Source of the DNA: Paracoccus spongiarum
Lineage (GTDB): Bacteria > Pseudomonadota > Alphaproteobacteria > Rhodobacterales > Rhodobacteraceae
Length of the DNA: 64,000 nucleotides
Assembly: GCF_030732095.1 (NCBI RefSeq)
Contig: NZ_JAVAMQ010000009.1
Span: 62,001-126,000 of the forward strand
Direction of reading: 5' to 3'
Positions 1 to 64,000 of the stretch are shown here, one piece after another; position 1 is the first letter of the stretch, and each line of letters opens with the position of its first letter. The translations under genes were made by a program, and so were the position numbers. The notes beneath the pieces were generated by a model, which saw only the letters and a program-made list of their open reading frames with translations, was not told where the DNA came from and made no database searches.

Positions 1-101
1 TCGCCGCCGCGAAGGGCGACGGCTTCGATCCCCGCGTCTATGTCGGCCAGGCCGCAACCGAGGCCGGAACCCATGGCCCCATCTCGGGCAGCGGAACCTG
101 A
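1..101 (+). CDS. 3' end of an upstream gene, probably mraZ (partial)
   Basis: An open frame enters from the left edge and ends at a TGA at 99-101, three bases before rsmH. Only the last 32 residues are visible, ending ...GPISGSGT. In bacterial dcw clusters the gene directly before rsmH is normally mraZ, the transcriptional regulator of the cluster, so position suggests MraZ. The visible tail has no recognisable AbrB-like motif, so this is inference from gene order only. The tight spacing says it is co-transcribed with rsmH. Confidence 0.4.
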   Translation, partial: AAAKGDGFDPRVYVGQAATEAGTHGPISGSGT

Positions 102-104
102 CCG

Positions 105-1088
105 ATGACCGACCCGCACATCCCTGTCCTGCTGACGCCGCTTCTCGGGGCGGTGGCGCCGGTGTCGGGCGTCTGGCTTGACGGCACGTTCGGTGCCGGC
201 GGCTATGCGCGCGGCCTGCTGGAGGCGGGCGCCGAGACCGTCATCGGGGTTGATCGCGATCCCTCGGTCTTCGCGATGGCGCAGGGCTGGGCCGCGGCGC
301 ATGGCGATCGGCTGCGGCTGGTCGAGGGCAGGTTCTCGGAGCTGGACCGGCTGGCTGCGGCGGTGTTGCCGGGCGTCTCGCTGGACGGCGTGGTGCTGGA
401 TCTGGGCGTCAGCTCGATGCAGCTGGATCAGGCCGAGCGCGGCTTTTCCTTCCTTCGCGACGGCCCGCTGGACATGCGGATGGGCCAGGACGGACCCTCT
501 GCCGCCGAGCTTCTGAACGAGGCCGACGAGGCCGTGATCGCCGACGTCCTCTATCACTATGGCGAAGAACGCGCCGCCCGCCGGATAGCCCGCGCCATCG
601 TCGCGGCCCGTCCGCTGCACCGCACCGACGAACTGGCCGAACTGGTCGCCGGCTGCCTGCCGCGCCCCAAGCCCGGCCAGAGCCATCCGGCGACCCGCAG
701 CTTTCAGGCCATCAGGATCTGGGTGAACGACGAATTCCGCCAGCTGGTCGACGGTCTGGCCGCGGCCGAACGCGCGCTGAAACCGGGTGGCCAGCTTGCG
801 GTCGTCAGCTTTCATTCTCTGGAGGACCGGATCGTCAAGCGGTTCATGCAGGCGCGGTCCAACAGCGCCGGCGCCGGCAGCCGTCACGCGCCGGTGCAGG
901 ACAGCGCGCCCGCCGCCTTCACCATGCCGTTCCGCCGCGCCATCGGGCCGGACCCCCACGAGATGGAGGCCAACCCGCGCGCCCGTTCGGCATTGCTGCG
1001 CGTGGCCGTTCGCACGGACGCGCCGGCCGGCGGTGTCGGGGCGGATGCCCTGGCCATGCCCCGGCTGCCCCGAAAGGCAGGCGGGTGA
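105..1088 (+). CDS. rsmH: 16S rRNA (cytosine(1402)-N(4))-methyltransferase RsmH
   Basis: This is the 327-residue RsmH (MraW), which uses S-adenosylmethionine to methylate N4 of C1402 in the 16S rRNA P site. The N-terminus has the family opening HIPVLL followed by the SAM-binding motif [14 protein letters not shown] near residues 26-39 and the acidic strand VIGVDRDP near 47-54. The [13 protein letters not shown] block near 97-109 and the C-terminal [13 protein letters not shown] near 234-246 are characteristic. Length is normal for the family. It starts 3 bp after the upstream stop, and its TGA overlaps the ATG of ftsL (TGATG), so it is translationally coupled within the dcw operon. Confidence 0.97.
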
Positions 1089-1429
1089 TGCGGCCATTGA
1101 CCTACGTGGCGGTGCTGCTTGCGGTGATGGCCCTCGCCTTCTGGGCCTATCGAGAGAATTACCGCACCCAGGCCGCGATCAGCGAGATGTCTCAGCTGCG
1201 CCGCGAGATCGCGGGACTGCGCGAGGAGCTGGGCGTGCTGCGTGCCGAATGGGCCTATCTCAACCGCCCCGACCGCCTGCGCGATCTGGTGAACCTGAAT
1301 TTCGACCGCCTTCGTCTGGTTCCCGTCGATTCGGGCCAGTTTCTCGATCTGGGCCAGATCGACTATGCCAAGCCGCCCGCTGCCCCCGAAACGGATGACA
1401 GCGACAGTTCCAAGGAGCAACAGCCATGA
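1088..1429 (+). CDS. ftsL: Cell division protein FtsL
   Basis: A short bitopic protein of 113 residues with one membrane segment near residues 5-18, then a periplasmic coiled coil (about 30-60, rich in Leu/Glu/Arg heptads such as LRREIAGLREELGVLR) and a short tail. This is the FtsL/DivIC layout; FtsL scaffolds FtsQ/FtsB and the FtsW-FtsI synthase at the septum. FtsL sequences are poorly conserved, so the call rests on topology, size and position between rsmH and ftsI. The ATG at 1088 overlaps the rsmH stop; a GTG one codon earlier is possible. Its stop overlaps the ftsI start as ATGA. Confidence 0.9.
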   Translation: MRPLTYVAVLLAVMALAFWAYRENYRTQAAISEMSQLRREIAGLREELGVLRAEWAYLNRPDRLRDLVNLNFDRLRLVPVDSGQFLDLGQIDYAKPPAAPETDDSDSSKEQQP

Positions 1430-3255
1430 TCCGCACCCCCCTGCGCCCGCTGGCCCGCATCCTGCGCGCGCGCGAACGCGGCGAGAACCCCGACGAGATC
1501 GAGGCCGAGAACCGCCGCCTGCGCCACGAGGCGATCCAGGACCAGGCCCGCCGCCGGGCCGAAGGGCGACTGATCCTGATGGCAAGCTGCTTCGTGCTGG
1601 CCTTCGGCACGGTCGGGCTGCGCATGGGCGCCCTTGCCTCCAGCGAGCCAAGCGAGCCGCGCGCGCAGGTCCTGTCGGCCAAGATCATGTCGCAGCGCGC
1701 CGACATCACCGACCGCAACGGGCGGGTGCTGGCCACCAACCTGCTGACCCATTCGATCTACGCCCATCCGCACCAGATGGTCGATCCGCAGCGCGCCGCG
1801 CGGGAACTGGCCCGGATTTTCCCCGACCTTGACCAACAGAAGCTGCTGCGGGATTTCACCGGCAGCAGGAAGTTCCTGTGGATCAAGCGCAAGATCAGCC
1901 CCGAACAGATGCAGGCCGTCCATGACATCGGCGAGCCGGGCCTGCTGTTCGGCCCGCGCGAGATGCGGGTCTATCCCAACGGCCATATCGCCAGCCACAT
2001 CCTTGGCGGGTCGGGCTTCGGCAACGAGGATGTCAGCAGCGCCGAGGTTCTGGGCGTGGCCGGCGTCGAGAAGGCCTTCGACAACTGGCTGCGCGATCCG
2101 GCCCATGACGGGGCGCCGCTGTCGCTGTCGATCGACCTGCCGGTGCAGGCGGCGATGGAGGAGGTGCTGGGCTCGGGCATGACGGTGATGAACGCCAAGG
2201 GCGCGGCCGGCATCCTGATGGATGTCTCGACCGGCGAGATCCTGGCAATGTCGAGCCTGCCCGATTTCGACCCCAACGACCGGCCGCGCCCGCTGCTGAA
2301 GGGCGATCCCTCGGACAGCCCGCTGTTCAACCGCGCGGTCCAGGGCCAGTACGAGCTTGGCTCGACCTTCAAGATCTTCCCGGTGGCCCAGGCGCTGGAC
2401 CTGAAGATCATCAACCCGAATTCGGGCATCACCACCACGACGCCTATGAAGATTGGCAAGTATCGCATCAATGATTTCCACAACTACGGCCCGCAGCTGA
2501 GCGCGACGGACGTGATCGTGAAGTCCTCGAACGTGGGCACGGTCCGCATCGCGCAGATGCTTGGCCCCGAACGCCAGCGCGATTTCCTTGACGATCTGGG
2601 CCTGTTCGATCCCACCCCGATCGAGATGGTCGAGGCGCCGACCGGTCAGCCGCTGGTTCCGAAACGCTGGCCGGCGGTGACGGCGGCGACGGTCTCGTTC
2701 GGCCACGGCCTTGCCGCCAGCCCGCTGCATCTGGCAGCCGCCTACGCGACCATTGCCAATGGCGGCAAGCGCGTCAGCCCGACGCTGATCCACGGCCGCA
2801 CCCGCCCCGAGGGCCAGCAGGTCCTGTCGCCGCGCGCTGCCGAACAGGCGGTGGCGATGCTGCGGCAGGTGGTCACCCGCGGCACCGCGCGCTCGGCCGA
2901 CGTCGAGGGCTACGAGATCGCCGGCAAGACCGGAACCGCCGACAAGCCGCGCCCGAATGGCGGCTACTACAAGAACAAGGTCGTCTCGACCTTCGCCTCG
3001 GTGTTCCCGGCCAGCAAGCCACAATATGTGCTGATCGTCACGCTGGACGAGCCGACCTCGCGCAGTGCCAATGGCGAAAGCCGCACGGCGGGCGCGACCG
3101 CCGCCCCGGTGGCGGCGGAACTGGTGCGCCGGCTTGCGCCCTTGATCGGGCTGGAGGCCCGGACCGACGAAAAGCTGCCGCAGATCGCTGCCCGCTTCCA
3201 GCCGCATGTTGAACCCGCACCTGCCGATGAGATAAAGCTCGTTTCGAACAAATGA
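1426..3255 (+). CDS. ftsI: Septal peptidoglycan transpeptidase FtsI (PBP3)
   Basis: A 609-residue class B penicillin-binding protein that cross-links septal peptidoglycan in the periplasm. The cytoplasmic N-terminus is about 50 residues, basic and acidic, followed by one membrane anchor near 51-70. The pedestal domain covers about 80-230. The transpeptidase domain shows all three active-site motifs: STFK at 313-316 (nucleophile S313), SSN at 367-369 and KTGT at 501-504. Length is typical for alphaproteobacteria. The gene overlaps both ftsL and murE by ATGA junctions, implying coupled translation. Confidence 0.97.
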   Translation: MIRTPLRPLARILRARERGENPDEIEAENRRLRHEAIQDQARRRAEGRLILMASCFVLAFGTVGLRMGALASSEPSEPRAQVLSAKIMSQRADITDRNGRVLATNLLTHSIYAHPHQMVDPQRAARELARIFPDLDQQKLLRDFTGSRKFLWIKRKISPEQMQAVHDIGEPGLLFGPREMRVYPNGHIASHILGGSGFGNEDVSSAEVLGVAGVEKAFDNWLRDPAHDGAPLSLSIDLPVQAAMEEVLGSGMTVMNAKGAAGILMDVSTGEILAMSSLPDFDPNDRPRPLLKGDPSDSPLFNRAVQGQYELGSTFKIFPVAQALDLKIINPNSGITTTTPMKIGKYRINDFHNYGPQLSATDVIVKSSNVGTVRIAQMLGPERQRDFLDDLGLFDPTPIEMVEAPTGQPLVPKRWPAVTAATVSFGHGLAASPLHLAAAYATIANGGKRVSPTLIHGRTRPEGQQVLSPRAAEQAVAMLRQVVTRGTARSADVEGYEIAGKTGTADKPRPNGGYYKNKVVSTFASVFPASKPQYVLIVTLDEPTSRSANGESRTAGATAAPVAAELVRRLAPLIGLEARTDEKLPQIAARFQPHVEPAPADEIKLVSNK

Positions 3256-4751
3256 CGGGTGAGACGGTGAGGCAGGCCACGAAGACGCTGGCGCAGCTTG
3301 GGCTGCGCGCCAGGGACGGGCGCGATCCCGCGATCACCGGGCTGTCGGTCGACAGCCGTACGGTCCGGCCGGGCCATCTGTTCGCCGCGCTGCCCGGATC
3401 GGCGATGCACGGGGCCGAATTCATCCCCTATGCGCTGCGGATGGAGGCCGGCGCCGTGCTGACCGACCGCGCCGGTGCCGAACAGGCCGCCGATGCGCTG
3501 GCCGGCTGGGACGGCGCGGTGATTGTTGCCGAGGACCCGCGCGCGGCGCTGGCCGGTGCCGCAGCCCTGTGGTTCGAGACGCAACCCGATCACGTCGTGG
3601 CGGTGACCGGCACCTCGGGCAAGACCTCGGTGGCCAGCTTCACCCGGCAGATCTGGCAGGCGCTTGGCCATCGCGCGATCAGCCTTGGCACGATGGGGGT
3701 CGAGGGCGACCACCATGCCCGGCTGGAACACACCACGCCTGAACCCGTCACGCTGCATCGGGTGCTGTCCGAGGCCGCCGCGGCCGGCGTCACCCATGCC
3801 GCGATGGAGGCTTCCAGCCACGGGCTGGATCAGCGCCGCCTTGACGGGGTGCGCGTCGAGGCCGGCGCCTTCACCAATTTCAGCCAGGATCACCTCGACT
3901 ACCACGCCGGCTTCGACGAATATTTCGCGGCCAAGGCGCTGCTGTTCAACCATATTCTCGAAGAGGGCGAGGCCGCCGTCATCAATGTCGATGGCGAGCG
4001 TGGCCGCCAGATGGCCGACATCGCAACCGATCGCGGGCTGGCGCTGACCAGTGTCGGGCGCGGCGAGGACGCGATGCTGCGCATTCTCGGTCAGCGTTAC
4101 GATGCCACCGGCCAGGACCTGCGCTTCTCGCTGATGGGCCAGGCGCAGATGGTGCGGCTGCCCCTGATCGGCGGCTTCCAGGCGGAAAACGTCCTGATGG
4201 CGCTGGGTCTGTGCCTCGCGACCGGTGACCCGGCCGATGCCGCGCTGCGCACGCTGCCGCAACTGCAGACCGTGCGCGGGCGGATGCAGCTGGTCGCGCA
4301 GCGCGACAATGGCGCGGCGGTGTTCGTCGACTATGCCCACAAGCCCGGCGCGGTCATCGCGGCGCTGCAATCGCTGCGCCCGCATGTGATGGGCCGGATC
4401 GTCGTGGTGCTGGGCGCGGGCGGCGACCGTGACCGTGGCAAGCGTCCGCTGATGGGCGAGGCGGCGCGGGACTTCGCCGATGTGGTGATCGTCACCGACG
4501 ACAACCCGCGCAGCGAGGATCCGGCGGCGATCCGGGCCGCGGTGATGGCCGGCGCCGGACCCGAGGCCACCGAGGTCGGCGACCGGGCCGAGGCGATCCT
4601 GCGCGGGGTCGATGCCCTGCAACCCGGCGACGCGCTGCTGATTGCCGGCAAGGGGCACGAGACCGGGCAGATCGTCGGCCAGGACATCTATCCCTTCGAC
4701 GATGCCGAACAGGCTTCGGTCGCGGTGGCGGCTCTGGACGGCAAGATATGA
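3252..4751 (+). CDS. murE: UDP-MurNAc-tripeptide ligase MurE (meso-DAP adding)
   Basis: MurE adds the third amino acid to UDP-MurNAc-L-Ala-D-Glu using ATP in the cytoplasm. In its 499 residues, the Mur ligase P-loop TGTSGKT sits at 119-125 and the N-terminal domain carries the GLSVDSRTVRPG block. The substrate-selecting motif DNPR is at 417-420; the arginine version is typical of enzymes that add meso-diaminopimelate rather than lysine, which fits a Gram-negative. It is linked to ftsI and murF by 4-bp ATGA overlaps. Confidence 0.97.
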   Translation: MTGETVRQATKTLAQLGLRARDGRDPAITGLSVDSRTVRPGHLFAALPGSAMHGAEFIPYALRMEAGAVLTDRAGAEQAADALAGWDGAVIVAEDPRAALAGAAALWFETQPDHVVAVTGTSGKTSVASFTRQIWQALGHRAISLGTMGVEGDHHARLEHTTPEPVTLHRVLSEAAAAGVTHAAMEASSHGLDQRRLDGVRVEAGAFTNFSQDHLDYHAGFDEYFAAKALLFNHILEEGEAAVINVDGERGRQMADIATDRGLALTSVGRGEDAMLRILGQRYDATGQDLRFSLMGQAQMVRLPLIGGFQAENVLMALGLCLATGDPADAALRTLPQLQTVRGRMQLVAQRDNGAAVFVDYAHKPGAVIAALQSLRPHVMGRIVVVLGAGGDRDRGKRPLMGEAARDFADVVIVTDDNPRSEDPAAIRAAVMAGAGPEATEVGDRAEAILRGVDALQPGDALLIAGKGHETGQIVGQDIYPFDDAEQASVAVAALDGKI

Positions 4752-6130
4752 GCCTGTGGACCGCGGCCGACGCCGCAGCTGCAACCGGTGGCCGCCTGCG
4801 GGGCGACTGGATCGCCTCGGGGGTCTCGATCGACACCCGGACGCTGCGGCCGGGCGATCTGTTCGTCGCCCTGACCGATGCGCGCGACGGCCATGACTTT
4901 GTCGCGCAGGCCCTGTCCAAAGGTGCCGCGGCGGCGCTGGTAAGCCGCATCCCCGGCGATGTGCCCGATGATGCGCCGCTGCTGGTCGTGCCCGATGCCC
5001 TCACCGCGCTGGAGCAGCTTGGCCGGGCCGGCCGGGCGCGCATGACCGGCAAGGTCATCGCCATCACCGGATCGGTCGGCAAGACCTCGACCAAGGACAT
5101 GGCCCGCATCGCGCTGGCCGGCCAGGGCGGGGTCCACGCGGCCGAGGCCAGCTACAACAACCACTGGGGCGTGCCGCTGACGCTGGCGCGGATGCCCGCC
5201 GATACCGATTTCGCGATCATCGAGATCGGCATGAACCATCCCGGCGAGATCGCACCGCTGTCGCGCCTTGCCCGGCCGCATGTGGCGATGATCACCACCG
5301 TCGCGGCCGCCCATCTGGAAGCCTTCGGCGCCATCGAGGGCATCGCCCGCGAGAAGGGCGCGATCTTCCAGGGGCTCGCGGCGGTGGGCACCGCCATCAT
5401 CCCCGAGGATCTGGCGGTCACGCCGATCCTGCGCGACTGTGCCGATGCGGCCGGCGCGATCGTGCTGGGCTTCGGGCGCGACGGCATGGCGCGTCTGCTC
5501 TCCGCGGGCGCCGCCGATGGCGGGCTTGACTGCCGCGCCCGGATCACCGGCGAGACGGTCGGCTTCCGGCTGCAGACCACGGGCGTCCATTTCGCGATGA
5601 ACGCGGTGGGCGTTCTGGCCGCGCTGGCGGCTGCGGGCGCCGACCTGCCGCTGGCCGCCCGCCACCTTGGCGACTGGCGCCCCCCGGCCGGGCGCGGTGC
5701 GGTCGAGAGCCTGGGCGGGATCCGCCTGATCGACGACGCCTTCAACGCCAACCCGGCCTCGCTGTCGGCGGGGCTGGCCACATTGGCGGGGCTGCAGGGC
5801 GGGCGCCGTGTGGCGATCCTCGGCGACATGCTGGAACTGGGCGCCGACGAGATCGCCCTGCACCGGGCCGTGGCCGACGACCCATCGATGGCGGCCGTAG
5901 ACCTGGTCCATCTGGCCGGGCCGCGGATGCGCCATCTTCACGACGCGCTGCCCCCTGCCAAGCGCGGCGAATGGGCGGCCGAGGCCGTCCAGCTGGCCAG
6001 CCGGGCCGCGACGCTGGTCCGGCCGGGCGACATCGTTCTGGTCAAGGGCTCGAAATCCTCGAAGATCTCGACGGTCGTCGACGCGCTGCGGATGTCCGCG
6101 CGGCCGGCCGAACCTCAAGCAAGAGGATAG
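4748..6130 (+). CDS. murF: UDP-MurNAc-tripeptide:D-Ala-D-Ala ligase MurF
   Basis: MurF joins D-Ala-D-Ala to UDP-MurNAc-tripeptide, the last cytoplasmic peptide step. The 460-residue protein has the P-loop TGSVGKTS at 107-114, the YNNHWGVPL block typical of MurF near 136-144, and the DDAFNANP motif near 331-338. Family length is normal. Start is the ATG overlapping the murE stop. It is followed after 3 bp by mraY, so the wall precursor genes form a compact run. Confidence 0.97.
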   Translation: MSLWTAADAAAATGGRLRGDWIASGVSIDTRTLRPGDLFVALTDARDGHDFVAQALSKGAAAALVSRIPGDVPDDAPLLVVPDALTALEQLGRAGRARMTGKVIAITGSVGKTSTKDMARIALAGQGGVHAAEASYNNHWGVPLTLARMPADTDFAIIEIGMNHPGEIAPLSRLARPHVAMITTVAAAHLEAFGAIEGIAREKGAIFQGLAAVGTAIIPEDLAVTPILRDCADAAGAIVLGFGRDGMARLLSAGAADGGLDCRARITGETVGFRLQTTGVHFAMNAVGVLAALAAAGADLPLAARHLGDWRPPAGRGAVESLGGIRLIDDAFNANPASLSAGLATLAGLQGGRRVAILGDMLELGADEIALHRAVADDPSMAAVDLVHLAGPRMRHLHDALPPAKRGEWAAEAVQLASRAATLVRPGDIVLVKGSKSSKISTVVDALRMSARPAEPQARG

Positions 6131-6133
6131 AAG

Positions 6134-7216
6134 ATGCTCTATTGGCTGAGCAGTTTTTCCGAAGGTGGCGACCTCTTCAACCTGTTCCGATACATCACGT
6201 TCCGGGCGGGCGCGGCCTTCTTCACGGCGCTGATCTTCGGCTTCATCTTCGGGCGTCCGCTGATCAATTACCTGCGCCGTACCCAGAAGAAGGGCCAGCC
6301 GATCCGCGACGACGGCCCCGAGGGGCATTTCGTCAAGGCCGGCACGCCCACCATGGGCGGGCTGCTGATCCTGTCGGCGCTGTTCGTCTCGACCCTGCTC
6401 TGGGCGCGGCTGGACACGGGCTATGTCTGGATCGTGCTGGTGGTCACCGCGGGCTATGCGGCGATCGGCTTCGCCGATGACTACGCCAAGGTCAGCAAGC
6501 ACAACACCAAGGGCGTCCCGGGCCGCATCCGAATGGGCCTTGGCCTGGCGCTGGCGCTGATCGCCTCGGCCTGGGCGATGTGGCTGCACCCGCCGGGGCT
6601 GACCGGGCAGCTCGCCATGCCGGTGTTCAAGAACGCCCTGATCGATCTGGGCCTCTTCTTCATCCCCTTCGCCATGCTGGTCATCGTCGGCGCGGCCAAC
6701 GCGGTCAACCTGACCGACGGCCTCGACGGGCTGGCGATCATGCCGGTGATGATCGCGGCCGCCACGCTGGGGGTGATCGCCTACACCGTCGGGCGGGTCG
6801 ACTTCACCGAATATCTGGGCGTCCACCACGTCCCCGGCTCGGGCGAGATCCTGATCTTCGTCGCCGCGCTGATCGGCGGAGGGCTGGGTTTCCTGTGGTA
6901 CAATGCCCCCCCGGCCGCGGTCTTCATGGGAGATACCGGCAGCCTCGCGCTTGGCGGTGCCCTGGGCGCCATCGCGGTCGTCACCAAGCACGAGATCGTC
7001 CTGGCCATCGTCGGCGGGCTGTTCGTGGTCGAGGCGCTCAGCGTGATCATCCAGGTGCTGTATTTCAAGCGCACCGGCAAGCGGGTGTTCCTGATGGCGC
7101 CGATCCACCACCATTTCGAAAAGCTCGGCTGGAAGGAACCGCAGATCGTCATCCGCTTCTGGATCATCGCGCTGATCCTCGCGCTGATCGGGCTGGCCAC
7201 ACTGAAATTGCGCTGA
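6134..7216 (+). CDS. mraY: Phospho-MurNAc-pentapeptide translocase MraY
   Basis: MraY transfers phospho-MurNAc-pentapeptide to undecaprenyl phosphate, making lipid I at the inner membrane. The 360-residue protein is strongly hydrophobic with about ten predicted membrane segments. Family signatures are visible: the Asp pair in GFADDYAKV (D115, D116), [10 protein letters not shown] with D195 and D198, [11 protein letters not shown], and the C-terminal MAPIHHHFE motif. Length matches the family. The gene follows murF by 3 bp and is separated from murD by a 73-bp gap carrying a GC-rich hairpin element. Confidence 0.97.
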
Positions 7217-7229
7217 GGTTTGCCTTGGT

Positions 7230-7268
7230 GCAAATATCCTCGGGGGTCCGGGGGCAGACAGCCCCCGG
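7230..7268 (+). repeat. AAATATCCT-type hairpin element, copy 1
   Basis: Between mraY and murD lies the head AAATATCCT (7232-7240), a short G-run, and a perfect 8-bp stem CCGGGGGC / GCCCCCGG (7248-7255 and 7261-7268) with a 5-base loop. A closely similar head-plus-hairpin occurs at 45294-45329. There is no T-run, so it is not a classic terminator. It may be a REP-like dispersed element or a transcript-stabilising hairpin. Confidence 0.55.
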
Positions 7269-7289
7269 CGTTGACATCAGGATGACCGC

Positions 7290-8693
7290 ATGATCCCGGT
7301 TCAGGGCGTCGAAAACCAGGTGGTGGCCGTGCTCGGCCTCGGTCGCTCGGGCAGGACGGCAGCCGCCGCCCTGGCGGCGGGCGGCGCGCAGGTCATCGCC
7401 TGGGATGACGGCACCGATACCCGCGCGGCCGCCGAGGCCGAGGGTCTGCGCATCGTCGATCTGACCCGTGACGAGGGGTGGCAGGGGGTGACGGCGCTGA
7501 TCACCTCGCCCGGCATCGCCCATCTCTACCCGCGGCCGCATCCGGTCATCGCCCGCGCCTATGCCCTTGGCGTGCCGGTCGACAACGACATCGGGCTGTT
7601 CTTCCGCAGCTATGCGACCGCCGGCTGGGACGCCTTCGACCGCCCTCCGCGGGTGATCGCGGTCACCGGCTCGAACGGCAAGTCTACCACCACGGCGCTC
7701 ATCCACCACATCCTCGCCGAGGCCGGCCGGCCGACTCAGATGGGCGGCAATATCGGCACCGGCGTCCTGTCGCTGGACCCCGCGACCGATGGCGAGGTGG
7801 TGGTGCTCGAGCTTTCCAGCTACCAGACCGATCTGGCCCGCGCGCTTACGCCCGATGTGGCGGTGCTGACCAACATCTCGCCCGACCACCTGGATCGCCA
7901 TGCGGGCCTGGGCGGCTATTTCGCGGCCAAGCGCCGGCTGTTCGCCGAGGGCGGGCCGGATCGCGCCGTGATCGGCGTGGACGAGGCCGAGGGGCTTTAT
8001 CTCGCCGGCCAGATGGCGATGGGGCCTGCAGATGACCGGGTGATCCGCATTTCCTCGGGGCAGAAGCTGGACCGTGCCGCATGGTCGGTCTTTGCCCGCA
8101 AGGGCTTTCTGGCCGAGTACCGCAAGGGGCGGCAGGCCGCCTCGATCGATCTGCGCGCCGTGCCGGGCCTGCCGGGCGCCCACAACCACCAGAACGCCTG
8201 CGCGGCCTATGCCGCCTGCCGCGCCGTCGGCCTGGCCCCGCGCGAGATCGAGGCCGCCTTCCACAGCTTTGCGGGCCTGCCCCATCGCAGCCAGTTGGTC
8301 GCCGAGATCGGCGGCGTGCGCTTTGTCAACGACAGCAAGGCCACCAATGTCGATGCCGCGGCCAAGGCGCTGCAGGCCTTCAGCCGGATCCGCTGGATCG
8401 CCGGCGGGCTGGGCAAGGAGGGCGGAATCGCCGCGCTGGCCCCCCATCTGGGACAGGTCACCAAGGCCTATCTGATCGGCCACTCCGCGCGCGACTTCGC
8501 GCTGCAGATCGGCCAGACCCCGCACGACATCGCCGAGACGATGGAGGCCGCCGTCACCCGCGCCGCGGCCGAGGCCGAGCCGGGCGATACCGTCCTGCTG
8601 GCACCGGCGGCCGCCAGTTTCGACCAGTATCCCAATTTCGAGAAGCGCGGCGAGCATTTCACCGCGCTGGTCGAGGCCCTGGCGAGGGGCTGA
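7290..8693 (+). CDS. murD: UDP-MurNAc-L-alanine:D-glutamate ligase MurD
   Basis: MurD adds D-glutamate to UDP-MurNAc-L-Ala. The 467-residue sequence has the N-terminal Rossmann-like motif VLGLGRSGR near 12-20, the Mur ligase P-loop [11 protein letters not shown] near 126, the LSSYQTD block, the [10 protein letters not shown] block and the VNDSKATN motif near 343-350. Size is typical. This is the last dcw gene visible: ftsW and murG, which usually follow, are absent, and the next gene (gbcB) converges from the other strand 22 bp away. Confidence 0.97.
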
Positions 8694-8715
8694 CCGCCGC
8701 CCCCCCAGCCCGCCC

Positions 8716-9807
8716 TCAGACGTCGATCTCGACCCGGCCCATCGGGTTGGAACAGCAGGCGAGGATCCAGCCCTCGGCGATGTCCTCGTCGCTGATGCCA
8801 CCATTGTGGACCATATGCACCTCGCCCGAGAGCTTGCGCACCTTGCAGGTGCCGCACAGCCCGAAGGTGCAGCCCGAGGGGATGTTCAGCCCCGCCCGCT
8901 TGGCGACGGCCAGGACGGTGTCGGTTTCGGCGCAGGCTGCCACCACGTCGCTGGCGGCAAAGCGGATCTGCGACCGGGCGTCCTCGTCGGGCACGACATC
9001 GTCGATCACCGGGGCGTCGGCCTCGGTCGCGACCGGGGCGCCGAAACTTTCCTGGTGGTAATGATCCATGTCGTAGCCCAGCGCGTTCAGAAGGTCGCGC
9101 ACCGACTGCATGAACGGCTCGGGGCCGCAGCAGAACACCTCGCGCTCCAGGTAGTCGGGCGCCATCAGGCCCAGCATGATCTGGTTCAGCCGGCCCATAT
9201 AGCCCGGCCAGGCCCGGAACGGATCGGGTTCCTCGACGGTCAGTCGCAATTGCAGCCCCGGCACCCGGTTGGCGAAATGCTGCAGCCGCTCGCGGAAGAT
9301 GATGTCCGAGGGACGGCGCGCCGCGTGGACGAACACGATGTCCGGCATCTCGCCCGAATCCCATGCCCAGGTGGTCATCGACATCATCGGCGTGATGCCC
9401 GACCCGGCCGAGATGAACAGATATTTCCGGGCCGGATGCCGGTGCGAGCTGAAGATGCCGGCCGGGCCATAGGCCTTGATCCTCATGCCCGGCTTGAGGT
9501 TGTCCAGCATCCAGCGCGTGCCGATCGAGGCAGGCTGCGCCTTCACCGTGACCGAGATCGACAGCGGCCGCGAGGGCGACGACGAGATCGTGTAGGTCCG
9601 CTGGATATTGCCCTTCGGTCCCCTGGCCGGATCGACCGGCAGGTCAAGGGTGATGAACTGGCCCGGCTGATAGTCGAACCAGGCCCCCGAGGGGGCGCGG
9701 AAGGTAAAGGAATAGGTGTCCTCGGTCTCGGGCACCGCCATCGCGCATTCCAGCAATTCGTCGTCCGACCACGGCTCGGCGGCCCAGTTCAGGCGGGGCT
9801 TCTTCAT
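8716..9807 (-). CDS. gbcB: Glycine betaine demethylase reductase subunit GbcB-like
   Basis: The likely start ATG (363 residues, MKKPRLNW...) has a GGAG about 8 bases upstream and lies 7 bp after the gbcA stop. Order of domains: a ferredoxin-NADP reductase-type FAD domain (about 25-135, with RTYTISSSPS), an NAD(P)-binding domain (about 140-260, FISAGSGITPMMSM) and a C-terminal plant-type [2Fe-2S] ferredoxin with cysteines C313, C318, C321 and C351. This layout passes electrons from NAD(P)H to a Rieske oxygenase, and the partner gene is adjacent. The role in demethylating glycine betaine is inferred from similarity to the GbcAB system; carnitine or proline betaine oxygenases share the architecture. 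Confidence 0.85.
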   Translation of the reverse strand: MKKPRLNWAAEPWSDDELLECAMAVPETEDTYSFTFRAPSGAWFDYQPGQFITLDLPVDPARGPKGNIQRTYTISSSPSRPLSISVTVKAQPASIGTRWMLDNLKPGMRIKAYGPAGIFSSHRHPARKYLFISAGSGITPMMSMTTWAWDSGEMPDIVFVHAARRPSDIIFRERLQHFANRVPGLQLRLTVEEPDPFRAWPGYMGRLNQIMLGLMAPDYLEREVFCCGPEPFMQSVRDLLNALGYDMDHYHQESFGAPVATEADAPVIDDVVPDEDARSQIRFAASDVVAACAETDTVLAVAKRAGLNIPSGCTFGLCGTCKVRKLSGEVHMVHNGGISDEDIAEGWILACCSNPMGRVEIDV

Positions 9808-9814
9808 GCTGCCG

Positions 9815-11050
9815 TCACTCCGCTGCGGTCTGCAGGCCAAGGCGGCTGGACATGACGCCGCAATACCAGTCCACCAGATGGATCACCCCGGCTTCCTGGC
9901 GCGGCGAATAGGGGCCGGGTTCGTAGGCGGGCGACAGGATGCCGGCCTGGTTTTCCTCGACCACCTGCCGGTCCTCGTCGTTGGTGTTGATCCACACTTC
10001 GGTCAGCTTCTGCAGGTCGTAATCCTTGCCCTCGACAGCGTCCTTGTGGACCAGCCACTTGGTCGTCACCTCGGTCTCGGTCGGGCTGATCGGCAGGATG
10101 CGGAACACGATGGCGTGGTCGGGCAGGAAGTGGTTCCAGCTGGACGGGAAGTGATAGAACATCAGGCTGCCGGCGTCGTTCCACGGGATGTTGCCCATCC
10201 GCTGGGCCACGGCGGCGCGGGTGGACATGGTGAAGCTTTCGGCATTGTCCATCAGCGGAACGCGGGCCATGCGCCATTGCATGTCGGGCGCGTTCACAAA
10301 GCGGGCCGGCAGGCTGGCCGCGTCGCAGCGGTCCCAGTGCTGCAGGATCTCGTTGCTGGCGGAATGTGGTCCCTCCATCACCGTCATCAGCGGATCGTCC
10401 GAATAGGTCCGGCACAGCGAGGGATGCGAGCCGCCGCAATGATAGCATTCGCGGTTGTTCTCCATCACCAGCTTCCAGTTGCCCTTCTCGACGATGGTCT
10501 GGCTGAAGGCGACCCTGGCATCGCCAAGCCCGCTGGGCGCCAGATAGCGCATCAGGTTCGGGGCCAGTTCGTTGATGGCCGGCGGCACCTTCGCCACGCA
10601 GACGAAGACCATGCCGCCGATATCGATGCAATGGACGGGCTTCAGCCCGTATTTCGATGCGTCGAAACCATCGCCCATGTCGCGGGCATACAGCAGCTTT
10701 CCGTCAAGGTCATAGGTCCACTGGTGGTAGGGGCAGACCAGCTTGGGACTGGAGCCGCCGGGCTTGGCACAGAGGCGCTGGCCGCGATGGCGGCAGACAT
10801 TGTGGAAGGCGCGGATGCGGCCGTCGGCGCCGCGCACGATGATGACCGGGTATTCGCCCAGTTGCAGCGTCGCGAAATTGCCGGTCTTGGGCAGTTCGCA
10901 GGCGGGCACTGCAAAGACCCATTCGCGATACCAGATCTGTTCCAGATCGTCGCGCAGCACCTGTTCGCTGCAATAGAGGTCGCGGGGCAGCGAATGGCCG
11001 GGCTGGCGCGAGGCGACAAGCTGGGCGGTGGAAAGCGTTGGTGTGGTCAT
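9815..11050 (-). CDS. gbcA: Rieske oxygenase alpha subunit, glycine betaine demethylase GbcA-like
   Basis: This 411-residue terminal oxygenase has a Rieske [2Fe-2S] centre, C86-x-H88 and C106-x2-H109, followed by a catalytic domain with the mononuclear iron motif NRECYHCGGSHP (H204, H209; the third acidic ligand would lie further on). It resembles the quaternary-amine oxygenase branch (GbcA, Stc2), which removes a methyl group from glycine betaine with release of formaldehyde. It is the first gene of a two-gene operon with its reductase gbcB. Demethylation and sarcosine oxidation genes are not visible nearby, so the exact substrate is inferred. Confidence 0.85.
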   Translation of the reverse strand: MTTPTLSTAQLVASRQPGHSLPRDLYCSEQVLRDDLEQIWYREWVFAVPACELPKTGNFATLQLGEYPVIIVRGADGRIRAFHNVCRHRGQRLCAKPGGSSPKLVCPYHQWTYDLDGKLLYARDMGDGFDASKYGLKPVHCIDIGGMVFVCVAKVPPAINELAPNLMRYLAPSGLGDARVAFSQTIVEKGNWKLVMENNRECYHCGGSHPSLCRTYSDDPLMTVMEGPHSASNEILQHWDRCDAASLPARFVNAPDMQWRMARVPLMDNAESFTMSTRAAVAQRMGNIPWNDAGSLMFYHFPSSWNHFLPDHAIVFRILPISPTETEVTTKWLVHKDAVEGKDYDLQKLTEVWINTNDEDRQVVEENQAGILSPAYEPGPYSPRQEAGVIHLVDWYCGVMSSRLGLQTAAE

Positions 11051-11091
11051 CGGTTACCTGCCGTGAAAGGCGCTGCGTTCTGTCGAAGCAT

Positions 11092-11131
11092 AACCTATCT
11101 GCTGGCGAATTTCGCAACGGACAATTTGCGA
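11092..11131 (-). promoter_or_regulatory. Putative promoter/operator of gbcAB
   Basis: Upstream of gbcA is a perfect 6-bp inverted repeat TCGCAA-N8-TTGCGA (11112-11117 and 11126-11131), in sequence more AT-rich than its surroundings. On the gbcA strand the inner half-site TTGCGA could serve as a -35 box with TTATGC about 18 bases downstream as a -10. A regulator bound there would overlap the -35. This is pattern-based only. Confidence 0.35.
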
Positions 11132-11171
11132 CATGGCGATTGCGGATTGAGACATGCGCCCGGTGCCGCGA

Positions 11172-11855
11172 TCAGCGTTGCGCGTCGCGCAGCCGCAGCC
11201 GGGCGATCTGGTGAAACCGGCCCATGGCATCCTCGCCCGCAAGGGTCAGGCTTGCGATCGGATGCGGGTCGGGCAGCAGGGGCGCCAGATGCGGATGCAG
11301 CGCGGCCAGCAGCGCGTCGCTTTGCCGGCCCTCAAGCCGCGCGCCGAGGGTCATGTGGAACCGGAACTGGCCCAGCACGAAGGGATAGCCCCAGCGATCC
11401 AGCAGGTTGCGCTGCGCCTCGGACAGCCGGTCGGGGTTGCGGCGGGCGCGATCCTCGGGGGTCAGCGGGGCGCGGTGGGCATCCAGCGCGCGCACCACGC
11501 GCGCGGCAAGCTGTTGCAGCGGGGCGCAGGGCTGCGCGGGCACGAGGGCCGGAAAGCCGTGCAGGGCCGCCAGCCGCAGCCCGCCGGGCAGGGAAACGGG
11601 CGGCTGGCCTGCCGCAAGGGCCCGCAGATCGGCCAGCAGCGCGGCCTCGCTGCTGTCGGCGGCCAGCCGGAAGGGCGCTTTCAGCGTCGCGTGGAAGCCA
11701 TAGCGCCGGGCCGCGCGGGTCAGCGCCTCGACCCCCGCCGGCCGGTCGCGGCCCTCCCGGCCCCGCGCGATGTCCCAGCCCAGCCACTCTGCCCCGAAGG
11801 CCGCCAGCGGTCCCTCGGGCGTGTGGTAGATCGCATAGCGGCGCCAGTCGCCCAC
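11172..11855 (-). CDS. DUF1045 protein, 2H phosphoesterase-like, phosphonate-associated
   Basis: From the GTG at 11855 (GAGG upstream) the protein is 227 residues, close to the usual DUF1045 length; an ATG at 11915 would extend it into the divergent phnM. It begins VGDWRRYAIYHTPEGPLAAF, as the family does. Two H-x-T-x motifs are visible, H55-A-T57-L and H167-M-T169-L, the signature of 2H phosphoesterases that act on cyclic phosphates. DUF1045 genes usually sit in phn (C-P lyase) clusters, and phnM is divergent 37 bp away. I infer a role in processing phosphate-ester intermediates of phosphonate breakdown; the substrate is unproven. Confidence 0.8.
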   Translation of the reverse strand: MGDWRRYAIYHTPEGPLAAFGAEWLGWDIARGREGRDRPAGVEALTRAARRYGFHATLKAPFRLAADSSEAALLADLRALAAGQPPVSLPGGLRLAALHGFPALVPAQPCAPLQQLAARVVRALDAHRAPLTPEDRARRNPDRLSEAQRNLLDRWGYPFVLGQFRFHMTLGARLEGRQSDALLAALHPHLAPLLPDPHPIASLTLAGEDAMGRFHQIARLRLRDAQR

Positions 11856-11892
11856 GCTTGACCTCGCAGCCGTTTCGGCCCAGCCATGAGGT

Positions 11893-13020
11893 ATGAGCGA
11901 GACGGTCCTTACCAATGCCCGGTTGATCCTGCCCGATCATGTGCAGGATGGCCATATCGTGATCCGCGACGGGATGATCGCCGCGATCGGCAGCGGGCCT
12001 GCACGGGGCGACGACATGCAGGGCGATTTCATCGCGCCCGGCCTTGTCGAACTGCACACCGACAATCTGGAACAGCATCTGCATCCGCGCCCGCATGTCG
12101 AATGGCCCCATGCGCCGGCGATCCTTGCGCATGACGCCGAACTGGCCGCAACCGGCATCACCACGGTCTTCGACGCGCTGCGGGTCGGCTCGATCCCGTG
12201 GCGGGCGAACTACACCTCCTACGCCCGGCCGCTGAGCCGCGAGATCGCGGCGATCCGGCAGGCCGGATTGCTGCGGATCAGCCACCACCTGCACCTGCGC
12301 GCCGAGATCTGCAGTGAAACCCTGGTCGAGGAACTCGCCGAATTCGCGCCCGACGACCGGGTTCGGCTGGTCAGCCTGATGGATCACACGCCCGGCCAGC
12401 GGCAGTTCCGCGATCTGGGCCTGACGCGCAAGTTCGTCTCGGCCCGTGCGGGCATGACCGAGGCGGGGTTCGACATCTACCGCCAGCGGCTGGTGACGCT
12501 GCGGGCCGACAAGGGGCCCGCGAACGAGGCGGCGGCGCTGGATTTCGCCCGCCGCGTCGGCGCGGTGCTGGCCAGCCATGACGACACCACCTCGGCCCAT
12601 GTGGCGCAATCGGCCGCGCATGGTGTCGCGCTGGCCGAGTTTCCGACCACCGCCGAGGCTGCGCAGTCCTGCCGCGATCATGGCATCGCGATCATCATGG
12701 GCGCCCCGAACCTGGTGCGCGGCGGTTCTCATTCGGGCAATGTCGACGCGCGGGAACTGGCGGGGGCGGGGCTTCTGGATATCGTCAGTTCTGACTATAT
12801 CCCCGCCGCGCTGCTGGCGGCGGCGGCCCGCCTTGCGCGGCTGTGGGACGACCTGCCGCGCGCCATGGCGACGGTGACGGCCAATCCCGCAAGGGCGGCG
12901 GGGCTGGACGACCGGGGCAGGCTGGCGCCGGGGCTGCGCGCCGATCTGATCCGCTTCCGCCTGCACGAGGGCATGGCCGTGCTGCGCGAGACGCATGTGG
13001 CGGGGAAGCGCGTGGCCTGA
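11893..13020 (+). CDS. phnM: Ribosyl triphosphonate diphosphatase PhnM
   Basis: A 375-residue amidohydrolase-fold protein. PhnM releases pyrophosphate from alpha-D-ribose 1-methylphosphonate 5-triphosphate in the C-P lyase pathway. The metal-binding start of the barrel is VELHTDNLEQHLHPRP (about 52-67), the PhnM variant of the HxH motif. ASHDDTT, then MGAPNLVRGGSHSGN and the C-terminal SSDYIP are also characteristic. Length fits. The other C-P lyase genes (phnGHIJKL) are not in the window, so they must be elsewhere or missing. Confidence 0.92.
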   Translation: MSETVLTNARLILPDHVQDGHIVIRDGMIAAIGSGPARGDDMQGDFIAPGLVELHTDNLEQHLHPRPHVEWPHAPAILAHDAELAATGITTVFDALRVGSIPWRANYTSYARPLSREIAAIRQAGLLRISHHLHLRAEICSETLVEELAEFAPDDRVRLVSLMDHTPGQRQFRDLGLTRKFVSARAGMTEAGFDIYRQRLVTLRADKGPANEAAALDFARRVGAVLASHDDTTSAHVAQSAAHGVALAEFPTTAEAAQSCRDHGIAIIMGAPNLVRGGSHSGNVDARELAGAGLLDIVSSDYIPAALLAAAARLARLWDDLPRAMATVTANPARAAGLDDRGRLAPGLRADLIRFRLHEGMAVLRETHVAGKRVA

Positions 13021-13087
13021 GCGCACGGGCTTGCTGCGGCGGGGCGGGCGTCATATCTGTCGCGGAATTCGGACAAGGGAACCGCAG

Positions 13088-14146
13088 ATGCGCTCGACCG
13101 CCTCCTACCTTCGCTGGCCGCTGATCGTCACCGCGGCCGGCATCCTGCTGTCGGGCTATCTCGGCTGGGAATTCTCGTCCAGCGGCTCGGGCGCGCTGTC
13201 CTTCCTGTTGATCGCGGTCGTGCTGGCGGTGCTGGAAATCTCGCTGTCCTTCGACAATGCGATCGTCAACGCCAACAAGCTGAAGGAGATGACGCCCGAA
13301 TGGCAGCGCCGCTTCCTGACCTGGGGCATCCTGATCGCTGTCTTCGGGATGCGGGTCGTGTTCCCGCTGCTGATCGTGGTGATCGCCGCCCGGATCGGGC
13401 CGTTGCAGGCCATCGAACTGGCCGCTGCCCGACCGGCCGAATATGCCGAACTGATCCGTGACGCGCATCTGCCCATCGCGGCTTTCGGCGGCAGCTTCCT
13501 GATGCTGGTCGCGCTCAGCTTCTTTTTCGACCAGTCCAAGGAGGTCCACTGGATCGGCCGGCTGGAACGCGCGCTGCGGTCCTGCGGGTCGGTGCGGGGG
13601 ATGGAGGTCGGCTTCGTGCTGATGTTCATCCTGCTGTTCGTCTGGCTGCTGCCGGTTCGAGACGAAAAACTGTTCATGTTCAGCGCGATGTGGGGGATCG
13701 TGACCTTCCTTGCGGTCGACGCCCTGGGCCATGTTCTGGACCATTGGGGCCAAAGCCAGAGCCGTGCGGCGCAGGGCACCGCGCAGGCCGGGCTGGGCGC
13801 GTTCCTCTATCTCGAGGTGCTGGACGCCTCGTTCAGCTTTGACGGCGTGATCGGCGCCTTCGCGCTGACCCAGAACCTGTTCCTGATCGCCATCGGCCTT
13901 GGCATCGGCGCGATGTATGTGCGCGCGATGACGGTGATGCTGGTCGAACGCGGTACGCTGGCCGAATTCCGCTATCTGGAACATGGCGCCTTCTGGTCGA
14001 TCCTGATCCTGTCGATCATCATGTTCGGCCAGACCATGTGGCACCTGCCAGAGGTCGTGACCGGCCTGCTGGGCGCGGGCTTCATCGCCATGGCCTTTGT
14101 CAGTTCCGTGCTGTGGAACCGCCGCCACGCCGCCATCGCGGACTGA
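13088..14146 (+). CDS. DUF475 family TerC-like integral membrane protein
   Basis: The ATG at 13088 has AAGGGA about 8 bases upstream and gives 352 residues. The protein has around nine hydrophobic segments. Two TerC-like acidic signatures are visible: EISLSFDNAIVNANKL near 51-66 and EVLDASFSFDGVIGAF near 245-260, which in TerC-family proteins lie within the membrane and are thought to handle metal ions. DUF475 is the matching family. Its cellular role is unknown; links to tellurite resistance or metal insertion into secreted enzymes are family-level suggestions. It stands alone between phnM and the emfourin gene. Confidence 0.85.
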   Translation: MRSTASYLRWPLIVTAAGILLSGYLGWEFSSSGSGALSFLLIAVVLAVLEISLSFDNAIVNANKLKEMTPEWQRRFLTWGILIAVFGMRVVFPLLIVVIAARIGPLQAIELAAARPAEYAELIRDAHLPIAAFGGSFLMLVALSFFFDQSKEVHWIGRLERALRSCGSVRGMEVGFVLMFILLFVWLLPVRDEKLFMFSAMWGIVTFLAVDALGHVLDHWGQSQSRAAQGTAQAGLGAFLYLEVLDASFSFDGVIGAFALTQNLFLIAIGLGIGAMYVRAMTVMLVERGTLAEFRYLEHGAFWSILILSIIMFGQTMWHLPEVVTGLLGAGFIAMAFVSSVLWNRRHAAIAD

Positions 14147-14156
14147 GGCGCCGCGC

Positions 14157-14441
14157 CTACATCTGGTCGATCAGGTCCAGCATCTCGGGCGGAAGCTGGT
14201 CCTCGCGGATGGTGAAGATCCGGCTTTGCTGCCGGTCGTCGGTCAGGGTGATGCGATAGGTCATCCGGTCGGCGCAGGTGGTGCAGGGTTGACTGGCCAG
14301 CCGCGCCAGTTCGTCCGGCTCGAACGCGTCGCAGAATTCCTGCCGCATCCGGGCGCCTTGCTGGTCCAGATCGATGCGCTTGGTCACCGACGCAGCGGCG
14401 ATCCCGCCAAAGCCGCCCTCGGCCGCGATTTCGATGATCAT
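14157..14441 (-). CDS. Emfourin-like protealysin inhibitor
   Basis: A 94-residue protein from the ATG at 14441 (MIIEIAAEGGFGGI), the usual opening of emfourin (M4in) proteins, small inhibitors of protealysin-like M4 peptidases. It ends with the LPPEMLDLIDQM tail common in that family. A CxxC pair (CTTC) sits mid-protein. It lies directly downstream of the M4 protease gene on the same strand, as in other species carrying this protease-inhibitor pair. The inhibitor would keep the protease silent in the cytoplasm. A longer start at 14471 is possible but lacks family similarity. Confidence 0.85.
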   Translation of the reverse strand: MIIEIAAEGGFGGIAAASVTKRIDLDQQGARMRQEFCDAFEPDELARLASQPCTTCADRMTYRITLTDDRQQSRIFTIREDQLPPEMLDLIDQM

Positions 14442-14486
14442 GGCGAAGCATCCGCCCGTAATTACGCCCATCGGCGGAATGTAGGG

Positions 14487-15587
14487 CTAGACGCCGATTC
14501 CGACAAGCTTCCAGGCGCGGCGCAGCATCACCGTCTCGAGGCTGCCGGCGCCGGCCAGTTCGGCGGCCGCCTGCAGCGTCTGTTCGGCCCAGTCGGCAAA
14601 TGTCGCCATCGGGTTGTTGAGATTCTGCAGCGCGCGATACCAGATGCGGCCCGGCAATTCCCAGGCCCGGCCGCCCAGATAGGCGCAGAACAGGTAGAAG
14701 GCGTGATTCGGGATGCCGGAATTGATGTGGACCCCGCCATTGTCGTCGGTGGTGGCGACGAAATGATCCATATGCCAGGGCTGCGGGTCCTGACCCAGCA
14801 GGTCGTCGGAATAGGCGGTGCCCGGCGCCTTCATGCTGCGCAGGGCGACGCCGTTGATGCCGGGGCCAAGGATGCCGCGGCCCACCAGCCAGTCGGCCTC
14901 ATGGGCCTGCTGGCCAAGGCTGCGCTGCACGGCAAGGCTGCCGAACACGTCGGCGATGCTTTCGTTCAGCGCGCCGGACTGGTTCTCGTAGATCAGCCCG
15001 CCCGAATGCTGGATGACGCCATGCGCCATCTCGTGTCCGATGACCGACAGTTCCAGGAAGGTGCGGAACACCTCGCCATCGCCGGTGCCATAAGCCATCT
15101 GGGTGCCGTCCCAGAAGGCGTTGTTGTAGTTGCGCCGGTGCCGGACCGTGGCGATCAGCGGCAGGCCGCGCCCGTCCAGCGAATTGCGACCGTATTCCTC
15201 GGCAAACAGCGAGAATACCTCGCCCGCCCCGTCATAGGCCAGGTCGGCCTCGGCATCGCCGGTCGAGGGGTCGCCCTCGGCCCGGATCAGGGTGCCGGGC
15301 AGGGCGGCGCGGAACCCGCCGTCATGGATGCGCCGGTCGGGGCAGCACAGCGATCCGGCCTCGGCCAGCCCCCTGCTGACGAAGGCGCCGTGATCTCCGG
15401 GGCCTGGTGCGGTCGCGGTGATGTGCTCAACCCGCTCTTCGCGGATCTTCTGGCTCTGCTTCAGCAGCGTGCGGGCCATCTGCGCGGTCTTGTCATCGCC
15501 TCGCAGCACCATGACCCGCAGCATGTAGGGCGGCACGATGCAGGCGATCGGATCGTGGCGGGACGAACAGGACAGCGACAGGCACAT
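14487..15587 (-). CDS. Protealysin-like M4 metallopeptidase
   Basis: A 366-residue thermolysin-family zinc protease. The N-terminus has no classical signal peptide but carries the short propeptide motif CIVPPYML (16-23), typical of protealysin-like precursors that mature by self-cleavage. The zinc motif is H185-E186-M-A-H189, and the third ligand lies in NESIAD (E209, D213). The C-terminal domain includes NSGIPNHAFY, the M4 substrate/catalytic histidine block. Start ATG has GAGG 7 bases upstream. The inhibitor gene follows after 45 bp. Family members are largely intracellular; the role here is unknown. Confidence 0.92.
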   Translation of the reverse strand: MCLSLSCSSRHDPIACIVPPYMLRVMVLRGDDKTAQMARTLLKQSQKIREERVEHITATAPGPGDHGAFVSRGLAEAGSLCCPDRRIHDGGFRAALPGTLIRAEGDPSTGDAEADLAYDGAGEVFSLFAEEYGRNSLDGRGLPLIATVRHRRNYNNAFWDGTQMAYGTGDGEVFRTFLELSVIGHEMAHGVIQHSGGLIYENQSGALNESIADVFGSLAVQRSLGQQAHEADWLVGRGILGPGINGVALRSMKAPGTAYSDDLLGQDPQPWHMDHFVATTDDNGGVHINSGIPNHAFYLFCAYLGGRAWELPGRIWYRALQNLNNPMATFADWAEQTLQAAAELAGAGSLETVMLRRAWKLVGIGV

Positions 15588-15679
15588 GGGCGACCTCGAA
15601 CAGGGGGTGTCGCCTCAGGGTAGCACGGCGCCGCCCCGCCCGCAGCACCGATCCCGTGCGCGGATCAGCCGATCCGGGA

Positions 15680-16687
15680 TCAGCCGATCCGGGCGCCCGT
15701 CTCGCGGTTGAACAGGTGCAGGTTCGCGCGGTCGAAGCCCAGATGCAGGCGGTCCGTGATCTGCGCGTCCGAGGGCAGGGCGATGGTGATCGCCTCGCCA
15801 TTGGTGTGGCCATGAACCAGCCGCTGCGCGCCCAGTTCCTCGACCGCCCGGACGTCCATCTGGATCGGGCCGTCGGCCGTCACGCTGAGGTCCTCGGGGC
15901 GGATGCCGATGGTGCCGGCATGGCCGGTGCCGGGCAGATGCGGCACCGCGCGGGCGTCCAGCAGGTTCATCGCGGGACTGCCGATGAAGCCCGCGACGAA
16001 GGCCGAGGCCGGGCGCCGATAGACCTCCAGAGGGGTGCCGATCTGTTCGACCCGGCCGCCGTTCAGCACCACCAGCCGGTCGGCCAGTGTCATCGCCTCG
16101 AGCTGGTCGTGGGTGACATACAGCGAAGTCGTGCGCAGCCGCTTCTGCAGTTCCTTGATCTCGAGCCGCATGGCCACGCGCAGCTTGGCATCCAGGTTCG
16201 ACAGCGGCTCGTCGAACAGGAAGGCTGCCGGTTCGCGGACGATCGCGCGGCCCATCGCGACGCGCTGGCGCTGGCCGCCCGACAGGGCGCGGGGCTTGCG
16301 GTCGAGGAACTGGCCGATCTGCAGGATCTCGGCCGCCTCGTTCACGCGCCGGTCGATCTCGGCGCGGGGGGTGCCGCGGTTCTTCAGCCCGTAGGCGAGG
16401 TTCTGGCGCACCGACATGTGCGGATACAGGGCATAGTTCTGGAACACCATGGCGATGTCGCGGTCGGCGGGCTCGACCTTGTTAACGACCCGATCGCCGA
16501 TGCGCACCTCGCCCTCGGTGATGCTTTCCAGCCCTGCGACCATCCGCAGCAGGGTGGACTTGCCGCAGCCCGAGGGGCCGACCAGCACGATGAATTCGCC
16601 ATCCGCGATGTCGATGTTCACGCCGCCCACTGCGCGCGCGCCGCCGGGATAGATCTTGCCGAGATCCGCGAGGGTGATTGATGCCAA
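15680..16687 (-). CDS. ugpC: ABC transporter ATPase UgpC-like (MalK family)
   Basis: The family-consistent start is a TTG at 16687, one base after the ugpE stop with GGAG 9 bases upstream, giving 335 residues that begin (M)[15 protein letters not shown]. Walker A GPSGCGKS is at 37-44, the ABC signature LSGGQ at 135-139 and Walker B FLFDE at 156-160, followed by a MalK-type TOBE regulatory region. It powers uptake by the ugpBAE components encoded just upstream. The sn-glycerol-3-phosphate substrate is inferred from overall resemblance; related sugar or glycerol importers look alike. Confidence 0.9.
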
Positions 16688-16688
16688 C

Positions 16689-17537
16689 TTACTTCTCCGT
16701 CTCGACAAGACCCTTGACGAACAGCCGCTGCATGCCGATGACCACCGCGACGGGGGGCAGCATCGCCAGCACGGCGGTCGCCATGACCAGATGCCACTGG
16801 GGCAGACCGTCCACCGCATCGGCCATCCGCTTGATGCCGGCGACGATGGTGTAATATTGTGCGTCCGTGGTCACCAGCAGCGGCCAGAGATACTGGTTCC
16901 AGCCATAGATGAACAGGATCACGAACAGCGCCGCCATGTTGGTGCGCGACAGCGGCAGCAGGATGTCGCGAAAGAATTTCATCGGCCCGGCGCCGTCGAT
17001 GCGGGCGGCCTCGACCAACTCGTCCGGCATGGTCAGGAACACCTGCCGGAACAGGAAGGTCGCGGTCGCGCTGGCGATCAGCGGCACCGACAGGCCGGCA
17101 TAGCTGTTCAGCAGGCCCAGCCCGGCGACCACCTGGAAGGTCGGCACGATGCGCACCTCGACGGGCAGCATCAGGGTGATGAAGATGCACCAGAAGGCCA
17201 GCCCGCGCAGCGGAAAACGGAAATAGACGATGGCGAAGGCCGAGGTGATCGAGATGGCGATCTTGCCGCAGGCGATCAGCAGCGCCATCACGAGGCTGTT
17301 GAACATCATCCGCGCCACCGGAGGGGTGCCGCTGGTGGACACCCCGGCGTCCAGCATCCGGCTGTAGTTCTCGACCAGATGCGGGCCGGGCCACATCGGG
17401 ACGGTGCCCGACATGAAATCTGTGGCGGTGTGGGTCGAGGCGACGAAGGCCACCCAGACCGGCAGGGCGACGATGACGACGCCGGCGATCAGCACCAGAT
17501 GGGCCAGCAGATTGAGGCCGGGGCGATTCTCGATCAT
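16689..17537 (-). CDS. ugpE: ABC transporter permease UgpE-like
   Basis: A 282-residue inner membrane protein of the binding-protein-dependent sugar permease type with six hydrophobic segments. The EAA coupling loop ([17 protein letters not shown]) lies near residues 187-203, where the ATPase docks. The start ATG overlaps the ugpA stop (TGATG), and the stop lies directly before the TTG of ugpC, so the four genes form one operon. A much longer upstream reading in this frame runs antisense-free over ugpA and is not coding. Confidence 0.92.
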
Positions 17538-18415
17538 CAGTATTCGACCTTCTTCTCGACCCAGCGGAACTGGATGATCGTCAGCGTGATGACGATGGCC
17601 ATCAGGAACACCGACTGCGCCGCCGAACTGCCGATGTTCTGGCCCACGAAGCCGTCGAAATAGACCTTGTAGACCATGATGTTGGTGGCCTGGGCCGGGC
17701 CGCCCTCGGTGGTCGCGTCGATGACCGCGAAGGTGTCGAACATCGCATAGACGATGTTGACGACCAGCAGGAAGAAGGTGGTCGGCGACAGCAGCGGAAA
17801 GGTGATGTCGAAGAAGCGCCGCACCGGGCCGGCGCCGTCGATGGCGGCCGCCTCGCGCATGCTGGCCGGGATCGCCTGAAGCCCGGCGACGAAGAACAGG
17901 AAGTTGTAGCTGATCTGCTTCCACGCGCTGGCGATCACCACCAGCAGCATCGCATCGGTCTTGGAACTGATGTGGTTCCAGTCATAGCCGACCATGTCCA
18001 GCACATAGGGCATGACGCCGATGGTGGGGTTGAAGATGAACCACCACAGGATCCCGGCGACGGCCGGCGCGACGGCATAGGGCCAGACCAGCAGCGTCGT
18101 GTAGACGCGCGCCGATTTCAGCATCCGGTCGACCGCGATGGCCAGCAGCAGCGCCACCCCCATCGACATCACCGTGACCGAGACCGCGAAGATCGCCGTC
18201 ACCTGCAGCGAGTTCAGGTATTCGGGGCTGTCCAGCAGCGCCCGGAAATTCGCCAGCCCCACGAAACTGGAATTGATGCCGAAGGCGTCCTCGCGCAGGA
18301 AGCTTTGCCGGATCGCCTGCCCGGCCGGCCAGAGGAAGAAGATGAAGGTGATGGCCAGCTGCGGCGCCAGCAACAGCCAGGGCAGCAACTGATTGCTGAA
18401 GATCGTGCGCTTCAT
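17537..18415 (-). CDS. ugpA: ABC transporter permease UgpA-like
   Basis: This is the second membrane subunit, 292 residues with six predicted helices, beginning [19 protein letters not shown]. Its EAA loop ([17 protein letters not shown]) is near 183-199, and [17 protein letters not shown] is a typical MalF/UgpA N-terminal periplasmic block. It pairs with UgpE to form the channel. It follows ugpB after 57 bp and overlaps ugpE by one base. Confidence 0.92.
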
Positions 18416-18472
18416 CGAGGACCTGCGGGCAGAGATGGCCGGGGCCGCGCAAGGCGCGCGACCCCGCAGAGG

Positions 18473-19786
18473 TTACTGGTTCTGGGCCTGGAATTCCTCG
18501 ATCAGCTTGTTGCCGCGTTCGACAACGCTGTCCAGGGCGCCCTGCGCATCCTTCGAACCCGACAGAAGCTGTTCGAATTCCTCGTCGATGATGCCGCGGA
18601 TCTGGACATAATTGCCAAAGCGCAGGCCCTTCGAATTCTCAGTCGGCGCGTTCAGCGTGATCTGTTTGATGCCGGTGTCGGCGCCGGGGTTCTCGTCGAA
18701 GAAGCCCTGCATCTGGTCGGCCGCCGCCTGGGTGATCGGCAGATATCCCGAGAACGAGGCCCAGTCGGCCTGAACCTCGGGCGAGGACAGATATTCGAAG
18801 AACTTCGCGGCGCCGGCATATTCTTCGTCCGGACGCCCGGACAGGACCCACAGCGTCGCCCCGCCGATGATCGAGTTCTGCGGCGCACCCTCGATATCGT
18901 CGTAATAGGGCAGCATCCCGAAGCCCAGATCGAAGTCCTTGGCATTGGCGATCACGCCCGCACGGCTGGCCGAGCTGTTCATGATCATCGCGCATTCCTG
19001 CGAATAGAACATCGGCGGGGCGTTGTCGCCGCCGACCGGGCCGCCATATTTGAAGATGCCATCATCGGCCCATTTCTTCAGGTTGCCCCAATGCTTGACC
19101 TGCGCCGGCCCGTTCACCGACAGCCGTGCGTCCAGCCCGCCAAAGCCGTTTTCCATCGTGCCGATCGGCTGGTTGTGCCAGGCGCTGAAATTCTCGGTCT
19201 GGATCCAGCTGATCCAGCCGGTGGTGAAGCCGCAGGATGCCGCGCCCGAGTCGATGATCTTCTTCGAGAACTCTTCCATCTCGGCCCAGGTCTTGGGCGG
19301 CTGTTCGGGATCGAGGCCGGCCTTCTCGAACACCGACTTGTTGTAGTAGAGGATCGGGGTCGAGCTGTTGAACGGCATCGACAGCATGTTGCCGTCGGTG
19401 TCGGTATAATAGCCCACCACCTGCGGCAGGAACGCGGCCGGGTCGAAATTCGCACCCTGGTCCTGCATCAGCTGGTAGACCGGGACGATGGCGCCCTTGG
19501 CGGCCATCATGGTTCCGGTGCCGACCTCGAAGACCTGCACGATCGCGGGCTGTTCCTTGGCGCGGAAGGCGGCGATGGCGGCGGTCATCGTCTCGGGATA
19601 GGTGCCCTTGTAGGAGGGCACTACCTTGAAATCCTCCTGGCTGTCGTTGAAGCCCTTGACGATTTCCTCAAGCTTCACGCCCAGTTCGCCACCCATGGCG
19701 TGCCACCACTGGACTTCGGTCTGCGCGTTGGCGGCCGACAGCGACGCGATCAGCGCCACCGCGGATGCGGTGATCATGTGGTTCAT
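18473..19786 (-). CDS. ugpB: Periplasmic solute-binding protein UgpB-like
   Basis: A 437-residue periplasmic binding protein with a signal peptide (MNHMITASAVALIASLSAANA, cleavage before QTEVQWWHA). The EVQWWHAMGG opening and the MPFNSSTPILYYNKSVFEKAGLDP block are typical of UgpB, the sn-glycerol-3-phosphate binder. It is the first gene of ugpBAEC. The GGGAGG-like site (TGGGAGG) 9 bases before the ATG is strong, as expected for a binding protein made in excess. Substrate is inferred. Confidence 0.9.
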   Translation of the reverse strand: MNHMITASAVALIASLSAANAQTEVQWWHAMGGELGVKLEEIVKGFNDSQEDFKVVPSYKGTYPETMTAAIAAFRAKEQPAIVQVFEVGTGTMMAAKGAIVPVYQLMQDQGANFDPAAFLPQVVGYYTDTDGNMLSMPFNSSTPILYYNKSVFEKAGLDPEQPPKTWAEMEEFSKKIIDSGAASCGFTTGWISWIQTENFSAWHNQPIGTMENGFGGLDARLSVNGPAQVKHWGNLKKWADDGIFKYGGPVGGDNAPPMFYSQECAMIMNSSASRAGVIANAKDFDLGFGMLPYYDDIEGAPQNSIIGGATLWVLSGRPDEEYAGAAKFFEYLSSPEVQADWASFSGYLPITQAAADQMQGFFDENPGADTGIKQITLNAPTENSKGLRFGNYVQIRGIIDEEFEQLLSGSKDAQGALDSVVERGNKLIEEFQAQNQ

Positions 19787-19879
19787 CTGGTTTTTCCTCC
19801 CAATGGAGTTGCGGTTCCCGTCGGGCCTAGCGGCCTCGGGTGACGGTCGCGCAACAGTATTGTGAAGGAAATGTGGCAG

Positions 19880-19893
19880 CGTTTGATCAAGCG
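19880..19893. promoter_or_regulatory. Palindromic operator candidate upstream of ugpB
   Basis: CGTTTGATCAAGCG is palindromic except for one base pair and has the perfect core TTGATCAA. It sits about 95 bp before ugpB in the DUF808-ugpB gap. On the ugpB strand a TTGACC lies just upstream of it and could be a -35. The size and symmetry suit a LacI- or DeoR-type regulator, but no regulator gene is adjacent. Confidence 0.3.
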
Positions 19894-19905
19894 GTCAATG
19901 CGCGA

Positions 19906-20934
19906 TTATTTTCGGCTTTGTTCCCCGATTTTCCCTGTGCTGCCACCGCCGAACATGGTCCTGACCGCGCCGATGACCGGAAGGACCGTCACCGCAAGCA
20001 GCGGGTTGATGACCCGGGTGACCAGCGGAATCAGCGCCATCCCCAGCGCCAGGCCGAACAGCCCGTCAAAAAAGGCCGTCGTCGCCCATGCCGCGACGCC
20101 GGGTGCCTGCGGCACAAGTGCCGCGGCGTCCTCGGCCCGGTGCTTGATCCAGTCGTAGGGTGCGTGCCAGCCCAGTTCGCCCATCCCGTGCAGCACGATC
20201 TGGCCGCCGACCCACAGCATCGCCGCGGTGCCAAGCGTCGTCAGCGCGACCATGAAGCCCGGCATGAACTTCACGATGCCGCGCCCCAACGCGGCCAGAA
20301 CGCCGCGCCGCCCGGTCGCCATGTGCAGGCCGACGTCATCGGCCTTCACGATCAGCGCCACCGCGCCATAGACCGCCAACGTGATGCCGATGGCGACGAC
20401 CACGAGGATCAGCGCCTTCATCCACAAGGAATCCTCGACCGGGATGGTGGCGAGGGCGATGGTCATGATCTCGGCCGACAGGATGAAGTCGGTCTTGATC
20501 GCGCCCGCCACGCGCTTTTCCTCCAGCGCCGCGCCGTCGCCTTCGGGGTGGATGTGCTGTTCGCTGTCATGGCGTTCGCCGCGGGCAAAGAGATGCGCGA
20601 CCTTCTCGGCGCCCTCGAAGCACAGATAGGCGCCGCCGATCATCAGCAGCGGGGTAATCAGCCACGGCGCGAAGGCCGACAGCAGCAGCGCCATCGGCAG
20701 CAGGATCACCAGCTTGTTGAACAGTGAGCCGCGGGCGATTTTCCAGACGATCGGCAATTCGCGCGTGGCCTGGAAGCCTTGCAGATATTTCGGCGTCACG
20801 GCGGCATCGTCGATCACCGCCCCCGCCGCCTTGGCCCCCGCCTTCGCGGCCTGTCCCGCAACATCGTCCAGCGACGCCGCCGCCACCTTCGAGATCGCGG
20901 CCACGTCGTCCAGAAGCGCAATCAGACCGCTCAT
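19906..20934 (-). CDS. DUF808 family inner membrane protein
   Basis: From the ATG at 20934 (GGAG 5 bases upstream) the protein is 342 residues, beginning MSGLIALLDDVAAISKVAA, the conserved DUF808/YedI N-terminus. About eight hydrophobic segments follow, with a cytoplasmic stretch near 120-150 (GERHDSEQHIHPEGDGAAL, in a family-conserved E/D-rich loop) and the AEIMTIAL block. The function of DUF808 is unknown; proteins are found in the inner membrane of many Proteobacteria. It ends 119 bp before ugpB on the same strand. Confidence 0.9.
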   Translation of the reverse strand: MSGLIALLDDVAAISKVAAASLDDVAGQAAKAGAKAAGAVIDDAAVTPKYLQGFQATRELPIVWKIARGSLFNKLVILLPMALLLSAFAPWLITPLLMIGGAYLCFEGAEKVAHLFARGERHDSEQHIHPEGDGAALEEKRVAGAIKTDFILSAEIMTIALATIPVEDSLWMKALILVVVAIGITLAVYGAVALIVKADDVGLHMATGRRGVLAALGRGIVKFMPGFMVALTTLGTAAMLWVGGQIVLHGMGELGWHAPYDWIKHRAEDAAALVPQAPGVAAWATTAFFDGLFGLALGMALIPLVTRVINPLLAVTVLPVIGAVRTMFGGGSTGKIGEQSRK

Positions 20935-21251
20935 CCCGTCTCCATCCGGTTTGTCGTCACCCGAAGCGACAGTGACGCGGCAACGCACGGGATACAAGTT
21001 GGTTGCGCGGGCCGCCGGCCATGGCCGCCGAAAGCCGGGGCCGCCGCAAAAAAAAGGCCCGCGCGGAAGGGGATGCGCGCGGGCCAGTGCGCCCGCCATC
21101 TGGGTGGCGGGCGGGTCCGTGCCGGTTGGATCTTCGGCATCGACACGGTCTCGGCGGCACGCCGCGCGCCACAACCGTGCAGGCGCGCCCGTGCCTATCG
21201 AGACACGCAGGCGGGAGGAGGAAGTTGCGTCCGCCGCCCGGCGCGGCACGG
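20935..21251. other. 317-bp gap between DUF808 and the anti-sigma gene
   Basis: I find no convincing gene here. It holds the tandem hairpins listed at 21048-21112, which would end the sigma/anti-sigma transcript, and beyond them the upstream region of the DUF808 gene (20935-21047), where I see no clear promoter boxes. Confidence 0.6.
21048..21112 (-). terminator. Intrinsic terminator after the sigma/anti-sigma operon, with a second hairpin
   Basis: Read on the minus strand, a hairpin GGCCCGCGC / GCGCGGGCC (21077-21085 with 21056-21064) is followed by eight T (21055-21048): a textbook Rho-independent terminator. Just before it is another perfect 9-bp stem CGCCCGCCA / TGGCGGGCG (21090-21098 with 21104-21112). 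The pair lies downstream of the anti-sigma factor gene. Confidence 0.85.
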
Positions 21252-21971
21252 TCACAAGCGGGTGAGATCGGCGATGGCGACGACCGGACCCGTCGCCTGC
21301 CCGGTGGGCGAACCGCCGGCGGGTTCGTCGGACAACGCGATCCTGATGCCCTCCGAGGGGTCCAGACTGGCCGGCAGGGTCATGCGCGCGCTGCCCGAAT
21401 GCGGCACCAGGCCGATCGAGATGGGCGCGCTGCCATCCGGGCGGATCCACCAGATCTCGTAGTCGCGGCCTTCGGACACGGCACCCTGCTCCAGCGCGAT
21501 CTCCATCTCGCTGCCCGCCAGCCGGGCGGCGACGCGCACTGCCTGATCCTCGGTGACAAGCTGGGCCTGATAATCGGGCGCGGGCGTGGTGGGCGTCGTG
21601 GGCAATTGTCCCGGCAGCCACAGGAAGGCCGCGACCGCGGCCACCGCCACCAGCCCCAGAAGCGCCCCGAACGGGCCACGCCACCAGGCGCGGGCCGGGC
21701 CGGAGGCAGGCTGGCTCAGCGGCGCGGTGCCGTGGCCCAGCGTCTCGCGGATCCTCTGGCGGGCACGCGCGGGGGCCATCACCGGCGTCAGGCGGTCGGC
21801 CAGCCCGGCCAGCCTTTCCTGCCAGTCGCGGACGGACTGCGCGAAACCCGCATCACTCGACAGCCGGGCCACCGCATCGCGCGCCTCGTCGCCATCCAGC
21901 AGGCCAAGCGCCAGTTCGGCGGCCAGTGCCTCGTCCTCTTCCAGGGGGGTCAGCTGCGTCTCGTCGGTCAT
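21252..21971 (-). CDS. RskA-type anti-sigma factor
   Basis: A 239-residue protein with a cytoplasmic N-terminal helical sigma-binding domain (about 1-95, including LALGLLDGDEARDAVARL), a single membrane segment near 101-119 and a periplasmic C-terminal domain (about 130-239, RskA-like, with the DYEIWWIRPDGSAP and LPASLDPSEGIRIALSDEPAGGS motifs). It would hold the partner ECF sigma factor at the membrane until a periplasmic signal releases it. Its start overlaps the sigma gene stop by 4 bp (ATGA), so the two are made together. Confidence 0.9.
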   Translation of the reverse strand: MTDETQLTPLEEDEALAAELALGLLDGDEARDAVARLSSDAGFAQSVRDWQERLAGLADRLTPVMAPARARQRIRETLGHGTAPLSQPASGPARAWWRGPFGALLGLVAVAAVAAFLWLPGQLPTTPTTPAPDYQAQLVTEDQAVRVAARLAGSEMEIALEQGAVSEGRDYEIWWIRPDGSAPISIGLVPHSGSARMTLPASLDPSEGIRIALSDEPAGGSPTGQATGPVVAIADLTRL

Positions 21972-22522
21972 TGGCTGACACAGTCCTTCAGGCGCAACAG
22001 GCTGCGGCGCAGCCAGCTGCGGACGGTGTTGATGGGCTTGCCCTCACGCTCGGCCAGGTCGGCATAGGTAGCGCCTTCAAGATAGACGGCGCGCACCGCC
22101 CCGGCCTGCTGTTCGGCCAGCTGGGCCAGACATTCGTCCAGCAGCCGCCGTTCCTGCGCGCGGATCGTCGCGGCCTCGGGACCGGGCTCGCCCGAGGCGA
22201 CGTGGGCCGCCGCCTCGGCCGGCGCGGTCACCGGTCGCGAACTGCGCGCGCGCAGCCGGTCGATGGCGCGGTTGCGGGCGATGGTGATCAGCCACGTCAT
22301 CGGCGACAGACCGTTCGAGGCATAGCGTTCGGCGCTTTGCCAGATCTTGATATAGACTTCCTGCAGGGTTTCCTCGGCCTCGGGCCGATCCTTCAGGACC
22401 GACAGGCAGACGGCATGCAGCTTGGCCGATGTGGCCTCGTAGAGGGCATCGAATGCCGCCCTGTCGCCAAGCGCCGTCCGGGCGATCATCTCTTCCAGCT
22501 GTAACCTGCGGGCGTCCTGCAC
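21968..22522 (-). CDS. ECF-family RNA polymerase sigma factor
   Basis: From the GTG at 22522 it encodes 184 residues; an in-frame start at 22603 would add 27 residues unlike the family, and an ATG 11 codons further in is another option. Region 2 covers about 12-80 (DRAAFDALYEATSAKL, EETLQEVYIKIWQ, WLITIARNRAIDRLR), and region 4 covers about 120-180, with a helix-turn-helix near YADLAEREGKPINTVRSWLRR. It directs RNA polymerase to stress or envelope genes and is controlled by the co-encoded RskA-type protein. Target genes cannot be read from this window. Confidence 0.88.
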   Translation of the reverse strand: MQDARRLQLEEMIARTALGDRAAFDALYEATSAKLHAVCLSVLKDRPEAEETLQEVYIKIWQSAERYASNGLSPMTWLITIARNRAIDRLRARSSRPVTAPAEAAAHVASGEPGPEAATIRAQERRLLDECLAQLAEQQAGAVRAVYLEGATYADLAEREGKPINTVRSWLRRSLLRLKDCVSQ

Positions 22523-22654
22523 CGGTGCGCTTGCCTTAATGCCTCGTTCGCCCCCGACATTAGGTAGGCCCGCGGGCGGCGTCAACGCGCGCCCTTCTTG
22601 CACGCGCCTGACTTATGCGCGATCAAGGCGGCGTTGCGAGGAAAGGGCCCGACG

Positions 22655-23626
22655 ATGCTGGACATGAACGCCAAACCCACCGAAGACATCGACCTGCGCG
22701 AGGTGTTCGGGCTGGACAGCGACATGAAGGTCAAGGGCTTCGCCGACCGCAGCGAGCGCGTCCCCGAGATCGACAGCACCTACAAGTTCGATCCCGACAC
22801 GACCCTCGCGATTCTGGCGGGCTTTGCCTATAACCGCCGGGTGATGATCCAGGGCTATCACGGCACAGGCAAGTCCACCCATATCGAACAGGTCGCGGCG
22901 CGTCTGAACTGGCCCTGCGTGCGGGTGAACCTCGACAGCCATGTGTCGCGCATCGACCTGATCGGCAAGGACGCGATCAAGCTGGTCGATGGCAAGCAGG
23001 TGACGGTGTTCCACGAGGGCATCCTGCCCTGGGCGCTGCGCAACCCGACGGCCATTGTCTTCGACGAATACGACGCCGGCCGCGCCGACGTGATGTTCGT
23101 GATCCAGCGGGTGCTTGAGGCCGACGGCAAGCTGACCCTGCTGGACCAGAACGAGGTCATCACCCCGAATCCCTGCTTCCGGCTGTTCGCCACCGCGAAC
23201 ACCGTGGGCCTGGGCGACACGACGGGGCTTTACCACGGCACCCAGCAGATCAACCAGGGCCAGATGGACCGCTGGTCGCTGGTCGCCACGCTGAACTACC
23301 TGTCCCACGACGCCGAGGCCGCCATCGTGCTGGCCAAGGTGCCGCAATACAACAACGAGAAGGGCCGCCGCGCGATCAGCCAGATGGTGACGCTGGCCGA
23401 CCTGACCCGCACCGCCTTCATGCAGGGCGACCTGTCCACGGTGATGTCGCCGCGCACGGTGATCAGCTGGGCGCAGAACGCCCGCATCTTCGACAATATC
23501 GGCTATGCCTTCCGGCTGACCTTCCTCAACAAATGCGACGAGCTTGAGCGTCAGACCGTGGCCGAGTTCTATCAGCGCCTGTTCGACGAGGAATTGCCCG
23601 AAAGCGCGGTCGCCAAGGCCCGCTGA
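22655..23626 (+). CDS. cobS: Aerobic cobaltochelatase subunit CobS
   Basis: CobS is the AAA+ ATPase subunit of CobNST, which inserts cobalt into hydrogenobyrinate diamide in aerobic B12 synthesis. From the ATG at 22655 it is 323 residues; an upstream TTG gives a longer unlikely form. Walker A GYHGTGKS lies at 67-74 and Walker B AIVFDE at 133-138, with the sensor-like [11 protein letters not shown] further on. The sequence is close to the standard CobS throughout. cobT lies downstream but separated by two genes. Confidence 0.96.
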
Positions 23627-23629
23627 GGC

Positions 23630-24706
23630 ATGGCGCGGTTCGAGCGGCTGGTCCTGCATATCGGGGACACCAAGGCCGGCTCGACCACCTTGCAGCATGT
23701 GCTGACCCGGGGGCGGGACGGTGCGATGGGCTTCGACATCGCCTTTCCGGGGCGCGATGCGAACCACAATGCCGTCGCCGATGCGCTGCGCGCCGTGGAT
23801 GGCGGGCCGGGCCCGGCCGAATGCCGGCGCAGGCTGGCGCGGTTTCGGGCGGATCTGCGTGCCGCGCCGTCTGCCGCCTGCTGCGTGATCTCGGCGGAAA
23901 ATCTGTCCTTTCTCGCGCCCGCCCGGTTGAGAGAGTTCATCGAGGCCGAGTTGCGGCCCCATGCCGGGCGCATCGAGATCGTCCATTATCTCAGGCCGCA
24001 TGTCGCCAGGATGCGCTCGGGCTATGCCGAGTCGGTCAAGATCGGCCTGGAATTCCGGCCGTTTCCGGACTTCGTGCAGCAGACCACGCGGCAGGGTCGC
24101 TTCTGCCGCAGCGGTGTCGTGCAGGCCTGTCGCGAAACCTTCGGCGATGCCTACATTCCCCGCCCGCTGATCCGTGCCCATCTGGTCGGCGGGGATATCG
24201 TGACAGATTTTCTCGCGCTGGCGACCGGCGCGGCGCAACGCCCGCCGCAGGCACCGTCCCTGAACCAGAGCCTCGATTGCGTCGCGCTGGGCGAAATCCA
24301 GAGGTTGCAGTCGGGAATCAGGACGCGGTCGCGGGGCCTGCGCCACGCCGTGGGCTACGAATTCGCGCGGCGCTATGCCCGGCAGCCGAGCCCTGTGCCG
24401 ACCCCGCGGCTGGGCATCTTGCCGCGCGCTGCGGGGCGGCTCGACGGCCGCTACAGGCGGGATGCGATCGCGCTGGATCGCGCATTGGGACTGACCGCGG
24501 ACGGGTTTTCGGCCGCCCTTGATCGCGACCTTCAGGCCGCGCAAGGCGGTGTCGCGAACCCGCAGGATCTGCCACCCAATCCGGCCGCGCTTGCTGCCTC
24601 GCGCGGCCTGCGCCGATGGCTGGCGCTGCCGCTGCCCGACAGGGTTCTGGCGGCGCTGCTGGCCCGGCGCGGCGCGCTGGCCGGGGCCGGGTCCAGCGAC
24701 CCCTGA
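23630..24706 (+). CDS. Sulfotransferase-like protein of unknown substrate
   Basis: A 358-residue protein starting 3 bp after cobS. The N-terminus LVLHIGDTKAGSTTLQHVL (7-25) resembles the 5'-phosphosulfate loop of PAPS-dependent sulfotransferases (usually HIGxxKTGSTxxQ), and the SAENLSF and YLRPHVARMRSGYAESVKIG blocks resemble the 3'-phosphate region. The C-terminal half is Arg- and Ala-rich and not recognisable. Some relatives of this fold act on polysaccharides or lipids. Nothing connects it to B12; position after cobS suggests shared transcription only. The function is unknown. Confidence 0.65.
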   Translation: MARFERLVLHIGDTKAGSTTLQHVLTRGRDGAMGFDIAFPGRDANHNAVADALRAVDGGPGPAECRRRLARFRADLRAAPSAACCVISAENLSFLAPARLREFIEAELRPHAGRIEIVHYLRPHVARMRSGYAESVKIGLEFRPFPDFVQQTTRQGRFCRSGVVQACRETFGDAYIPRPLIRAHLVGGDIVTDFLALATGAAQRPPQAPSLNQSLDCVALGEIQRLQSGIRTRSRGLRHAVGYEFARRYARQPSPVPTPRLGILPRAAGRLDGRYRRDAIALDRALGLTADGFSAALDRDLQAAQGGVANPQDLPPNPAALAASRGLRRWLALPLPDRVLAALLARRGALAGAGSSDP

Positions 24707-24727
24707 TCGCGCAGCCGTCCTGGCGGC

Positions 24728-25312
24728 TCAGGCGTCGCGGGCCGCCCTGGTCGCCCTGGTCCACCAGACCAGTTCGTCCAGCATCCCGTCCAGCGATCCT
24801 TGCAGATGCCCCTCGATCGCCGACATCGGCCCGTTCTCGCCAAGCGGCGACACCTTCATGAAATCGCCGCCGCCGATATGGACGGCATTGCGCAGCGGGA
24901 CCATCTGCAACTCGATCCCGATCAGGCGCAGATGCTCTATCGCGCGGGCCGCGCCGACGCCGCCATAGCCGACCGCGGCCAGCGGCTTGCGGTTCCACTC
25001 CTTGTAGGCCTGATCCAGCGCGTTCTTCAGCGCGCCGGTGATCGAATGGTTGTATTCGGCCACGATGAACACATAGCCATCATAGCCGGCCAGCTTCTGC
25101 TGCCACGCCACCGCCCGCGGGTCCTCGGACGGCATCCACAGGTTCGAGGCCTTCTCGTCGAAGAAGGGCAGGTCCTGGTCGCGCAGGTCGACGAGGTCGA
25201 ATTCCAGGTCGGCGTGATCCGCGACCTTGCCCATGAACCATTCGGCGGGCTTGTCGGCAAAGCGGGTCTCGCGGGTCGAACTGATGATGACGGCAATTTT
25301 CGGCTTGGTCAC
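24728..25312 (-). CDS. NADPH-dependent FMN reductase family protein
   Basis: A 194-residue flavodoxin-like reductase. The phosphate-binding start [20 protein letters not shown] (6-25) and the FMN-binding [15 protein letters not shown] block near 87-101 (PEYNxSxxGxLKNAxD in the family) are clear, as is [11 protein letters not shown]. Such proteins reduce FMN, quinones, azo dyes or chromate with NAD(P)H. It is transcribed against the flanking genes and faces cobT divergently. The natural substrate cannot be told from sequence. Confidence 0.88.
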
Positions 25313-25468
25313 GGAATGGCCCCTCTGTTGATACGGCGTCGGTCTTCAACGCGCAGACTGGGGATTTCGTTGCGGAGGCGAAAGGCGCAGCGCCGCACAG
25401 CCGGGGTGCATGGGCGCACCATGCCGCAGGATCTTGCCCCGCGCCCCGGCTGGTGGTCTATGGAAGGA

Positions 25469-27337
25469 ATGAAGAAGTCCGACAACCCCGCAGACCCGTT
25501 CAAGAAGGCCCTGACCGAGGCCACGCGCGCGCTGTCCGACGCGCGTGAACTGAACGTGACCTTCAGCGCCGATCCCTCGGGGGTGGCCGGCGACACCATG
25601 CGCCTGCCGCAGATCAGCCGCCGCATGGGCCGCGACGAGATCCTGCTGGCGCGCGGCACCGCCGATGCGCTGGCGATGCGGCTGCGCCATCACGACGCGG
25701 CGACCCACAGCAAATTCGCCCCTTCGGGGCCGATGGCCCGGGAACTTTACGAGGCGTTCGAGACCGCGCGCTGCGAGGCGCTGGGCGCCCGCGACATGCC
25801 CGGCGCGCTGTCCAACATCGACGCGCGGATCGGCGCCGAGGCCGACAAGAAGGGTTACGCCCAGATCAAGGCCCCCTCGGACGCGCCGCTGTCGGTGGCG
25901 GCGGGCTATCTGCTGCGGCAGGCGGCGACCGGGCGCAGACTGCCTGCCGGGGCGCAGCATGTCGCCGACCTGTGGCGCCCCTTCGTCGAACAGCAGGCCG
26001 GCGAGGCGCTGGCCGATGCCAATGCCGTGCTGGCCGATCAGGCGGCCTTCGCGCGGCTGGCCCGCCGGATGATCAGCGATCTGGGCTATGGCGACCAGCT
26101 GGGCGACGATCCCGACGAGCCCGAGGACGACGACGCCGAGGACAACGCCGAGCAGGACGAGGAGGCCGGCGACAACCAGTCGCGCGATCAGGACGACAGC
26201 GAGGACAGCGACAGCTCGGCCGAACGCAGCCAGGAACAGCAGCAGGACGAACGCCAGGCCCAGGTCAGCATGGATGACCAGTCCGACGAGGAGTTGACCG
26301 ACGAGGCCGAGATGCCCGAGGCCGAGACGCCGCCGGACATGCCGCCTCCGGTCAGCGAGGCCAGCCCCGACTACGCGGTCTTCGCCCAGCAATGGGATGA
26401 GGAGATCCGGGCCGAGGATCTGGCCGACCCGGCCGAGCTGGAGCGGCTGCGAGCCTATCTGGACAAGCAGCTGGAACCCCTGCGCGGCGCCGTCAGCCGG
26501 CTGGCCAACAAACTGCAGCGCCGCTTGCAGGCCCAGCAGAACCGCAGCTGGGAATTCGACAAGGAAGAGGGGGTCCTTGATGCCGGCCGGCTGGCCCGCG
26601 TGGTGGCCAATCCGACCACGCCGCTGTCCTTCAAGGTCGAGAAGGACACCGAGTTCCGCGATACCGTGGTGACGCTGCTGATCGACAATTCCGGCTCGAT
26701 GCGCGGCCGGCCGATCAGCATTGCGGCGATCTGCGCCGATGTGCTGGCACGGACGCTGGAACGCTGCTCGGTCAAGGTCGAGATCCTCGGCTTCACCACC
26801 CGCGCCTGGAAGGGCGGGCAGGCGCGCGAGGCCTGGCTGCAGGCCGGCAGGCCCGCGCAGCCGGGCCGGCTGAACGACCTGCGCCACATCATCTACAAGC
26901 CCGCTGACGCGCCCTGGCGTCGGGTGCGCCCCAATCTGGGGCTGATGATGAAGGAAGGGCTGCTGAAGGAAAACATCGACGGCGAGGCGCTGGAATGGGC
27001 CCACAAGCGGCTGGTGCGCCGCGCCGAGGCCCGCAAGATCCTGATGGTGATCTCGGACGGGGCACCGGTCGATGATTCGACCCTGTCGGTGAACCCTGCC
27101 AACTATCTGGAAAAGCATCTGCGCGACGTGATCGCGATGGTCCAGAAGAAACGCGCGGTCGAACTTCTGGCCATCGGCATCGGCCATGACGTGACGCGCT
27201 ATTACGAACGCGCGGTCACGATCACCGATGCCGAACAGCTTGCCGGCGCGATCACCGAACAGCTTGCCGCGCTGTTCGACAGCGACCCGCGCAAGCGCGC
27301 CCGCGTGCTGGGCATGGCGGCCATGCGGCGGGGCTGA
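25469..27337 (+). CDS. cobT: Aerobic cobaltochelatase subunit CobT
   Basis: CobT partners CobS in cobalt insertion. The ATG at 25469 gives 622 residues ([15 protein letters not shown]); an in-frame ATG at 25460 would add three. The N-terminal helical part runs to about 210. A very acidic low-complexity linker follows (about 215-300, runs of D and E), then a VWA domain with the MIDAS motif DNSGSMRG near 408-415 and a typical end [16 protein letters not shown]. Length and order match CobT. It stands alone after the oppositely oriented flavin reductase. Confidence 0.96.
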
Positions 27338-27344
27338 GCGCGCC

Positions 27345-29093
27345 TCAGCCGTGTTCCTCGGCCGCCGCAGCCGACAACGCCTCGTTCAGCGCCCGCAGCG
27401 CGTCGACGTGATAGACGACACCGACGATCTCGGGGCCCGGCTGGCCGGCAAAAGCCGCGTCGCCGGCCGGCTCGGGCGGGCGCAGCACCGGCAGGAAGGC
27501 GGCGCCGGTGCGGCGGAACTCGCGCAGCGCCTGTTCCAGCGTCATCCCCTCGGTCAGCGCCTGGCCGCCTTCGGCCAGATTGCGCACCAGGTCCGGCGAG
27601 GGCGCGTCCGCATCCTCGAGGCCGCGCCGGATCGCCGTGATCCGCATCTTCTGGGGCAGCCAGACCTGCGGCCCCTCGGCCACATGCACGCCGCGATTCT
27701 CGAGCTGTGTCAGGAAGAAGGACCGGTGGACCAGCCGCGAGGCCAGCGCCGAGCTGAGCGAGACGGCAGTCATCACCGCGATCCCGGTCTGCCAGTCGCC
27801 GGTCATCTCGAACACGATCAGCGCGGTCGAGATCGGCGCCCCAAGGACCGCCGCGCCGACCGCGCCCATCCCGGCAAAGGCGTAAAGCGCGACCGAGCCC
27901 GACACGCTTGGCAGCATCCAGGTGGCGATGATGCCGAAGGCCAGCCCGGTCAGCGAGCCCATCACCAGTGCCGGCGAGAACACCCCGCCGCCCATCCGCC
28001 CGCCAAGCGTGACCGCCACGGCCACCGCCTTGACGACCGCAAAGACCACCGCCTCGACCAGACCGATCCGTCCGTTCAGCGCCGCCGCCGTGGTCTCGTA
28101 TCCGACGCCGATGATGTGCGGGAACGGAATCGCGATGGCGCCGAGGATCAGCCCCGCCACGGTCGGGCGCAGCCAGCGCGGCCAGCCAAGGCGCCGCATC
28201 GCCCAGGTGCCGACCCGCTCGGCCCGGAAGATGGCGGTCATCATCGCCGCCGCAACCAGCGCCGACACCAGCCCCAGCAGCATGAAGGCGGGCAGTTCCA
28301 CATAGAAGGCAAGATCGGTCATCGGCGGCAGGGTGAATTCGGTCAGCCCGCCGAATTCCAGCCGGTTGATGACCGTCCCTGCGACCGCTGCAATGGCGAT
28401 GGGCGCAAAGGCGTGCAGCGCGAAGTGGCGCAGCACGACCTCGTGCGCGAACAGCGCCCCCGCGATGGGCGCGTTGAAACTGGCGGCGACGGCCCCCGCG
28501 ACGGCGCAACCCAGCAGGTCGCGCCCTGTGATCGGGCTGGCCTTGATGCGGTCGGCCACCTGGGTCGAGATCACGCCCGCCAGGTGAACCACCGGGCCTT
28601 CGCGCCCCGAACTGCCGCCGGTGCCAAGCGTGATCAGCGAGGCCGCCGCCGAGGCCAGCCCCTCGCGCGTCTCGACCCGGCCGCCCTCCAGCGCGGCGCC
28701 TTCGATCACATCGGCCACGGCACGCACGCGCGCATCCGGGGTAAAGCGGTCGAGGATCAGCCCGACGACCAGCCCGCCCAGCACCGGCACGCTCAGAACC
28801 CAGAACCACGGCAGTCGCCCGGCCGTGGTCGCAAGCGTGAGGTCGTCTGCGCCATAGATCAGCCGCTGCAGCGCCGCGATGCCCAGCCGGAAGCCCAGCG
28901 CCGCAAAGCCCGCGCCGATCCCGATCAGCAGGGCCAGCAGCCAGAATTGCAGCTGGCTCGGCCCGTGATTGCGCATGATCCGGACGGCCCGGCGGCCGCG
29001 CCCGCGCAGATACCGCCAGCCGGTCCGCCGATAGCCGAGATTCGGCCGACTTCCGCGCCGGCCGCCGCCCCCTGCCGATTGTTCCCTGGCCAT
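27345..29093 (-). CDS. ClC-type chloride channel/transporter with CBS domains
   Basis: A 582-residue protein. The N-terminal 40 residues are basic and unconserved, so a start inside (for example at MRNHGPSQ) is possible. About 10-12 hydrophobic segments follow, with ClC ion-path motifs GSSGREGP (gating glutamate) near 157-164 and GGGVFSPAL near 362-370, and GAPISTALIVFEMTGD. The C-terminal 150 residues form the CBS pair region. Members move chloride, sometimes with proton exchange. It converges on cobT with only 7 bp between the stop codons. Confidence 0.92.
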   Translation of the reverse strand: MAREQSAGGGGRRGSRPNLGYRRTGWRYLRGRGRRAVRIMRNHGPSQLQFWLLALLIGIGAGFAALGFRLGIAALQRLIYGADDLTLATTAGRLPWFWVLSVPVLGGLVVGLILDRFTPDARVRAVADVIEGAALEGGRVETREGLASAAASLITLGTGGSSGREGPVVHLAGVISTQVADRIKASPITGRDLLGCAVAGAVAASFNAPIAGALFAHEVVLRHFALHAFAPIAIAAVAGTVINRLEFGGLTEFTLPPMTDLAFYVELPAFMLLGLVSALVAAAMMTAIFRAERVGTWAMRRLGWPRWLRPTVAGLILGAIAIPFPHIIGVGYETTAAALNGRIGLVEAVVFAVVKAVAVAVTLGGRMGGGVFSPALVMGSLTGLAFGIIATWMLPSVSGSVALYAFAGMGAVGAAVLGAPISTALIVFEMTGDWQTGIAVMTAVSLSSALASRLVHRSFFLTQLENRGVHVAEGPQVWLPQKMRITAIRRGLEDADAPSPDLVRNLAEGGQALTEGMTLEQALREFRRTGAAFLPVLRPPEPAGDAAFAGQPGPEIVGVVYHVDALRALNEALSAAAAEEHG

Positions 29094-29127
29094 GCCTCTC
29101 GTCGCCCCGACTTGCGGGACCAGCGAA

Positions 29128-29961
29128 TCACAAATGCGCCGCCGGGTCCAGCAGCAGGGGCAGGGTGGCGGCCAGCCTTGCGCGCCCGCCGGGTCGCCAG
29201 CCCATCCGCGCCAGCGCCGCGCAGGAGGGCAGGCGCAGCGCCGCCCCGCAGGCGCGGTCGGGCGGCGGCGTCATGCAGCCCGTCGATGCGTTCAGCGCCG
29301 CCAGCAGATCGTGGCGATCCAGGATCAGGTCGCTCGCGTTGACAAGGCGCGGTGGCGCGGGATGCGCCAGCAGCCGCAGCATCGCATCGGCCAGATCGAC
29401 GCCATGCAGCTCGGTCGAGACGCGCGGCCCGGCCGGACGGCCGGCCAGATGTTCGGCGAAGAGGGTGCGCCACTTCTGCGCGGGGCCCGGTCCGTAGATG
29501 CCGGTCGCCCGGATGGCGGTGGTGGCGATGCCGCGACCGGCCAGGGCGGCGAGATGCGCCTCGGCGCCCGCCTTGACCTCGCCGTAAAGGTCCGCGGGGC
29601 AGGCCGGCAGGTCGTCGGTCAGCAGCATCCCCGGCGGCTGACCGTCCTGTACGGCGCGCGAGGACAGGAACAGGATGCGCGTGACCTCCTGCGCCGCTGC
29701 GGCCTCGAAAAGGGTGATCGAGCCGTCCAGATTGGCGGCACGGAACCCCGCCGGATCATCGCCCTCGCCGCCCCGATAGCGCCCGGGTCGATGCGCAAAG
29801 GCGCAGTGGATCAGCGCCTCATGGCCGCCCAGGTCCGGCGCATCGCCCAGCCGAAAGCCGCTGTCGCGGCTGATCGCGGTGACGCTATGGCCGGCCGCGC
29901 GAAGGACCGGCAGGATCAGGCTGCCGACAAGCCCGCCCGCGCCGGTCATCGCGATGCGCAT
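29128..29961 (-). CDS. NAD-dependent epimerase/dehydratase family protein
   Basis: A 277-residue short-chain extended dehydrogenase-like protein. The Rossmann glycine motif MTGAGGLVGSLI is at residues 4-15, and the YGEVKAGAE block near 132-140 contains the catalytic YxxxK. It resembles nucleotide-sugar epimerases and related NAD(P)-binding proteins. The start ATG overlaps the stop of the glycosyltransferase gene (TGATG), suggesting a two-gene unit making or modifying a glycan. The substrate is not recognisable. Confidence 0.85.
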   Translation of the reverse strand: MRIAMTGAGGLVGSLILPVLRAAGHSVTAISRDSGFRLGDAPDLGGHEALIHCAFAHRPGRYRGGEGDDPAGFRAANLDGSITLFEAAAAQEVTRILFLSSRAVQDGQPPGMLLTDDLPACPADLYGEVKAGAEAHLAALAGRGIATTAIRATGIYGPGPAQKWRTLFAEHLAGRPAGPRVSTELHGVDLADAMLRLLAHPAPPRLVNASDLILDRHDLLAALNASTGCMTPPPDRACGAALRLPSCAALARMGWRPGGRARLAATLPLLLDPAAHL

Positions 29962-30854
29962 CACGCGGCCGGGCGGACCTGCGCGGCGAGGTCGGGCACC
30001 GGATGGCCCGCCGCGATCGCCCGCCACAGGTCGATCAGCGGGCGCAGCGCCAGCGCCTTGTCATGGTCCTGCCAGGGCTTTTCGTACTGGAAATGCAGGA
30101 TGCGGATGTCGCCCCAGCTCCACAGCTCGGGCATGTTCATCCAGACATATTGCAGCATGTTGTGGTGGATCGACAGGCCGTGCCAATCGGGGAAGTAATC
30201 CTGCAGGAAGGTCTGGTCGGTGCGCCGCCAGAAGGCGCCGGGGCGGTCCAGCCGGTCCAGCATGTCGCGATAGCGCAGCGGATCGGGGCGGGCAGTGAAT
30301 ACGCCCGAATTCATCCGGTGAAATCCGTCCAGCCCGTCATAGACATTCGGCGCGGCACAGAATTCCGGCAGCTCGAACAGCTTCTCGACCGGGCGCAGCA
30401 CCACCGCATCGGCGTCGATGAAGACACAGCGCGCATAGTCCAGCTGCCACAGTCGCAGCTTGATGAAATTGTCCAGCGGGGTGTGGAAATCGGGCTTGCT
30501 GCCGCGCGTGAACGCCGCGCGTGCATGCAGAGCGTCGCGGGCATGGGCGCGGTCGAAGGCCTGCGACGTGGGCAGCAGATCCGCCGCCACAAGCCGCGCG
30601 CCATGCGCCCGCAGCCGCGCCAGATGCGCGGGATGAAGGCCGCGATGCATCACCACCAGATCGGCCTCGGTGCCCGTCAGCCGCAGCGAGCGGAGCAGCG
30701 CCTCGGCCCCGGGCAGATAGTCGGGGTTGGTCACCAGCGTCACATAGGCGCGGTCCGAGGCCGCCGGCGCCTCGGGCTCAAGCCCTTCGGGCATCGCCGT
30801 CACGCGGTGTCTGGCAAGCCTGCGCGAGGCCTGAGAAATCCAGCTGGGTTCCAT
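29961..30854 (-). CDS. GT8-like (glycogenin-type) glycosyltransferase
   Basis: The chosen ATG at 30854 gives 297 residues with an AGGAC upstream. The sequence VTLVTNPDYLPGAEALLRSL (34-53) and the metal-binding FIDADAVVLRPVEKLF block with the DxD motif (about 134-136) are typical of GT8/glycogenin-like enzymes that use a nucleotide-sugar donor. FHRMNSGVF further on fits GT8 as well. It is co-transcribed with the epimerase. The acceptor and sugar are unknown. A longer upstream reading overlaps the divergent dehydrogenase and is not coding. Confidence 0.85.
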   Translation of the reverse strand: MEPSWISQASRRLARHRVTAMPEGLEPEAPAASDRAYVTLVTNPDYLPGAEALLRSLRLTGTEADLVVMHRGLHPAHLARLRAHGARLVAADLLPTSQAFDRAHARDALHARAAFTRGSKPDFHTPLDNFIKLRLWQLDYARCVFIDADAVVLRPVEKLFELPEFCAAPNVYDGLDGFHRMNSGVFTARPDPLRYRDMLDRLDRPGAFWRRTDQTFLQDYFPDWHGLSIHHNMLQYVWMNMPELWSWGDIRILHFQYEKPWQDHDKALALRPLIDLWRAIAAGHPVPDLAAQVRPAA

Positions 30855-31010
30855 GTCCTGCTGTCCTGCTTGCGATGCGCCCCTGAGGCGTCGGGGTGGT
30901 TTCGGGCTGCACGTTATGGCGATTTCGTGAACGGCTGATGACAGAACGTCGCACCATTTGCCAAGTTTCCTCAAGGGCCTATTCTGGCCGCCATAAGCGG
31001 AGGATCGCCG

Positions 31011-32390
31011 ATGGAACTGAGGGCAGATGTGGCGGCGCGGTTGAAGGATTTCCTTGGCCCGCGATTGTCGGTGGCTGCGGCGGATCGCGCCCATCACGCG
31101 GCCTCGGAAAGCTTTCATCGCGGCCCGCCGCCCGACGCGGTGGCATGGCCCGAGGATGCCGACGAGGTGGCGCGCGTCGTCACGATCTGCGCGGCGGCCG
31201 GCATCCCGGTCATCCCCTGGGGGACGGGCACCTCGCTTGAAGGTCACGCCCTCGCGCTACGCGGCGGGGTGACGCTGGATCTGTCGCGCATGGCGCGGGT
31301 CGTCGAGGTTCGCGCCGGCGACATGCAGGCCAGCGTCCAGCCGGGCCTGACGCGCGAGGCGTTGAACACCGAATTGCGCGCGACGGGGCTGTTCTTTCCG
31401 GTCGATCCGGGCGCCAATGCCAGCCTTGGCGGCATGGCCGCCACCCGCGCCAGCGGCACCACAGCGGTGCGCTATGGCACGATGCGCAGCAACGTGCTGG
31501 GTCTTCAGGTGGTGCTGGCCGATGGCCGGATCATCCGCACCGGCACGCGGGCCGCGAAATCCAGCGCGGGATACGACCTGACGGCGCTGTTTCTCGGCTC
31601 GGAGGGGACACTGGGGATCATCACCGAACTGACCCTGCGCCTGCACGGCCAGCCCGAGGAGGTCTCGGCCGCAGTCTGCGCCTTTGCGGACCTGCATCGG
31701 GCCGTCGAATGCGTCGCGGCGGTGGTCCAGTCGGGCATCCCGATGGCGCGGATCGAATTCGTCGATGCGGCGACCGCGCGGGCCTTCAACCTTCATTCCC
31801 TCAGCGCCCTGCCCGAAACCCCGCATCTGATGGTCGAATTTCACGGGTCGGCCGGCCGGGTGCGCGAGGATGCCGCGAGCTTCGGCGAACTGGCGGCAGA
31901 GTTTGGCGCGACCGGGTTCGACTGGGCGGTCTCGGCCGAGGATCGGGCGCGGCTGTGGCGGATGCGGCATGGCGCCTACAATGCCTGCCGCGCGTTGCGG
32001 CCGGGCGCGACCGGCGTGGTGACCGATGTCTGCGTCCCGATGTCGCATCTGGCGGCGGCGGTGGCGGCGGCCGATGCCGACATCCGCGCCGCCGGCCTGA
32101 TCGGCCCGATGGTGGGCCATGTCGGCGACGGCAATTTCCACGCGCAGATCCTTGTCGATCCCGATGACGCCGACGAGGTCGCGGCGGCCAGGCGGATCGC
32201 GGTCAGGATGGCCGAACGTGCCCTTGCGGTCGGGGGCACCATCACCGGCGAACATGGCATCGGCATCGGCAAGCGCGGGCTGATGGCGGCCGAGCATGGC
32301 GAGGCGTGGCAGGTGATGGGCGCGATCAAGGCCGCGCTGGACCCCGGCGACATCCTCAACCCCGGCAAGCTGGTCCCGGACCGGAACTGA
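31011..32390 (+). CDS. FAD-binding dehydrogenase, D-lactate dehydrogenase (cytochrome)-like
   Basis: A 459-residue PCMH-type FAD flavoprotein. The FAD-binding segments PVIPWGTGTSLEGHAL near 66-81 and the VDPGANASLGGMAATRASG block near 129-147 are typical of GlcD/Dld proteins. The C-terminal cap has the metal-site block GHVGDGNFHAQI near 371-382 and the ending TGEHGIGIGKRGLM near 419-432. It is closest in layout to D-lactate dehydrogenase (cytochrome). Glycolate and 2-hydroxyglutarate dehydrogenases are alternatives, so the substrate is inferred. Confidence 0.88.
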   Translation: MELRADVAARLKDFLGPRLSVAAADRAHHAASESFHRGPPPDAVAWPEDADEVARVVTICAAAGIPVIPWGTGTSLEGHALALRGGVTLDLSRMARVVEVRAGDMQASVQPGLTREALNTELRATGLFFPVDPGANASLGGMAATRASGTTAVRYGTMRSNVLGLQVVLADGRIIRTGTRAAKSSAGYDLTALFLGSEGTLGIITELTLRLHGQPEEVSAAVCAFADLHRAVECVAAVVQSGIPMARIEFVDAATARAFNLHSLSALPETPHLMVEFHGSAGRVREDAASFGELAAEFGATGFDWAVSAEDRARLWRMRHGAYNACRALRPGATGVVTDVCVPMSHLAAAVAAADADIRAAGLIGPMVGHVGDGNFHAQILVDPDDADEVAAARRIAVRMAERALAVGGTITGEHGIGIGKRGLMAAEHGEAWQVMGAIKAALDPGDILNPGKLVPDRN

Positions 32391-32439
32391 TCGGGCGCGG
32401 GTCGTGTTGGTCTGACAACCGAAGTGGAAAGGAAACCGC

Positions 32440-32715
32440 ATGTCCCACAACGAGCATCGGCCCGAGACCGCGGCCCGCAACCACCGCCCCGCCATCATCG
32501 CCATCGCCGTGGCGCTGCTGGTTGCCGTCATCGCCTATTTCGTGTTCCTGCCCGGCATCGACGAGCAGAACGAAGGCATCGCCACCACGCCGCCCCCGGC
32601 CGAAAGCACCCTGTCTGATGCCGAGGGCACCGGTGCCGAGGGCAGCGCGCCGATCTCTCCCGAGGGCGCGGCCCCGGTCGGAGAGACCGACGAGACCGCT
32701 GCACCCGCGAACTGA
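32440..32715 (+). CDS. Small single-pass membrane protein of unknown function
   Basis: A 91-residue protein with AAAGGAA 6 bases before the ATG. Residues 1-17 are polar and basic, 18-36 form one membrane helix (IIAIAVALLVAVIAYFVFL), and the remaining 55 residues are a disordered acidic Ala/Pro/Glu/Thr tail likely facing the periplasm. I recognise no domain. It lies 49 bp after the FAD dehydrogenase on the same strand and may share its transcript. Confidence 0.75.
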   Translation: MSHNEHRPETAARNHRPAIIAIAVALLVAVIAYFVFLPGIDEQNEGIATTPPPAESTLSDAEGTGAEGSAPISPEGAAPVGETDETAAPAN

Positions 32716-32738
32716 CGCCGGCCACGACCTTTTAAAAC

Positions 32739-32764
32739 TGCCCCGGTGCCACGCATCGGGGCAG
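32739..32764. terminator. Hairpin terminator candidate after the small membrane protein
   Basis: CTGCCCCG (32739-32746) pairs perfectly with CGGGGCAG (32757-32764) across a 10-base loop. On the plus strand the run after it is only CTTCAT; on the minus strand a TTTT follows. It probably ends the 31011-32715 transcript weakly and could act in either direction. Confidence 0.5.
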
Positions 32765-32893
32765 CTTCATGTGAAGACCTGTCCTGACGCGAAGTTGACC
32801 GTCACGAGGCGGTGACTTTGGCTCACGGCTTTGCGATAACCCCGATGAACCGCGGGCAACGCGGACCGTCAGTCGGGCAGATTCGAGGGCAGG

Positions 32894-33697
32894 ATGCGGC
32901 ATTTCACCAAACTGGTTCTAGGGCTGATGCTGATCGTGGCGGTGGCCTGCGCGCGCACGCCGCCGCGCGGTCCCGCGGGCGGCGGCGGCGGCGGGGTCTA
33001 TGTCGGCGGCACGGTGCCCGAACTGGGCGACCGCAAGCCCCATGCCTGGCGCAACGGCCACCCCTACAACCATCAGGTCCACGGCATCGACATCTCGCGC
33101 TGGCAGGGGTCGATCGACTGGGGCAGGGTGCGCGCCGCGGGCGTCAGCTTTGCCTTCATCAAGGCCACCGAGGGCGGCGATCACAGCGATCCCAGCTTCC
33201 AGCGCTACTGGCGCGAGGCCGCCGCGGCCCGGATGCCCCGCGGCGCCTATCACTATTACTATTTCTGCCGCAGCGGTGCCGAGCAGGCGCAGTGGTTCAT
33301 CCGCAACGTCCCGCGCGAGATCGGTTCGCTGCCGCCGGTGCTGGACCTCGAATGGACCAATTCGCGCAACTGCCCCGGCCGCCCCGGCCCGGCCGAGATC
33401 AAGCGCGAGGCGAATGTCTTCCTGGACATCGTCGGGCGCCATTACGGCCAGCGTCCGATCATCTACACCACCGTCGATTTCTACCGCGACAACCGGCTGG
33501 GCGACATGCGGGCCGAATTCTGGCTGCGGTCGGTCGCCGATCATCCGCGCATGACCTATCCGGGGCAGAACTGGGCTTTCTGGCAGTATTCCGGCACCGG
33601 CACCGTGCCGGGCATCCAGGGCGATGTGGATCTGAACGCCTTTGCCGGCACCTCCTCCGACTGGGCCCGATGGCTGTCGACGCGCCTGACGCGATAA
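32894..33697 (+). CDS. GH25 family lysozyme (muramidase), likely lipoprotein
   Basis: A 267-residue GH25 glycoside hydrolase that would cut the MurNAc-GlcNAc bond in peptidoglycan. The N-terminus is a signal sequence ending at C19 (IVAVAC-A), a weak lipobox, followed by a Gly-rich linker at 28-34. The catalytic domain has GIDISRWQG with D66 and the acid pair D151 and E153 (PVLDLEWTN). GAYHYYYF and WQYSGTG are typical. The neighbouring 3' overlapping gene encodes a CPBP-like protein. It may act in cell wall turnover in the periplasm. Confidence 0.9.
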   Translation: MRHFTKLVLGLMLIVAVACARTPPRGPAGGGGGGVYVGGTVPELGDRKPHAWRNGHPYNHQVHGIDISRWQGSIDWGRVRAAGVSFAFIKATEGGDHSDPSFQRYWREAAAARMPRGAYHYYYFCRSGAEQAQWFIRNVPREIGSLPPVLDLEWTNSRNCPGRPGPAEIKREANVFLDIVGRHYGQRPIIYTTVDFYRDNRLGDMRAEFWLRSVADHPRMTYPGQNWAFWQYSGTGTVPGIQGDVDLNAFAGTSSDWARWLSTRLTR

Positions 33698-34329
33698 GGG
33701 CGCGCCCCTGGCTGCTGGCCGAATTCGCGGCGCTGTATGTGGCCGCGCCGCTGGCCATCGCCCTGGTCCTGCCGCCGCAGCAGCTTTTCACGGCGCTGTT
33801 CCTGTTCAGCCTCGCGGGGCTGGCCCTGCTGTGGCGGACCGGCGGCTTCGACTGGCGAAACCTGGTCCGCGGCCGGCGAATGCCCTGGTGGGAGGTGCTG
33901 GGCATCGCGCTGGCGACGCTGGCCTCGGGGGTGGCGATCCTGTGGCTGGCGCGGCCCGAGGCGCTGTTCGCGATCCTGCGGGCGCGGCCCGAATTCCTGC
34001 TGGTGATCTGGGCGCTGTACCCCATCCTGTCCGCGCTGCCGCAGGAGCTGATCTTTCGGCCGCTGTTCTATCACCGCTATGGCAGCCTGTTGCCCGCGGG
34101 CCGCGGGGCCATCGCCATCAACGCGGCGGTGTTTTCCTTCGCGCATCTGATGTACTGGTCATGGGTCGTCGCGGCGATGACCTTCGCCGGGGGCTGGATC
34201 TTCGCACGCGCCTACCTGCGCCACGGTTTTCCCGCCGCATGGGTGCTGCACGCGGTCGCCGGCAACATCCTCTTTGCCGTGGGAATGGGCTATTATTTCT
34301 ACAGCGGCAACGTGGTGCGCCCGTTCTGA
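33670..34329 (+). CDS. CPBP (Abi)-family intramembrane protease-like protein
   Basis: The ATG at 33670 overlaps the GH25 gene by 28 bp and gives 219 residues with about six membrane helices. Abi motif 1 is QELIFR (125-130), where the first of the two usual glutamates is Gln; motif 2 is the FSFAH (155-159) and motif 3 the HAVAGN (194-199). CPBP proteins include prenyl-protein proteases and bacteriocin immunity proteins. With the first Glu replaced, proteolytic activity is uncertain. Function here is unknown. Confidence 0.8.
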   Translation: MAVDAPDAIRARPWLLAEFAALYVAAPLAIALVLPPQQLFTALFLFSLAGLALLWRTGGFDWRNLVRGRRMPWWEVLGIALATLASGVAILWLARPEALFAILRARPEFLLVIWALYPILSALPQELIFRPLFYHRYGSLLPAGRGAIAINAAVFSFAHLMYWSWVVAAMTFAGGWIFARAYLRHGFPAAWVLHAVAGNILFAVGMGYYFYSGNVVRPF

Positions 34330-34349
34330 GCGGTTGACTTCCCGCCCTT

Positions 34350-34368
34350 CCCACGCTTCATGCGTGGG
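34350..34368 (+). terminator. Short hairpin between the CPBP gene and aspS
   Basis: CCCACGC / GCGTGGG form a perfect 7-bp stem with a 5-base loop in the 59-bp gap before aspS. No T-run follows, so it is either a weak terminator or part of the aspS leader. Confidence 0.35.
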
Positions 34369-34388
34369 CTGAACGAACGAGGTCCGCC

Positions 34389-36164
34389 ATGCACGCCTAT
34401 CGCAGCCACACCTGCGCCGATCTGACCGCCGCCCAAGCCGGCGAAACCGTCCGTCTGTCGGGCTGGGTCCATCGCGTCCGCGATCACGGCGGGGTGCTGT
34501 TCGTCGATCTGCGCGACCATTACGGCATGACGCAGGTGCTGGCCGACAGCGACAGCTCGGCCTTTGCCGCGATGGAAAAGCTGCGCGCCGAAACCGTCGT
34601 GCGCATCGATGGCCGGGTCAAGCTGCGCGATGCCAGCCTGATCAACGCCAAGCTGCCGACCGGCGAGATCGAGGTCTATGCGACCGGCCTTCAGGTGCTG
34701 GGGCCGTCGGAAGACCTGCCGCTGCCGGTCTTCGGCGATCAGGACTATCCCGAGGAAACCCGCCTCGCCTACCGCTTCCTGGACCTGCGGCGCGAGACGC
34801 TGCACAACAACATCATGCTGCGGTCGCAGGTGGTGCGGTCGATCCGCAACCGCATGTGGGACCAGAACTTCACCGAATTCCAGACCCCGATCATCACCGC
34901 CAGTTCGCCAGAGGGCGCGCGCGACTTCCTGGTGCCGTCGCGGCTGCATCCGGGCAAGTTCTATGCCCTGCCGCAGGCGCCGCAGCAGTTCAAGCAGCTG
35001 ATCATGGTGGCGGGCTTCGACAAGTATTTCCAGATCGCGCCCTGTTTCCGCGACGAGGACCCGCGCGCCGACCGCAGCCCGACCGATTTCTACCAGCTGG
35101 ACATGGAGATGTCCTTCGTCGAACAGGAAGACGTGTTCGCCACCGTCCAGCCGGTCATCCAGGGCCTGTTCGAGGAATTCGGCGGCGGTCGCCGCGTCGA
35201 TGCCGACTGGCCGCGCATCCCCTATGCCGAGGCGATGCTGAAATATGGCAGCGACAAGCCCGACCTGCGCAACCCGATCGAGATGCAGGTCGTCAGCGAC
35301 TATTTCCGCGGCTCGGGCTTCGGCATCTTCGCCAAGCTGCTGGAACAGGACGGCACCGAGGTTCGCGCCATCCCCGCGCCCACCGGCGGCTCGCGCAAGT
35401 TCGCCGACCGGATGAACGCCTTTGCCCAACAGCAGGGCCTGCCGGGCATGGGCTATATCTTCTGGCGCAAGGCCGAGGACGGCACGGCCGAGGCCGCCGG
35501 GCCCATCGCCAAGGCGCTTGGCCCCGAAAAGACCGAGGCGATCCGGGTGCAATTGGGTCTGGGCGAGGGTGACGCGGCCTTCTTCCTCGGCGGCAAGCCC
35601 GAGAGTTTCGAGGCGGTGGCCGGCCGTGCCCGCAACGAGATCGGCCGCGAACTGGGCCTGACCGACGAGAACCAGTTCAAATTCGCCTGGATCGTCGATT
35701 TCCCGATGTATGAGAAAACCGACGACGGCCGTATCGACTTTTCCCACAACCCGTTCTCGATGCCGCAGGGGGGGCTGGACGCGCTGTCGGGCGATCCGCT
35801 GGCGGTCAAGGGCTATCAGTATGACCTGGCCTGCAACGGCTACGAGCTGGTGTCGGGCGCGATCCGCAACCACAAGCCCGAGATCATGTTCAAGGCGTTC
35901 GAACTGGCCGGCTATCCGGCCTCCGAGGTCGAAAAGCGGTTCGGCGGCATGGTCAAGGCGTTCCGTTATGGCGCCCCGCCGCATGGCGGCTGCGCGGCGG
36001 GGATCGACCGCATCGTGATGCTGCTGGCCGACGAGGCGAATATCCGCGAGGTCATCATGTTCCCGATGAACCAGCGCGCCGAGGACCTGATGATGGGCGC
36101 GCCGTCCGAACCCACCAACGAACAGCTGCGCGACCTGCGGCTGCGGGTGCTGCCAAAAGAGTGA
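34389..36164 (+). CDS. aspS: Aspartyl-tRNA synthetase AspS
   Basis: A 591-residue class II synthetase of the bacterial type. The N-terminal OB-fold anticodon-binding domain covers about 1-110 ([22 protein letters not shown]). The catalytic core has motif 2 [19 protein letters not shown] near 219-237, a GAD insertion in the middle and motif 3 [14 protein letters not shown] near 535-548. It charges tRNA-Asp; whether it is also non-discriminating for tRNA-Asn depends on whether asnS or gatCAB is present, which is not visible. GAGG lies 7 bases before the ATG. Confidence 0.97.
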
Positions 36165-36232
36165 TCTGACGCGCCGGCCGCCCCGTGCCATAGTCCGCGC
36201 GAACCGGGCGCAACCGTGGCGACGAGGCAGAG

Positions 36233-37591
36233 ATGGTCCCCTTTCCCGAACTGGCCGCGATCCGGCTGGGCTATGGCCTGTCTGCACACCAGTCCTCCCC
36301 GGCCAGCCCGGATCAGGTTCTGGCGTCGGTCACCGAGGCCGGCCCCGATTCCGATGCCCTGACCACCGCCGAGGCCGCCGCGCTGCGCCTGAAGCACGGC
36401 GAGCAGGTGCGCCGGGCAGATGCCGGCGAGGGGCAGGGCGACCGCAACAGGTATCGCGACGAGGCGATGCGGCGGGCCGAGCGGGCGCAGCGGACGCGGC
36501 TGGCCCGCGCGGCTGGCGCCCCGGCGGGCTTCGGCGAACGGCTGGTGCAGTTCTGGTCCGATCACTTCACGGTGCAGGGCGGCAATCCCTTCCAGACCGT
36601 GATGGCCATGGCCCTTGTCGATGACGCCATCCGGCCTCATCTTGGCGGCCGCTTTGCCGACATGATGTTTGCGGCCGAGACGCATCCGCGGATGCTGTCC
36701 TACCTCAACCAAGACCGGTCCTTCGGCCCCAATTCGCGCGTGGCCCGCAACAAGACCGAGCGGCATCTGGGCCTGAACGAGAACCTCGCGCGCGAGATGA
36801 TCGAGCTGCACAGCCTCGGCGTGGGCGCCGATTATTCGCAGACCGATGTGCGCCAGCTTGCCATGCTGCTGACCGGACTGACCTATGACGCCCGCACCGG
36901 CGGGCGGTTCCGCCCCGGCATGGCCGAGCCGGGGGCCGAAACCGTGCTGGGCCGTCGCTATGGCGGCGCCGAGGCGGGCATGGGCGACATCCGGGCGGTG
37001 ATCGAGGATCTGGCCCGGCATCCGGCGACGGCGGCACATCTGGCGCGCAAGATCGCGGTGCATTTCGTGGCTGACGATCCGCCGCAGGCGCTGGTCGACC
37101 GGCTAGCCGGCATCTATCTCGAGAGCGACGGCGATCTGTCGGCGCTGTATCGCGACCTGGTCGAGGCGCCCGAACTTGGGACCCATTTCCGCCAGAAGCT
37201 GCGCCAGCCCTTCGACTTCGTGGTCGCCGCCCTGCGCGGTCTGGGCCTTGGCCATGACGAGATCATGGCCATGCCCGACCGGGTTGTGCAGGCGCGGCTG
37301 ATCCGGCCGCTGGCCGGCATGGGCCAGCGATGGGGAATGCCGCGAGGCCCGGATGGCTGGCCCGAGGACGCCACCGCCTGGGCGACGCCGCAGGGGCTGG
37401 CGGCGCGCATCGACTGGGCGATGCGGCAGGCGCCGCGACTGCTGGCCGAGACGCCCGACCCCCGCGCCTTCCTCGAGGCAAGCCTGGGCGCCACCGCCTC
37501 CGAGCCGCTGCGCTGGGCGGTGCCCAAGGCCGAATCGGCCGGCGAGGGGCTGGCGATCGTGCTGGCCTCGGCCGATTTCAACCGGAGGTGA
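36233..37591 (+). CDS. DUF1800 family protein
   Basis: A 452-residue protein of the DUF1800 family, recognisable by FWSDHFTVQGGNPF near 104-117, the REMIELHSLGVGADYSQTDV block near 185-204 and the ARKIAVHFVADDPP block near 264-277. Family members are almost always encoded next to a DUF1501 protein, as here with a 4-bp gap. I see no signal peptide, so export might ride with the Tat-exported partner. Their biochemical role is unknown; links to polysaccharide or surface functions are speculative. Confidence 0.9.
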   Translation: MVPFPELAAIRLGYGLSAHQSSPASPDQVLASVTEAGPDSDALTTAEAAALRLKHGEQVRRADAGEGQGDRNRYRDEAMRRAERAQRTRLARAAGAPAGFGERLVQFWSDHFTVQGGNPFQTVMAMALVDDAIRPHLGGRFADMMFAAETHPRMLSYLNQDRSFGPNSRVARNKTERHLGLNENLAREMIELHSLGVGADYSQTDVRQLAMLLTGLTYDARTGGRFRPGMAEPGAETVLGRRYGGAEAGMGDIRAVIEDLARHPATAAHLARKIAVHFVADDPPQALVDRLAGIYLESDGDLSALYRDLVEAPELGTHFRQKLRQPFDFVVAALRGLGLGHDEIMAMPDRVVQARLIRPLAGMGQRWGMPRGPDGWPEDATAWATPQGLAARIDWAMRQAPRLLAETPDPRAFLEASLGATASEPLRWAVPKAESAGEGLAIVLASADFNRR

Positions 37592-37595
37592 TCCG

Positions 37596-38774
37596 ATGCT
37601 GTCACGTCGCCTGTTCCTGAAATCCGGCGCGCTGATCGGCTGTTCGGCCGCCGCGCATCCCTGGCTGACCAGCATCTCGCTGGCGGCGGCGCCGGGCGAG
37701 AACCGGCTGGTGGTCATCATCCTGCGCGGCGCGATGGACGGTCTGGACGTGTTCCAGCCCTATGGCGACCCGGCCCTGCCGGGCCTTCGCAAGACCCTTT
37801 CGGCCGGGCCGGCGGGCGGTGCGGCGGATCTGGACGGCTTCTTCGCGCTGCACCCGGCGCTGCAGCCGCTGATGCCCTTGTGGACGGCGGGCGAGATGGG
37901 CTTCGCGCCGGCCGTCTCGACCCCCTATCGCGACAAGCGCAGCCATTTCGACGGCCAGGACATGCTGGAGGCCGGCACCGGGACCGATCTCGACCTGATC
38001 CGGCAGCGCGACGGCTGGCTGAACCGGCTGTTGCAGCAGATGCCGGGCGCGGTGTCGGAAACCGCCTATTCGGTCGGGCTCGAGGACATGCGGATCCTCG
38101 ACGGTCCCGCGCCCGCGAAAAGCTGGGCGCCCGAGACGCGGTTCCGCGTGACCGCGCAGGGACAACGGCTGCTGGAGCATGTCTGGCACGACGATCCGCT
38201 GTTCCGTCAGGCCGGGGGGCAGGCGATGGAAATCGTCGCGGAGGGGCTGGAACGCATCGACGAGGAGAAGGGGCCGACACGCGACATCCGGGCGCTGGCG
38301 CGTTTCGCGGCCGGCCGGCTGAACGGCCAGACCCGGATCGCAAGCTTTTCGATTGCGGGCTGGGACAGCCATGCCGGGCAGGTGCAGGTCATCGGCCGGG
38401 CGCTGGACCGGCTGGCGGCCGCGATCCTGACCCTGCGCGACGGCCTGGGCGCGAACTGGGGCCGCACGACGGTTCTGGCGATGACCGAATTCGGCCGCAC
38501 CGCGCGCGAGAACGGAACCGGCGGCACCGACCACGGCACCGGAGGGGCGATGCTGGTCGCGGGTGGCGCGGTGCGCGGCGGCCGGGCGATCGGGGGCTGG
38601 CCCGGCCTGGGCGAGGGCGATCTGTATGCCGGACGCGACCTGATGCCGATGCGCGACGTGCGGGCCCATGCCGCATGGGCGCTGCACGGGCTGTTCGGGA
38701 CCCCGCGCGGCATCCTGGAACGCGACGTTTTTCCGGGCCTCGACATGGGCGAGGATCCGCGCCTGCTGGCCTAG
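37596..38774 (+). CDS. DUF1501 family Tat-exported protein
   Basis: From the ATG at 37596, with an excellent GGAGGTGAT Shine-Dalgarno 5 bases upstream, this is 392 residues. The N-terminus has a twin-arginine signal SRRLFLK (3-9) and a hydrophobic segment. DUF1501 blocks seen include VVIILRGAMDGLDVF near 38-52, GWDSHAGQ near 253-260 and MTEFGRTARENGTGGTDHG near 298-316, which resemble a sulfatase/alkaline-phosphatase fold. It pairs with the upstream DUF1800 gene. Substrate unknown. Confidence 0.92.
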   Translation: MLSRRLFLKSGALIGCSAAAHPWLTSISLAAAPGENRLVVIILRGAMDGLDVFQPYGDPALPGLRKTLSAGPAGGAADLDGFFALHPALQPLMPLWTAGEMGFAPAVSTPYRDKRSHFDGQDMLEAGTGTDLDLIRQRDGWLNRLLQQMPGAVSETAYSVGLEDMRILDGPAPAKSWAPETRFRVTAQGQRLLEHVWHDDPLFRQAGGQAMEIVAEGLERIDEEKGPTRDIRALARFAAGRLNGQTRIASFSIAGWDSHAGQVQVIGRALDRLAAAILTLRDGLGANWGRTTVLAMTEFGRTARENGTGGTDHGTGGAMLVAGGAVRGGRAIGGWPGLGEGDLYAGRDLMPMRDVRAHAAWALHGLFGTPRGILERDVFPGLDMGEDPRLLA

Positions 38775-38800
38775 TCCCGCAGAGGACGGTCTGCGCGGCG

Positions 38801-39535
38801 CTACATCTCGGCCACGCTGGCCAGCCGGTCCTGGACCATGCCGCTGATGCGGGCCAGATCGGCGGCCAGCGCATGGCCGGCCTGATGGTCGCGCGCCAGC
38901 GCCGTCGCCGCCGCCTCCAGTGCGGGATCATGTGCCGACCGCGCCACGCCCGCCAGAAACCGCGCCACATAGTCGATGGCGGCGGTGTCATGGGCGTTCG
39001 ACAGGATCTCGGCGACATGGGCGAGGTCGTCGCGCAGCCCAGAGGCGTCGGGCTGGATCACGTCGTCGGGCAGGATGCGCAACCCGGCGCCCCGCGATTC
39101 CGGCGGCAGCGCCGACAGGATCGCCTGCTGGAACACCGCAAGGCTTTCCACCGGCTTCGGCAGGAACCCATCGGCCCCGGCGGCCATCGCCGAGTCGCGT
39201 GCCGAGGGATCGCCCGAGATGCCGAGGATCACCGGCACGCGCGGTTCGGCCGTGGCGATCTGGCGGATCAGGCCCGCGCCGTCACCATCGGGCAGGCCCA
39301 GATCGACGATCACGATGGCCGGCCGGTAGGTCTGCAGGTGCCGCGCCGCCGAGCGCAGGCAGTCGGCCCGCCGGATGCGCGCCCCCGAGCGCAGGCACAG
39401 CAGCCGCACGGCCTCGCTGGCAAAGCGCGAATCCTCGACGACCAGCACGGTCAGGCCCGTCAGCGGACGCCCTGGCAGGGACATGCGCCACATCGGCAAG
39501 GGGTCCTTCGGTCCGGCTCCCAGATTGGTCAGCAT
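38801..39535 (-). CDS. Two-component response regulator with C-terminal unknown domain
   Basis: Starting at the ATG at 39535 (GGAG upstream) the protein is 244 residues; a GTG 8 codons earlier is possible. Residues about 25-140 form a receiver domain: VVEDS near 31-35, phospho-acceptor aspartate in IVDLGLPDGDG near 76-86, and the conserved lysine in FLPKPVE. The last 95 residues are helical and Ala-rich with no DNA-binding motif I can see. No histidine kinase is adjacent. It may act by protein interaction. Confidence 0.82.
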   Translation of the reverse strand: MLTNLGAGPKDPLPMWRMSLPGRPLTGLTVLVVEDSRFASEAVRLLCLRSGARIRRADCLRSAARHLQTYRPAIVIVDLGLPDGDGAGLIRQIATAEPRVPVILGISGDPSARDSAMAAGADGFLPKPVESLAVFQQAILSALPPESRGAGLRILPDDVIQPDASGLRDDLAHVAEILSNAHDTAAIDYVARFLAGVARSAHDPALEAAATALARDHQAGHALAADLARISGMVQDRLASVAEM

Positions 39536-39667
39536 CTCCGCGGCTCCGTTCAGATTCACTGTCCGCCCAGATAAGCGCCGATTCCCTAAGAAGCGGTTAA
39601 CGCGGGGCGGTTTCCCTTTCGCTTGGGGCCGGAAGGCCCTAGAACGACCCAGAAACCGGAGGTGTCC

Positions 39668-40072
39668 ATGATCGGTCGTCTGAACCATGTCGCCATTGCC
39701 GTGCCGGACCTGGAGGCGGCGGCGGCCCAATACGCCACCACCCTTGGCGCCCGCGTCGGCGCCCCGCAGGAAGAACCCGATCACGGCGTGACGGTGGTCT
39801 TCATCGAACTGCCCAACACCAAGATCGAACTGCTTTATCCGCTTGGCGAGGACAGCCCCATCAAGGGGTTTCTGGACAAGAACCCCTCGGGCGGCATCCA
39901 TCACATGTGCTACGAGGTCGAGGACATCCTCGCGGCGCGCGACCGCCTGAAATCCGAGGGCGCCCGCGTGCTGGGCAGCGGCGAGCCGAAGATCGGGGCG
40001 CATGGCAAGCCGGTCCTGTTCCTGCACCCCAAGGACTTCAACGGCTGCCTGATCGAACTGGAACAGGTCTGA
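39668..40072 (+). CDS. mce: Methylmalonyl-CoA epimerase
   Basis: A 134-residue glyoxalase-fold protein starting MIGRLNHVAIAVPDL with GGAGG before the ATG. The metal ligands are visible in NHVAI (H7), the IELLYP segment and the GGIHHMCYEV block, ending with FLHPKDFNGCLIELEQ (family-typical). It interconverts R and S methylmalonyl-CoA in propionate metabolism, or in the ethylmalonyl-CoA pathway. Its stop overlaps the next ATG (TGATG). Symbol and role are standard for this sequence. Confidence 0.93.
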   Translation: MIGRLNHVAIAVPDLEAAAAQYATTLGARVGAPQEEPDHGVTVVFIELPNTKIELLYPLGEDSPIKGFLDKNPSGGIHHMCYEVEDILAARDRLKSEGARVLGSGEPKIGAHGKPVLFLHPKDFNGCLIELEQV

Positions 40073-40341
40073 TGAACCTGACCGGCGGCATCGTCCTTTA
40101 TGCGGTCCTGTGGTTCCTGACACTGTTCGTGGTGCTGCCGCTTGGCCAGCGCAGCCAGCAGGATGCCGGAGAGGTGGTGCCGGGAACGCCTGCGGGCGCA
40201 CCGGCCGACCTGCGGCTGCGGCGCAAGCTGATCTGGACCTCGCTGGTGGCCGCGCTGCTGTGGGGGCTGATCGCCTGGCTGATCCTTGGCGGGATCGTCA
40301 CCCGCGCCGATCTGGAACAGCTTGACCGGATGTTCCGCTGA
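40072..40341 (+). CDS. DUF1467 family small membrane protein
   Basis: An 89-residue protein, two membrane helices (about 5-24 and 54-73) joined by a polar loop rich in Asp, Glu and Pro. The LRRKLIWTSLVAALLWG segment is typical of DUF1467. It is coupled to mce by a one-base overlap, an arrangement I know from related genomes. Function unknown. Its last 44 bp overlap the 3' end of the EI24 gene on the other strand. Confidence 0.88.
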   Translation: MNLTGGIVLYAVLWFLTLFVVLPLGQRSQQDAGEVVPGTPAGAPADLRLRRKLIWTSLVAALLWGLIAWLILGGIVTRADLEQLDRMFR

Positions 40342-41014
40342 GGATGTGGAACAGATGCGTGAAGGCCGCGGCCGCCAGCAGGGGCACCGCGATGTTCACG
40401 ACCGGGATCGTCAGGGCGATGGCGACCATCGCGCCGGCCAGCGTGACCGTTCCGCCATGCCGTCGCCGAAGCTCGCTGGCATGGGGTTCCGCCAGGTGTC
40501 GCCGCGCCGCCATCTGGAAGAATTCGCGCCCCAGCAGCCAGCCATTCGCGCCGTAGAACAGCAAGGGCGCAAGCGGTCCCAGCAGCGGCGTCAGCACCAG
40601 CGACAAAAGCGCCACCCCGATCACCGCCGCCATGATCGCCAGCGATTCCAGCAGCCCGTCAAGGAAGTCCAGCCCGGCGCCCTTGCGCTGCGGATAGTGG
40701 ATCGCCTCGACCGCCTCGGCCACGCGCTCGGCGAAGAGGCCCGCGAAGCCTGCCGCGACCGGCGCCATCAGGAAGAAGCCCATCACCGGAAACAGCGCCA
40801 GGGAGCCCCATGACAACGCGCTGCCGACATCGATCGTGCCCAGCCACGGCAGGCTGAGGCTTCCCGGCGTGAACAGCCGGATCAACCAGAACACCAGCGC
40901 CTGCAGGCCGACGAACAGGGCCAGCGTCAGGCCCATCCCCATCAGGGCCAGCGACAGGATTCGCGGACGCAGCAGGTCGGCCCAGCCAAGCGCCAGCGCG
41001 CGAAAGGCCCTCAT
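40298..41014 (-). CDS. EI24/CysZ-like membrane protein
   Basis: A 238-residue membrane protein with four or so long hydrophobic segments, containing the EI24-type pattern GWADLLRPRIL near 10-20 and a conserved FYGANGWLLGREFFQMAARRH stretch near 153-173. The best-known relative, CysZ, is a sulfate permease. Alphaproteobacterial EI24 proteins are mostly uncharacterised, so sulfate transport is only a suggestion. It follows the nitroreductase gene by an ATGA overlap and ends tail-to-tail with DUF1467. Confidence 0.8.
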   Translation of the reverse strand: MRAFRALALGWADLLRPRILSLALMGMGLTLALFVGLQALVFWLIRLFTPGSLSLPWLGTIDVGSALSWGSLALFPVMGFFLMAPVAAGFAGLFAERVAEAVEAIHYPQRKGAGLDFLDGLLESLAIMAAVIGVALLSLVLTPLLGPLAPLLFYGANGWLLGREFFQMAARRHLAEPHASELRRRHGGTVTLAGAMVAIALTIPVVNIAVPLLAAAAFTHLFHILSGTSGQAVPDRRG

Positions 41015-41583
41015 TCCAGCCAGCCGGTCTTTGCGGCAAGATCGGGGCGCGGCCGTTCGGGCGGAACCGCCCCGCGCGTGCCGACATGGACCAGCCCGGC
41101 GACACGTTCGCCATCGCGCAGGCCAAGATGGCGGCGCGCAAAACCCTCATCCGCCGCCGCAAAGCCGGTCAGCCATGCAGCCCCCCATCCCGAGGCCAGG
41201 GCCGCGTTGACCAGCCCCAGACAGACCGCTCCCGCCGACAGGATCTGTTCCCAGACGGGGATCTTGTCACTGGGCACAGGCGCCGAGATGACCGCCACGA
41301 TCACCGGTGACGCAAAAGCCAGCGCCGCCTTGTCGGCCGCCGCGCGATCCTGGCCCGCATCCAGCACGGCCTGGTGCAGCAGCGGCGCCAGCCGGTCCAG
41401 CGCCGGCCGTGTCAGCACCAGAAAGCGCCAGGGTTCCAGCTTTCCGTGGTCGGGCGCGCGGGCGGCCAGTCCCAGAAGCCGCAGGATCTCGTCGCGATCG
41501 GGCGCGGGCGCCGTCAGGGTCTTGGGGGGATGCGATCGGCGCGTTGCCAGAAACGCCAGCGCCTGTTCGTTGCGATGCTGCAT
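41011..41583 (-). CDS. Nitroreductase family protein (YdjA-like)
   Basis: A 190-residue FMN-dependent nitroreductase-fold protein. The N-terminal FMN-binding RRSHPPKTL near 15-23, the AARAPDHGKLEPWRFLVL block near 40-57 and the AGAVCLGLVNAALASGWGAAWLTG block near 116-139 are typical of the small YdjA group. Natural substrates are unknown for this group. It is the first gene of a pair with the EI24 gene (ATGA overlap). Confidence 0.88.
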   Translation of the reverse strand: MQHRNEQALAFLATRRSHPPKTLTAPAPDRDEILRLLGLAARAPDHGKLEPWRFLVLTRPALDRLAPLLHQAVLDAGQDRAAADKAALAFASPVIVAVISAPVPSDKIPVWEQILSAGAVCLGLVNAALASGWGAAWLTGFAAADEGFARRHLGLRDGERVAGLVHVGTRGAVPPERPRPDLAAKTGWLE

Positions 41584-41701
41584 CGGTCTCTCCTGTGCCC
41601 GGCCTGGCGCGCGGGTTGCGGCCGCTTGTTGCGGCGATGTTTCCCAAAGCCGGGCGCGAGGTGCAAGCCCGTGGGCGCAGGGCGCGGCGCCCGCGCACCG
41701 G

Positions 41702-41950
41702 TCAGCCTTCGCGGCTTTCGACGCGGTAATTGCCCTCGGGCAGGTTCAGCGCCAGCCGCAGCTCCGCCAGTTGCTGCAGGGTGAAGGTGATCCGGGAGAC
41801 ATCGGTCCCGTCGGGATCCATCTGCTCGACCACCACCCGGTCGTCGAAGGTCAGGATCACGATGTCCTCGTTCAGGGGCCGGGTGTTGGGCTCGGCCTCG
41901 TCGATCAGGGTGATCACGGTGGCGTCGAAATCATGCTCGATGGTGAACAT
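41702..41950 (-). CDS. Small conserved protein of unknown function
   Basis: An 82-residue acidic protein (MFTIEHDFDATVITLIDE...) with a strong AAGGAG 7 bases before the ATG. It has no signal or membrane segment and looks like a compact mixed beta/alpha fold with a C-terminal helix rich in Leu (LQQLAELRLALNL). No domain recognised. It sits 118 bp before the nitroreductase gene on the same strand and is divergent from the M48 gene. Confidence 0.75.
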   Translation of the reverse strand: MFTIEHDFDATVITLIDEAEPNTRPLNEDIVILTFDDRVVVEQMDPDGTDVSRITFTLQQLAELRLALNLPEGNYRVESREG

Positions 41951-42093
41951 TTTTATCTCCTTGCTTCGCCCTGACAATCGCGCGAAGCGGCGGGCGCGGC
42001 AAGGCGACGGGGTTTGCGCCTGCTCCGGCCACGCGATAAGCTGCGCCGAAAGCCGACATCAGAACGCGGCACCACCGGATTTGCGAGGCCAGG

Positions 42094-42861
42094 ATGAGCA
42101 GGGGCACCACCACGCGGCAGGCCAGGGCGGCCCTCTTGTGCGGCTTTCTGGGCCTTGGCGCCTGCGCCCCCGTGGCTGTCCAGCCGCTGCCGGAACAGCC
42201 CTACGGCCCCGCGCCGACGCCGATGCCGGTGATCCGCAACGACGGCTCGCCCGAAAGCACAGCCCGCACCTTCGTTTCGGTCATGGCCCGGATGGAGCCC
42301 GCGGTCGAACGAGAATGTCTGCAACGCCGCACCCAGCCGATCAATTGCGACTTCATGTTCGTGGTCGACGACCGCCCCGGGCTCGAGCCGAATGCCTTCC
42401 AGACCATCGACGATCGCGGCCGGCCGATCATCGGCCTGACCCTGTCGCTGATCGCCGCGACCCGCAACGCCGACGAGATCGCCTTCGTGGTCGGCCACGA
42501 GGCCAGCCACCATGTGCTGAACCATCTCGACCGCAAGGCCGGCGCGGCCGCGGCGGGCGCGGTGATCCTGGGCAGCATCGCCTCGGTCTATGGCGCCGAC
42601 AGTTCCGCGATCGAGACCGCCCAGCAGATCGGAGCCTCGGTGGGATCGCGCTACTATTCGAGGGACTGGGAGTTGCAGGCCGACTATCTGGGCGCGATCA
42701 TGACGCTGAACGCGGGCTTCGACCCCGAGAACGGCGCCCGCTTCTTCGAGCGGATCCCCGATCCCGGCGACCACATGCTGGGCACCCACCCGCCTCGCGC
42801 CGCGCGCCTCGCGCAGGTCAGCCGTGCGGTGACAGATGTGCGCAACGGCCGGTTCCGCTAG
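42094..42861 (+). CDS. M48 family metallopeptidase, lipoprotein
   Basis: A 255-residue protein with a signal peptide and a clear lipobox L21-G22-A23-C24. The zinc motif is H135-E136-A-S-H139, and the third ligand is in RDWELQADYLG near 195-205, typical of M48 Ste24/LoiP-like periplasmic proteases. Its C-terminal part HPPRAARLAQV resembles the substrate-lid histidine region. It would act at the outer membrane, probably in envelope quality control. The DUF2254 gene follows after 3 bp. Confidence 0.9.
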   Translation: MSRGTTTRQARAALLCGFLGLGACAPVAVQPLPEQPYGPAPTPMPVIRNDGSPESTARTFVSVMARMEPAVERECLQRRTQPINCDFMFVVDDRPGLEPNAFQTIDDRGRPIIGLTLSLIAATRNADEIAFVVGHEASHHVLNHLDRKAGAAAAGAVILGSIASVYGADSSAIETAQQIGASVGSRYYSRDWELQADYLGAIMTLNAGFDPENGARFFERIPDPGDHMLGTHPPRAARLAQVSRAVTDVRNGRFR

Positions 42862-42864
42862 GTC

Positions 42865-44133
42865 ATGGCCGGGTCTGCGACCGATATCAGCCAGTTGCGG
42901 TTCCGGCTGAAGGTTCTGTCGCGCAAGGTCTGGGTGCGGGTCGCGGCCTTTGCGGTCCTCGGCGTGATCACCGCGACCGCGGGCGCGGCGCTGAAGGGGC
43001 TGATCCCCGACAGCCTGCCAGGCAAGATCGGCGCCGATGCGATCGAATCGATCCTGCAGATCTTGGCCTCCTCGATGCTGGCGGTGACAACCTTCTCGCT
43101 GTCGATCCTGACCGCCGCCTATGCGAATGCCGGCTCGTCCGCGACGCCGCGCGCGACGGGGCTCTTGGTGTCGGATTCGGTCAGCCAGACGGTGCTGTCG
43201 ACCTTCATCGGCGCCTTCCTGTTCAGCCTCGTCAGCATCATCCTGCTGAAGACCGGCATCTATGGCAGTTCCGGGCGGCTGGTGCTGTTTGCGGTGACGC
43301 TGCTGGTGGTGCTGGTCGTGGTCGTCTCGCTCCTGCGCTGGATCGACGAACTGGGCCGCATCGGCCTTGTCGGAGACACCCTGGCCCGGGTCGCCGAGGC
43401 GGGCGCAGAGGCGATGGCGCAACGCCTGAAATCGCCGTGGATGGGCGCCAACCCGCTGCGCGGCGCACCGCCCGAAGATGCGGTCGTCATCCGCTCCGAC
43501 CAGGTCGGCTATGTGCAGCATCTCGACATGGCCCGCCTGTCGCGCCTTGCCGACAAGACGGGCGTTCTGGTTTATATGAACGCCATCCCGGGCGATTTCC
43601 TGTCCCCGGCTTCGACCGTCATGCGGGTGCAGGGGGTGGTGGCCGACCTCGGATCGCTGTCCAAGGAATTCCTGGCCTGCCTGACGATTCGCGACAGCCG
43701 CGATTACGAGCAGGACCCTCGCCACGGCCTGCAGGTCCTGTCCGAGATCGGCCAGCGCGCCCTGTCGCCGGCGGTGAACGACCCCGGAACGGCGATCCTC
43801 GCGCTGAACCACATGCTGAAGATCCTGTCGAAATGGTCCGAGGAATCCTTGCCAGAGGTCGAATATCCGCGGATATTTCTGCAATCGATCTCTGCGGCCG
43901 AGCTGCTGGAAGAGGCGGTCCTGCCCCTTGCGCGCGACGGCGCCGGCAACTTCCAGCTGCAGCGGCACCTGCAGCAAACCTTGCTGGCGCTGAGCAGGAT
44001 TTCGCCACAGGTCTATGCCGAGGCGGCCGGAAGAACCTCACGTCACGCCCTTGCTCTCGCTGCGGAGGCTGTTGCGCTGAAGTCTCACCGCGCAGAGCTC
44101 GAATCAATTTCTGGACTAATAGTTATTGATTAA
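42865..44133 (+). CDS. DUF2254 family membrane protein
   Basis: A 422-residue protein; its N-terminal third holds four membrane helices (about 20-170), and the rest is soluble. The ASSMLAVTTFSLSILTAAYANAGSSATPRA stretch, quoted here in parts, is conserved in DUF2254, as is the RALSPAVNDPGTA motif near 297-309. Function unknown. It is likely co-transcribed with the M48 lipoprotein gene. The last residues end in an AT-rich stretch (ISGLIVID). Confidence 0.88.
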   Translation: MAGSATDISQLRFRLKVLSRKVWVRVAAFAVLGVITATAGAALKGLIPDSLPGKIGADAIESILQILASSMLAVTTFSLSILTAAYANAGSSATPRATGLLVSDSVSQTVLSTFIGAFLFSLVSIILLKTGIYGSSGRLVLFAVTLLVVLVVVVSLLRWIDELGRIGLVGDTLARVAEAGAEAMAQRLKSPWMGANPLRGAPPEDAVVIRSDQVGYVQHLDMARLSRLADKTGVLVYMNAIPGDFLSPASTVMRVQGVVADLGSLSKEFLACLTIRDSRDYEQDPRHGLQVLSEIGQRALSPAVNDPGTAILALNHMLKILSKWSEESLPEVEYPRIFLQSISAAELLEEAVLPLARDGAGNFQLQRHLQQTLLALSRISPQVYAEAAGRTSRHALALAAEAVALKSHRAELESISGLIVID

Positions 44134-44311
44134 CAACATTTTACGCGATTTTCCTGATCAATCTTTGATCAAATGCAAAAAAATGCAGATCAGGCACAAG
44201 AAAACAGTGGCGCATCGGCGGATTTCTGCTGTATCCAAAAAACACGCACATAACACGATGTCGTGTGGTCATCATCTGCCAGTGGTGAAGCAGTCCGCAA
44301 GAGGGGAACCC
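44134..44311. promoter_or_regulatory. AT-rich upstream region with palindromes
   Basis: This 178-bp stretch is clearly more AT-rich than its surroundings. It carries the perfect palindrome ACACGATGTCGTGT except for its 2-base centre (44253-44266), and TTGATCAA at 44165-44172 with TGATCA at 44155-44160. It is the promoter region of the small gene that follows. The palindrome would fit a dimeric repressor. Confidence 0.4.
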
Positions 44312-44674
44312 ATGATCGGGGTTGTTGTTTGGAGCAATACGGCAAAGGAAAAGGCCGTCGTCTGGTGCGAGGACCAGGCTTCGCTTGCCTATCTGCAGGG
44401 CCGAACCAATTTGATCGATGCAGATTATTGGCCCGATGCCGGCGATCTGGTGGAACTCGACAGCGAGATGGTCGGCAATCTGCGCCACGCCCGGCGGGTG
44501 TCGATCCTGACCGAACAGGGCTGCCCGCAACTGCCGCAACTGCTGCGCGCGACCGGCCCCGACGACCGGCGCAGCCAGCATCTTCGGGTGGTCTCGACCT
44601 GCGACCAGCCCGCGCCGGCCAAGCGCGTGGCGGGCTTTGACCTGCCGCCTGCAAGGGCCTGCGCCGGTCGCTGA
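44312..44674 (+). CDS. Hypothetical protein, possibly cold-shock-like fold
   Basis: A 120-residue soluble protein starting MIGVVVWSNTAKEKAVVWCEDQASLAYLQG with GAGGGGA before the ATG. The opening (GVVVW..., then ...VVWCED) and the later GDLVELD remind me of a diverged cold-shock or OB fold, but the RNP motifs are not intact. I do not recognise a family with confidence. A longer in-frame reading starts at 44126 but lies in the AT-rich promoter region. Confidence 0.65.
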   Translation: MIGVVVWSNTAKEKAVVWCEDQASLAYLQGRTNLIDADYWPDAGDLVELDSEMVGNLRHARRVSILTEQGCPQLPQLLRATGPDDRRSQHLRVVSTCDQPAPAKRVAGFDLPPARACAGR

Positions 44675-44708
44675 GCCCCGCGGCACGCCCCCCGCACAAG
44701 ACTGCGCG

Positions 44709-45269
44709 TCAGGCCCCGCGCGCCAGGGCCGCGACCCCCGTGCGGGCCAGTTCCGTCAGTCCAAGGGGCCGCATCAGATCCGCAAAGGCGTCCAGCTTCG
44801 ACGGCGTGCCGACCAGTTCGAACACAAAGCTTTCCAGCGTCGAATCGACCACGTTCGCGCGGAAGATGTCGCCGATCCGCAGTGCCTCGACGCGCCGGTC
44901 GCCCTGTCCCCGCACCTTGAACAGGCCCAGTTCGCGCTCCACCGCCGGCCCCTCCACGGTCAGGTCGTGAACCTCGTGAACCGGCACGATCCGGCCCAGC
45001 TGGGCCTTGATCTGCTCGATCACCGCGGGCGTACCCCGCGTCACGACCGTAATGCGCGACCGGTGTCCGGTATGATCCACCTCGGCCACGGTCAGGCTGT
45101 CGATGTTGTAGCCACGCCCTGAAAACAGGCCGATGACGCGGGCCAGGACGCCCGGCTCGTTCTCGACCAGCACCGCCAGCGTATGGCTTTCCTCGACCTG
45201 CGCATTCGGATCGCGCAGGTCATAGGCCGAATGGCTCGACGCGCCCTTCTGGATGTTCAAAGCATTCAT
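44709..45269 (-). CDS. ilvN: Acetolactate synthase small (regulatory) subunit IlvN
   Basis: 186 residues from the ATG at 45269 (MNALNIQKG). The N-terminal ACT domain HTLAVLVENEPGVLARVIGLFSGRGYNIDSL, quoted in parts, binds valine for feedback inhibition (about 28-58), and the C-terminal domain (about 95-186) supports the catalytic subunit. IlvBN makes acetolactate and acetohydroxybutyrate for branched-chain amino acids. It is downstream of ilvB on the same strand, with a 70-bp gap containing the AAATATCCT hairpin element. Confidence 0.95.
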   Translation of the reverse strand: MNALNIQKGASSHSAYDLRDPNAQVEESHTLAVLVENEPGVLARVIGLFSGRGYNIDSLTVAEVDHTGHRSRITVVTRGTPAVIEQIKAQLGRIVPVHEVHDLTVEGPAVERELGLFKVRGQGDRRVEALRIGDIFRANVVDSTLESFVFELVGTPSKLDAFADLMRPLGLTELARTGVAALARGA

Positions 45270-45288
45270 GTCCTGCCCCTGTCTTCTG

Positions 45289-45330
45289 TGCAGAAATATC
45301 CTGGGGGGTGCGGGGGGCAAGCCCCCCGCT
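45289..45330 (+). repeat. AAATATCCT-type hairpin element, copy 2
   Basis: The head AAATATCCT is at 45294-45302. A perfect 9-bp stem GCGGGGGGC / GCCCCCCGC (45310-45318 and 45321-45329) with a 2-base loop follows. It lies in the ilvB-ilvN gap in the same plus-strand orientation as the copy at 7230-7268, so it is inverted relative to ilv transcription. It could lower ilvN expression relative to ilvB. Confidence 0.55.
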
Positions 45331-45339
45331 GCCGCCCTC

Positions 45340-47094
45340 TCAGACCAGAACCGCGCCCTCGGCCTGAATCGCGCCCTGGGTCTCGGCCTCGCCCAGCAGC
45401 ATCTCGTTATGCGGCTTGCCGGACGGGATCATCGGGAAGCAGTTCTCGTGTTTCTCGACCAGCACATCCAGGATGAACGGGCCATCATAGTCGATCATCT
45501 GCTGGATCGCCGCATCCAGATCGGCGGGGTCGCGGACCTGCGCGCCGGCGCAGCCGAAGGCCTCGGCCAGCTTCACGAAATCCGGCAGACTGTCCGACCA
45601 GGACTGGCTGTAGCGTTCGCCATGCAGCAATTGTTGCCACTGCCGCACCATGCCCAGGCGCTCGTTGTTGAGGATGAACTGCTTGACCGGCAGGCGGAAC
45701 TGCACGGCGGTGCCCATTTCCTGCATGTTCATCAGCCAGCTGGCATCGCCCGCCACATTGATGACCAGCGCCTCGGGATGGGCCATCTGCACCCCGATCG
45801 AGGCCGGCAGGCCATAGCCCATCGTGCCCAGCCCGCCCGAGGTCATCCAGCGGTTCGGCTCGTCGAAGTTCAGGTATTGCGCCGCCCACATCTGGTGCTG
45901 CCCGACCTCGGTGGTCACGTAGCGGTCATGCCCGCGGGTCAGCGCATCCAGACGCTGCATGGCGTGCTGCGGCTTGATGATCTTGTCGCTGTTGCGGAAG
46001 AACAGGCAGTTCTTGGACCGCCAGCCCTCGATCTTCTCCCACCACTGGCCAAGCGCCGCGCGGTTCACCTTGCGGCCGCGCGCCTTCCAGATCTTCAGAA
46101 GATCCTCCAGCACATGCCCGACATCGCCGACGATCGGGATGTCCACATGGATCACCTTGTTGATCGAGCTGGGGTCGATGTCGACATGCGCCTTGACCGA
46201 ATGGGGGCTGAAATCGGCCACCCGCCCGGTGATGCGGTCATCGAATCGCGCGCCGATATTGATCATCAGGTCGCAGCCATGCATCGCCAGGTTGGCCTCG
46301 TAGAGGCCGTGCATCCCCAGCATCCCCAGCCAGTTGCGCCCCGAGGCCGGATAGGCGCCGAGGCCCATCAGCGTCGAGGTCACCGGAAAGCCCGTCGCCT
46401 CGGCCAGTTCGCGCAGCAGCTGGCTGGCCGCGGGGCCGGAATTGATGACGCCGCCACCGGTGTAGAGGATCGGCCGCTCGGCCTGCTCGATCAGCTCGAC
46501 CAGCCGGGTGATCGCCGCCGTATCGCCCTTGCGCGCCGGCTGATAGCGCGACGGCTCGATCTGCTTGGGGCCGACGTAGGCGTCGGTGGCAAACTGCACA
46601 TCCTTGGGAATATCGACCAGCACCGGGCCCGGACGGCCCGAGGTGGCGACGTGAAAGGCGCGGTGGATCGTCTCGGCCAGCCTCGCCGTGTCCTTGACCA
46701 GCCAGTTGTGCTTCGTACAGGGTCGGGTGATGCCGACAGTATCGGCCTCCTGGAAGCCGTCGGTGCCGATCATGAAGGTCGGAACCTGGCCCGACAGCAC
46801 GACCAGCGGGATCGAATCCAGAAGCGCGTCGGTCAGCCCGGTGACGGCATTGGTCGCGCCCGGCCCCGAGGTGACCAGCACGACCCCGGGCTTGCCGGTC
46901 GAGCGTGCATATCCCTCGGCCATGTGGACCGCGCCCTGCTCGTGGCGGACGAGGACATGGGTGATGTCGTTCTGCTGGAAGATCTCGTCATAGATGGGTA
47001 GCACCGCCCCGCCCGGATAGCCGAATACGGTATCGACGCCCTGATCGCGCAGCGCCTCGACAACCATTCTCGCACCCGTCATCATTCGGGACAT
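45340..47094 (-). CDS. ilvB: Acetolactate synthase large subunit IlvB
   Basis: The catalytic TPP-dependent subunit, 584 residues from the ATG at 47094 (GGAG 8 bases before; a GTG at 47103 would add three residues). Features include the conserved glutamate region [17 protein letters not shown], the [15 protein letters not shown] block, GPGATN, and the TPP-binding [12 protein letters not shown] (GDG-like motif) near 454-465. It makes the first committed compounds of valine, leucine and isoleucine synthesis with IlvN. Confidence 0.96.
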
Positions 47095-47122
47095 CGTCTT
47101 CACTCCATCAGGTCAAACCGGC

Positions 47123-47145
47123 GCCGGGCGGCATGCCGCCCCGGC
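47123..47145 (-). promoter_or_regulatory. GC-rich hairpin in the ilvB 5' leader
   Basis: GCCGGGCGGC and GCCGCCCCGGC flank AT in a near-perfect palindrome (one bulged base), lying just after the predicted transcription start and about 30 bases before ilvB. No T-run follows. It could be a stability or attenuation element. Confidence 0.4.
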
Positions 47146-47153
47146 GTCGGCGC

Positions 47154-47182
47154 AAACTATGGACGTGCCCGCATGTGGTCAA
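47154..47182 (-). promoter_or_regulatory. Sigma-70-type promoter of ilvBN
   Basis: On the minus strand TTGACC (-35, 47182-47177) and TAGTTT (-10, 47159-47154) are exactly 17 bases apart, in a gap between bpt and ilvB. This predicts a leader of roughly 50 bases. No branched-chain-rich leader peptide is present in it. Confidence 0.55.
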
Positions 47183-47249
47183 TGGGATTCTGTGGATAAA
47201 ATGACGCAGAGGAACGCGAAATTGAAACTTTCTTTCGCGGGTTCCCGAT

Positions 47250-48089
47250 CTAGCGGTCGAATTGCGGCAGCGCGATCCGTGCCACCTGCTCGACGATCGG
47301 ATCGACCGACAGCGGATGGGCCTCGTTCGAGTGATCGTCCGGCCGGCCGATCTCCTGCCAGACCCCGCCCTTGTAGATCTCCAGCGCCGAGAACCGGGCC
47401 TTGTAATCCATCTTGCGGCTGCCCGGCACCCAGTAGCCCAGATAGACATAGGGCAGCTTGGCGGCGCGCGCGATCTCGATATGGTCGAGGATCAGGTAGG
47501 TGCCGAGGCTGGCGGACTGCAGCGCGGGGTCGTAGAAGCTGTAGACGAGGCTGAGTCCGTCATCCAGCACATCGGTCAGACAGACCGCGGCAAGGTGGTC
47601 GTCGCCCGCCTCAAGCGACTGCGGATCGCGCCCCGAGCAGCGATACTCGATCACCCGTGTCTTGACCGGGGTCTCCTCGATCATCGCGGCGAATTCGAAG
47701 ATGTCCATGTCGGCCATGCCGCCATCGGCATGACGGCGATCCAGATAGCGGCGAAACAGCTCGAACTGCTCCTCGGTGGCCCATGCGCTGGTGGCCAGAC
47801 GCTTCACCCCCGCGTTGCGCCGCAAAAGCCGTCTCTGGGTGCGCGAGGTCCTGAAATCCGCGACCCGGATCCGCGCCGACATGCAGGCCACGCAGCTTTC
47901 GCAGCTGGGCCGGTACAGCACGTTCTGCGACCGCCGAAAGCCCTGACGCGACAGCGCATTGTTCATGTCGGCCGAATTTTCGCCATGCAGGGCGGTGAAC
48001 AGTTTTCGTTCCGCCCGTCCATGCAGGTAGGGGCAGGGCTGCGGCGCCGTCACATAGAATTGCGGCGCATGCGGTACCGTATGCCGCAT
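47250..48089 (-). CDS. bpt: Aspartate/glutamate leucyltransferase Bpt (N-end rule)
   Basis: A 279-residue member of the arginyl/leucyl-tRNA-protein transferase family, which tags proteins with N-terminal Asp or Glu for degradation by ClpAP. The ATG at 48089 has AGAGG 8 bases upstream; a GTG at 48098 would add three residues. [23 protein letters not shown] (cysteine cluster near 63-69, quoted in parts) and [18 protein letters not shown] near 213-230 are family hallmarks. Leucyl versus arginyl specificity is assigned from the usual bacterial form. Confidence 0.93.
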
Positions 48090-48255
48090 CAGGCCCACCT
48101 CTCGCCACAGTTGAACGGGTCACATCTGATCATGCGTGCGCTTGCGGGTCCGGTTTCGCCTGTGGGTCCATCCGCGCGGAAGCCTAGCAACGAATTCCTG
48201 ACGCGCCAAGCAGGGAAAGAGTTAACGTCGCAGGCGGTTTCAGACAATGCCCGCG

Positions 48256-48283
48256 TTGACCATGATCGGGCTTTCACTACTGT
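48256..48283 (+). promoter_or_regulatory. Putative promoter of glnE, possibly leaderless
   Basis: TTGACC (48256-48261) and TACTGT (48278-48283) are 16 bases apart. The predicted start of transcription, about 7 bases after the -10, coincides with the glnE ATG at 48291, and no Shine-Dalgarno sequence is seen before that ATG. Confidence 0.35.
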
Positions 48284-48290
48284 GTCCGGC

Positions 48291-51095
48291 ATGGATTTCG
48301 ACGCCGCCATAACGCGCCTGCCGCTGCCCCATGACCCTGACCGCGCCGCGCGCGTCCGTGCCGACTTCGCCGATCTTCCGTCGCGGCTGACCGACCTGCT
48401 GGCCGGGGTGGCGGGATGCAGCCCATACCTGACCGGGCTGATGGGGAAAGAGGCCGGCTGGCTGCGCGGGCGCGCGCTGGACCATGACGACGTGGTTGCG
48501 CGCGAGACGCGGGACTTCGAGTCCCTCGATGCCGACGATCTCGGCATCGGCCTGCGCCGCGCAAAGCGCCGGGTCGCGCTGCAGGCGGCGCTGGCCGATC
48601 TGGGGGGCGTGTGGTCGCTGGAACAGGTGACCGGCGCGCTGTCCGACCTTGCCGACCGCGCGACCGACCTGGCGCTGCGCCTGCATGTCGCCCATGAGGC
48701 GCGGCGCGGCAAGCTGCCGGCGACGACCGCCGATGCGGGCGGGCTTTTCGCGCTGGCGATGGGCAAGGGCGGCGCCCGCGAGCTGAACTACAGCTCGGAC
48801 ATCGACCTGATCGTGTTCTACGACGAGGACGCCTATGCCGAGGCGGACCAGCACGAGGCCCGCGCCGCGTTGATCCGGGCAACGAAGAAGATGGCGGCCA
48901 CGCTCTCGGACGTGACCGAACATGGCTACGTCTTTCGCACCGACCTGCGGCTGCGGCCCGATGCGGCGGTGACGCCGGTCTGCATCTCGACCGCCGCGGC
49001 GCTGGCCTATTACGAGGCCGAGGGCCGGACCTGGGAACGCGCCGCGTTCATCAAGGCTCGGGCGGCGGCCGGCGACATCGTGGCCGGCGAACGTTTCCTG
49101 GCGGAACTGCGCCCCTTCGTCTGGCGCAAGCATCTGGACTTCGCCGCGATCCAGGACGCCCACGACATGCGGCTGCGCATCCGCGACCACAAGGGGCTGG
49201 GCGGCAGGCTGGAGGTGCCGGGCCACAACATCAAGCTGGGCCGCGGCGGTATCCGCGAGATCGAGTTCTTCACCCAGACCCGGCAGCTGATCGCGGGCGG
49301 GCGCGATCCGCAGCTGCGCTGCCGCGACACCGTGGGCGGGCTGGCCGCGCTGGCCCGGCAGGGCTGGCTGCCGCACGAGGTCGCGGACGAACTGGCCGAT
49401 CATTATCGCAGCCATCGCGACATCGAACACCGCATCCAGATGGTCAATGACGCCCAGACCCATTCCCTGCCGAAAGAGCCCGAGGCGCTGGCGGCGATCG
49501 CGGCAATGATGGGCGAGGCGGATGCCGATGCCTGGTCGGCCGCGCTGAAAGCCCGGCTCGAGCGCGTGCACGAGATGACCGAGACCTTTTTCGCGCCGGG
49601 CGAGACCGCCGACCGGCCCGAGCTTTCCGACGAGGCCACGGCGATCATCGCCCGCTGGCAAGGTTACGCGGCGCTGCGTTCGGCCCGGTCGCGGCAGATC
49701 TTCAAGCGCGTCGAGCCCGAGCTTCTGTCGCGCATGGCGCGCACGGGCCATCCCGACGAGGCGCTGCAACGCTTTGACAGCTTTCTTGCGGGGCTGCCGG
49801 CGGGGGTGCAGCTGTTCTCGCTGTTCGAGGCCAATCCGCAACTGATCGAGCTGATCGTCGATATCTGCGGCACCGCGCCGGGGCTGGCGGCCTATCTGGC
49901 GCGGCATCCCGCGGTGCTGGACGCGGTTCTGGGCGGCAGCTTCTTCGCGCCCTGGCCCGGGGCGCCGGGGCTGCGCGACAGCCTGTCGGCGGCCCTCGCG
50001 ACTGCGGGATCTGGACCTGCCGGCAGCTATGAAGGCGCGCTGGACGCCGCGCGGCGCTGGGCGCATGAGTGGCATTTCCGCATCGGCGTGCATCACCTGC
50101 GCGGACTGATCGACGCTGACGAGGCCGGCACCCAATATGCCGATCTGGCCGATGCCTGCCTTGCGGCGCTGTTCCCGGTGACCGCCGCCGATTTCGCGCA
50201 CCGCCACGGGCCGCCGCCGGGCCGCGGGGCGGTGGTGCTGGGCATGGGATCGCTGGGCGCGCGGCTGCTGAATGCGGGATCGGATCTCGACCTGATCGTG
50301 ATTTACGACGCCGCCGGGGACGAGGCGTCCGAAGGGCCGCGGCCGCTTGCGACCCGGCCCTACTACGCCAGGCTCACCCAGGCGATGATCACCGCCGTGT
50401 CGGCCCTGACCGCCGAGGGCAGGCTTTACGAGGTCGACATGCGCCTGCGCCCATCGGGCCGGCAGGGTCCGGTCGCCACCTCGGTGCAAGGCTTCGAGAA
50501 CTACCAGATGACCGAGGCCTGGACATGGGAGCATCTGGCGCTGAGCCGGGCCCGCATTGTCGCGCGTGCCGGCGCCGATGCCGAGCAGCTTGCCGATCAG
50601 GTCGAGGCCCTGCGGTTGTCGGTCATGCGCGGATGCGGCGGCGCGGCGCGGGTCATGCCCGATCTGGCCGAGATGCGGGCGCGGATCTTCGCGGCCAAGG
50701 CGCCCGACGGCCAGTGGGAGGCCAAGGTCGGGCCGGGGCGCCTGCAGGACATCGAATTGCTGGCCCAGTCCTGTGCCCTGCGCGGCGGCGATCCCGCCCG
50801 CCCGACGCTGGCGCAGCTGCGCGCCGGCGTGCGGTCCGGCCTGCTGGCACGCGAGACGGCCGACCGTCTGGCCTCGATCTGGCGTTTCCTGTGGCGCCTG
50901 CACGCCTCGGGCCGGCTGCTGACCGACCGGCCACTGGACATGGCCGAGATCGGGCTGGGCGGGCAGGAGTTCCTGCTGCGGGAGACCGGTGCCGAAACGC
51001 TGTCGGGGCTGGCCGAGGCGCTGGAGAGCCGGGTCGCCGAGGCCGCGCGGATCATCGGAGACGAACTGCCCGCGCGCGCTGCGGCCGAAGGCTAG
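48291..51095 (+). CDS. glnE: Bifunctional glutamine synthetase adenylyltransferase/deadenylylase GlnE
   Basis: GlnE attaches and removes AMP from glutamine synthetase in response to nitrogen status via PII. From the ATG at 48291 it is 934 residues, typical size. The N-terminal deadenylylase domain has its nucleotidyltransferase motif GKGGARELNYSSDIDLIVFY near 157-176, and the C-terminal adenylylase domain has GMGSLGARLLNAGSDLDLIV near 651-670. Each is followed by helical domains. The frame is open further upstream to 47262 but that part overlaps bpt antisense and is not coding. Confidence 0.95.
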   Translation: MDFDAAITRLPLPHDPDRAARVRADFADLPSRLTDLLAGVAGCSPYLTGLMGKEAGWLRGRALDHDDVVARETRDFESLDADDLGIGLRRAKRRVALQAALADLGGVWSLEQVTGALSDLADRATDLALRLHVAHEARRGKLPATTADAGGLFALAMGKGGARELNYSSDIDLIVFYDEDAYAEADQHEARAALIRATKKMAATLSDVTEHGYVFRTDLRLRPDAAVTPVCISTAAALAYYEAEGRTWERAAFIKARAAAGDIVAGERFLAELRPFVWRKHLDFAAIQDAHDMRLRIRDHKGLGGRLEVPGHNIKLGRGGIREIEFFTQTRQLIAGGRDPQLRCRDTVGGLAALARQGWLPHEVADELADHYRSHRDIEHRIQMVNDAQTHSLPKEPEALAAIAAMMGEADADAWSAALKARLERVHEMTETFFAPGETADRPELSDEATAIIARWQGYAALRSARSRQIFKRVEPELLSRMARTGHPDEALQRFDSFLAGLPAGVQLFSLFEANPQLIELIVDICGTAPGLAAYLARHPAVLDAVLGGSFFAPWPGAPGLRDSLSAALATAGSGPAGSYEGALDAARRWAHEWHFRIGVHHLRGLIDADEAGTQYADLADACLAALFPVTAADFAHRHGPPPGRGAVVLGMGSLGARLLNAGSDLDLIVIYDAAGDEASEGPRPLATRPYYARLTQAMITAVSALTAEGRLYEVDMRLRPSGRQGPVATSVQGFENYQMTEAWTWEHLALSRARIVARAGADAEQLADQVEALRLSVMRGCGGAARVMPDLAEMRARIFAAKAPDGQWEAKVGPGRLQDIELLAQSCALRGGDPARPTLAQLRAGVRSGLLARETADRLASIWRFLWRLHASGRLLTDRPLDMAEIGLGGQEFLLRETGAETLSGLAEALESRVAEAARIIGDELPARAAAEG

Positions 51096-51102
51096 ACGCG
51101 GA

Positions 51103-53262
51103 TCACCCGGCGGCGGTCGCCGGCAGCGGGTCAAGGTCGTCCTCCTGACGGGGCAGCGCGGAGGCGCCGCTGTCCGTCACGGCCTGCCGCCAGGCCGCCG
51201 CCGCGGGCCGCGCGGAGGGTCCGGCCTCGGCAGCGATCTCGGCCAGGGACCGCCCGCCGATCGGGCCGAGGACCGGCACCAGTACCCGGCCCTCCCCCGC
51301 CACCGGCTGCGCCGGCGCGGCTTCGGCCTCGGGCGCGTCGAAGATGCCATGCGCCGTCTTGTCCCAGTAGAACGGCTTTGCCACCACCTCGTAGATCGCC
51401 TTCCACCCGGCCAGGCAGCCAAGCGGGAAATACAGGTGCAGGCTGGGAACCCAGCCCAGCAGGTGGCGATGCCTGGCGCCGCGCACCGCCCACAGACCGA
51501 TGCCAATGCTGATCGCTTCGGTCGCGATGAACAGGCCGAACAGCACCGCAAGGGCGTGACCACCCCAGACATCGGCCAGAGGCGCGCGCAGCGGATGGGG
51601 CAGGCCAAGGCTCAGCAGCCAGAAGCTCCACAATATCGGGGCCAGCAGGTATTGCGACAGGGTGGCCAGGAACTGCACCTGAAAGCCCAAGAAGCGCCGC
51701 GGCCCCAGATCGCGCCACAGCTGCCGCGGGCTGCGCATGTGCACGCCCCAGGTCATCGCATAGCCCTTGAGCCAGCGCGAGCGTTGCTTGACCCAGGGCA
51801 GGGCCCGGCAATTCGCCTCTTCGTCGGTGGTGGTGTCGATGATCTCGGTGCGCCAGCCGCGCCGGGCCAGCCGGACGCCGAGATCGGCGTCCTCGGTGAC
51901 GTTCCAGGCATCCCAGGCGCCCACGGCTTCCAGCGCATTGCGGCGAAAGAAGATCGTGGTGCCGCCCAGGGGCACGACCAGCCCCAGCCGCGCGACCCCC
52001 GGCAGCAGCACCCTGAACCAGGCGGCGTATTCGATGGTAAAGCAGCGGGCCAGCCAGTTGGTCGTCGGGTTGTAATAGTCCAGCGCGCCCTGCAGGCAGG
52101 CCACATCGGGCGCTGCGAAATGAAAGCCGCGGGCGACCTTGTGCAACTGGTCGGCATCGGGCCGGTCCTCGGCGTCCCAGACGCCCACGATCTCGCCCCG
52201 GCAGAAGTTCAGCGCATAGTTCAGCGCGCGAGGCTTGGTCTGCAGCGGGCCTTCCGGCACCTCGACGACGCGCAGCCATGCGGGCAGGTCGACGCCCGCA
52301 AGGGCGCGGCGGGTGATCTGGTCGCTGGCCTCGATCACCAGCAGGACATCGGTCAGCTCGCGCGGATAGTCGAGCCGGGCCAGTCTTCTGACAAGCCGCC
52401 CGGCCACATCGCTTTCGCGAAACAGCGGCACCATCACCGAGATGACCGGCAGCGCGCCGGTCATCTGCGGTGCGGCGATGCGGCCCTCGCCTGTCTCGCG
52501 CAGGGCGCGGGCGCGCGCACGGCCCGCCCGCCATGTCGCCGCGAAGGCCAGCAGCTTCAGCCCGGTCAGCGCCAGAAGCGTCAGCACCGCCCAGCCCGTC
52601 AGCACCGACAGCATCACCACCGGCATCAGCCACAGCCCCGCCGCAACGCCCGCCATGAGGGCTAGCGCGACCCGCCCGGTCAGCGCCTCGTTGCGGGTCC
52701 GGCAGCTTTCGGCGGCAGGCACGCGCAACTCGGCGGCCCTGATCATCGCGGTGCGGCGCGAGGCAAGGATGGCCGTCTGGATCTGCGCCTCGCTGGACAG
52801 CAGCATGCGGATGCGCCCGAAGGCTTCCGGCAGCCGCGGCCGCAGGGCTTCGAATTCGTCGGGGCGGTCGGTGGCGACCCAGGTCGTGCCGCCGATCCGC
52901 CGCCAGGGCAGCACGCCATGGGCAAGGCAGAACTCGGCGCCGGCCGCGTCGATCAGCCGGGGATCGCCGGGTGTGGCCGCCGGGTCCACCGCGCTGGTGC
53001 GCCATTGCCGCGACAGCGCGCGGGTCAGCGCCTCGGGCGTGACCCAGCCCTGTGCCAGCAGGATCTGGCCCAGCCGCGCCTTCTGGCGCTGGCGCATCAC
53101 CACGGCCTTCAGCAGGTGGCCCGGATCGACGGCGCCGTCTTCTAGCAGGATCTGGCCCAGAGGCTGCAGGTTGCGAGGCGCTAGGGTCGCCGGCTGCGGC
53201 AGATCGGCCGGCGCGGCTTCGGGCGGAAAGGAGGCTGGGGTCTGTCTGCGAGGCTCGGACAT
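51103..53262 (-). CDS. MshEN-domain glycosyltransferase family 2 fusion protein
   Basis: 719 residues. Two N-terminal repeats (LGQILLEDGAV near 35-45 and LGQILLAQGWV near 64-74) mark an MshEN/GspE-N domain, the region that binds cyclic-di-GMP or partners in type II secretion ATPases. Two membrane helices follow (about 197-243), then a GT2 domain with DAED 363-366, TEDAD 456-460 and the processive-type QRSRW 493-497. More membrane helices lie at about 525-600. It resembles polysaccharide synthases and NfrB-like proteins. The fusion suggests c-di-GMP-controlled exopolysaccharide synthesis, which is inference. Confidence 0.88.
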   Translation of the reverse strand: MSEPRRQTPASFPPEAAPADLPQPATLAPRNLQPLGQILLEDGAVDPGHLLKAVVMRQRQKARLGQILLAQGWVTPEALTRALSRQWRTSAVDPAATPGDPRLIDAAGAEFCLAHGVLPWRRIGGTTWVATDRPDEFEALRPRLPEAFGRIRMLLSSEAQIQTAILASRRTAMIRAAELRVPAAESCRTRNEALTGRVALALMAGVAAGLWLMPVVMLSVLTGWAVLTLLALTGLKLLAFAATWRAGRARARALRETGEGRIAAPQMTGALPVISVMVPLFRESDVAGRLVRRLARLDYPRELTDVLLVIEASDQITRRALAGVDLPAWLRVVEVPEGPLQTKPRALNYALNFCRGEIVGVWDAEDRPDADQLHKVARGFHFAAPDVACLQGALDYYNPTTNWLARCFTIEYAAWFRVLLPGVARLGLVVPLGGTTIFFRRNALEAVGAWDAWNVTEDADLGVRLARRGWRTEIIDTTTDEEANCRALPWVKQRSRWLKGYAMTWGVHMRSPRQLWRDLGPRRFLGFQVQFLATLSQYLLAPILWSFWLLSLGLPHPLRAPLADVWGGHALAVLFGLFIATEAISIGIGLWAVRGARHRHLLGWVPSLHLYFPLGCLAGWKAIYEVVAKPFYWDKTAHGIFDAPEAEAAPAQPVAGEGRVLVPVLGPIGGRSLAEIAAEAGPSARPAAAAWRQAVTDSGASALPRQEDDLDPLPATAAG

Positions 53263-53369
53263 GGGCGAATCCCTGAAGGATCGCCCAGTCTTGTCACGCG
53301 AAGGGTTAAGAAGATGTTAAGCGCAACAGCCGCGCGGCGGGATGCCGCGGGGCCGCAACACCCGCGCCT

Positions 53370-54518
53370 TCAGCCGCGCCGCGCGCGCATCGATTCGGCA
53401 AAGCGGCGGAACAGGTAGAGGCTGTCCTGCGGGCCCGGTGCGGCCTCGGGGTGATACTGCACCGAAAAGACCGGGCGGTCCTGCATCCGCAGGCCGCAAT
53501 TGCTGCCGTCGAACAGGCTGACATGGGTCTCGACGACACCCTCGGGCAAGCTCTGGCTGTCCACCGCAAAGCCGTGGTTCATCGAGGTGATCTCGACCTT
53601 TCCGGTCTCGCGGTCGCGGACCGGATGGTTGGCGCCGTGATGGCCGTGGCCCATCTTCACGGTCCGCGCACCAAGCGCCAGCGCCAGCATCTGGTGGCCA
53701 AGGCAGATGCCGAAGATCGGCAGGTCGCGCGCCAGCAGGGACTGGATCATCGGCACCGCATAGGCGCCAGTTGCGGCCGGATCGCCGGGACCGTTCGACA
53801 GGAACACCCCTTCGGGGTCGTGCGCCAGAACCTCTTCGGCGGTGGCGGTGGCCGGCAGGACCGTGACCTCGGCCCCGTGCGCCACCAGCGAGCGCAGGAT
53901 GTTGCGCTTGGCGCCGTAATCCAGCGCCACGACCCGGAAGGGCCGCGCCTCGGGCGTGGTGCCGAAGCCCTTGCCCCATTCCCACGACCCTTCGTCCCAC
54001 CGGTAGGCCTGGGTGCAGCTGACCTCGCGCGCCAGATCCAGCCCGACAAGCCCCTGCCAGGCGCGGGCGCGGGCGATCATCGCCTCGATGTCGAAGCGCC
54101 CGTCGGGATCGTGGGCCAGCACGACATGCGGGGCGCCCTGCTGGCGGATGGCGCGGGTCAGGCGGCGGGTATCGACGCCGCCGATACCGATGCGCCCGCG
54201 CCGGGCCATCCAGCCGGCCAGATCGTCCGCGGCGCGCCAGTTCGACGGCTCGGTCGGGTCCCAGCGGACGACGATGCCGCTGGCCACCGGATCCTGCGCC
54301 TCGTCATCCTCGGGGGTGACGCCGGTATTGCCGATATGGGGGAAGGTGAAGGTGACGATCTGGCTGGCATAGGAGGGATCGGTCATGATCTCCTGATAGC
54401 CGGTCATCGCGGTGTTGAAGACAAGCTCGGCAACCACCTCTCCGGCGGCGCCGAAGCCGTGGCCGTAGAAGACGGTTCCGTCGGCTAGCGCAAGGCAGGC
54501 GGTCGGTTGTGCGGCCAT
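53370..54518 (-). CDS. carA: Carbamoyl phosphate synthase small subunit CarA
   Basis: The glutamine amidotransferase subunit of carbamoyl phosphate synthase, 382 residues, typical size. The N-terminal CPSase domain includes LVFNTAMTGYQEIMTDPSY. The class I amidotransferase domain has the nucleophile in FGICLGHQ (C272) and the H356/E358 pair in QYHPEAA. It supplies ammonia for arginine and pyrimidine synthesis. carB is not visible. It lies alone, divergent from the GatB/YqeY gene. Confidence 0.96.
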   Translation of the reverse strand: MAAQPTACLALADGTVFYGHGFGAAGEVVAELVFNTAMTGYQEIMTDPSYASQIVTFTFPHIGNTGVTPEDDEAQDPVASGIVVRWDPTEPSNWRAADDLAGWMARRGRIGIGGVDTRRLTRAIRQQGAPHVVLAHDPDGRFDIEAMIARARAWQGLVGLDLAREVSCTQAYRWDEGSWEWGKGFGTTPEARPFRVVALDYGAKRNILRSLVAHGAEVTVLPATATAEEVLAHDPEGVFLSNGPGDPAATGAYAVPMIQSLLARDLPIFGICLGHQMLALALGARTVKMGHGHHGANHPVRDRETGKVEITSMNHGFAVDSQSLPEGVVETHVSLFDGSNCGLRMQDRPVFSVQYHPEAAPGPQDSLYLFRRFAESMRARRG

Positions 54519-54694
54519 GTCGGCACCTCTGGTCTGAAATCAGCCGGTAATTATGGGGGGCCGCAGGCAAGGTCAACCCGCAGCGACGCAGGGTTGCGGC
54601 TTGATTCCGGGGGGCTTGCGGCCTACATGGCGGACTTTCGCGTTCGCGCGCCGCCGCGGTGGCGCGGCGGGCCGTCCCAGCCGGAGACAGAACA

Positions 54695-55159
54695 ATGGAT
54701 CTGCGTGCCAAACTGCAAACCGCCACAAAAGAGGCGATGAAGGCCAAGAACAGCGCCCGCCTGTCGACGCTGCGCCTCATCGGTGCGGCGGTGAAGGATC
54801 GCGAGATCGCGGCCAGGGGCAGCGACGGTGATGGCGGCGAACTGACCGAGGCCGATCTGATCGCGATCCTGTCGAAGATGGTCAAGCAGCGGCAGGAATC
54901 GGCGCGGGCCTATGAGGAGGGTGGCCGGCTGGAGCTGGCGCAGAAGGAAGAGGACGAGATCGGCGTCATCCAGGAATTCCTGCCCCGGCAGCTGAGCGAG
55001 ACCGAGACCGAGGCCGCCATCGACGCGGTGATCGAGGGGCTGGGCGCGACGGGGATCCGCGACATGGGCCGGGTGATGGCCGAACTGCGCGCCCGCCATG
55101 CCGGCCAGATGGATTTCGGCACTGTCGGCCCGCTGGTCAAGCGGCGCCTGCTGAACTAG
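54695..55159 (+). CDS. GatB/YqeY domain protein
   Basis: 154 residues from the ATG at 54695 with GGAG 8 bases upstream. It opens MDLRAKLQTATKEAMKAKNSARLSTLRLI, in parts typical of YqeY, and continues with the helical domain (RIMAEL-like MGRVMAELRARH near 125-136) shared with the C-terminal tail of GatB. The family may bind tRNA, but the role of free-standing YqeY is unknown. Confidence 0.92.
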   Translation: MDLRAKLQTATKEAMKAKNSARLSTLRLIGAAVKDREIAARGSDGDGGELTEADLIAILSKMVKQRQESARAYEEGGRLELAQKEEDEIGVIQEFLPRQLSETETEAAIDAVIEGLGATGIRDMGRVMAELRARHAGQMDFGTVGPLVKRRLLN

Positions 55160-55208
55160 CCGAAACCGGCACCGGCCCCGGCGCGTTCGGCGGGTAGGAG
55201 GTGCAGCC

Positions 55209-55400
55209 ATGCCCGCAAGATCGAAAGCACAGCAACGCGCCGCAGGCGCAGCCCTTGCCGCAAGGCGCGGCGAGACCAGCGCCAGCACGCTGCGGGGCGC
55301 CTCGCGCGAGATGCATGACAGCATGACCGAGGACGAACTTGAAGAACTGGCCTCGACCCCGCTGGACGATCTGCCCGAACGGGTGGACGGCGAGGGCTGA
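55209..55400 (+). CDS. DUF3008 family small basic protein
   Basis: 63 residues with a strong AGGAGG 6 bases before the ATG. The start MPARSKAQQRAAGAALAARR and the later LRGASREMHDSMTEDELEE match the DUF3008 pattern (MPAKSKAQQKAAGAAL... in relatives), with an added acidic tail. Function unknown; the family is small, basic at the N-terminus, and possibly nucleic-acid associated. It is 49 bp after the GatB/YqeY gene. Confidence 0.85.
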   Translation: MPARSKAQQRAAGAALAARRGETSASTLRGASREMHDSMTEDELEELASTPLDDLPERVDGEG

Positions 55401-55414
55401 CGGCCGGCGCGGGA

Positions 55415-55909
55415 CTATCTCAGCCCGGCAAGCCGGCGTTGCAGGTCGCTGCACAGATCGCGCCGTTCCTGAGGTGTCAGGAAGGCGCCCAGTTCAAGTT
55501 CTCTCTGCCCGTCGGTCAGGGTCAGGTAGTCCTCGACCGGCCCGCTGCGCAAGGCCACCCGCACCCAGTAGATATTCGTCGTCCAGTGCCGTGGCGCGCG
55601 GCCCGCATCATGGCGCACCAGCGACAGGGTCTGGCGATCCATCACCAGATCCTCGCGGGTCTCTCCGCTGCGATAGCTGTGCTGCAGCGCCTTCCAGACG
55701 CCAAGGACCGCCAGCACCGCAAAGGGCAGCAGCCCCCAGAGGATCGTCGTGCCGACAACCGCCAGCAGCGGCAGCGTCAGGAACGCGGCGGTCAGCGCGA
55801 TGAACCAGACGAAGCCGCGCCGCGGCAGAGACCGATAGGGCCACAGGCTCAGTTGGACGCAAGCGGCCCCGGAGTCATCCGGGGCCGCATCTTTCCATTC
55901 ATAGGGCAT
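55415..55909 (-). CDS. DUF2244 family membrane protein
   Basis: 164 residues from the ATG at 55909, five bases after the ctaD stop. The LSLWPYRSLPRRGFVWFI motif (about 21-38) and two membrane helices (about 34-72) mark DUF2244, whose genes I associate with ctaD in this group. The role may lie in cytochrome oxidase assembly, by association only. A very stable hairpin lies within its first 16 codons (see 55863-55888). Confidence 0.88.
   Translation of the reverse strand: MPYEWKDAAPDDSGAACVQLSLWPYRSLPRRGFVWFIALTAAFLTLPLLAVVGTTILWGLLPFAVLAVLGVWKALQHSYRSGETREDLVMDRQTLSLVRHDAGRAPRHWTTNIYWVRVALRSGPVEDYLTLTDGQRELELGAFLTPQERRDLCSDLQRRLAGLR
55863..55888 (-). terminator. Strong hairpin in the first codons of the DUF2244 gene, after ctaD
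   Basis: GCGGCCCCGGA (55863-55873) pairs perfectly over 11 bp with TCCGGGGCCGC (55878-55888), with a 4-base loop. It begins 21 bases inside the DUF2244 reading frame and 26 bases past the ctaD stop. No T-run follows on the minus strand. It could end or attenuate ctaD transcripts, or protect their 3' ends. Confidence 0.5.
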
Positions 55910-55914
55910 CGCGA

Positions 55915-57603
<1,689 letters not shown>

Positions 57604-57752
57604 TCAGATGTCGTCGAGCCGGTCGGGCAGACCGGCGATGTTCCGCGCTTCTTCTAGACCAGCGATCCGGACCGGGCAATGCATCCCGGGACGGTCAGAC
57701 CGGCAACCCCCGCAAGAATATCACATTCCGCGGGGGCGACTTGTCTGCACAT

Positions 57753-57769
57753 TGCGACGGATCGTCGCA
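57753..57769. promoter_or_regulatory. Palindrome between cycA and ctaD
   Basis: TGCGACG-GAT-CGTCGCA is a perfect 7-bp inverted repeat with a 3-base centre, 40 bp after the cycA stop and 160 bp before ctaD. It may be an operator for ctaD or a weak transcript end for cycA; it lacks a T-run. Confidence 0.4.
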
Positions 57770-57808
57770 GAGCGGCGCGGCCGGCAGGCCCGGCCGTCGC
57801 CTGTCGCG

Positions 57809-58240
57809 TCACTGGGCCGGCGCGTCGGGCGAGACGCTGGCCAGATAGGCCACCACGTCCTCCTGGGCCTTGTTCAGCTTGAAGGTCATCTTGGTCTTGG
57901 CCTTGTCGTTTCCGGTCTTTTCCTGAACGAACTTGTTAGGGTCGGTGATGTAGGCCGCCAGATCCTCGCGGGTCCAGACCTCGCCGCTGTCCTTTAGCGC
58001 CACCAACGCCTCGGAATACTTGAAGTCCTCCTGGCTGGCCGCCGCGCGGCCGACGATGCCGTGCAGGTTGGGGCCGGTCTTGCCGCCCTTCACGATGTCC
58101 TCGCCCTCGGGCGTCTGGATCATGTGGCAGGCCTTGCACTTGCGGAATTCCTTCTCGCCATTGGCCACGTCACCCTCCTGCGCCAGGGCCGGCAGGGCAA
58201 AGACGGCGCCGAACAGTGCGCCGATGATTGCAATCTTCAT
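57809..58240 (-). CDS. cycA: Cytochrome c550 (class I, periplasmic)
   Basis: 143 residues from the ATG at 58240 (GAGG upstream). A signal peptide ends at ...LPALA20. The heme motif C35-K-A-C38-H39 and the axial methionine M118 (KTKMTF) are intact, and ACHMIQTPEGEDIVKGGKTGPNL (in parts) closely resembles P. denitrificans cytochrome c550. It carries electrons from the bc1 complex to terminal oxidases, and to nitrite or nitrous oxide reductases in relatives. In P. denitrificans cycA lies next to a ctaD gene, as here. Confidence 0.95.
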   Translation of the reverse strand: MKIAIIGALFGAVFALPALAQEGDVANGEKEFRKCKACHMIQTPEGEDIVKGGKTGPNLHGIVGRAAASQEDFKYSEALVALKDSGEVWTREDLAAYITDPNKFVQEKTGNDKAKTKMTFKLNKAQEDVVAYLASVSPDAPAQ

Positions 58241-58372
58241 ACCCGTTTTCCTCACTCGATCCACGACTTAGGATGTCCCTGGGGCAGTTATAGGACAGGC
58301 GCCGGCCAAATCCAGCCCCCAGAATGGTCGCATGCGACAGTGTGAAGCGGAAGCAGCCGGCCGGAACGGCAC

Positions 58373-59026
58373 TCAGCGCGGCATGCCGAAAACCGGGCCG
58401 AAGCTGTCCCTCAGGGCCAGGTCCAGATCGGCCATGCCGACTGGCAGGCCCAGATCGACGAGGCTGGTCACGCCGTGGCCGCTGATCCCGCAGGGAACGA
58501 TGCCGCCGTAATGCGACAGGTCCGGCTCGACATTGATGGCGATGCCGTGAAAGCTGATCCAGCGGCGCAGCTTGACGCCGATCGCCGCGATCTTGTCCTC
58601 GCGCGGGGTGCCGTCGGGCAGGGGGGGGCGGTCGGGACGGGCGACCCAGACGCCCACCCGGCCCACTCGGATCTCGCCGGTGACGCCGAACTGCGCCAGC
58701 GCGGAAATGACCCAGGTCTCGAGCTGCTGCACGAAGCGGCGGACGTCCCGGCCGCGCCGGTTCAGGTCCAGCATCACGTAGACGACGCGCTGCCCGGGCC
58801 CGTGATAGGTGTACTGGCCGCCGCGCCCGGTGACATGAACCGGAAAGCGCGCCTCGATCAGGTCGGCCTCGCGCGCGCTGGTGCCAGCGGTATAGAGCGG
58901 GGGGTGCTCGACCAGCCAGATCAGTTCGTCGGCCCCGCCCGCGCCAATGGCTGCGACGCGCGCCTCCATGAAGGCGACCGCCTCGTCATGGCCGGTGAGG
59001 CCCTCGCTGATGATCCATTCCACCAT
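58373..59026 (-). CDS. lipB: Octanoyl-ACP:protein N-octanoyltransferase LipB
   Basis: 217 residues from the ATG at 59026 ([10 protein letters not shown]); a TTG 7 codons earlier is possible, and no strong Shine-Dalgarno sequence supports either. The catalytic pair is K152 ([10 protein letters not shown]) and C179 ([16 protein letters not shown]), with [14 protein letters not shown] near 68-81 for acyl binding. LipB transfers octanoyl from acyl carrier protein to lipoyl domains; LipA then adds sulfur. No lipA is visible. Confidence 0.95.
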
Positions 59027-59088
59027 GGCGCCGATCTGGCGCGGCAAGGCGCCGGCGTCAAGCCGTGGGCTGGGGTCGCAGGGCAGGA

Positions 59089-59140
59089 AGCCTCGCCGGC
59101 CCCATCGAGGGACCGGCGAGGCTCGGGGGGCCGGCCCCCC
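59089..59140. repeat. Two strong tandem hairpins between lipB and tRNA-Leu
   Basis: AGCCTCGCCGG (59089-59099) pairs with CCGGCGAGGCT (59113-59123), a perfect 11-bp stem. Immediately after, GGGGGGCCGGCCCCCC (59125-59140) is a perfect 16-bp palindrome. Its GGGGGGC/GCCCCCC core resembles the hairpins of the AAATATCCT elements. Their role is unknown; they are in the upstream region of lipB, or part of a dispersed repeat. Confidence 0.5.
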
Positions 59141-59229
59141 GGCCCCCGTTTCCGGCGGCGGCCGAAGCGCCGCAGAATCCCCTTTTCAATCCCGGCGGCC
59201 TCGGATAAGACCCGCCGCACTGCCCGGAT

Positions 59230-59316
59230 GCGGTCGTGGCGGAATTGGTAGACGCGCAGCGTTGAGGTCGCTGTTCCTTAACCGGAGTGGAAGTTCGAGT
59301 CTTCTCGACCGCACCA
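59230..59316 (+). tRNA. tRNA-Leu (anticodon GAG)
   Basis: An 87-nt class II tRNA with encoded CCA. The acceptor stem GCGGTCG pairs with CGACCGC. The D loop has AATTGGTAGAC. The anticodon stem CAGCG/CGCTG encloses loop TTGAGGT, so the anticodon is GAG (reads CUC and CUU). A long variable arm follows, then the T loop TTCGAGT. Class II size and TGG at the D arm fit leucine. The gene stands alone on the plus strand. Confidence 0.93.
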
Positions 59317-59590
59317 GACCTTCTTCAGGAAATGCGATGCATGGGGGCGGCAGCGGCCGATCCGTGCGGATGCGCACGCGCCGACACATGAACGTCGAGC
59401 CATTGGCCCCCCGCAATTCTGAACCGCATTGGCCGCGCTCGAGCGCCTTTTCGTGACCCTCATCGCGACCGCGCTCGGTCCCTGCCGTGTCCCCGTCATG
59501 AATCGTCGTAATCGGTGTTGCAAGCGCAGCAGGCGTGCGCTTAACTTTGCCTCGCGCTGAACAACCATACGATAACAGGGAGAGCGCTTT

Positions 59591-60694
59591 TTGCTGGACA
59601 ACCGCAGTGGCGACGCCTTCGTCGCCTTCGAACATGTGCAGAAAAGCTATGATGGCCAGACGCTGGTCGTGAAGGACCTCAACCTTTCGATCGGCAAGGG
59701 CGAATTCCTGACCATGCTGGGACCGTCGGGGTCCGGCAAGACCACCTGCCTGATGATGCTGGCCGGCTTCGAGACCGCCACCCATGGCGAGATCCGGCTG
59801 GACGGGCAGCCGATCAATCAGGTGCCGCCGCACAAGCGCGGAATCGGCATGGTGTTTCAGAACTACGCGCTGTTTCCGCACATGACGGTGGGTGAGAACC
59901 TGTCCTTCCCGCTGGAGGTGCGGGGCATGGACAAGGCCGAGCGCGAGACGCGGATCGCCCGCGCGCTGGACATGGTGCAGATGGGGGCCTTTGCCCATCG
60001 CCGCCCCGCCCAGCTGTCGGGCGGCCAGCAGCAGCGGATCGCGCTGGCCCGCGCGCTGGTCTTCGACCCCAAGCTGGTCCTGATGGACGAGCCCCTTGGC
60101 GCGCTGGACAAGCAGCTGCGCGAGCACATGCAGTTCGAGATCAAGCATCTGCACGAGCGTCTGGGCATCACCGTCGTCTATGTCACACATGACCAGGGCG
60201 AGGCGCTGACCATGTCGGACCGGATCGCGGTCTTCAACGACGGCCGCATCCAGCAGCTGGCCCCGCCCGCCCAGCTTTACGAGCAGCCCGAGAACAGCTT
60301 CGTCGCGGGCTTCATCGGAGAGAACAACGCCCTGCCCGGCACCATCGAGAAGCTGGAGGGTGACAAGACGCTGGTGCGGCTGGCCAATGGCGAGCTGATC
60401 GACGCGACCGCGGTCAACATCCGCGAGACCGGCCAGCGCACGACCGTCTCGATCCGCCCCGAGCGGGTCGAGTTCAAGCCCGACCTGATGCCACCCGGCG
60501 CCCATACCGTCGAGGCGGTCGTGAATGATGTCGTCTACATGGGCGACATCCTGCGGGCGCGGCTCAGCGTGGCGGGCAGCGAGGAGTTCGTGATGAAGTA
60601 CCGCAACACCATCGGCCAGACCCGGCTGGTGCCGGGCCAGTCGCTGCGCATCGGCTGGCACCCCGAGGATGCGCGGGCTCTGGACCCGGTCTAG
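59591..60694 (+). CDS. potA: Polyamine-type ABC transporter ATP-binding protein (PotA-like)
   Basis: 367 residues from a TTG at 59591 with GGAG 10 bases upstream; no ATG lies near. Walker A GPSGSGKT is at 44-51, the signature LSGGQ near 142-146 and Walker B VLMDEP near 162-167. A TOBE regulatory region covers about 280-355, as in PotA/FbpC-like importers. It is the first gene of the last operon in the window; polyamine specificity is inferred from the family and two PotD-like partners. It is 274 bp after the tRNA. Confidence 0.88.
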   Translation: MLDNRSGDAFVAFEHVQKSYDGQTLVVKDLNLSIGKGEFLTMLGPSGSGKTTCLMMLAGFETATHGEIRLDGQPINQVPPHKRGIGMVFQNYALFPHMTVGENLSFPLEVRGMDKAERETRIARALDMVQMGAFAHRRPAQLSGGQQQRIALARALVFDPKLVLMDEPLGALDKQLREHMQFEIKHLHERLGITVVYVTHDQGEALTMSDRIAVFNDGRIQQLAPPAQLYEQPENSFVAGFIGENNALPGTIEKLEGDKTLVRLANGELIDATAVNIRETGQRTTVSIRPERVEFKPDLMPPGAHTVEAVVNDVVYMGDILRARLSVAGSEEFVMKYRNTIGQTRLVPGQSLRIGWHPEDARALDPV

Positions 60695-60804
60695 GGCGCG
60701 ATGCCAGGGGGGGCGCCAACAGCCGCGCCGTCCGGACCGCCTTGCCCGCAGGGGCCAAGAATGATGGCCAAAGCGCCACGACCCACACGCAGCTGGAGCA
60801 ATTC

Positions 60805-61875
60805 ATGAAACGCACTCTTGTCCTGTCCACCGCCCTCGGCCTGCTGGCCTTGCCGGCACTGGCCGATGTCAACCTGCTGTCCTGGGGCGGAGCCTATGGC
60901 AACAGTCACCTCGAGGCCTATGCCAAGCCCTTCGAGGCCGAGACCGGGATCAAGGTCGTCATCTCGGATGCCGACAACCCGGCCACGCCGATCAAGGCGA
61001 TGGTCGAGGCGGGCAACGTGACGACCGATGTGGCCTCGGTCGAATATGCCGATGCGGTGCGGCTGTGCGACGAGGGGCTTCTGGAGACCATCGACGCCTC
61101 GATCCTCGCCCCGGTCGATGACGGCACCGCGGCGGCCGACGACTTCATCGAGGGCGCCGTGACGGAGTGCTTCGTGGGCACCGATGTCTATTCGATGGTG
61201 CTGGCCTATGACGACAGCAAGTTTCCTGACGCCAAGCCCGCATCGCCGGCGGATTTCTTCGACACGGCAAAGTTTCCGGGCAAGCGCACGATGCGCAAGG
61301 GCGCCAAGTTCAACCTGGAACTGGCGCTGATGGCCGACGGCGTGCCGGCCGCCGAGGTCTACGACGTGCTGGGCACCCCCGAGGGCGTCGACCGCGCCTT
61401 CGCCAAGCTGGACTCGATCAAGAACGACGTGATCTGGTGGGAGGCCGGCGCGCAGCCGCCGCAACTGCTGGCGGATGGCGAGGTGACGATGGCCTTCGCC
61501 TTCAACGGCCGCATCTTCAATGCCGCGCAGGGCGACGGAAAGCCGTTCAAGATCGTCTGGGACGGCCAGATCTACGAGATGGAGGGCTGGGTCGTGCCGA
61601 AAGGCGCGCCGAACCTTGAAGAGGCGCTGAAATTCATCACCTTCTCGACCTCGCCCGCGCCGCAGGCCCGTGCTGCCGAATTCATCAGCTATGGCCCGCC
61701 GCGCAAATCCGCTGCGGCCCTTGTCGGCAACATCGAGGGCACGGAAGTGCCGATGGGTCCGAACCTGCCCACCACCGAGGCCAACATGACCAACGCGCTG
61801 GGGTCGAACCTTGACTTCTGGGTCGATCACGACGCCGAACTGAACGAGCGTTTCAACAGCTGGCTGGCCGGCTGA
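60805..61875 (+). CDS. PotD/PotF-like periplasmic solute-binding protein, first copy
   Basis: 356 residues from the ATG at 60805 (GGAG 8 bases upstream). A signal peptide (MKRTLVLSTALGLLALPALA) precedes DVNLLSWGGAYG, and the whole protein is a spermidine/putrescine-binding type. It shares blocks with the second copy downstream: SWGGAY, DNPATP, RLCDEG, FPGKR, WWEAGAQP and the C-terminal FNSWLAG. Ligand probably a polyamine or similar amine, inferred. It follows potA by 110 bp, and a hairpin separates it from the next gene. Confidence 0.88.
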   Translation: MKRTLVLSTALGLLALPALADVNLLSWGGAYGNSHLEAYAKPFEAETGIKVVISDADNPATPIKAMVEAGNVTTDVASVEYADAVRLCDEGLLETIDASILAPVDDGTAAADDFIEGAVTECFVGTDVYSMVLAYDDSKFPDAKPASPADFFDTAKFPGKRTMRKGAKFNLELALMADGVPAAEVYDVLGTPEGVDRAFAKLDSIKNDVIWWEAGAQPPQLLADGEVTMAFAFNGRIFNAAQGDGKPFKIVWDGQIYEMEGWVVPKGAPNLEEALKFITFSTSPAPQARAAEFISYGPPRKSAAALVGNIEGTEVPMGPNLPTTEANMTNALGSNLDFWVDHDAELNERFNSWLAG

Positions 61876-61883
61876 CACGAAAA

Positions 61884-61907
61884 ACGGGCGGTCGTCAGGC
61901 CGCCCGT
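61884..61907. terminator. Hairpin between the two binding-protein genes
   Basis: ACGGGCGG (61884-61891) pairs with CCGCCCGT (61900-61907), an 8-bp stem and 8-base loop, directly after the first gene. No T-run follows on the plus strand; TTTT follows on the minus strand. It likely stabilises or partly terminates the message between the paralogues. Confidence 0.5.
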
Positions 61908-61971
61908 CGCCCCATCGGGGGCATAAAACGGGTGGCCTCGAAGCCGCCTGGAACCAACGGGAGAATGCGAA

Positions 61972-63048
61972 TTGAAAAACACTCTGATCCTCAGTACCGC
62001 CCTTGCCGGCATGGCCTTCGGGGCCGCCGCACAAGAGGTTAACGTCGTGTCCTGGGGCGGCGCCTACGAGATGTCGCAGGTCGAGGCCTACAACAAGCCC
62101 TTCGCCGAACAGACCGGCATCAAGGTCAACATGATCGCTGCCGACAACCCCGCCACGCCGCTGAAGGCGCAGGTCGAGGCGCGCAACATCACCGGCGACG
62201 TCTTCGATGTCGAGGTGTCCGACGCGATCCGCCTGTGCGACGAGGGCGCGCTGGTCGAGATCGACCCCGCGATGCTGCCCGCCGCGCCCGACGGCACGCC
62301 CGCGGCCGAGGACTTCCTTGACGGCGCGCTTCTGGATTGTGCCGTGGCCAACATCTTCTGGGGCACGGTCATCGCCTTCGACAAGACCAAGTTCGAGGGC
62401 GAGGCCCCGTCGACCGCCGCCGACTTCTTCGACCTCGAGAAGTTCCCCGGCAAGCGCGGCCTGCCCAAGAACCCCAAGCGCACCCTGTATCTGGCGCTGA
62501 TCGCGGATGGCGTGCCCGCCGACCAGATCTATGACAAGCTGGGCAGCGAGGAGGGCGTCGAGCAGGCCTTCGCCAAGCTGGACACGATCAAGAACGACGT
62601 CGTCTGGTGGGAAGCCGGCGCCCAGCCCGTGCAGCTGCTGGCCGATGGCGAGGTGACGATGGCCACCGGCTATAACGGCCGCTTCTTCGATGCCATGGTC
62701 GCCGAGGGCAAGCCCTTCGAGATCATCTGGGAGGGGCAGTACATGGATCTCGACATGTTCGTGATCCCCAAGGATTCGCCCAATCCCGAAGAGGCGATCG
62801 AATACCTGAAATTCGCCACCGACACCCAGCGGCTGGCCGATCAGGCGAAATACATCGCCTACGGCCCGGCGCGGAAATCCTCGGCGGCGCTGGTCGGGAT
62901 GTATCAGGACGGCAAGACCGAGATGGCGCCGCACATGCCCACCAACCCGGAATACATGACCACCGCCGTCATGGATGACCCCGAGTTCTGGGCCGATCAC
63001 GACGCCGAACTGACCGAACGCTTCAACAGCTGGCTTGCCGGTTCGTGA
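61972..63048 (+). CDS. PotD/PotF-like periplasmic solute-binding protein, second copy
   Basis: 358 residues from a TTG at 61972 with GGGAG 9 bases upstream. The signal peptide is MKNTLILSTALAGMAFGAAA, before QEVNVVSWGGAYE. It is clearly paralogous to the previous gene over its full length (same blocks in the same order, ending ELTERFNSWLAGS), so the pair arose by tandem duplication. The two may bind different ligands or affinities and share the same permease. It precedes the permease by 65 bp. Confidence 0.88.
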   Translation: MKNTLILSTALAGMAFGAAAQEVNVVSWGGAYEMSQVEAYNKPFAEQTGIKVNMIAADNPATPLKAQVEARNITGDVFDVEVSDAIRLCDEGALVEIDPAMLPAAPDGTPAAEDFLDGALLDCAVANIFWGTVIAFDKTKFEGEAPSTAADFFDLEKFPGKRGLPKNPKRTLYLALIADGVPADQIYDKLGSEEGVEQAFAKLDTIKNDVVWWEAGAQPVQLLADGEVTMATGYNGRFFDAMVAEGKPFEIIWEGQYMDLDMFVIPKDSPNPEEAIEYLKFATDTQRLADQAKYIAYGPARKSSAALVGMYQDGKTEMAPHMPTNPEYMTTAVMDDPEFWADHDAELTERFNSWLAGS

Positions 63049-63113
63049 CGTGACGAAGCTGCCGCCGGCCCGCGCGACCCGCGGGGCGGCGGCCCTGACC
63101 TGCCGGGGACCTC

Positions 63114-64000
63114 ATGGCGAACGCTCTTGATCCGCATGCCGCGATAGCGACCACCGCCTCGGGCGCGCCCGACCGCGGATCGCTGACCGCCGCCGATGGC
63201 AAGCCGCTGGCCCGTGCGCTGGCGCGCAGCCAGCAACGGGCGCGCCGACGGGCCTTCCTGCTGGTGCTGCCGCTGCTGGCCTTCATCCTGATCACCTTCG
63301 TGATCCCCATCGGCCAGATGCTGCAACGATCCTTCTACAATGACGGGTTCTCGGCCAACATGCCGCAGATCTCGGCATGGTTCGCCGAGAACCCGCGCGG
63401 CACCGAGCCCGACGAGGCGGCATGGGCGGCGCTGGCCGCCGACCTCAGCGCCTCGGCCGAGGAACGCAGCATCGGCGTGGTCGGCACGCGCATCAATTAC
63501 GATGTTCCCGGCACCCGCTCGCTGTTCACCTCGACCGGGCGACAGGTGCGCCGCGGGATCGAGCCGCCCTATCGCGAGGCCCTGGTCGAGATCGACGAGG
63601 ACTGGGCCTCGCCCCGGCTGTGGAGCGCGATGCGCAATGCCGCGACCCCGCTGACCGGAAACTTCTACCTTGCCGCGGTGGACCGCACCCGCGCCGACGA
63701 CGGCAGCATCCGGCAGGTCGAGGAACGCCAGCAGGTCTATGTGATGCTGTTCATGCGCACCTTCTGGCTTTCGCTGCTGATCACCGCGCTGACCTTCGTT
63801 CTGGGTTTCCCGATCGCGCATCTGCTGGCGACGCTGCCGATGCGCAAGTCGAACCTGCTGATGATCCTCGTGCTGCTGCCATTCTGGACCTCGCTTCTGG
63901 TGCGCACGACATCATGGATGGTGCTGCTGCAGCAGCAGGGCGTCATCAACGACATCCTTGTCTGGATGGGGGCAATCGGCAGCGACGGGCGGCTGCAGAT
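63114..64000 (+). CDS. Polyamine-type ABC transporter permease, 5' part (PotB-like)
   Basis: The open frame from the ATG at 63114 runs off the right edge; 295 residues are visible. An N-terminal cytoplasmic stretch of 45 residues is followed by a membrane helix (near 47-66), a periplasmic loop of over 130 residues (longer than usual for PotB), and then helices at about 207-230 and 245-262 with the EAA-region approach not reached. Periplasmic loop length resembles PotB-type permeases of binding-protein-dependent systems. It belongs to the operon of potA and the two binding proteins. Confidence 0.85.
   Translation, partial: MANALDPHAAIATTASGAPDRGSLTAADGKPLARALARSQQRARRRAFLLVLPLLAFILITFVIPIGQMLQRSFYNDGFSANMPQISAWFAENPRGTEPDEAAWAALAADLSASAEERSIGVVGTRINYDVPGTRSLFTSTGRQVRRGIEPPYREALVEIDEDWASPRLWSAMRNAATPLTGNFYLAAVDRTRADDGSIRQVEERQQVYVMLFMRTFWLSLLITALTFVLGFPIAHLLATLPMRKSNLLMILVLLPFWTSLLVRTTSWMVLLQQQGVINDILVWMGAIGSDGRLQ

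Follow-up and report, generated by a model that had tools for sequence, protein, structure and literature searches.

The gene described here, at about a 70% probability, encodes an inner-membrane, processive GT2 polysaccharide synthase that c-di-GMP gates by binding to an MshEN domain at the N-terminus of the same protein. The enzyme probably builds a sugar polymer. What is new is the near-universality of this gene in the family to which Paracoccus belongs, the Rhodobacteraceae, and its near-constant place after carA.

The 64-kb window is the whole stretch of DNA that was analysed. In it, the MshEN-GT2 gene lies on the minus strand (51103..53262, read from 53262 to 51103), where ORF calling, Pfam and NCBIfam define a protein of 719 amino acids. 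The plus-strand frame across 51103-53262 is interrupted by stops, and a mechanically called plus-strand ORF overlaps part of the same interval. Directly upstream on the same strand, after 107 bases, is carA (53370..54518, minus strand; Pfam). The downstream neighbour, glnE (48291..51095, plus strand; Pfam), is convergent, with a start codon that is our choice and a stop codon 7 bases from that of the MshEN-GT2 gene. The initial annotation had given the coordinates of the ORF exactly, and its assignment of glnE and carA as the flanking genes is borne out by Pfam. Its further remark that the gene stands alone is true among the 10 ORFs scanned with Pfam (42.9-59.0 kb; one was unmatched at threshold), none of which matches a polysaccharide family, but the gene is syntenic in the family, directly downstream of carA. 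A polysaccharide operon at this locus was considered and rejected, as none of the 10 scanned ORFs fits one. A scan of 50900-54900 for promoters and terminators found nothing.

Probable sensor and synthase domains

The initial annotation had read the protein as an MshEN domain fused to a GT2 glycosyltransferase, and had proposed a profile search of the N-terminal region, an inspection of the c-di-GMP-contact residues and a structure prediction as tests. In the profile search, MshEN scores above the curated cut-offs of both Pfam and NCBIfam. PF05157 reaches 35.2 bits (cut-off 23.1) at residues 90-165, the MshEN_C half, and NF053729, which describes an MshE-related c-di-GMP motif, reaches 45.9 bits against 38 at residues 34-86, a score above cut-off that places the match beyond chance. 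The remainder of the protein matches the Pfam GT2 families PF13632 (E 2.9e-26) and PF13641 (E 9e-25), and the fusion is confirmed as an observation.

The MshEN_N unit (residues 34-86, minus strand) is of the two-motif c-di-GMP-binding type recognized by NF053729. Its two 24-residue motifs are separated by a canonical 5-residue spacer at 58-62. Motif I (residues 34-57, PLGQILLEDGAVDPGHLLKAVVMR; 53092..53163, minus strand) fits the relaxed motif of PMC5013675, and motif II (residues 63-86, RLGQILLAQGWVTPEALTRALSRQ; 53005..53076, minus strand) is canonical, fitting the relaxed motif as well as NF053729. The two LGQILL-type repeats that had been noticed at residues 35-45 and 64-74 both fall inside these motifs. 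The MshEN_C subdomain follows at residues 90-165 (52768..52995, minus strand), as defined by PF05157 and by comparison of the model with MshE (5htl).

Most of the residues that contact c-di-GMP are retained. The initial annotation had said that a missing MshEN match or the loss of these residues would refute its interpretation; neither is seen, and the interpretation is supported. L35, G36, L50, R63, L64, G65, L79, L83 and Q86 are the same as in MshE, and V54 is a conservative change. The exceptions are P34 and R57, at the two ends of motif I, which stand where MshE has Arg and Gln; the ends of motif II carry the expected R63 and Q86. Motif I of E. coli NfrB, inspected by eye, also carries this P and R (PLGQ...RNR), and was not flagged by the strict motif pattern (the NfrB spacer is 4 residues). 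In MshE, changing any conserved hydrophobic residue is reported to reduce binding more than tenfold, and changes to Arg9, Asp12 or Gln32 reduce it at most about fivefold, although Arg9 and Gln32 are nevertheless termed important (PMC5013675). In NfrB, residues 414-745 are reported to bind c-di-GMP (PMC8669469). G491L is described as the most severe change, and most single Leu changes as affecting phage N4 barely or not at all (PMC8669469, PMC8669472).

Conservation of the pocket was assessed in alignment A2, for which 60 sequences were taken from 80 named loci and four with a stop in the matched range were dropped; the remaining 56 and the MshEN-GT2 protein itself make up its 57 sequences. The 12 ligand-contact columns have an entropy of 0.92 bits, compared with 1.63 bits in the rest of the 53-residue unit (permutation p 0.0026, in a test that takes alignment columns as independent). 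The full Gly/hydrophobic core is kept in 47 of the 57 sequences, a core position is altered in nine, and one further sequence ends before residue 36. Judged from these sequences, the putative c-di-GMP pocket is conserved much as in proven binders.

The initial annotation had noted membrane helices between the MshEN domain and the GT2 motifs, and hydropathy and the structural model agree on their location, at approximately residues 193-258 (52489..52686, minus strand; model helices 192-212 and 214-258). The GT2 catalytic domain spans approximately residues 270-500 (51763..52455, minus strand; PF13641, PF13632 and BcsA 9fnn). Sequence and alignment locate the three motifs of the initial annotation within it, all on the minus strand: DAED at residues 363-366 (52165..52176), TEDAD at 456-460 (51883..51897) and QRSRW at 493-497 (51772..51786). 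The D, DxD, TED and QxxRW signatures of processive membrane GT2 synthases are all present, and D314, D363, D366, T456, E457, D458, Q493, R496 and W497 are identical in 57/57 aligned sequences. Interfacial and C-terminal membrane helices occupy residues 521-628 of the model (51379..51702, minus strand), a region in which hydropathy exceeds 1.5 only at 561-593. They are followed by a conserved tail motif, PFYWDKTAHG, at residues 630-639 (51346..51375, minus strand). The WDKT-H element of this tail, located after the last membrane helix, is near-invariant in the family (alignments A1 and A2). E. coli NfrB has WDKTTH, despite only distantly related GT domains.

An AlphaFold2 model built from alignment A2 has a mean pLDDT of 86.2 and a pTM of 0.82, and its best PDB matches in Foldseek are BcsA, hyaluronan synthases, PcManGT and chitin synthases. 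In VIA-align 2, the MshEN part of the model (residues 32-169) superposes on MshE with c-di-GMP (5htl) with a Z of 18.1, at 2.2 A over 137 residues, and matches the c-di-GMP-bound PilF domain (8pdk) with a Z of 16.6. The glycosyltransferase part (residues 211-643) superposes on BcsA (9fnn) with a Z of 24.8, at 3.5 A over 373 residues. This is the best of the BcsA rows, which range from Z 17.8 up, with identity of about 15-20%; hyaluronan synthase gives a Z of 23.2. The predicted folds thus match c-di-GMP-bound MshE and BcsA.

The top row of the same comparison is the mannosyltransferase PcManGT (6yv7), with a Z of 27.5, and a non-processive reading of the enzyme therefore stays open. It may be that c-di-GMP is sensed, but that the GT2 domain is not a polymerase and instead transfers a single sugar onto a lipid carrier or a glycolipid of the envelope, as would also suit a genome that lacks BcsB and a locus with no polysaccharide gene in the 10 scanned neighbours. 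We consider this unlikely, given that the QxxRW motif and C-terminal membrane helices are like those of BcsA and hyaluronan synthases. In addition, a homologue on a Geobacillus plasmid adjoins a BcsB-like gene, and a sugar nucleotidyltransferase gene and a gene annotated as GT39 are also among its neighbours, a context that favours a polymer as the product.

Distribution in the Rhodobacteraceae and a probable link to GGDEF proteins

All 36 of the same-genus relatives have the MshEN-GT2 gene, 32 as one near-complete match and four in truncated form or in pieces. In one Paracoccus relative (G012; L012 1492-2817), a TAG interrupts the reading frame of the synthase 442 codons in, which reflects either a pseudogene or an assembly error. 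Across the family, the gene is found at 1e-30 in 267 of 295 genomes, sampled from 294 genera, and in 266 of the 294 genera; among good-quality genomes the count is 241/260. This search scored at most three candidates per genome, and a few of the negatives could be false. Among the family matches listed, all but three (G140, G202 and G205) begin at residue 57 or earlier and so include MshEN. In the class at large, matches occur in 45 of 385 genomes, five of which are family members; some are full length and others are without MshEN. One class locus (L155), with a frame cut by a stop, matches neither the GT nor the MshEN profile.

The position of the gene is equally consistent. By tblastn, 104 of 110 family loci have carA upstream of the gene and on its strand, and in all except two of these the gap measures 38-280 bases; some of the 110 loci represent the same genome counted from two collections. 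Of the other six, five show no carA and one has carA elsewhere. Within the genus, carA is beside the gene in 30/30 loci examined.

The gene is also absent wherever GGDEF proteins are. No GGDEF match is found in 16 of the 295 family genomes, and none of these 16 has the MshEN-GT2 gene, compared with 267 of the 279 GGDEF-positive genomes. The GGDEF-less genomes are G074, G089, G093, G119, G150, G162, G169 and G196, together with G217, G224, G227, G232, G261, G269, G287 and G341. The 28 gene-negative family genomes comprise 20 that are listed and eight deduced from gaps in the genome numbering. Twelve are GGDEF-positive, and seven of these 12 are under 90% complete. Fisher's test of the co-occurrence gives a p of 2.9e-19, a value uncorrected for phylogeny that is not relied on here.

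Phylogenetic correction was based mainly on rpoB, using a tree of 54 of 60 chosen genomes (six had no match at threshold), in which gene-positive genomes were picked mainly among low scorers. The best tree has eight changes of GGDEF state (7-9 over bootstraps), and the gene is always absent with GGDEF. At least five state changes are forced by supported branches, in a tree whose bootstrap is not settled and in which two long branches (G119 and G269) meet. It thus seems that c-di-GMP signalling has been lost repeatedly in the family, in at least five lineages on this tree. Five phylogenetically corrected pairs are supported, of which an average of 2.9 agree, 0 oppose and 2.1 show no difference (median p 0.25). 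Trees of carA, available for the 13 of 16 GGDEF-less genomes with usable carA and leaving aside sequences whose match contained a stop or aligned over less than about 240 residues, offer weak support only: the full tree has six GGDEF changes but is poorly resolved, with some very long branches, and a 53-row subset has four changes and one supported independent pair. The link to GGDEF is strong in count, and is not significant after phylogenetic correction, as there are too few pairs.

It could be that this co-absence reflects nothing more than a few lineages having diverged or been streamlined overall, with no functional link between the gene and GGDEF proteins. Several of the GGDEF-less genomes are indeed small and divergent, and a control gene, PhaC, which is missing from 8/295 genomes overall, is missing from 4/16 GGDEF-less genomes and from 4/279 others; the pair test, as described above, falls short of significance. 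However, PhaC is kept in 12 of the 16, some of the 16 genomes measure 3.4-5.6 Mb, and the separate changes forced by supported branches coincide with complete absence of the gene. General loss would account for part of the co-absence, not for all of it, and as a full explanation it is improbable.

Proposed mechanism and c-di-GMP signalling in Paracoccus

The source genome has GGDEF matches at three places and EAL matches at two, together representing four predicted c-di-GMP enzymes. Two have intact-looking GGDEF domains, a REC-GGDEF protein and a GGDEF protein, with the motifs GGEEF and GGDEF; the other two are a weak-GGDEF-EAL protein and one further EAL match. The genes encoding the two intact-looking diguanylate cyclases (L002 and L003; contig C56, 147474-150916) are divergently oriented, with approximately 2.5 kb between their GGDEF matches. 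This set mirrors that of P. denitrificans, for which two GGDEF and two EAL proteins are reported (PMC5588039).

The P. denitrificans network is small and has mutant phenotypes, and the literature found names no confirmed receptor (PMC5588039). One EAL protein is predicted there to be inactive and is suggested as a possible c-di-GMP receptor, and a KEGG analysis is said to give no evidence of extracellular polysaccharide synthesis (PMC5588039). A 2025 paper places c-di-GMP in this species below detection (PMC12582929). In the source genome, the MshEN-GT2 protein is the single MshEN protein, and the only protein found with either an MshEN or a PilZ domain. The genome-wide receptor search covered these two domain types. 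With four predicted c-di-GMP enzymes, no PilZ and no other MshEN in the genome, this protein is the foremost candidate for the still unconfirmed target of c-di-GMP in Paracoccus.

In the mechanism that we propose, the REC-GGDEF and GGDEF cyclases would produce c-di-GMP, and its binding by MshEN would relieve autoinhibition of the enzyme, by analogy with PilZ in BcsA and with the model proposed for NfrB. The freed enzyme would then polymerise a nucleotide sugar and thread the resulting glycan through the synthase's own membrane helices. Several points count against such a synthase, namely that motif I is without the stacking Arg and Gln of MshE, that no exporter could be assigned and the genome is without BcsB, that 12/279 GGDEF-positive genomes are without the gene, and that c-di-GMP is reported to be below detection in P. 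denitrificans (PMC12582929).

The phenotype of the P. denitrificans dgcAB mutant, excess biofilm and BapA (PMC5588039), is the opposite of what a simple c-di-GMP-activated matrix polymer predicts. This cautions that regulation may have the other sign, that an adhesin may be masked by the polymer, or that there is another target. If c-di-GMP inhibits the synthase, or if the polymer masks the adhesin BapA, low c-di-GMP would favour attachment, in keeping with the excess biofilm of these mutants. Such an arrangement is rather improbable. Activation is what has been described for BcsA and NfrB, and the abundance of BapA itself shifts in the mutants, which points to another target. Moreover, the GGDEF-less genomes lack the gene; in them, an enzyme held back by c-di-GMP would turn constitutive rather than useless, although that might itself select for loss. 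It is highly unlikely that MshEN no longer binds c-di-GMP and persists only for structure or for docking of other proteins, like XpsE, in which loss of binding is reported (PMC5013675): P34 and R57 and the nine core-variant sequences lean that way, but the Gly and hydrophobic positions important in MshE and NfrB are retained, NfrB binds c-di-GMP with the identical P and R (PMC8669469), and the gene is missing from all 16 GGDEF-less genomes.

A synthase gated by c-di-GMP remains the preferred reading. Beyond it lies a broader and more tentative possibility, that the synthase is an ancestral c-di-GMP output of the family, and in Paracoccus the principal one, making an undescribed family-wide glycan that would be the reason most members keep their cyclases and the reason both are lost together. 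If this is true, the synthase of a family-wide surface glycan would be the main reason that most Rhodobacteraceae retain diguanylate cyclases, and GGDEF enzymes and synthase would disappear in concert. As sensor and synthase are a single protein, a single deletion and a single binding assay would suffice to test what c-di-GMP does here.

Comparison with known systems

BcsA shares with the MshEN-GT2 protein the membrane GT2 synthase fold and the fusion of a c-di-GMP domain to the synthase. In BcsA this domain is a C-terminal PilZ, and MshEN is found in its place here. The MshEN-GT2 protein has fewer membrane helices than BcsA. PilZ has no match in the protein or in its genome, and BcsB is absent from that genome and present in only 23/295 family genomes. 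A BcsA/cellulose system was rejected, the genome being without both. The initial annotation had called the design unusual compared with PilZ-based BcsA. The design has a published precedent in NfrB (PMC8669469, PMC8669472), and Wang et al. 2016 already note that glycosyltransferases may carry a fused MshEN (PMC5013675), and the general idea is therefore not new. NfrB homologues are said to occur "occasionally" in alphaproteobacteria (PMC8669469). In the open-access literature found on MshEN and glycosyltransferases, Rhodobacteraceae appear in no title or abstract opening; an earlier listing of this architecture is possible. Searches found no paper combining "MshEN" with "Paracoccus" and, by title, none on this protein for "MshEN" with "Rhodobacter". 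The words "synthase" and "glycosyltransferase" are absent from a preprint on the R. capsulatus GTA tailspike (PMC13420450), which names no biofilm synthase.

The MshE/PilB/PilF-type secretion ATPases have N-terminal MshEN_N and MshEN_C units in common with the MshEN-GT2 protein. The ATPase domain is missing in the latter, and its output is a glycosyltransferase instead.

Closer homologues of the GT2 half are encoded on plasmids of Geobacillus, Frigoribacterium, Methylobacterium and Mycobacterium riyadhense, and belong to the same unnamed GT2 subfamily. A profile of the family's GT domain scores them at 380, 374, 338 and 330 bits, respectively, compared with 56 for BcsA, 35 for PgaC and 13 for NfrB. 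In three of the four, MshEN is not matched at 1e-3, and the Geobacillus member has an N-terminal MshEN, detected by our own profile at 1.3e-8 and by Pfam at 15.4 bits, under its cut-off. Its plasmid, pEF60063-1 of the Gram-positive Geobacillus stearothermophilus (L250 859-7596), is typed as conjugative and carries its own MshEN-GT2 synthase gene together with the BcsB-like, sugar nucleotidyltransferase and GT39-annotated genes, possibly as a c-di-GMP-regulated polysaccharide cassette. On plasmid 1 of Methylobacterium bullatum (L065 5188-5800), the N-terminus of the GT2 homologue resembles by eye a decayed MshEN; it has lost the LG motifs and gives no MshEN match in Pfam.

NfrB, of the NfrBA-YbcH phage N4 glycan receptor pathway in E. 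coli, is the closest parallel in design. It likewise joins MshEN to a GT2 domain with DxD, TED and QxxRW motifs, and the two proteins have in common the P...R variant of motif I and the WDKT-H tail after the membrane helices. However, the GT2 domain of NfrB is followed by a C-terminal MshEN, and here MshEN (34-165) precedes GT2 (approximately 270-500). The motif spacer is 4 residues in NfrB and 5 in the MshEN-GT2 protein, which scores 48.4 bits against the NfrB equivalog NF008411, with its cut-off of 1170. Genes for nfrA and ybcH are not beside the MshEN-GT2 gene, its neighbours being carA and glnE. Domain order, equivalog score and GT profile all speak against orthology with NfrB, which was rejected. 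Given the reversed order and the different GT2 subfamily, the fusion looks independent of that in NfrB and, as far as sequence comparison goes, is most simply a separate event. This suggests that fusion of MshEN with a GT2 synthase happened at least twice, and that either domain may come first.
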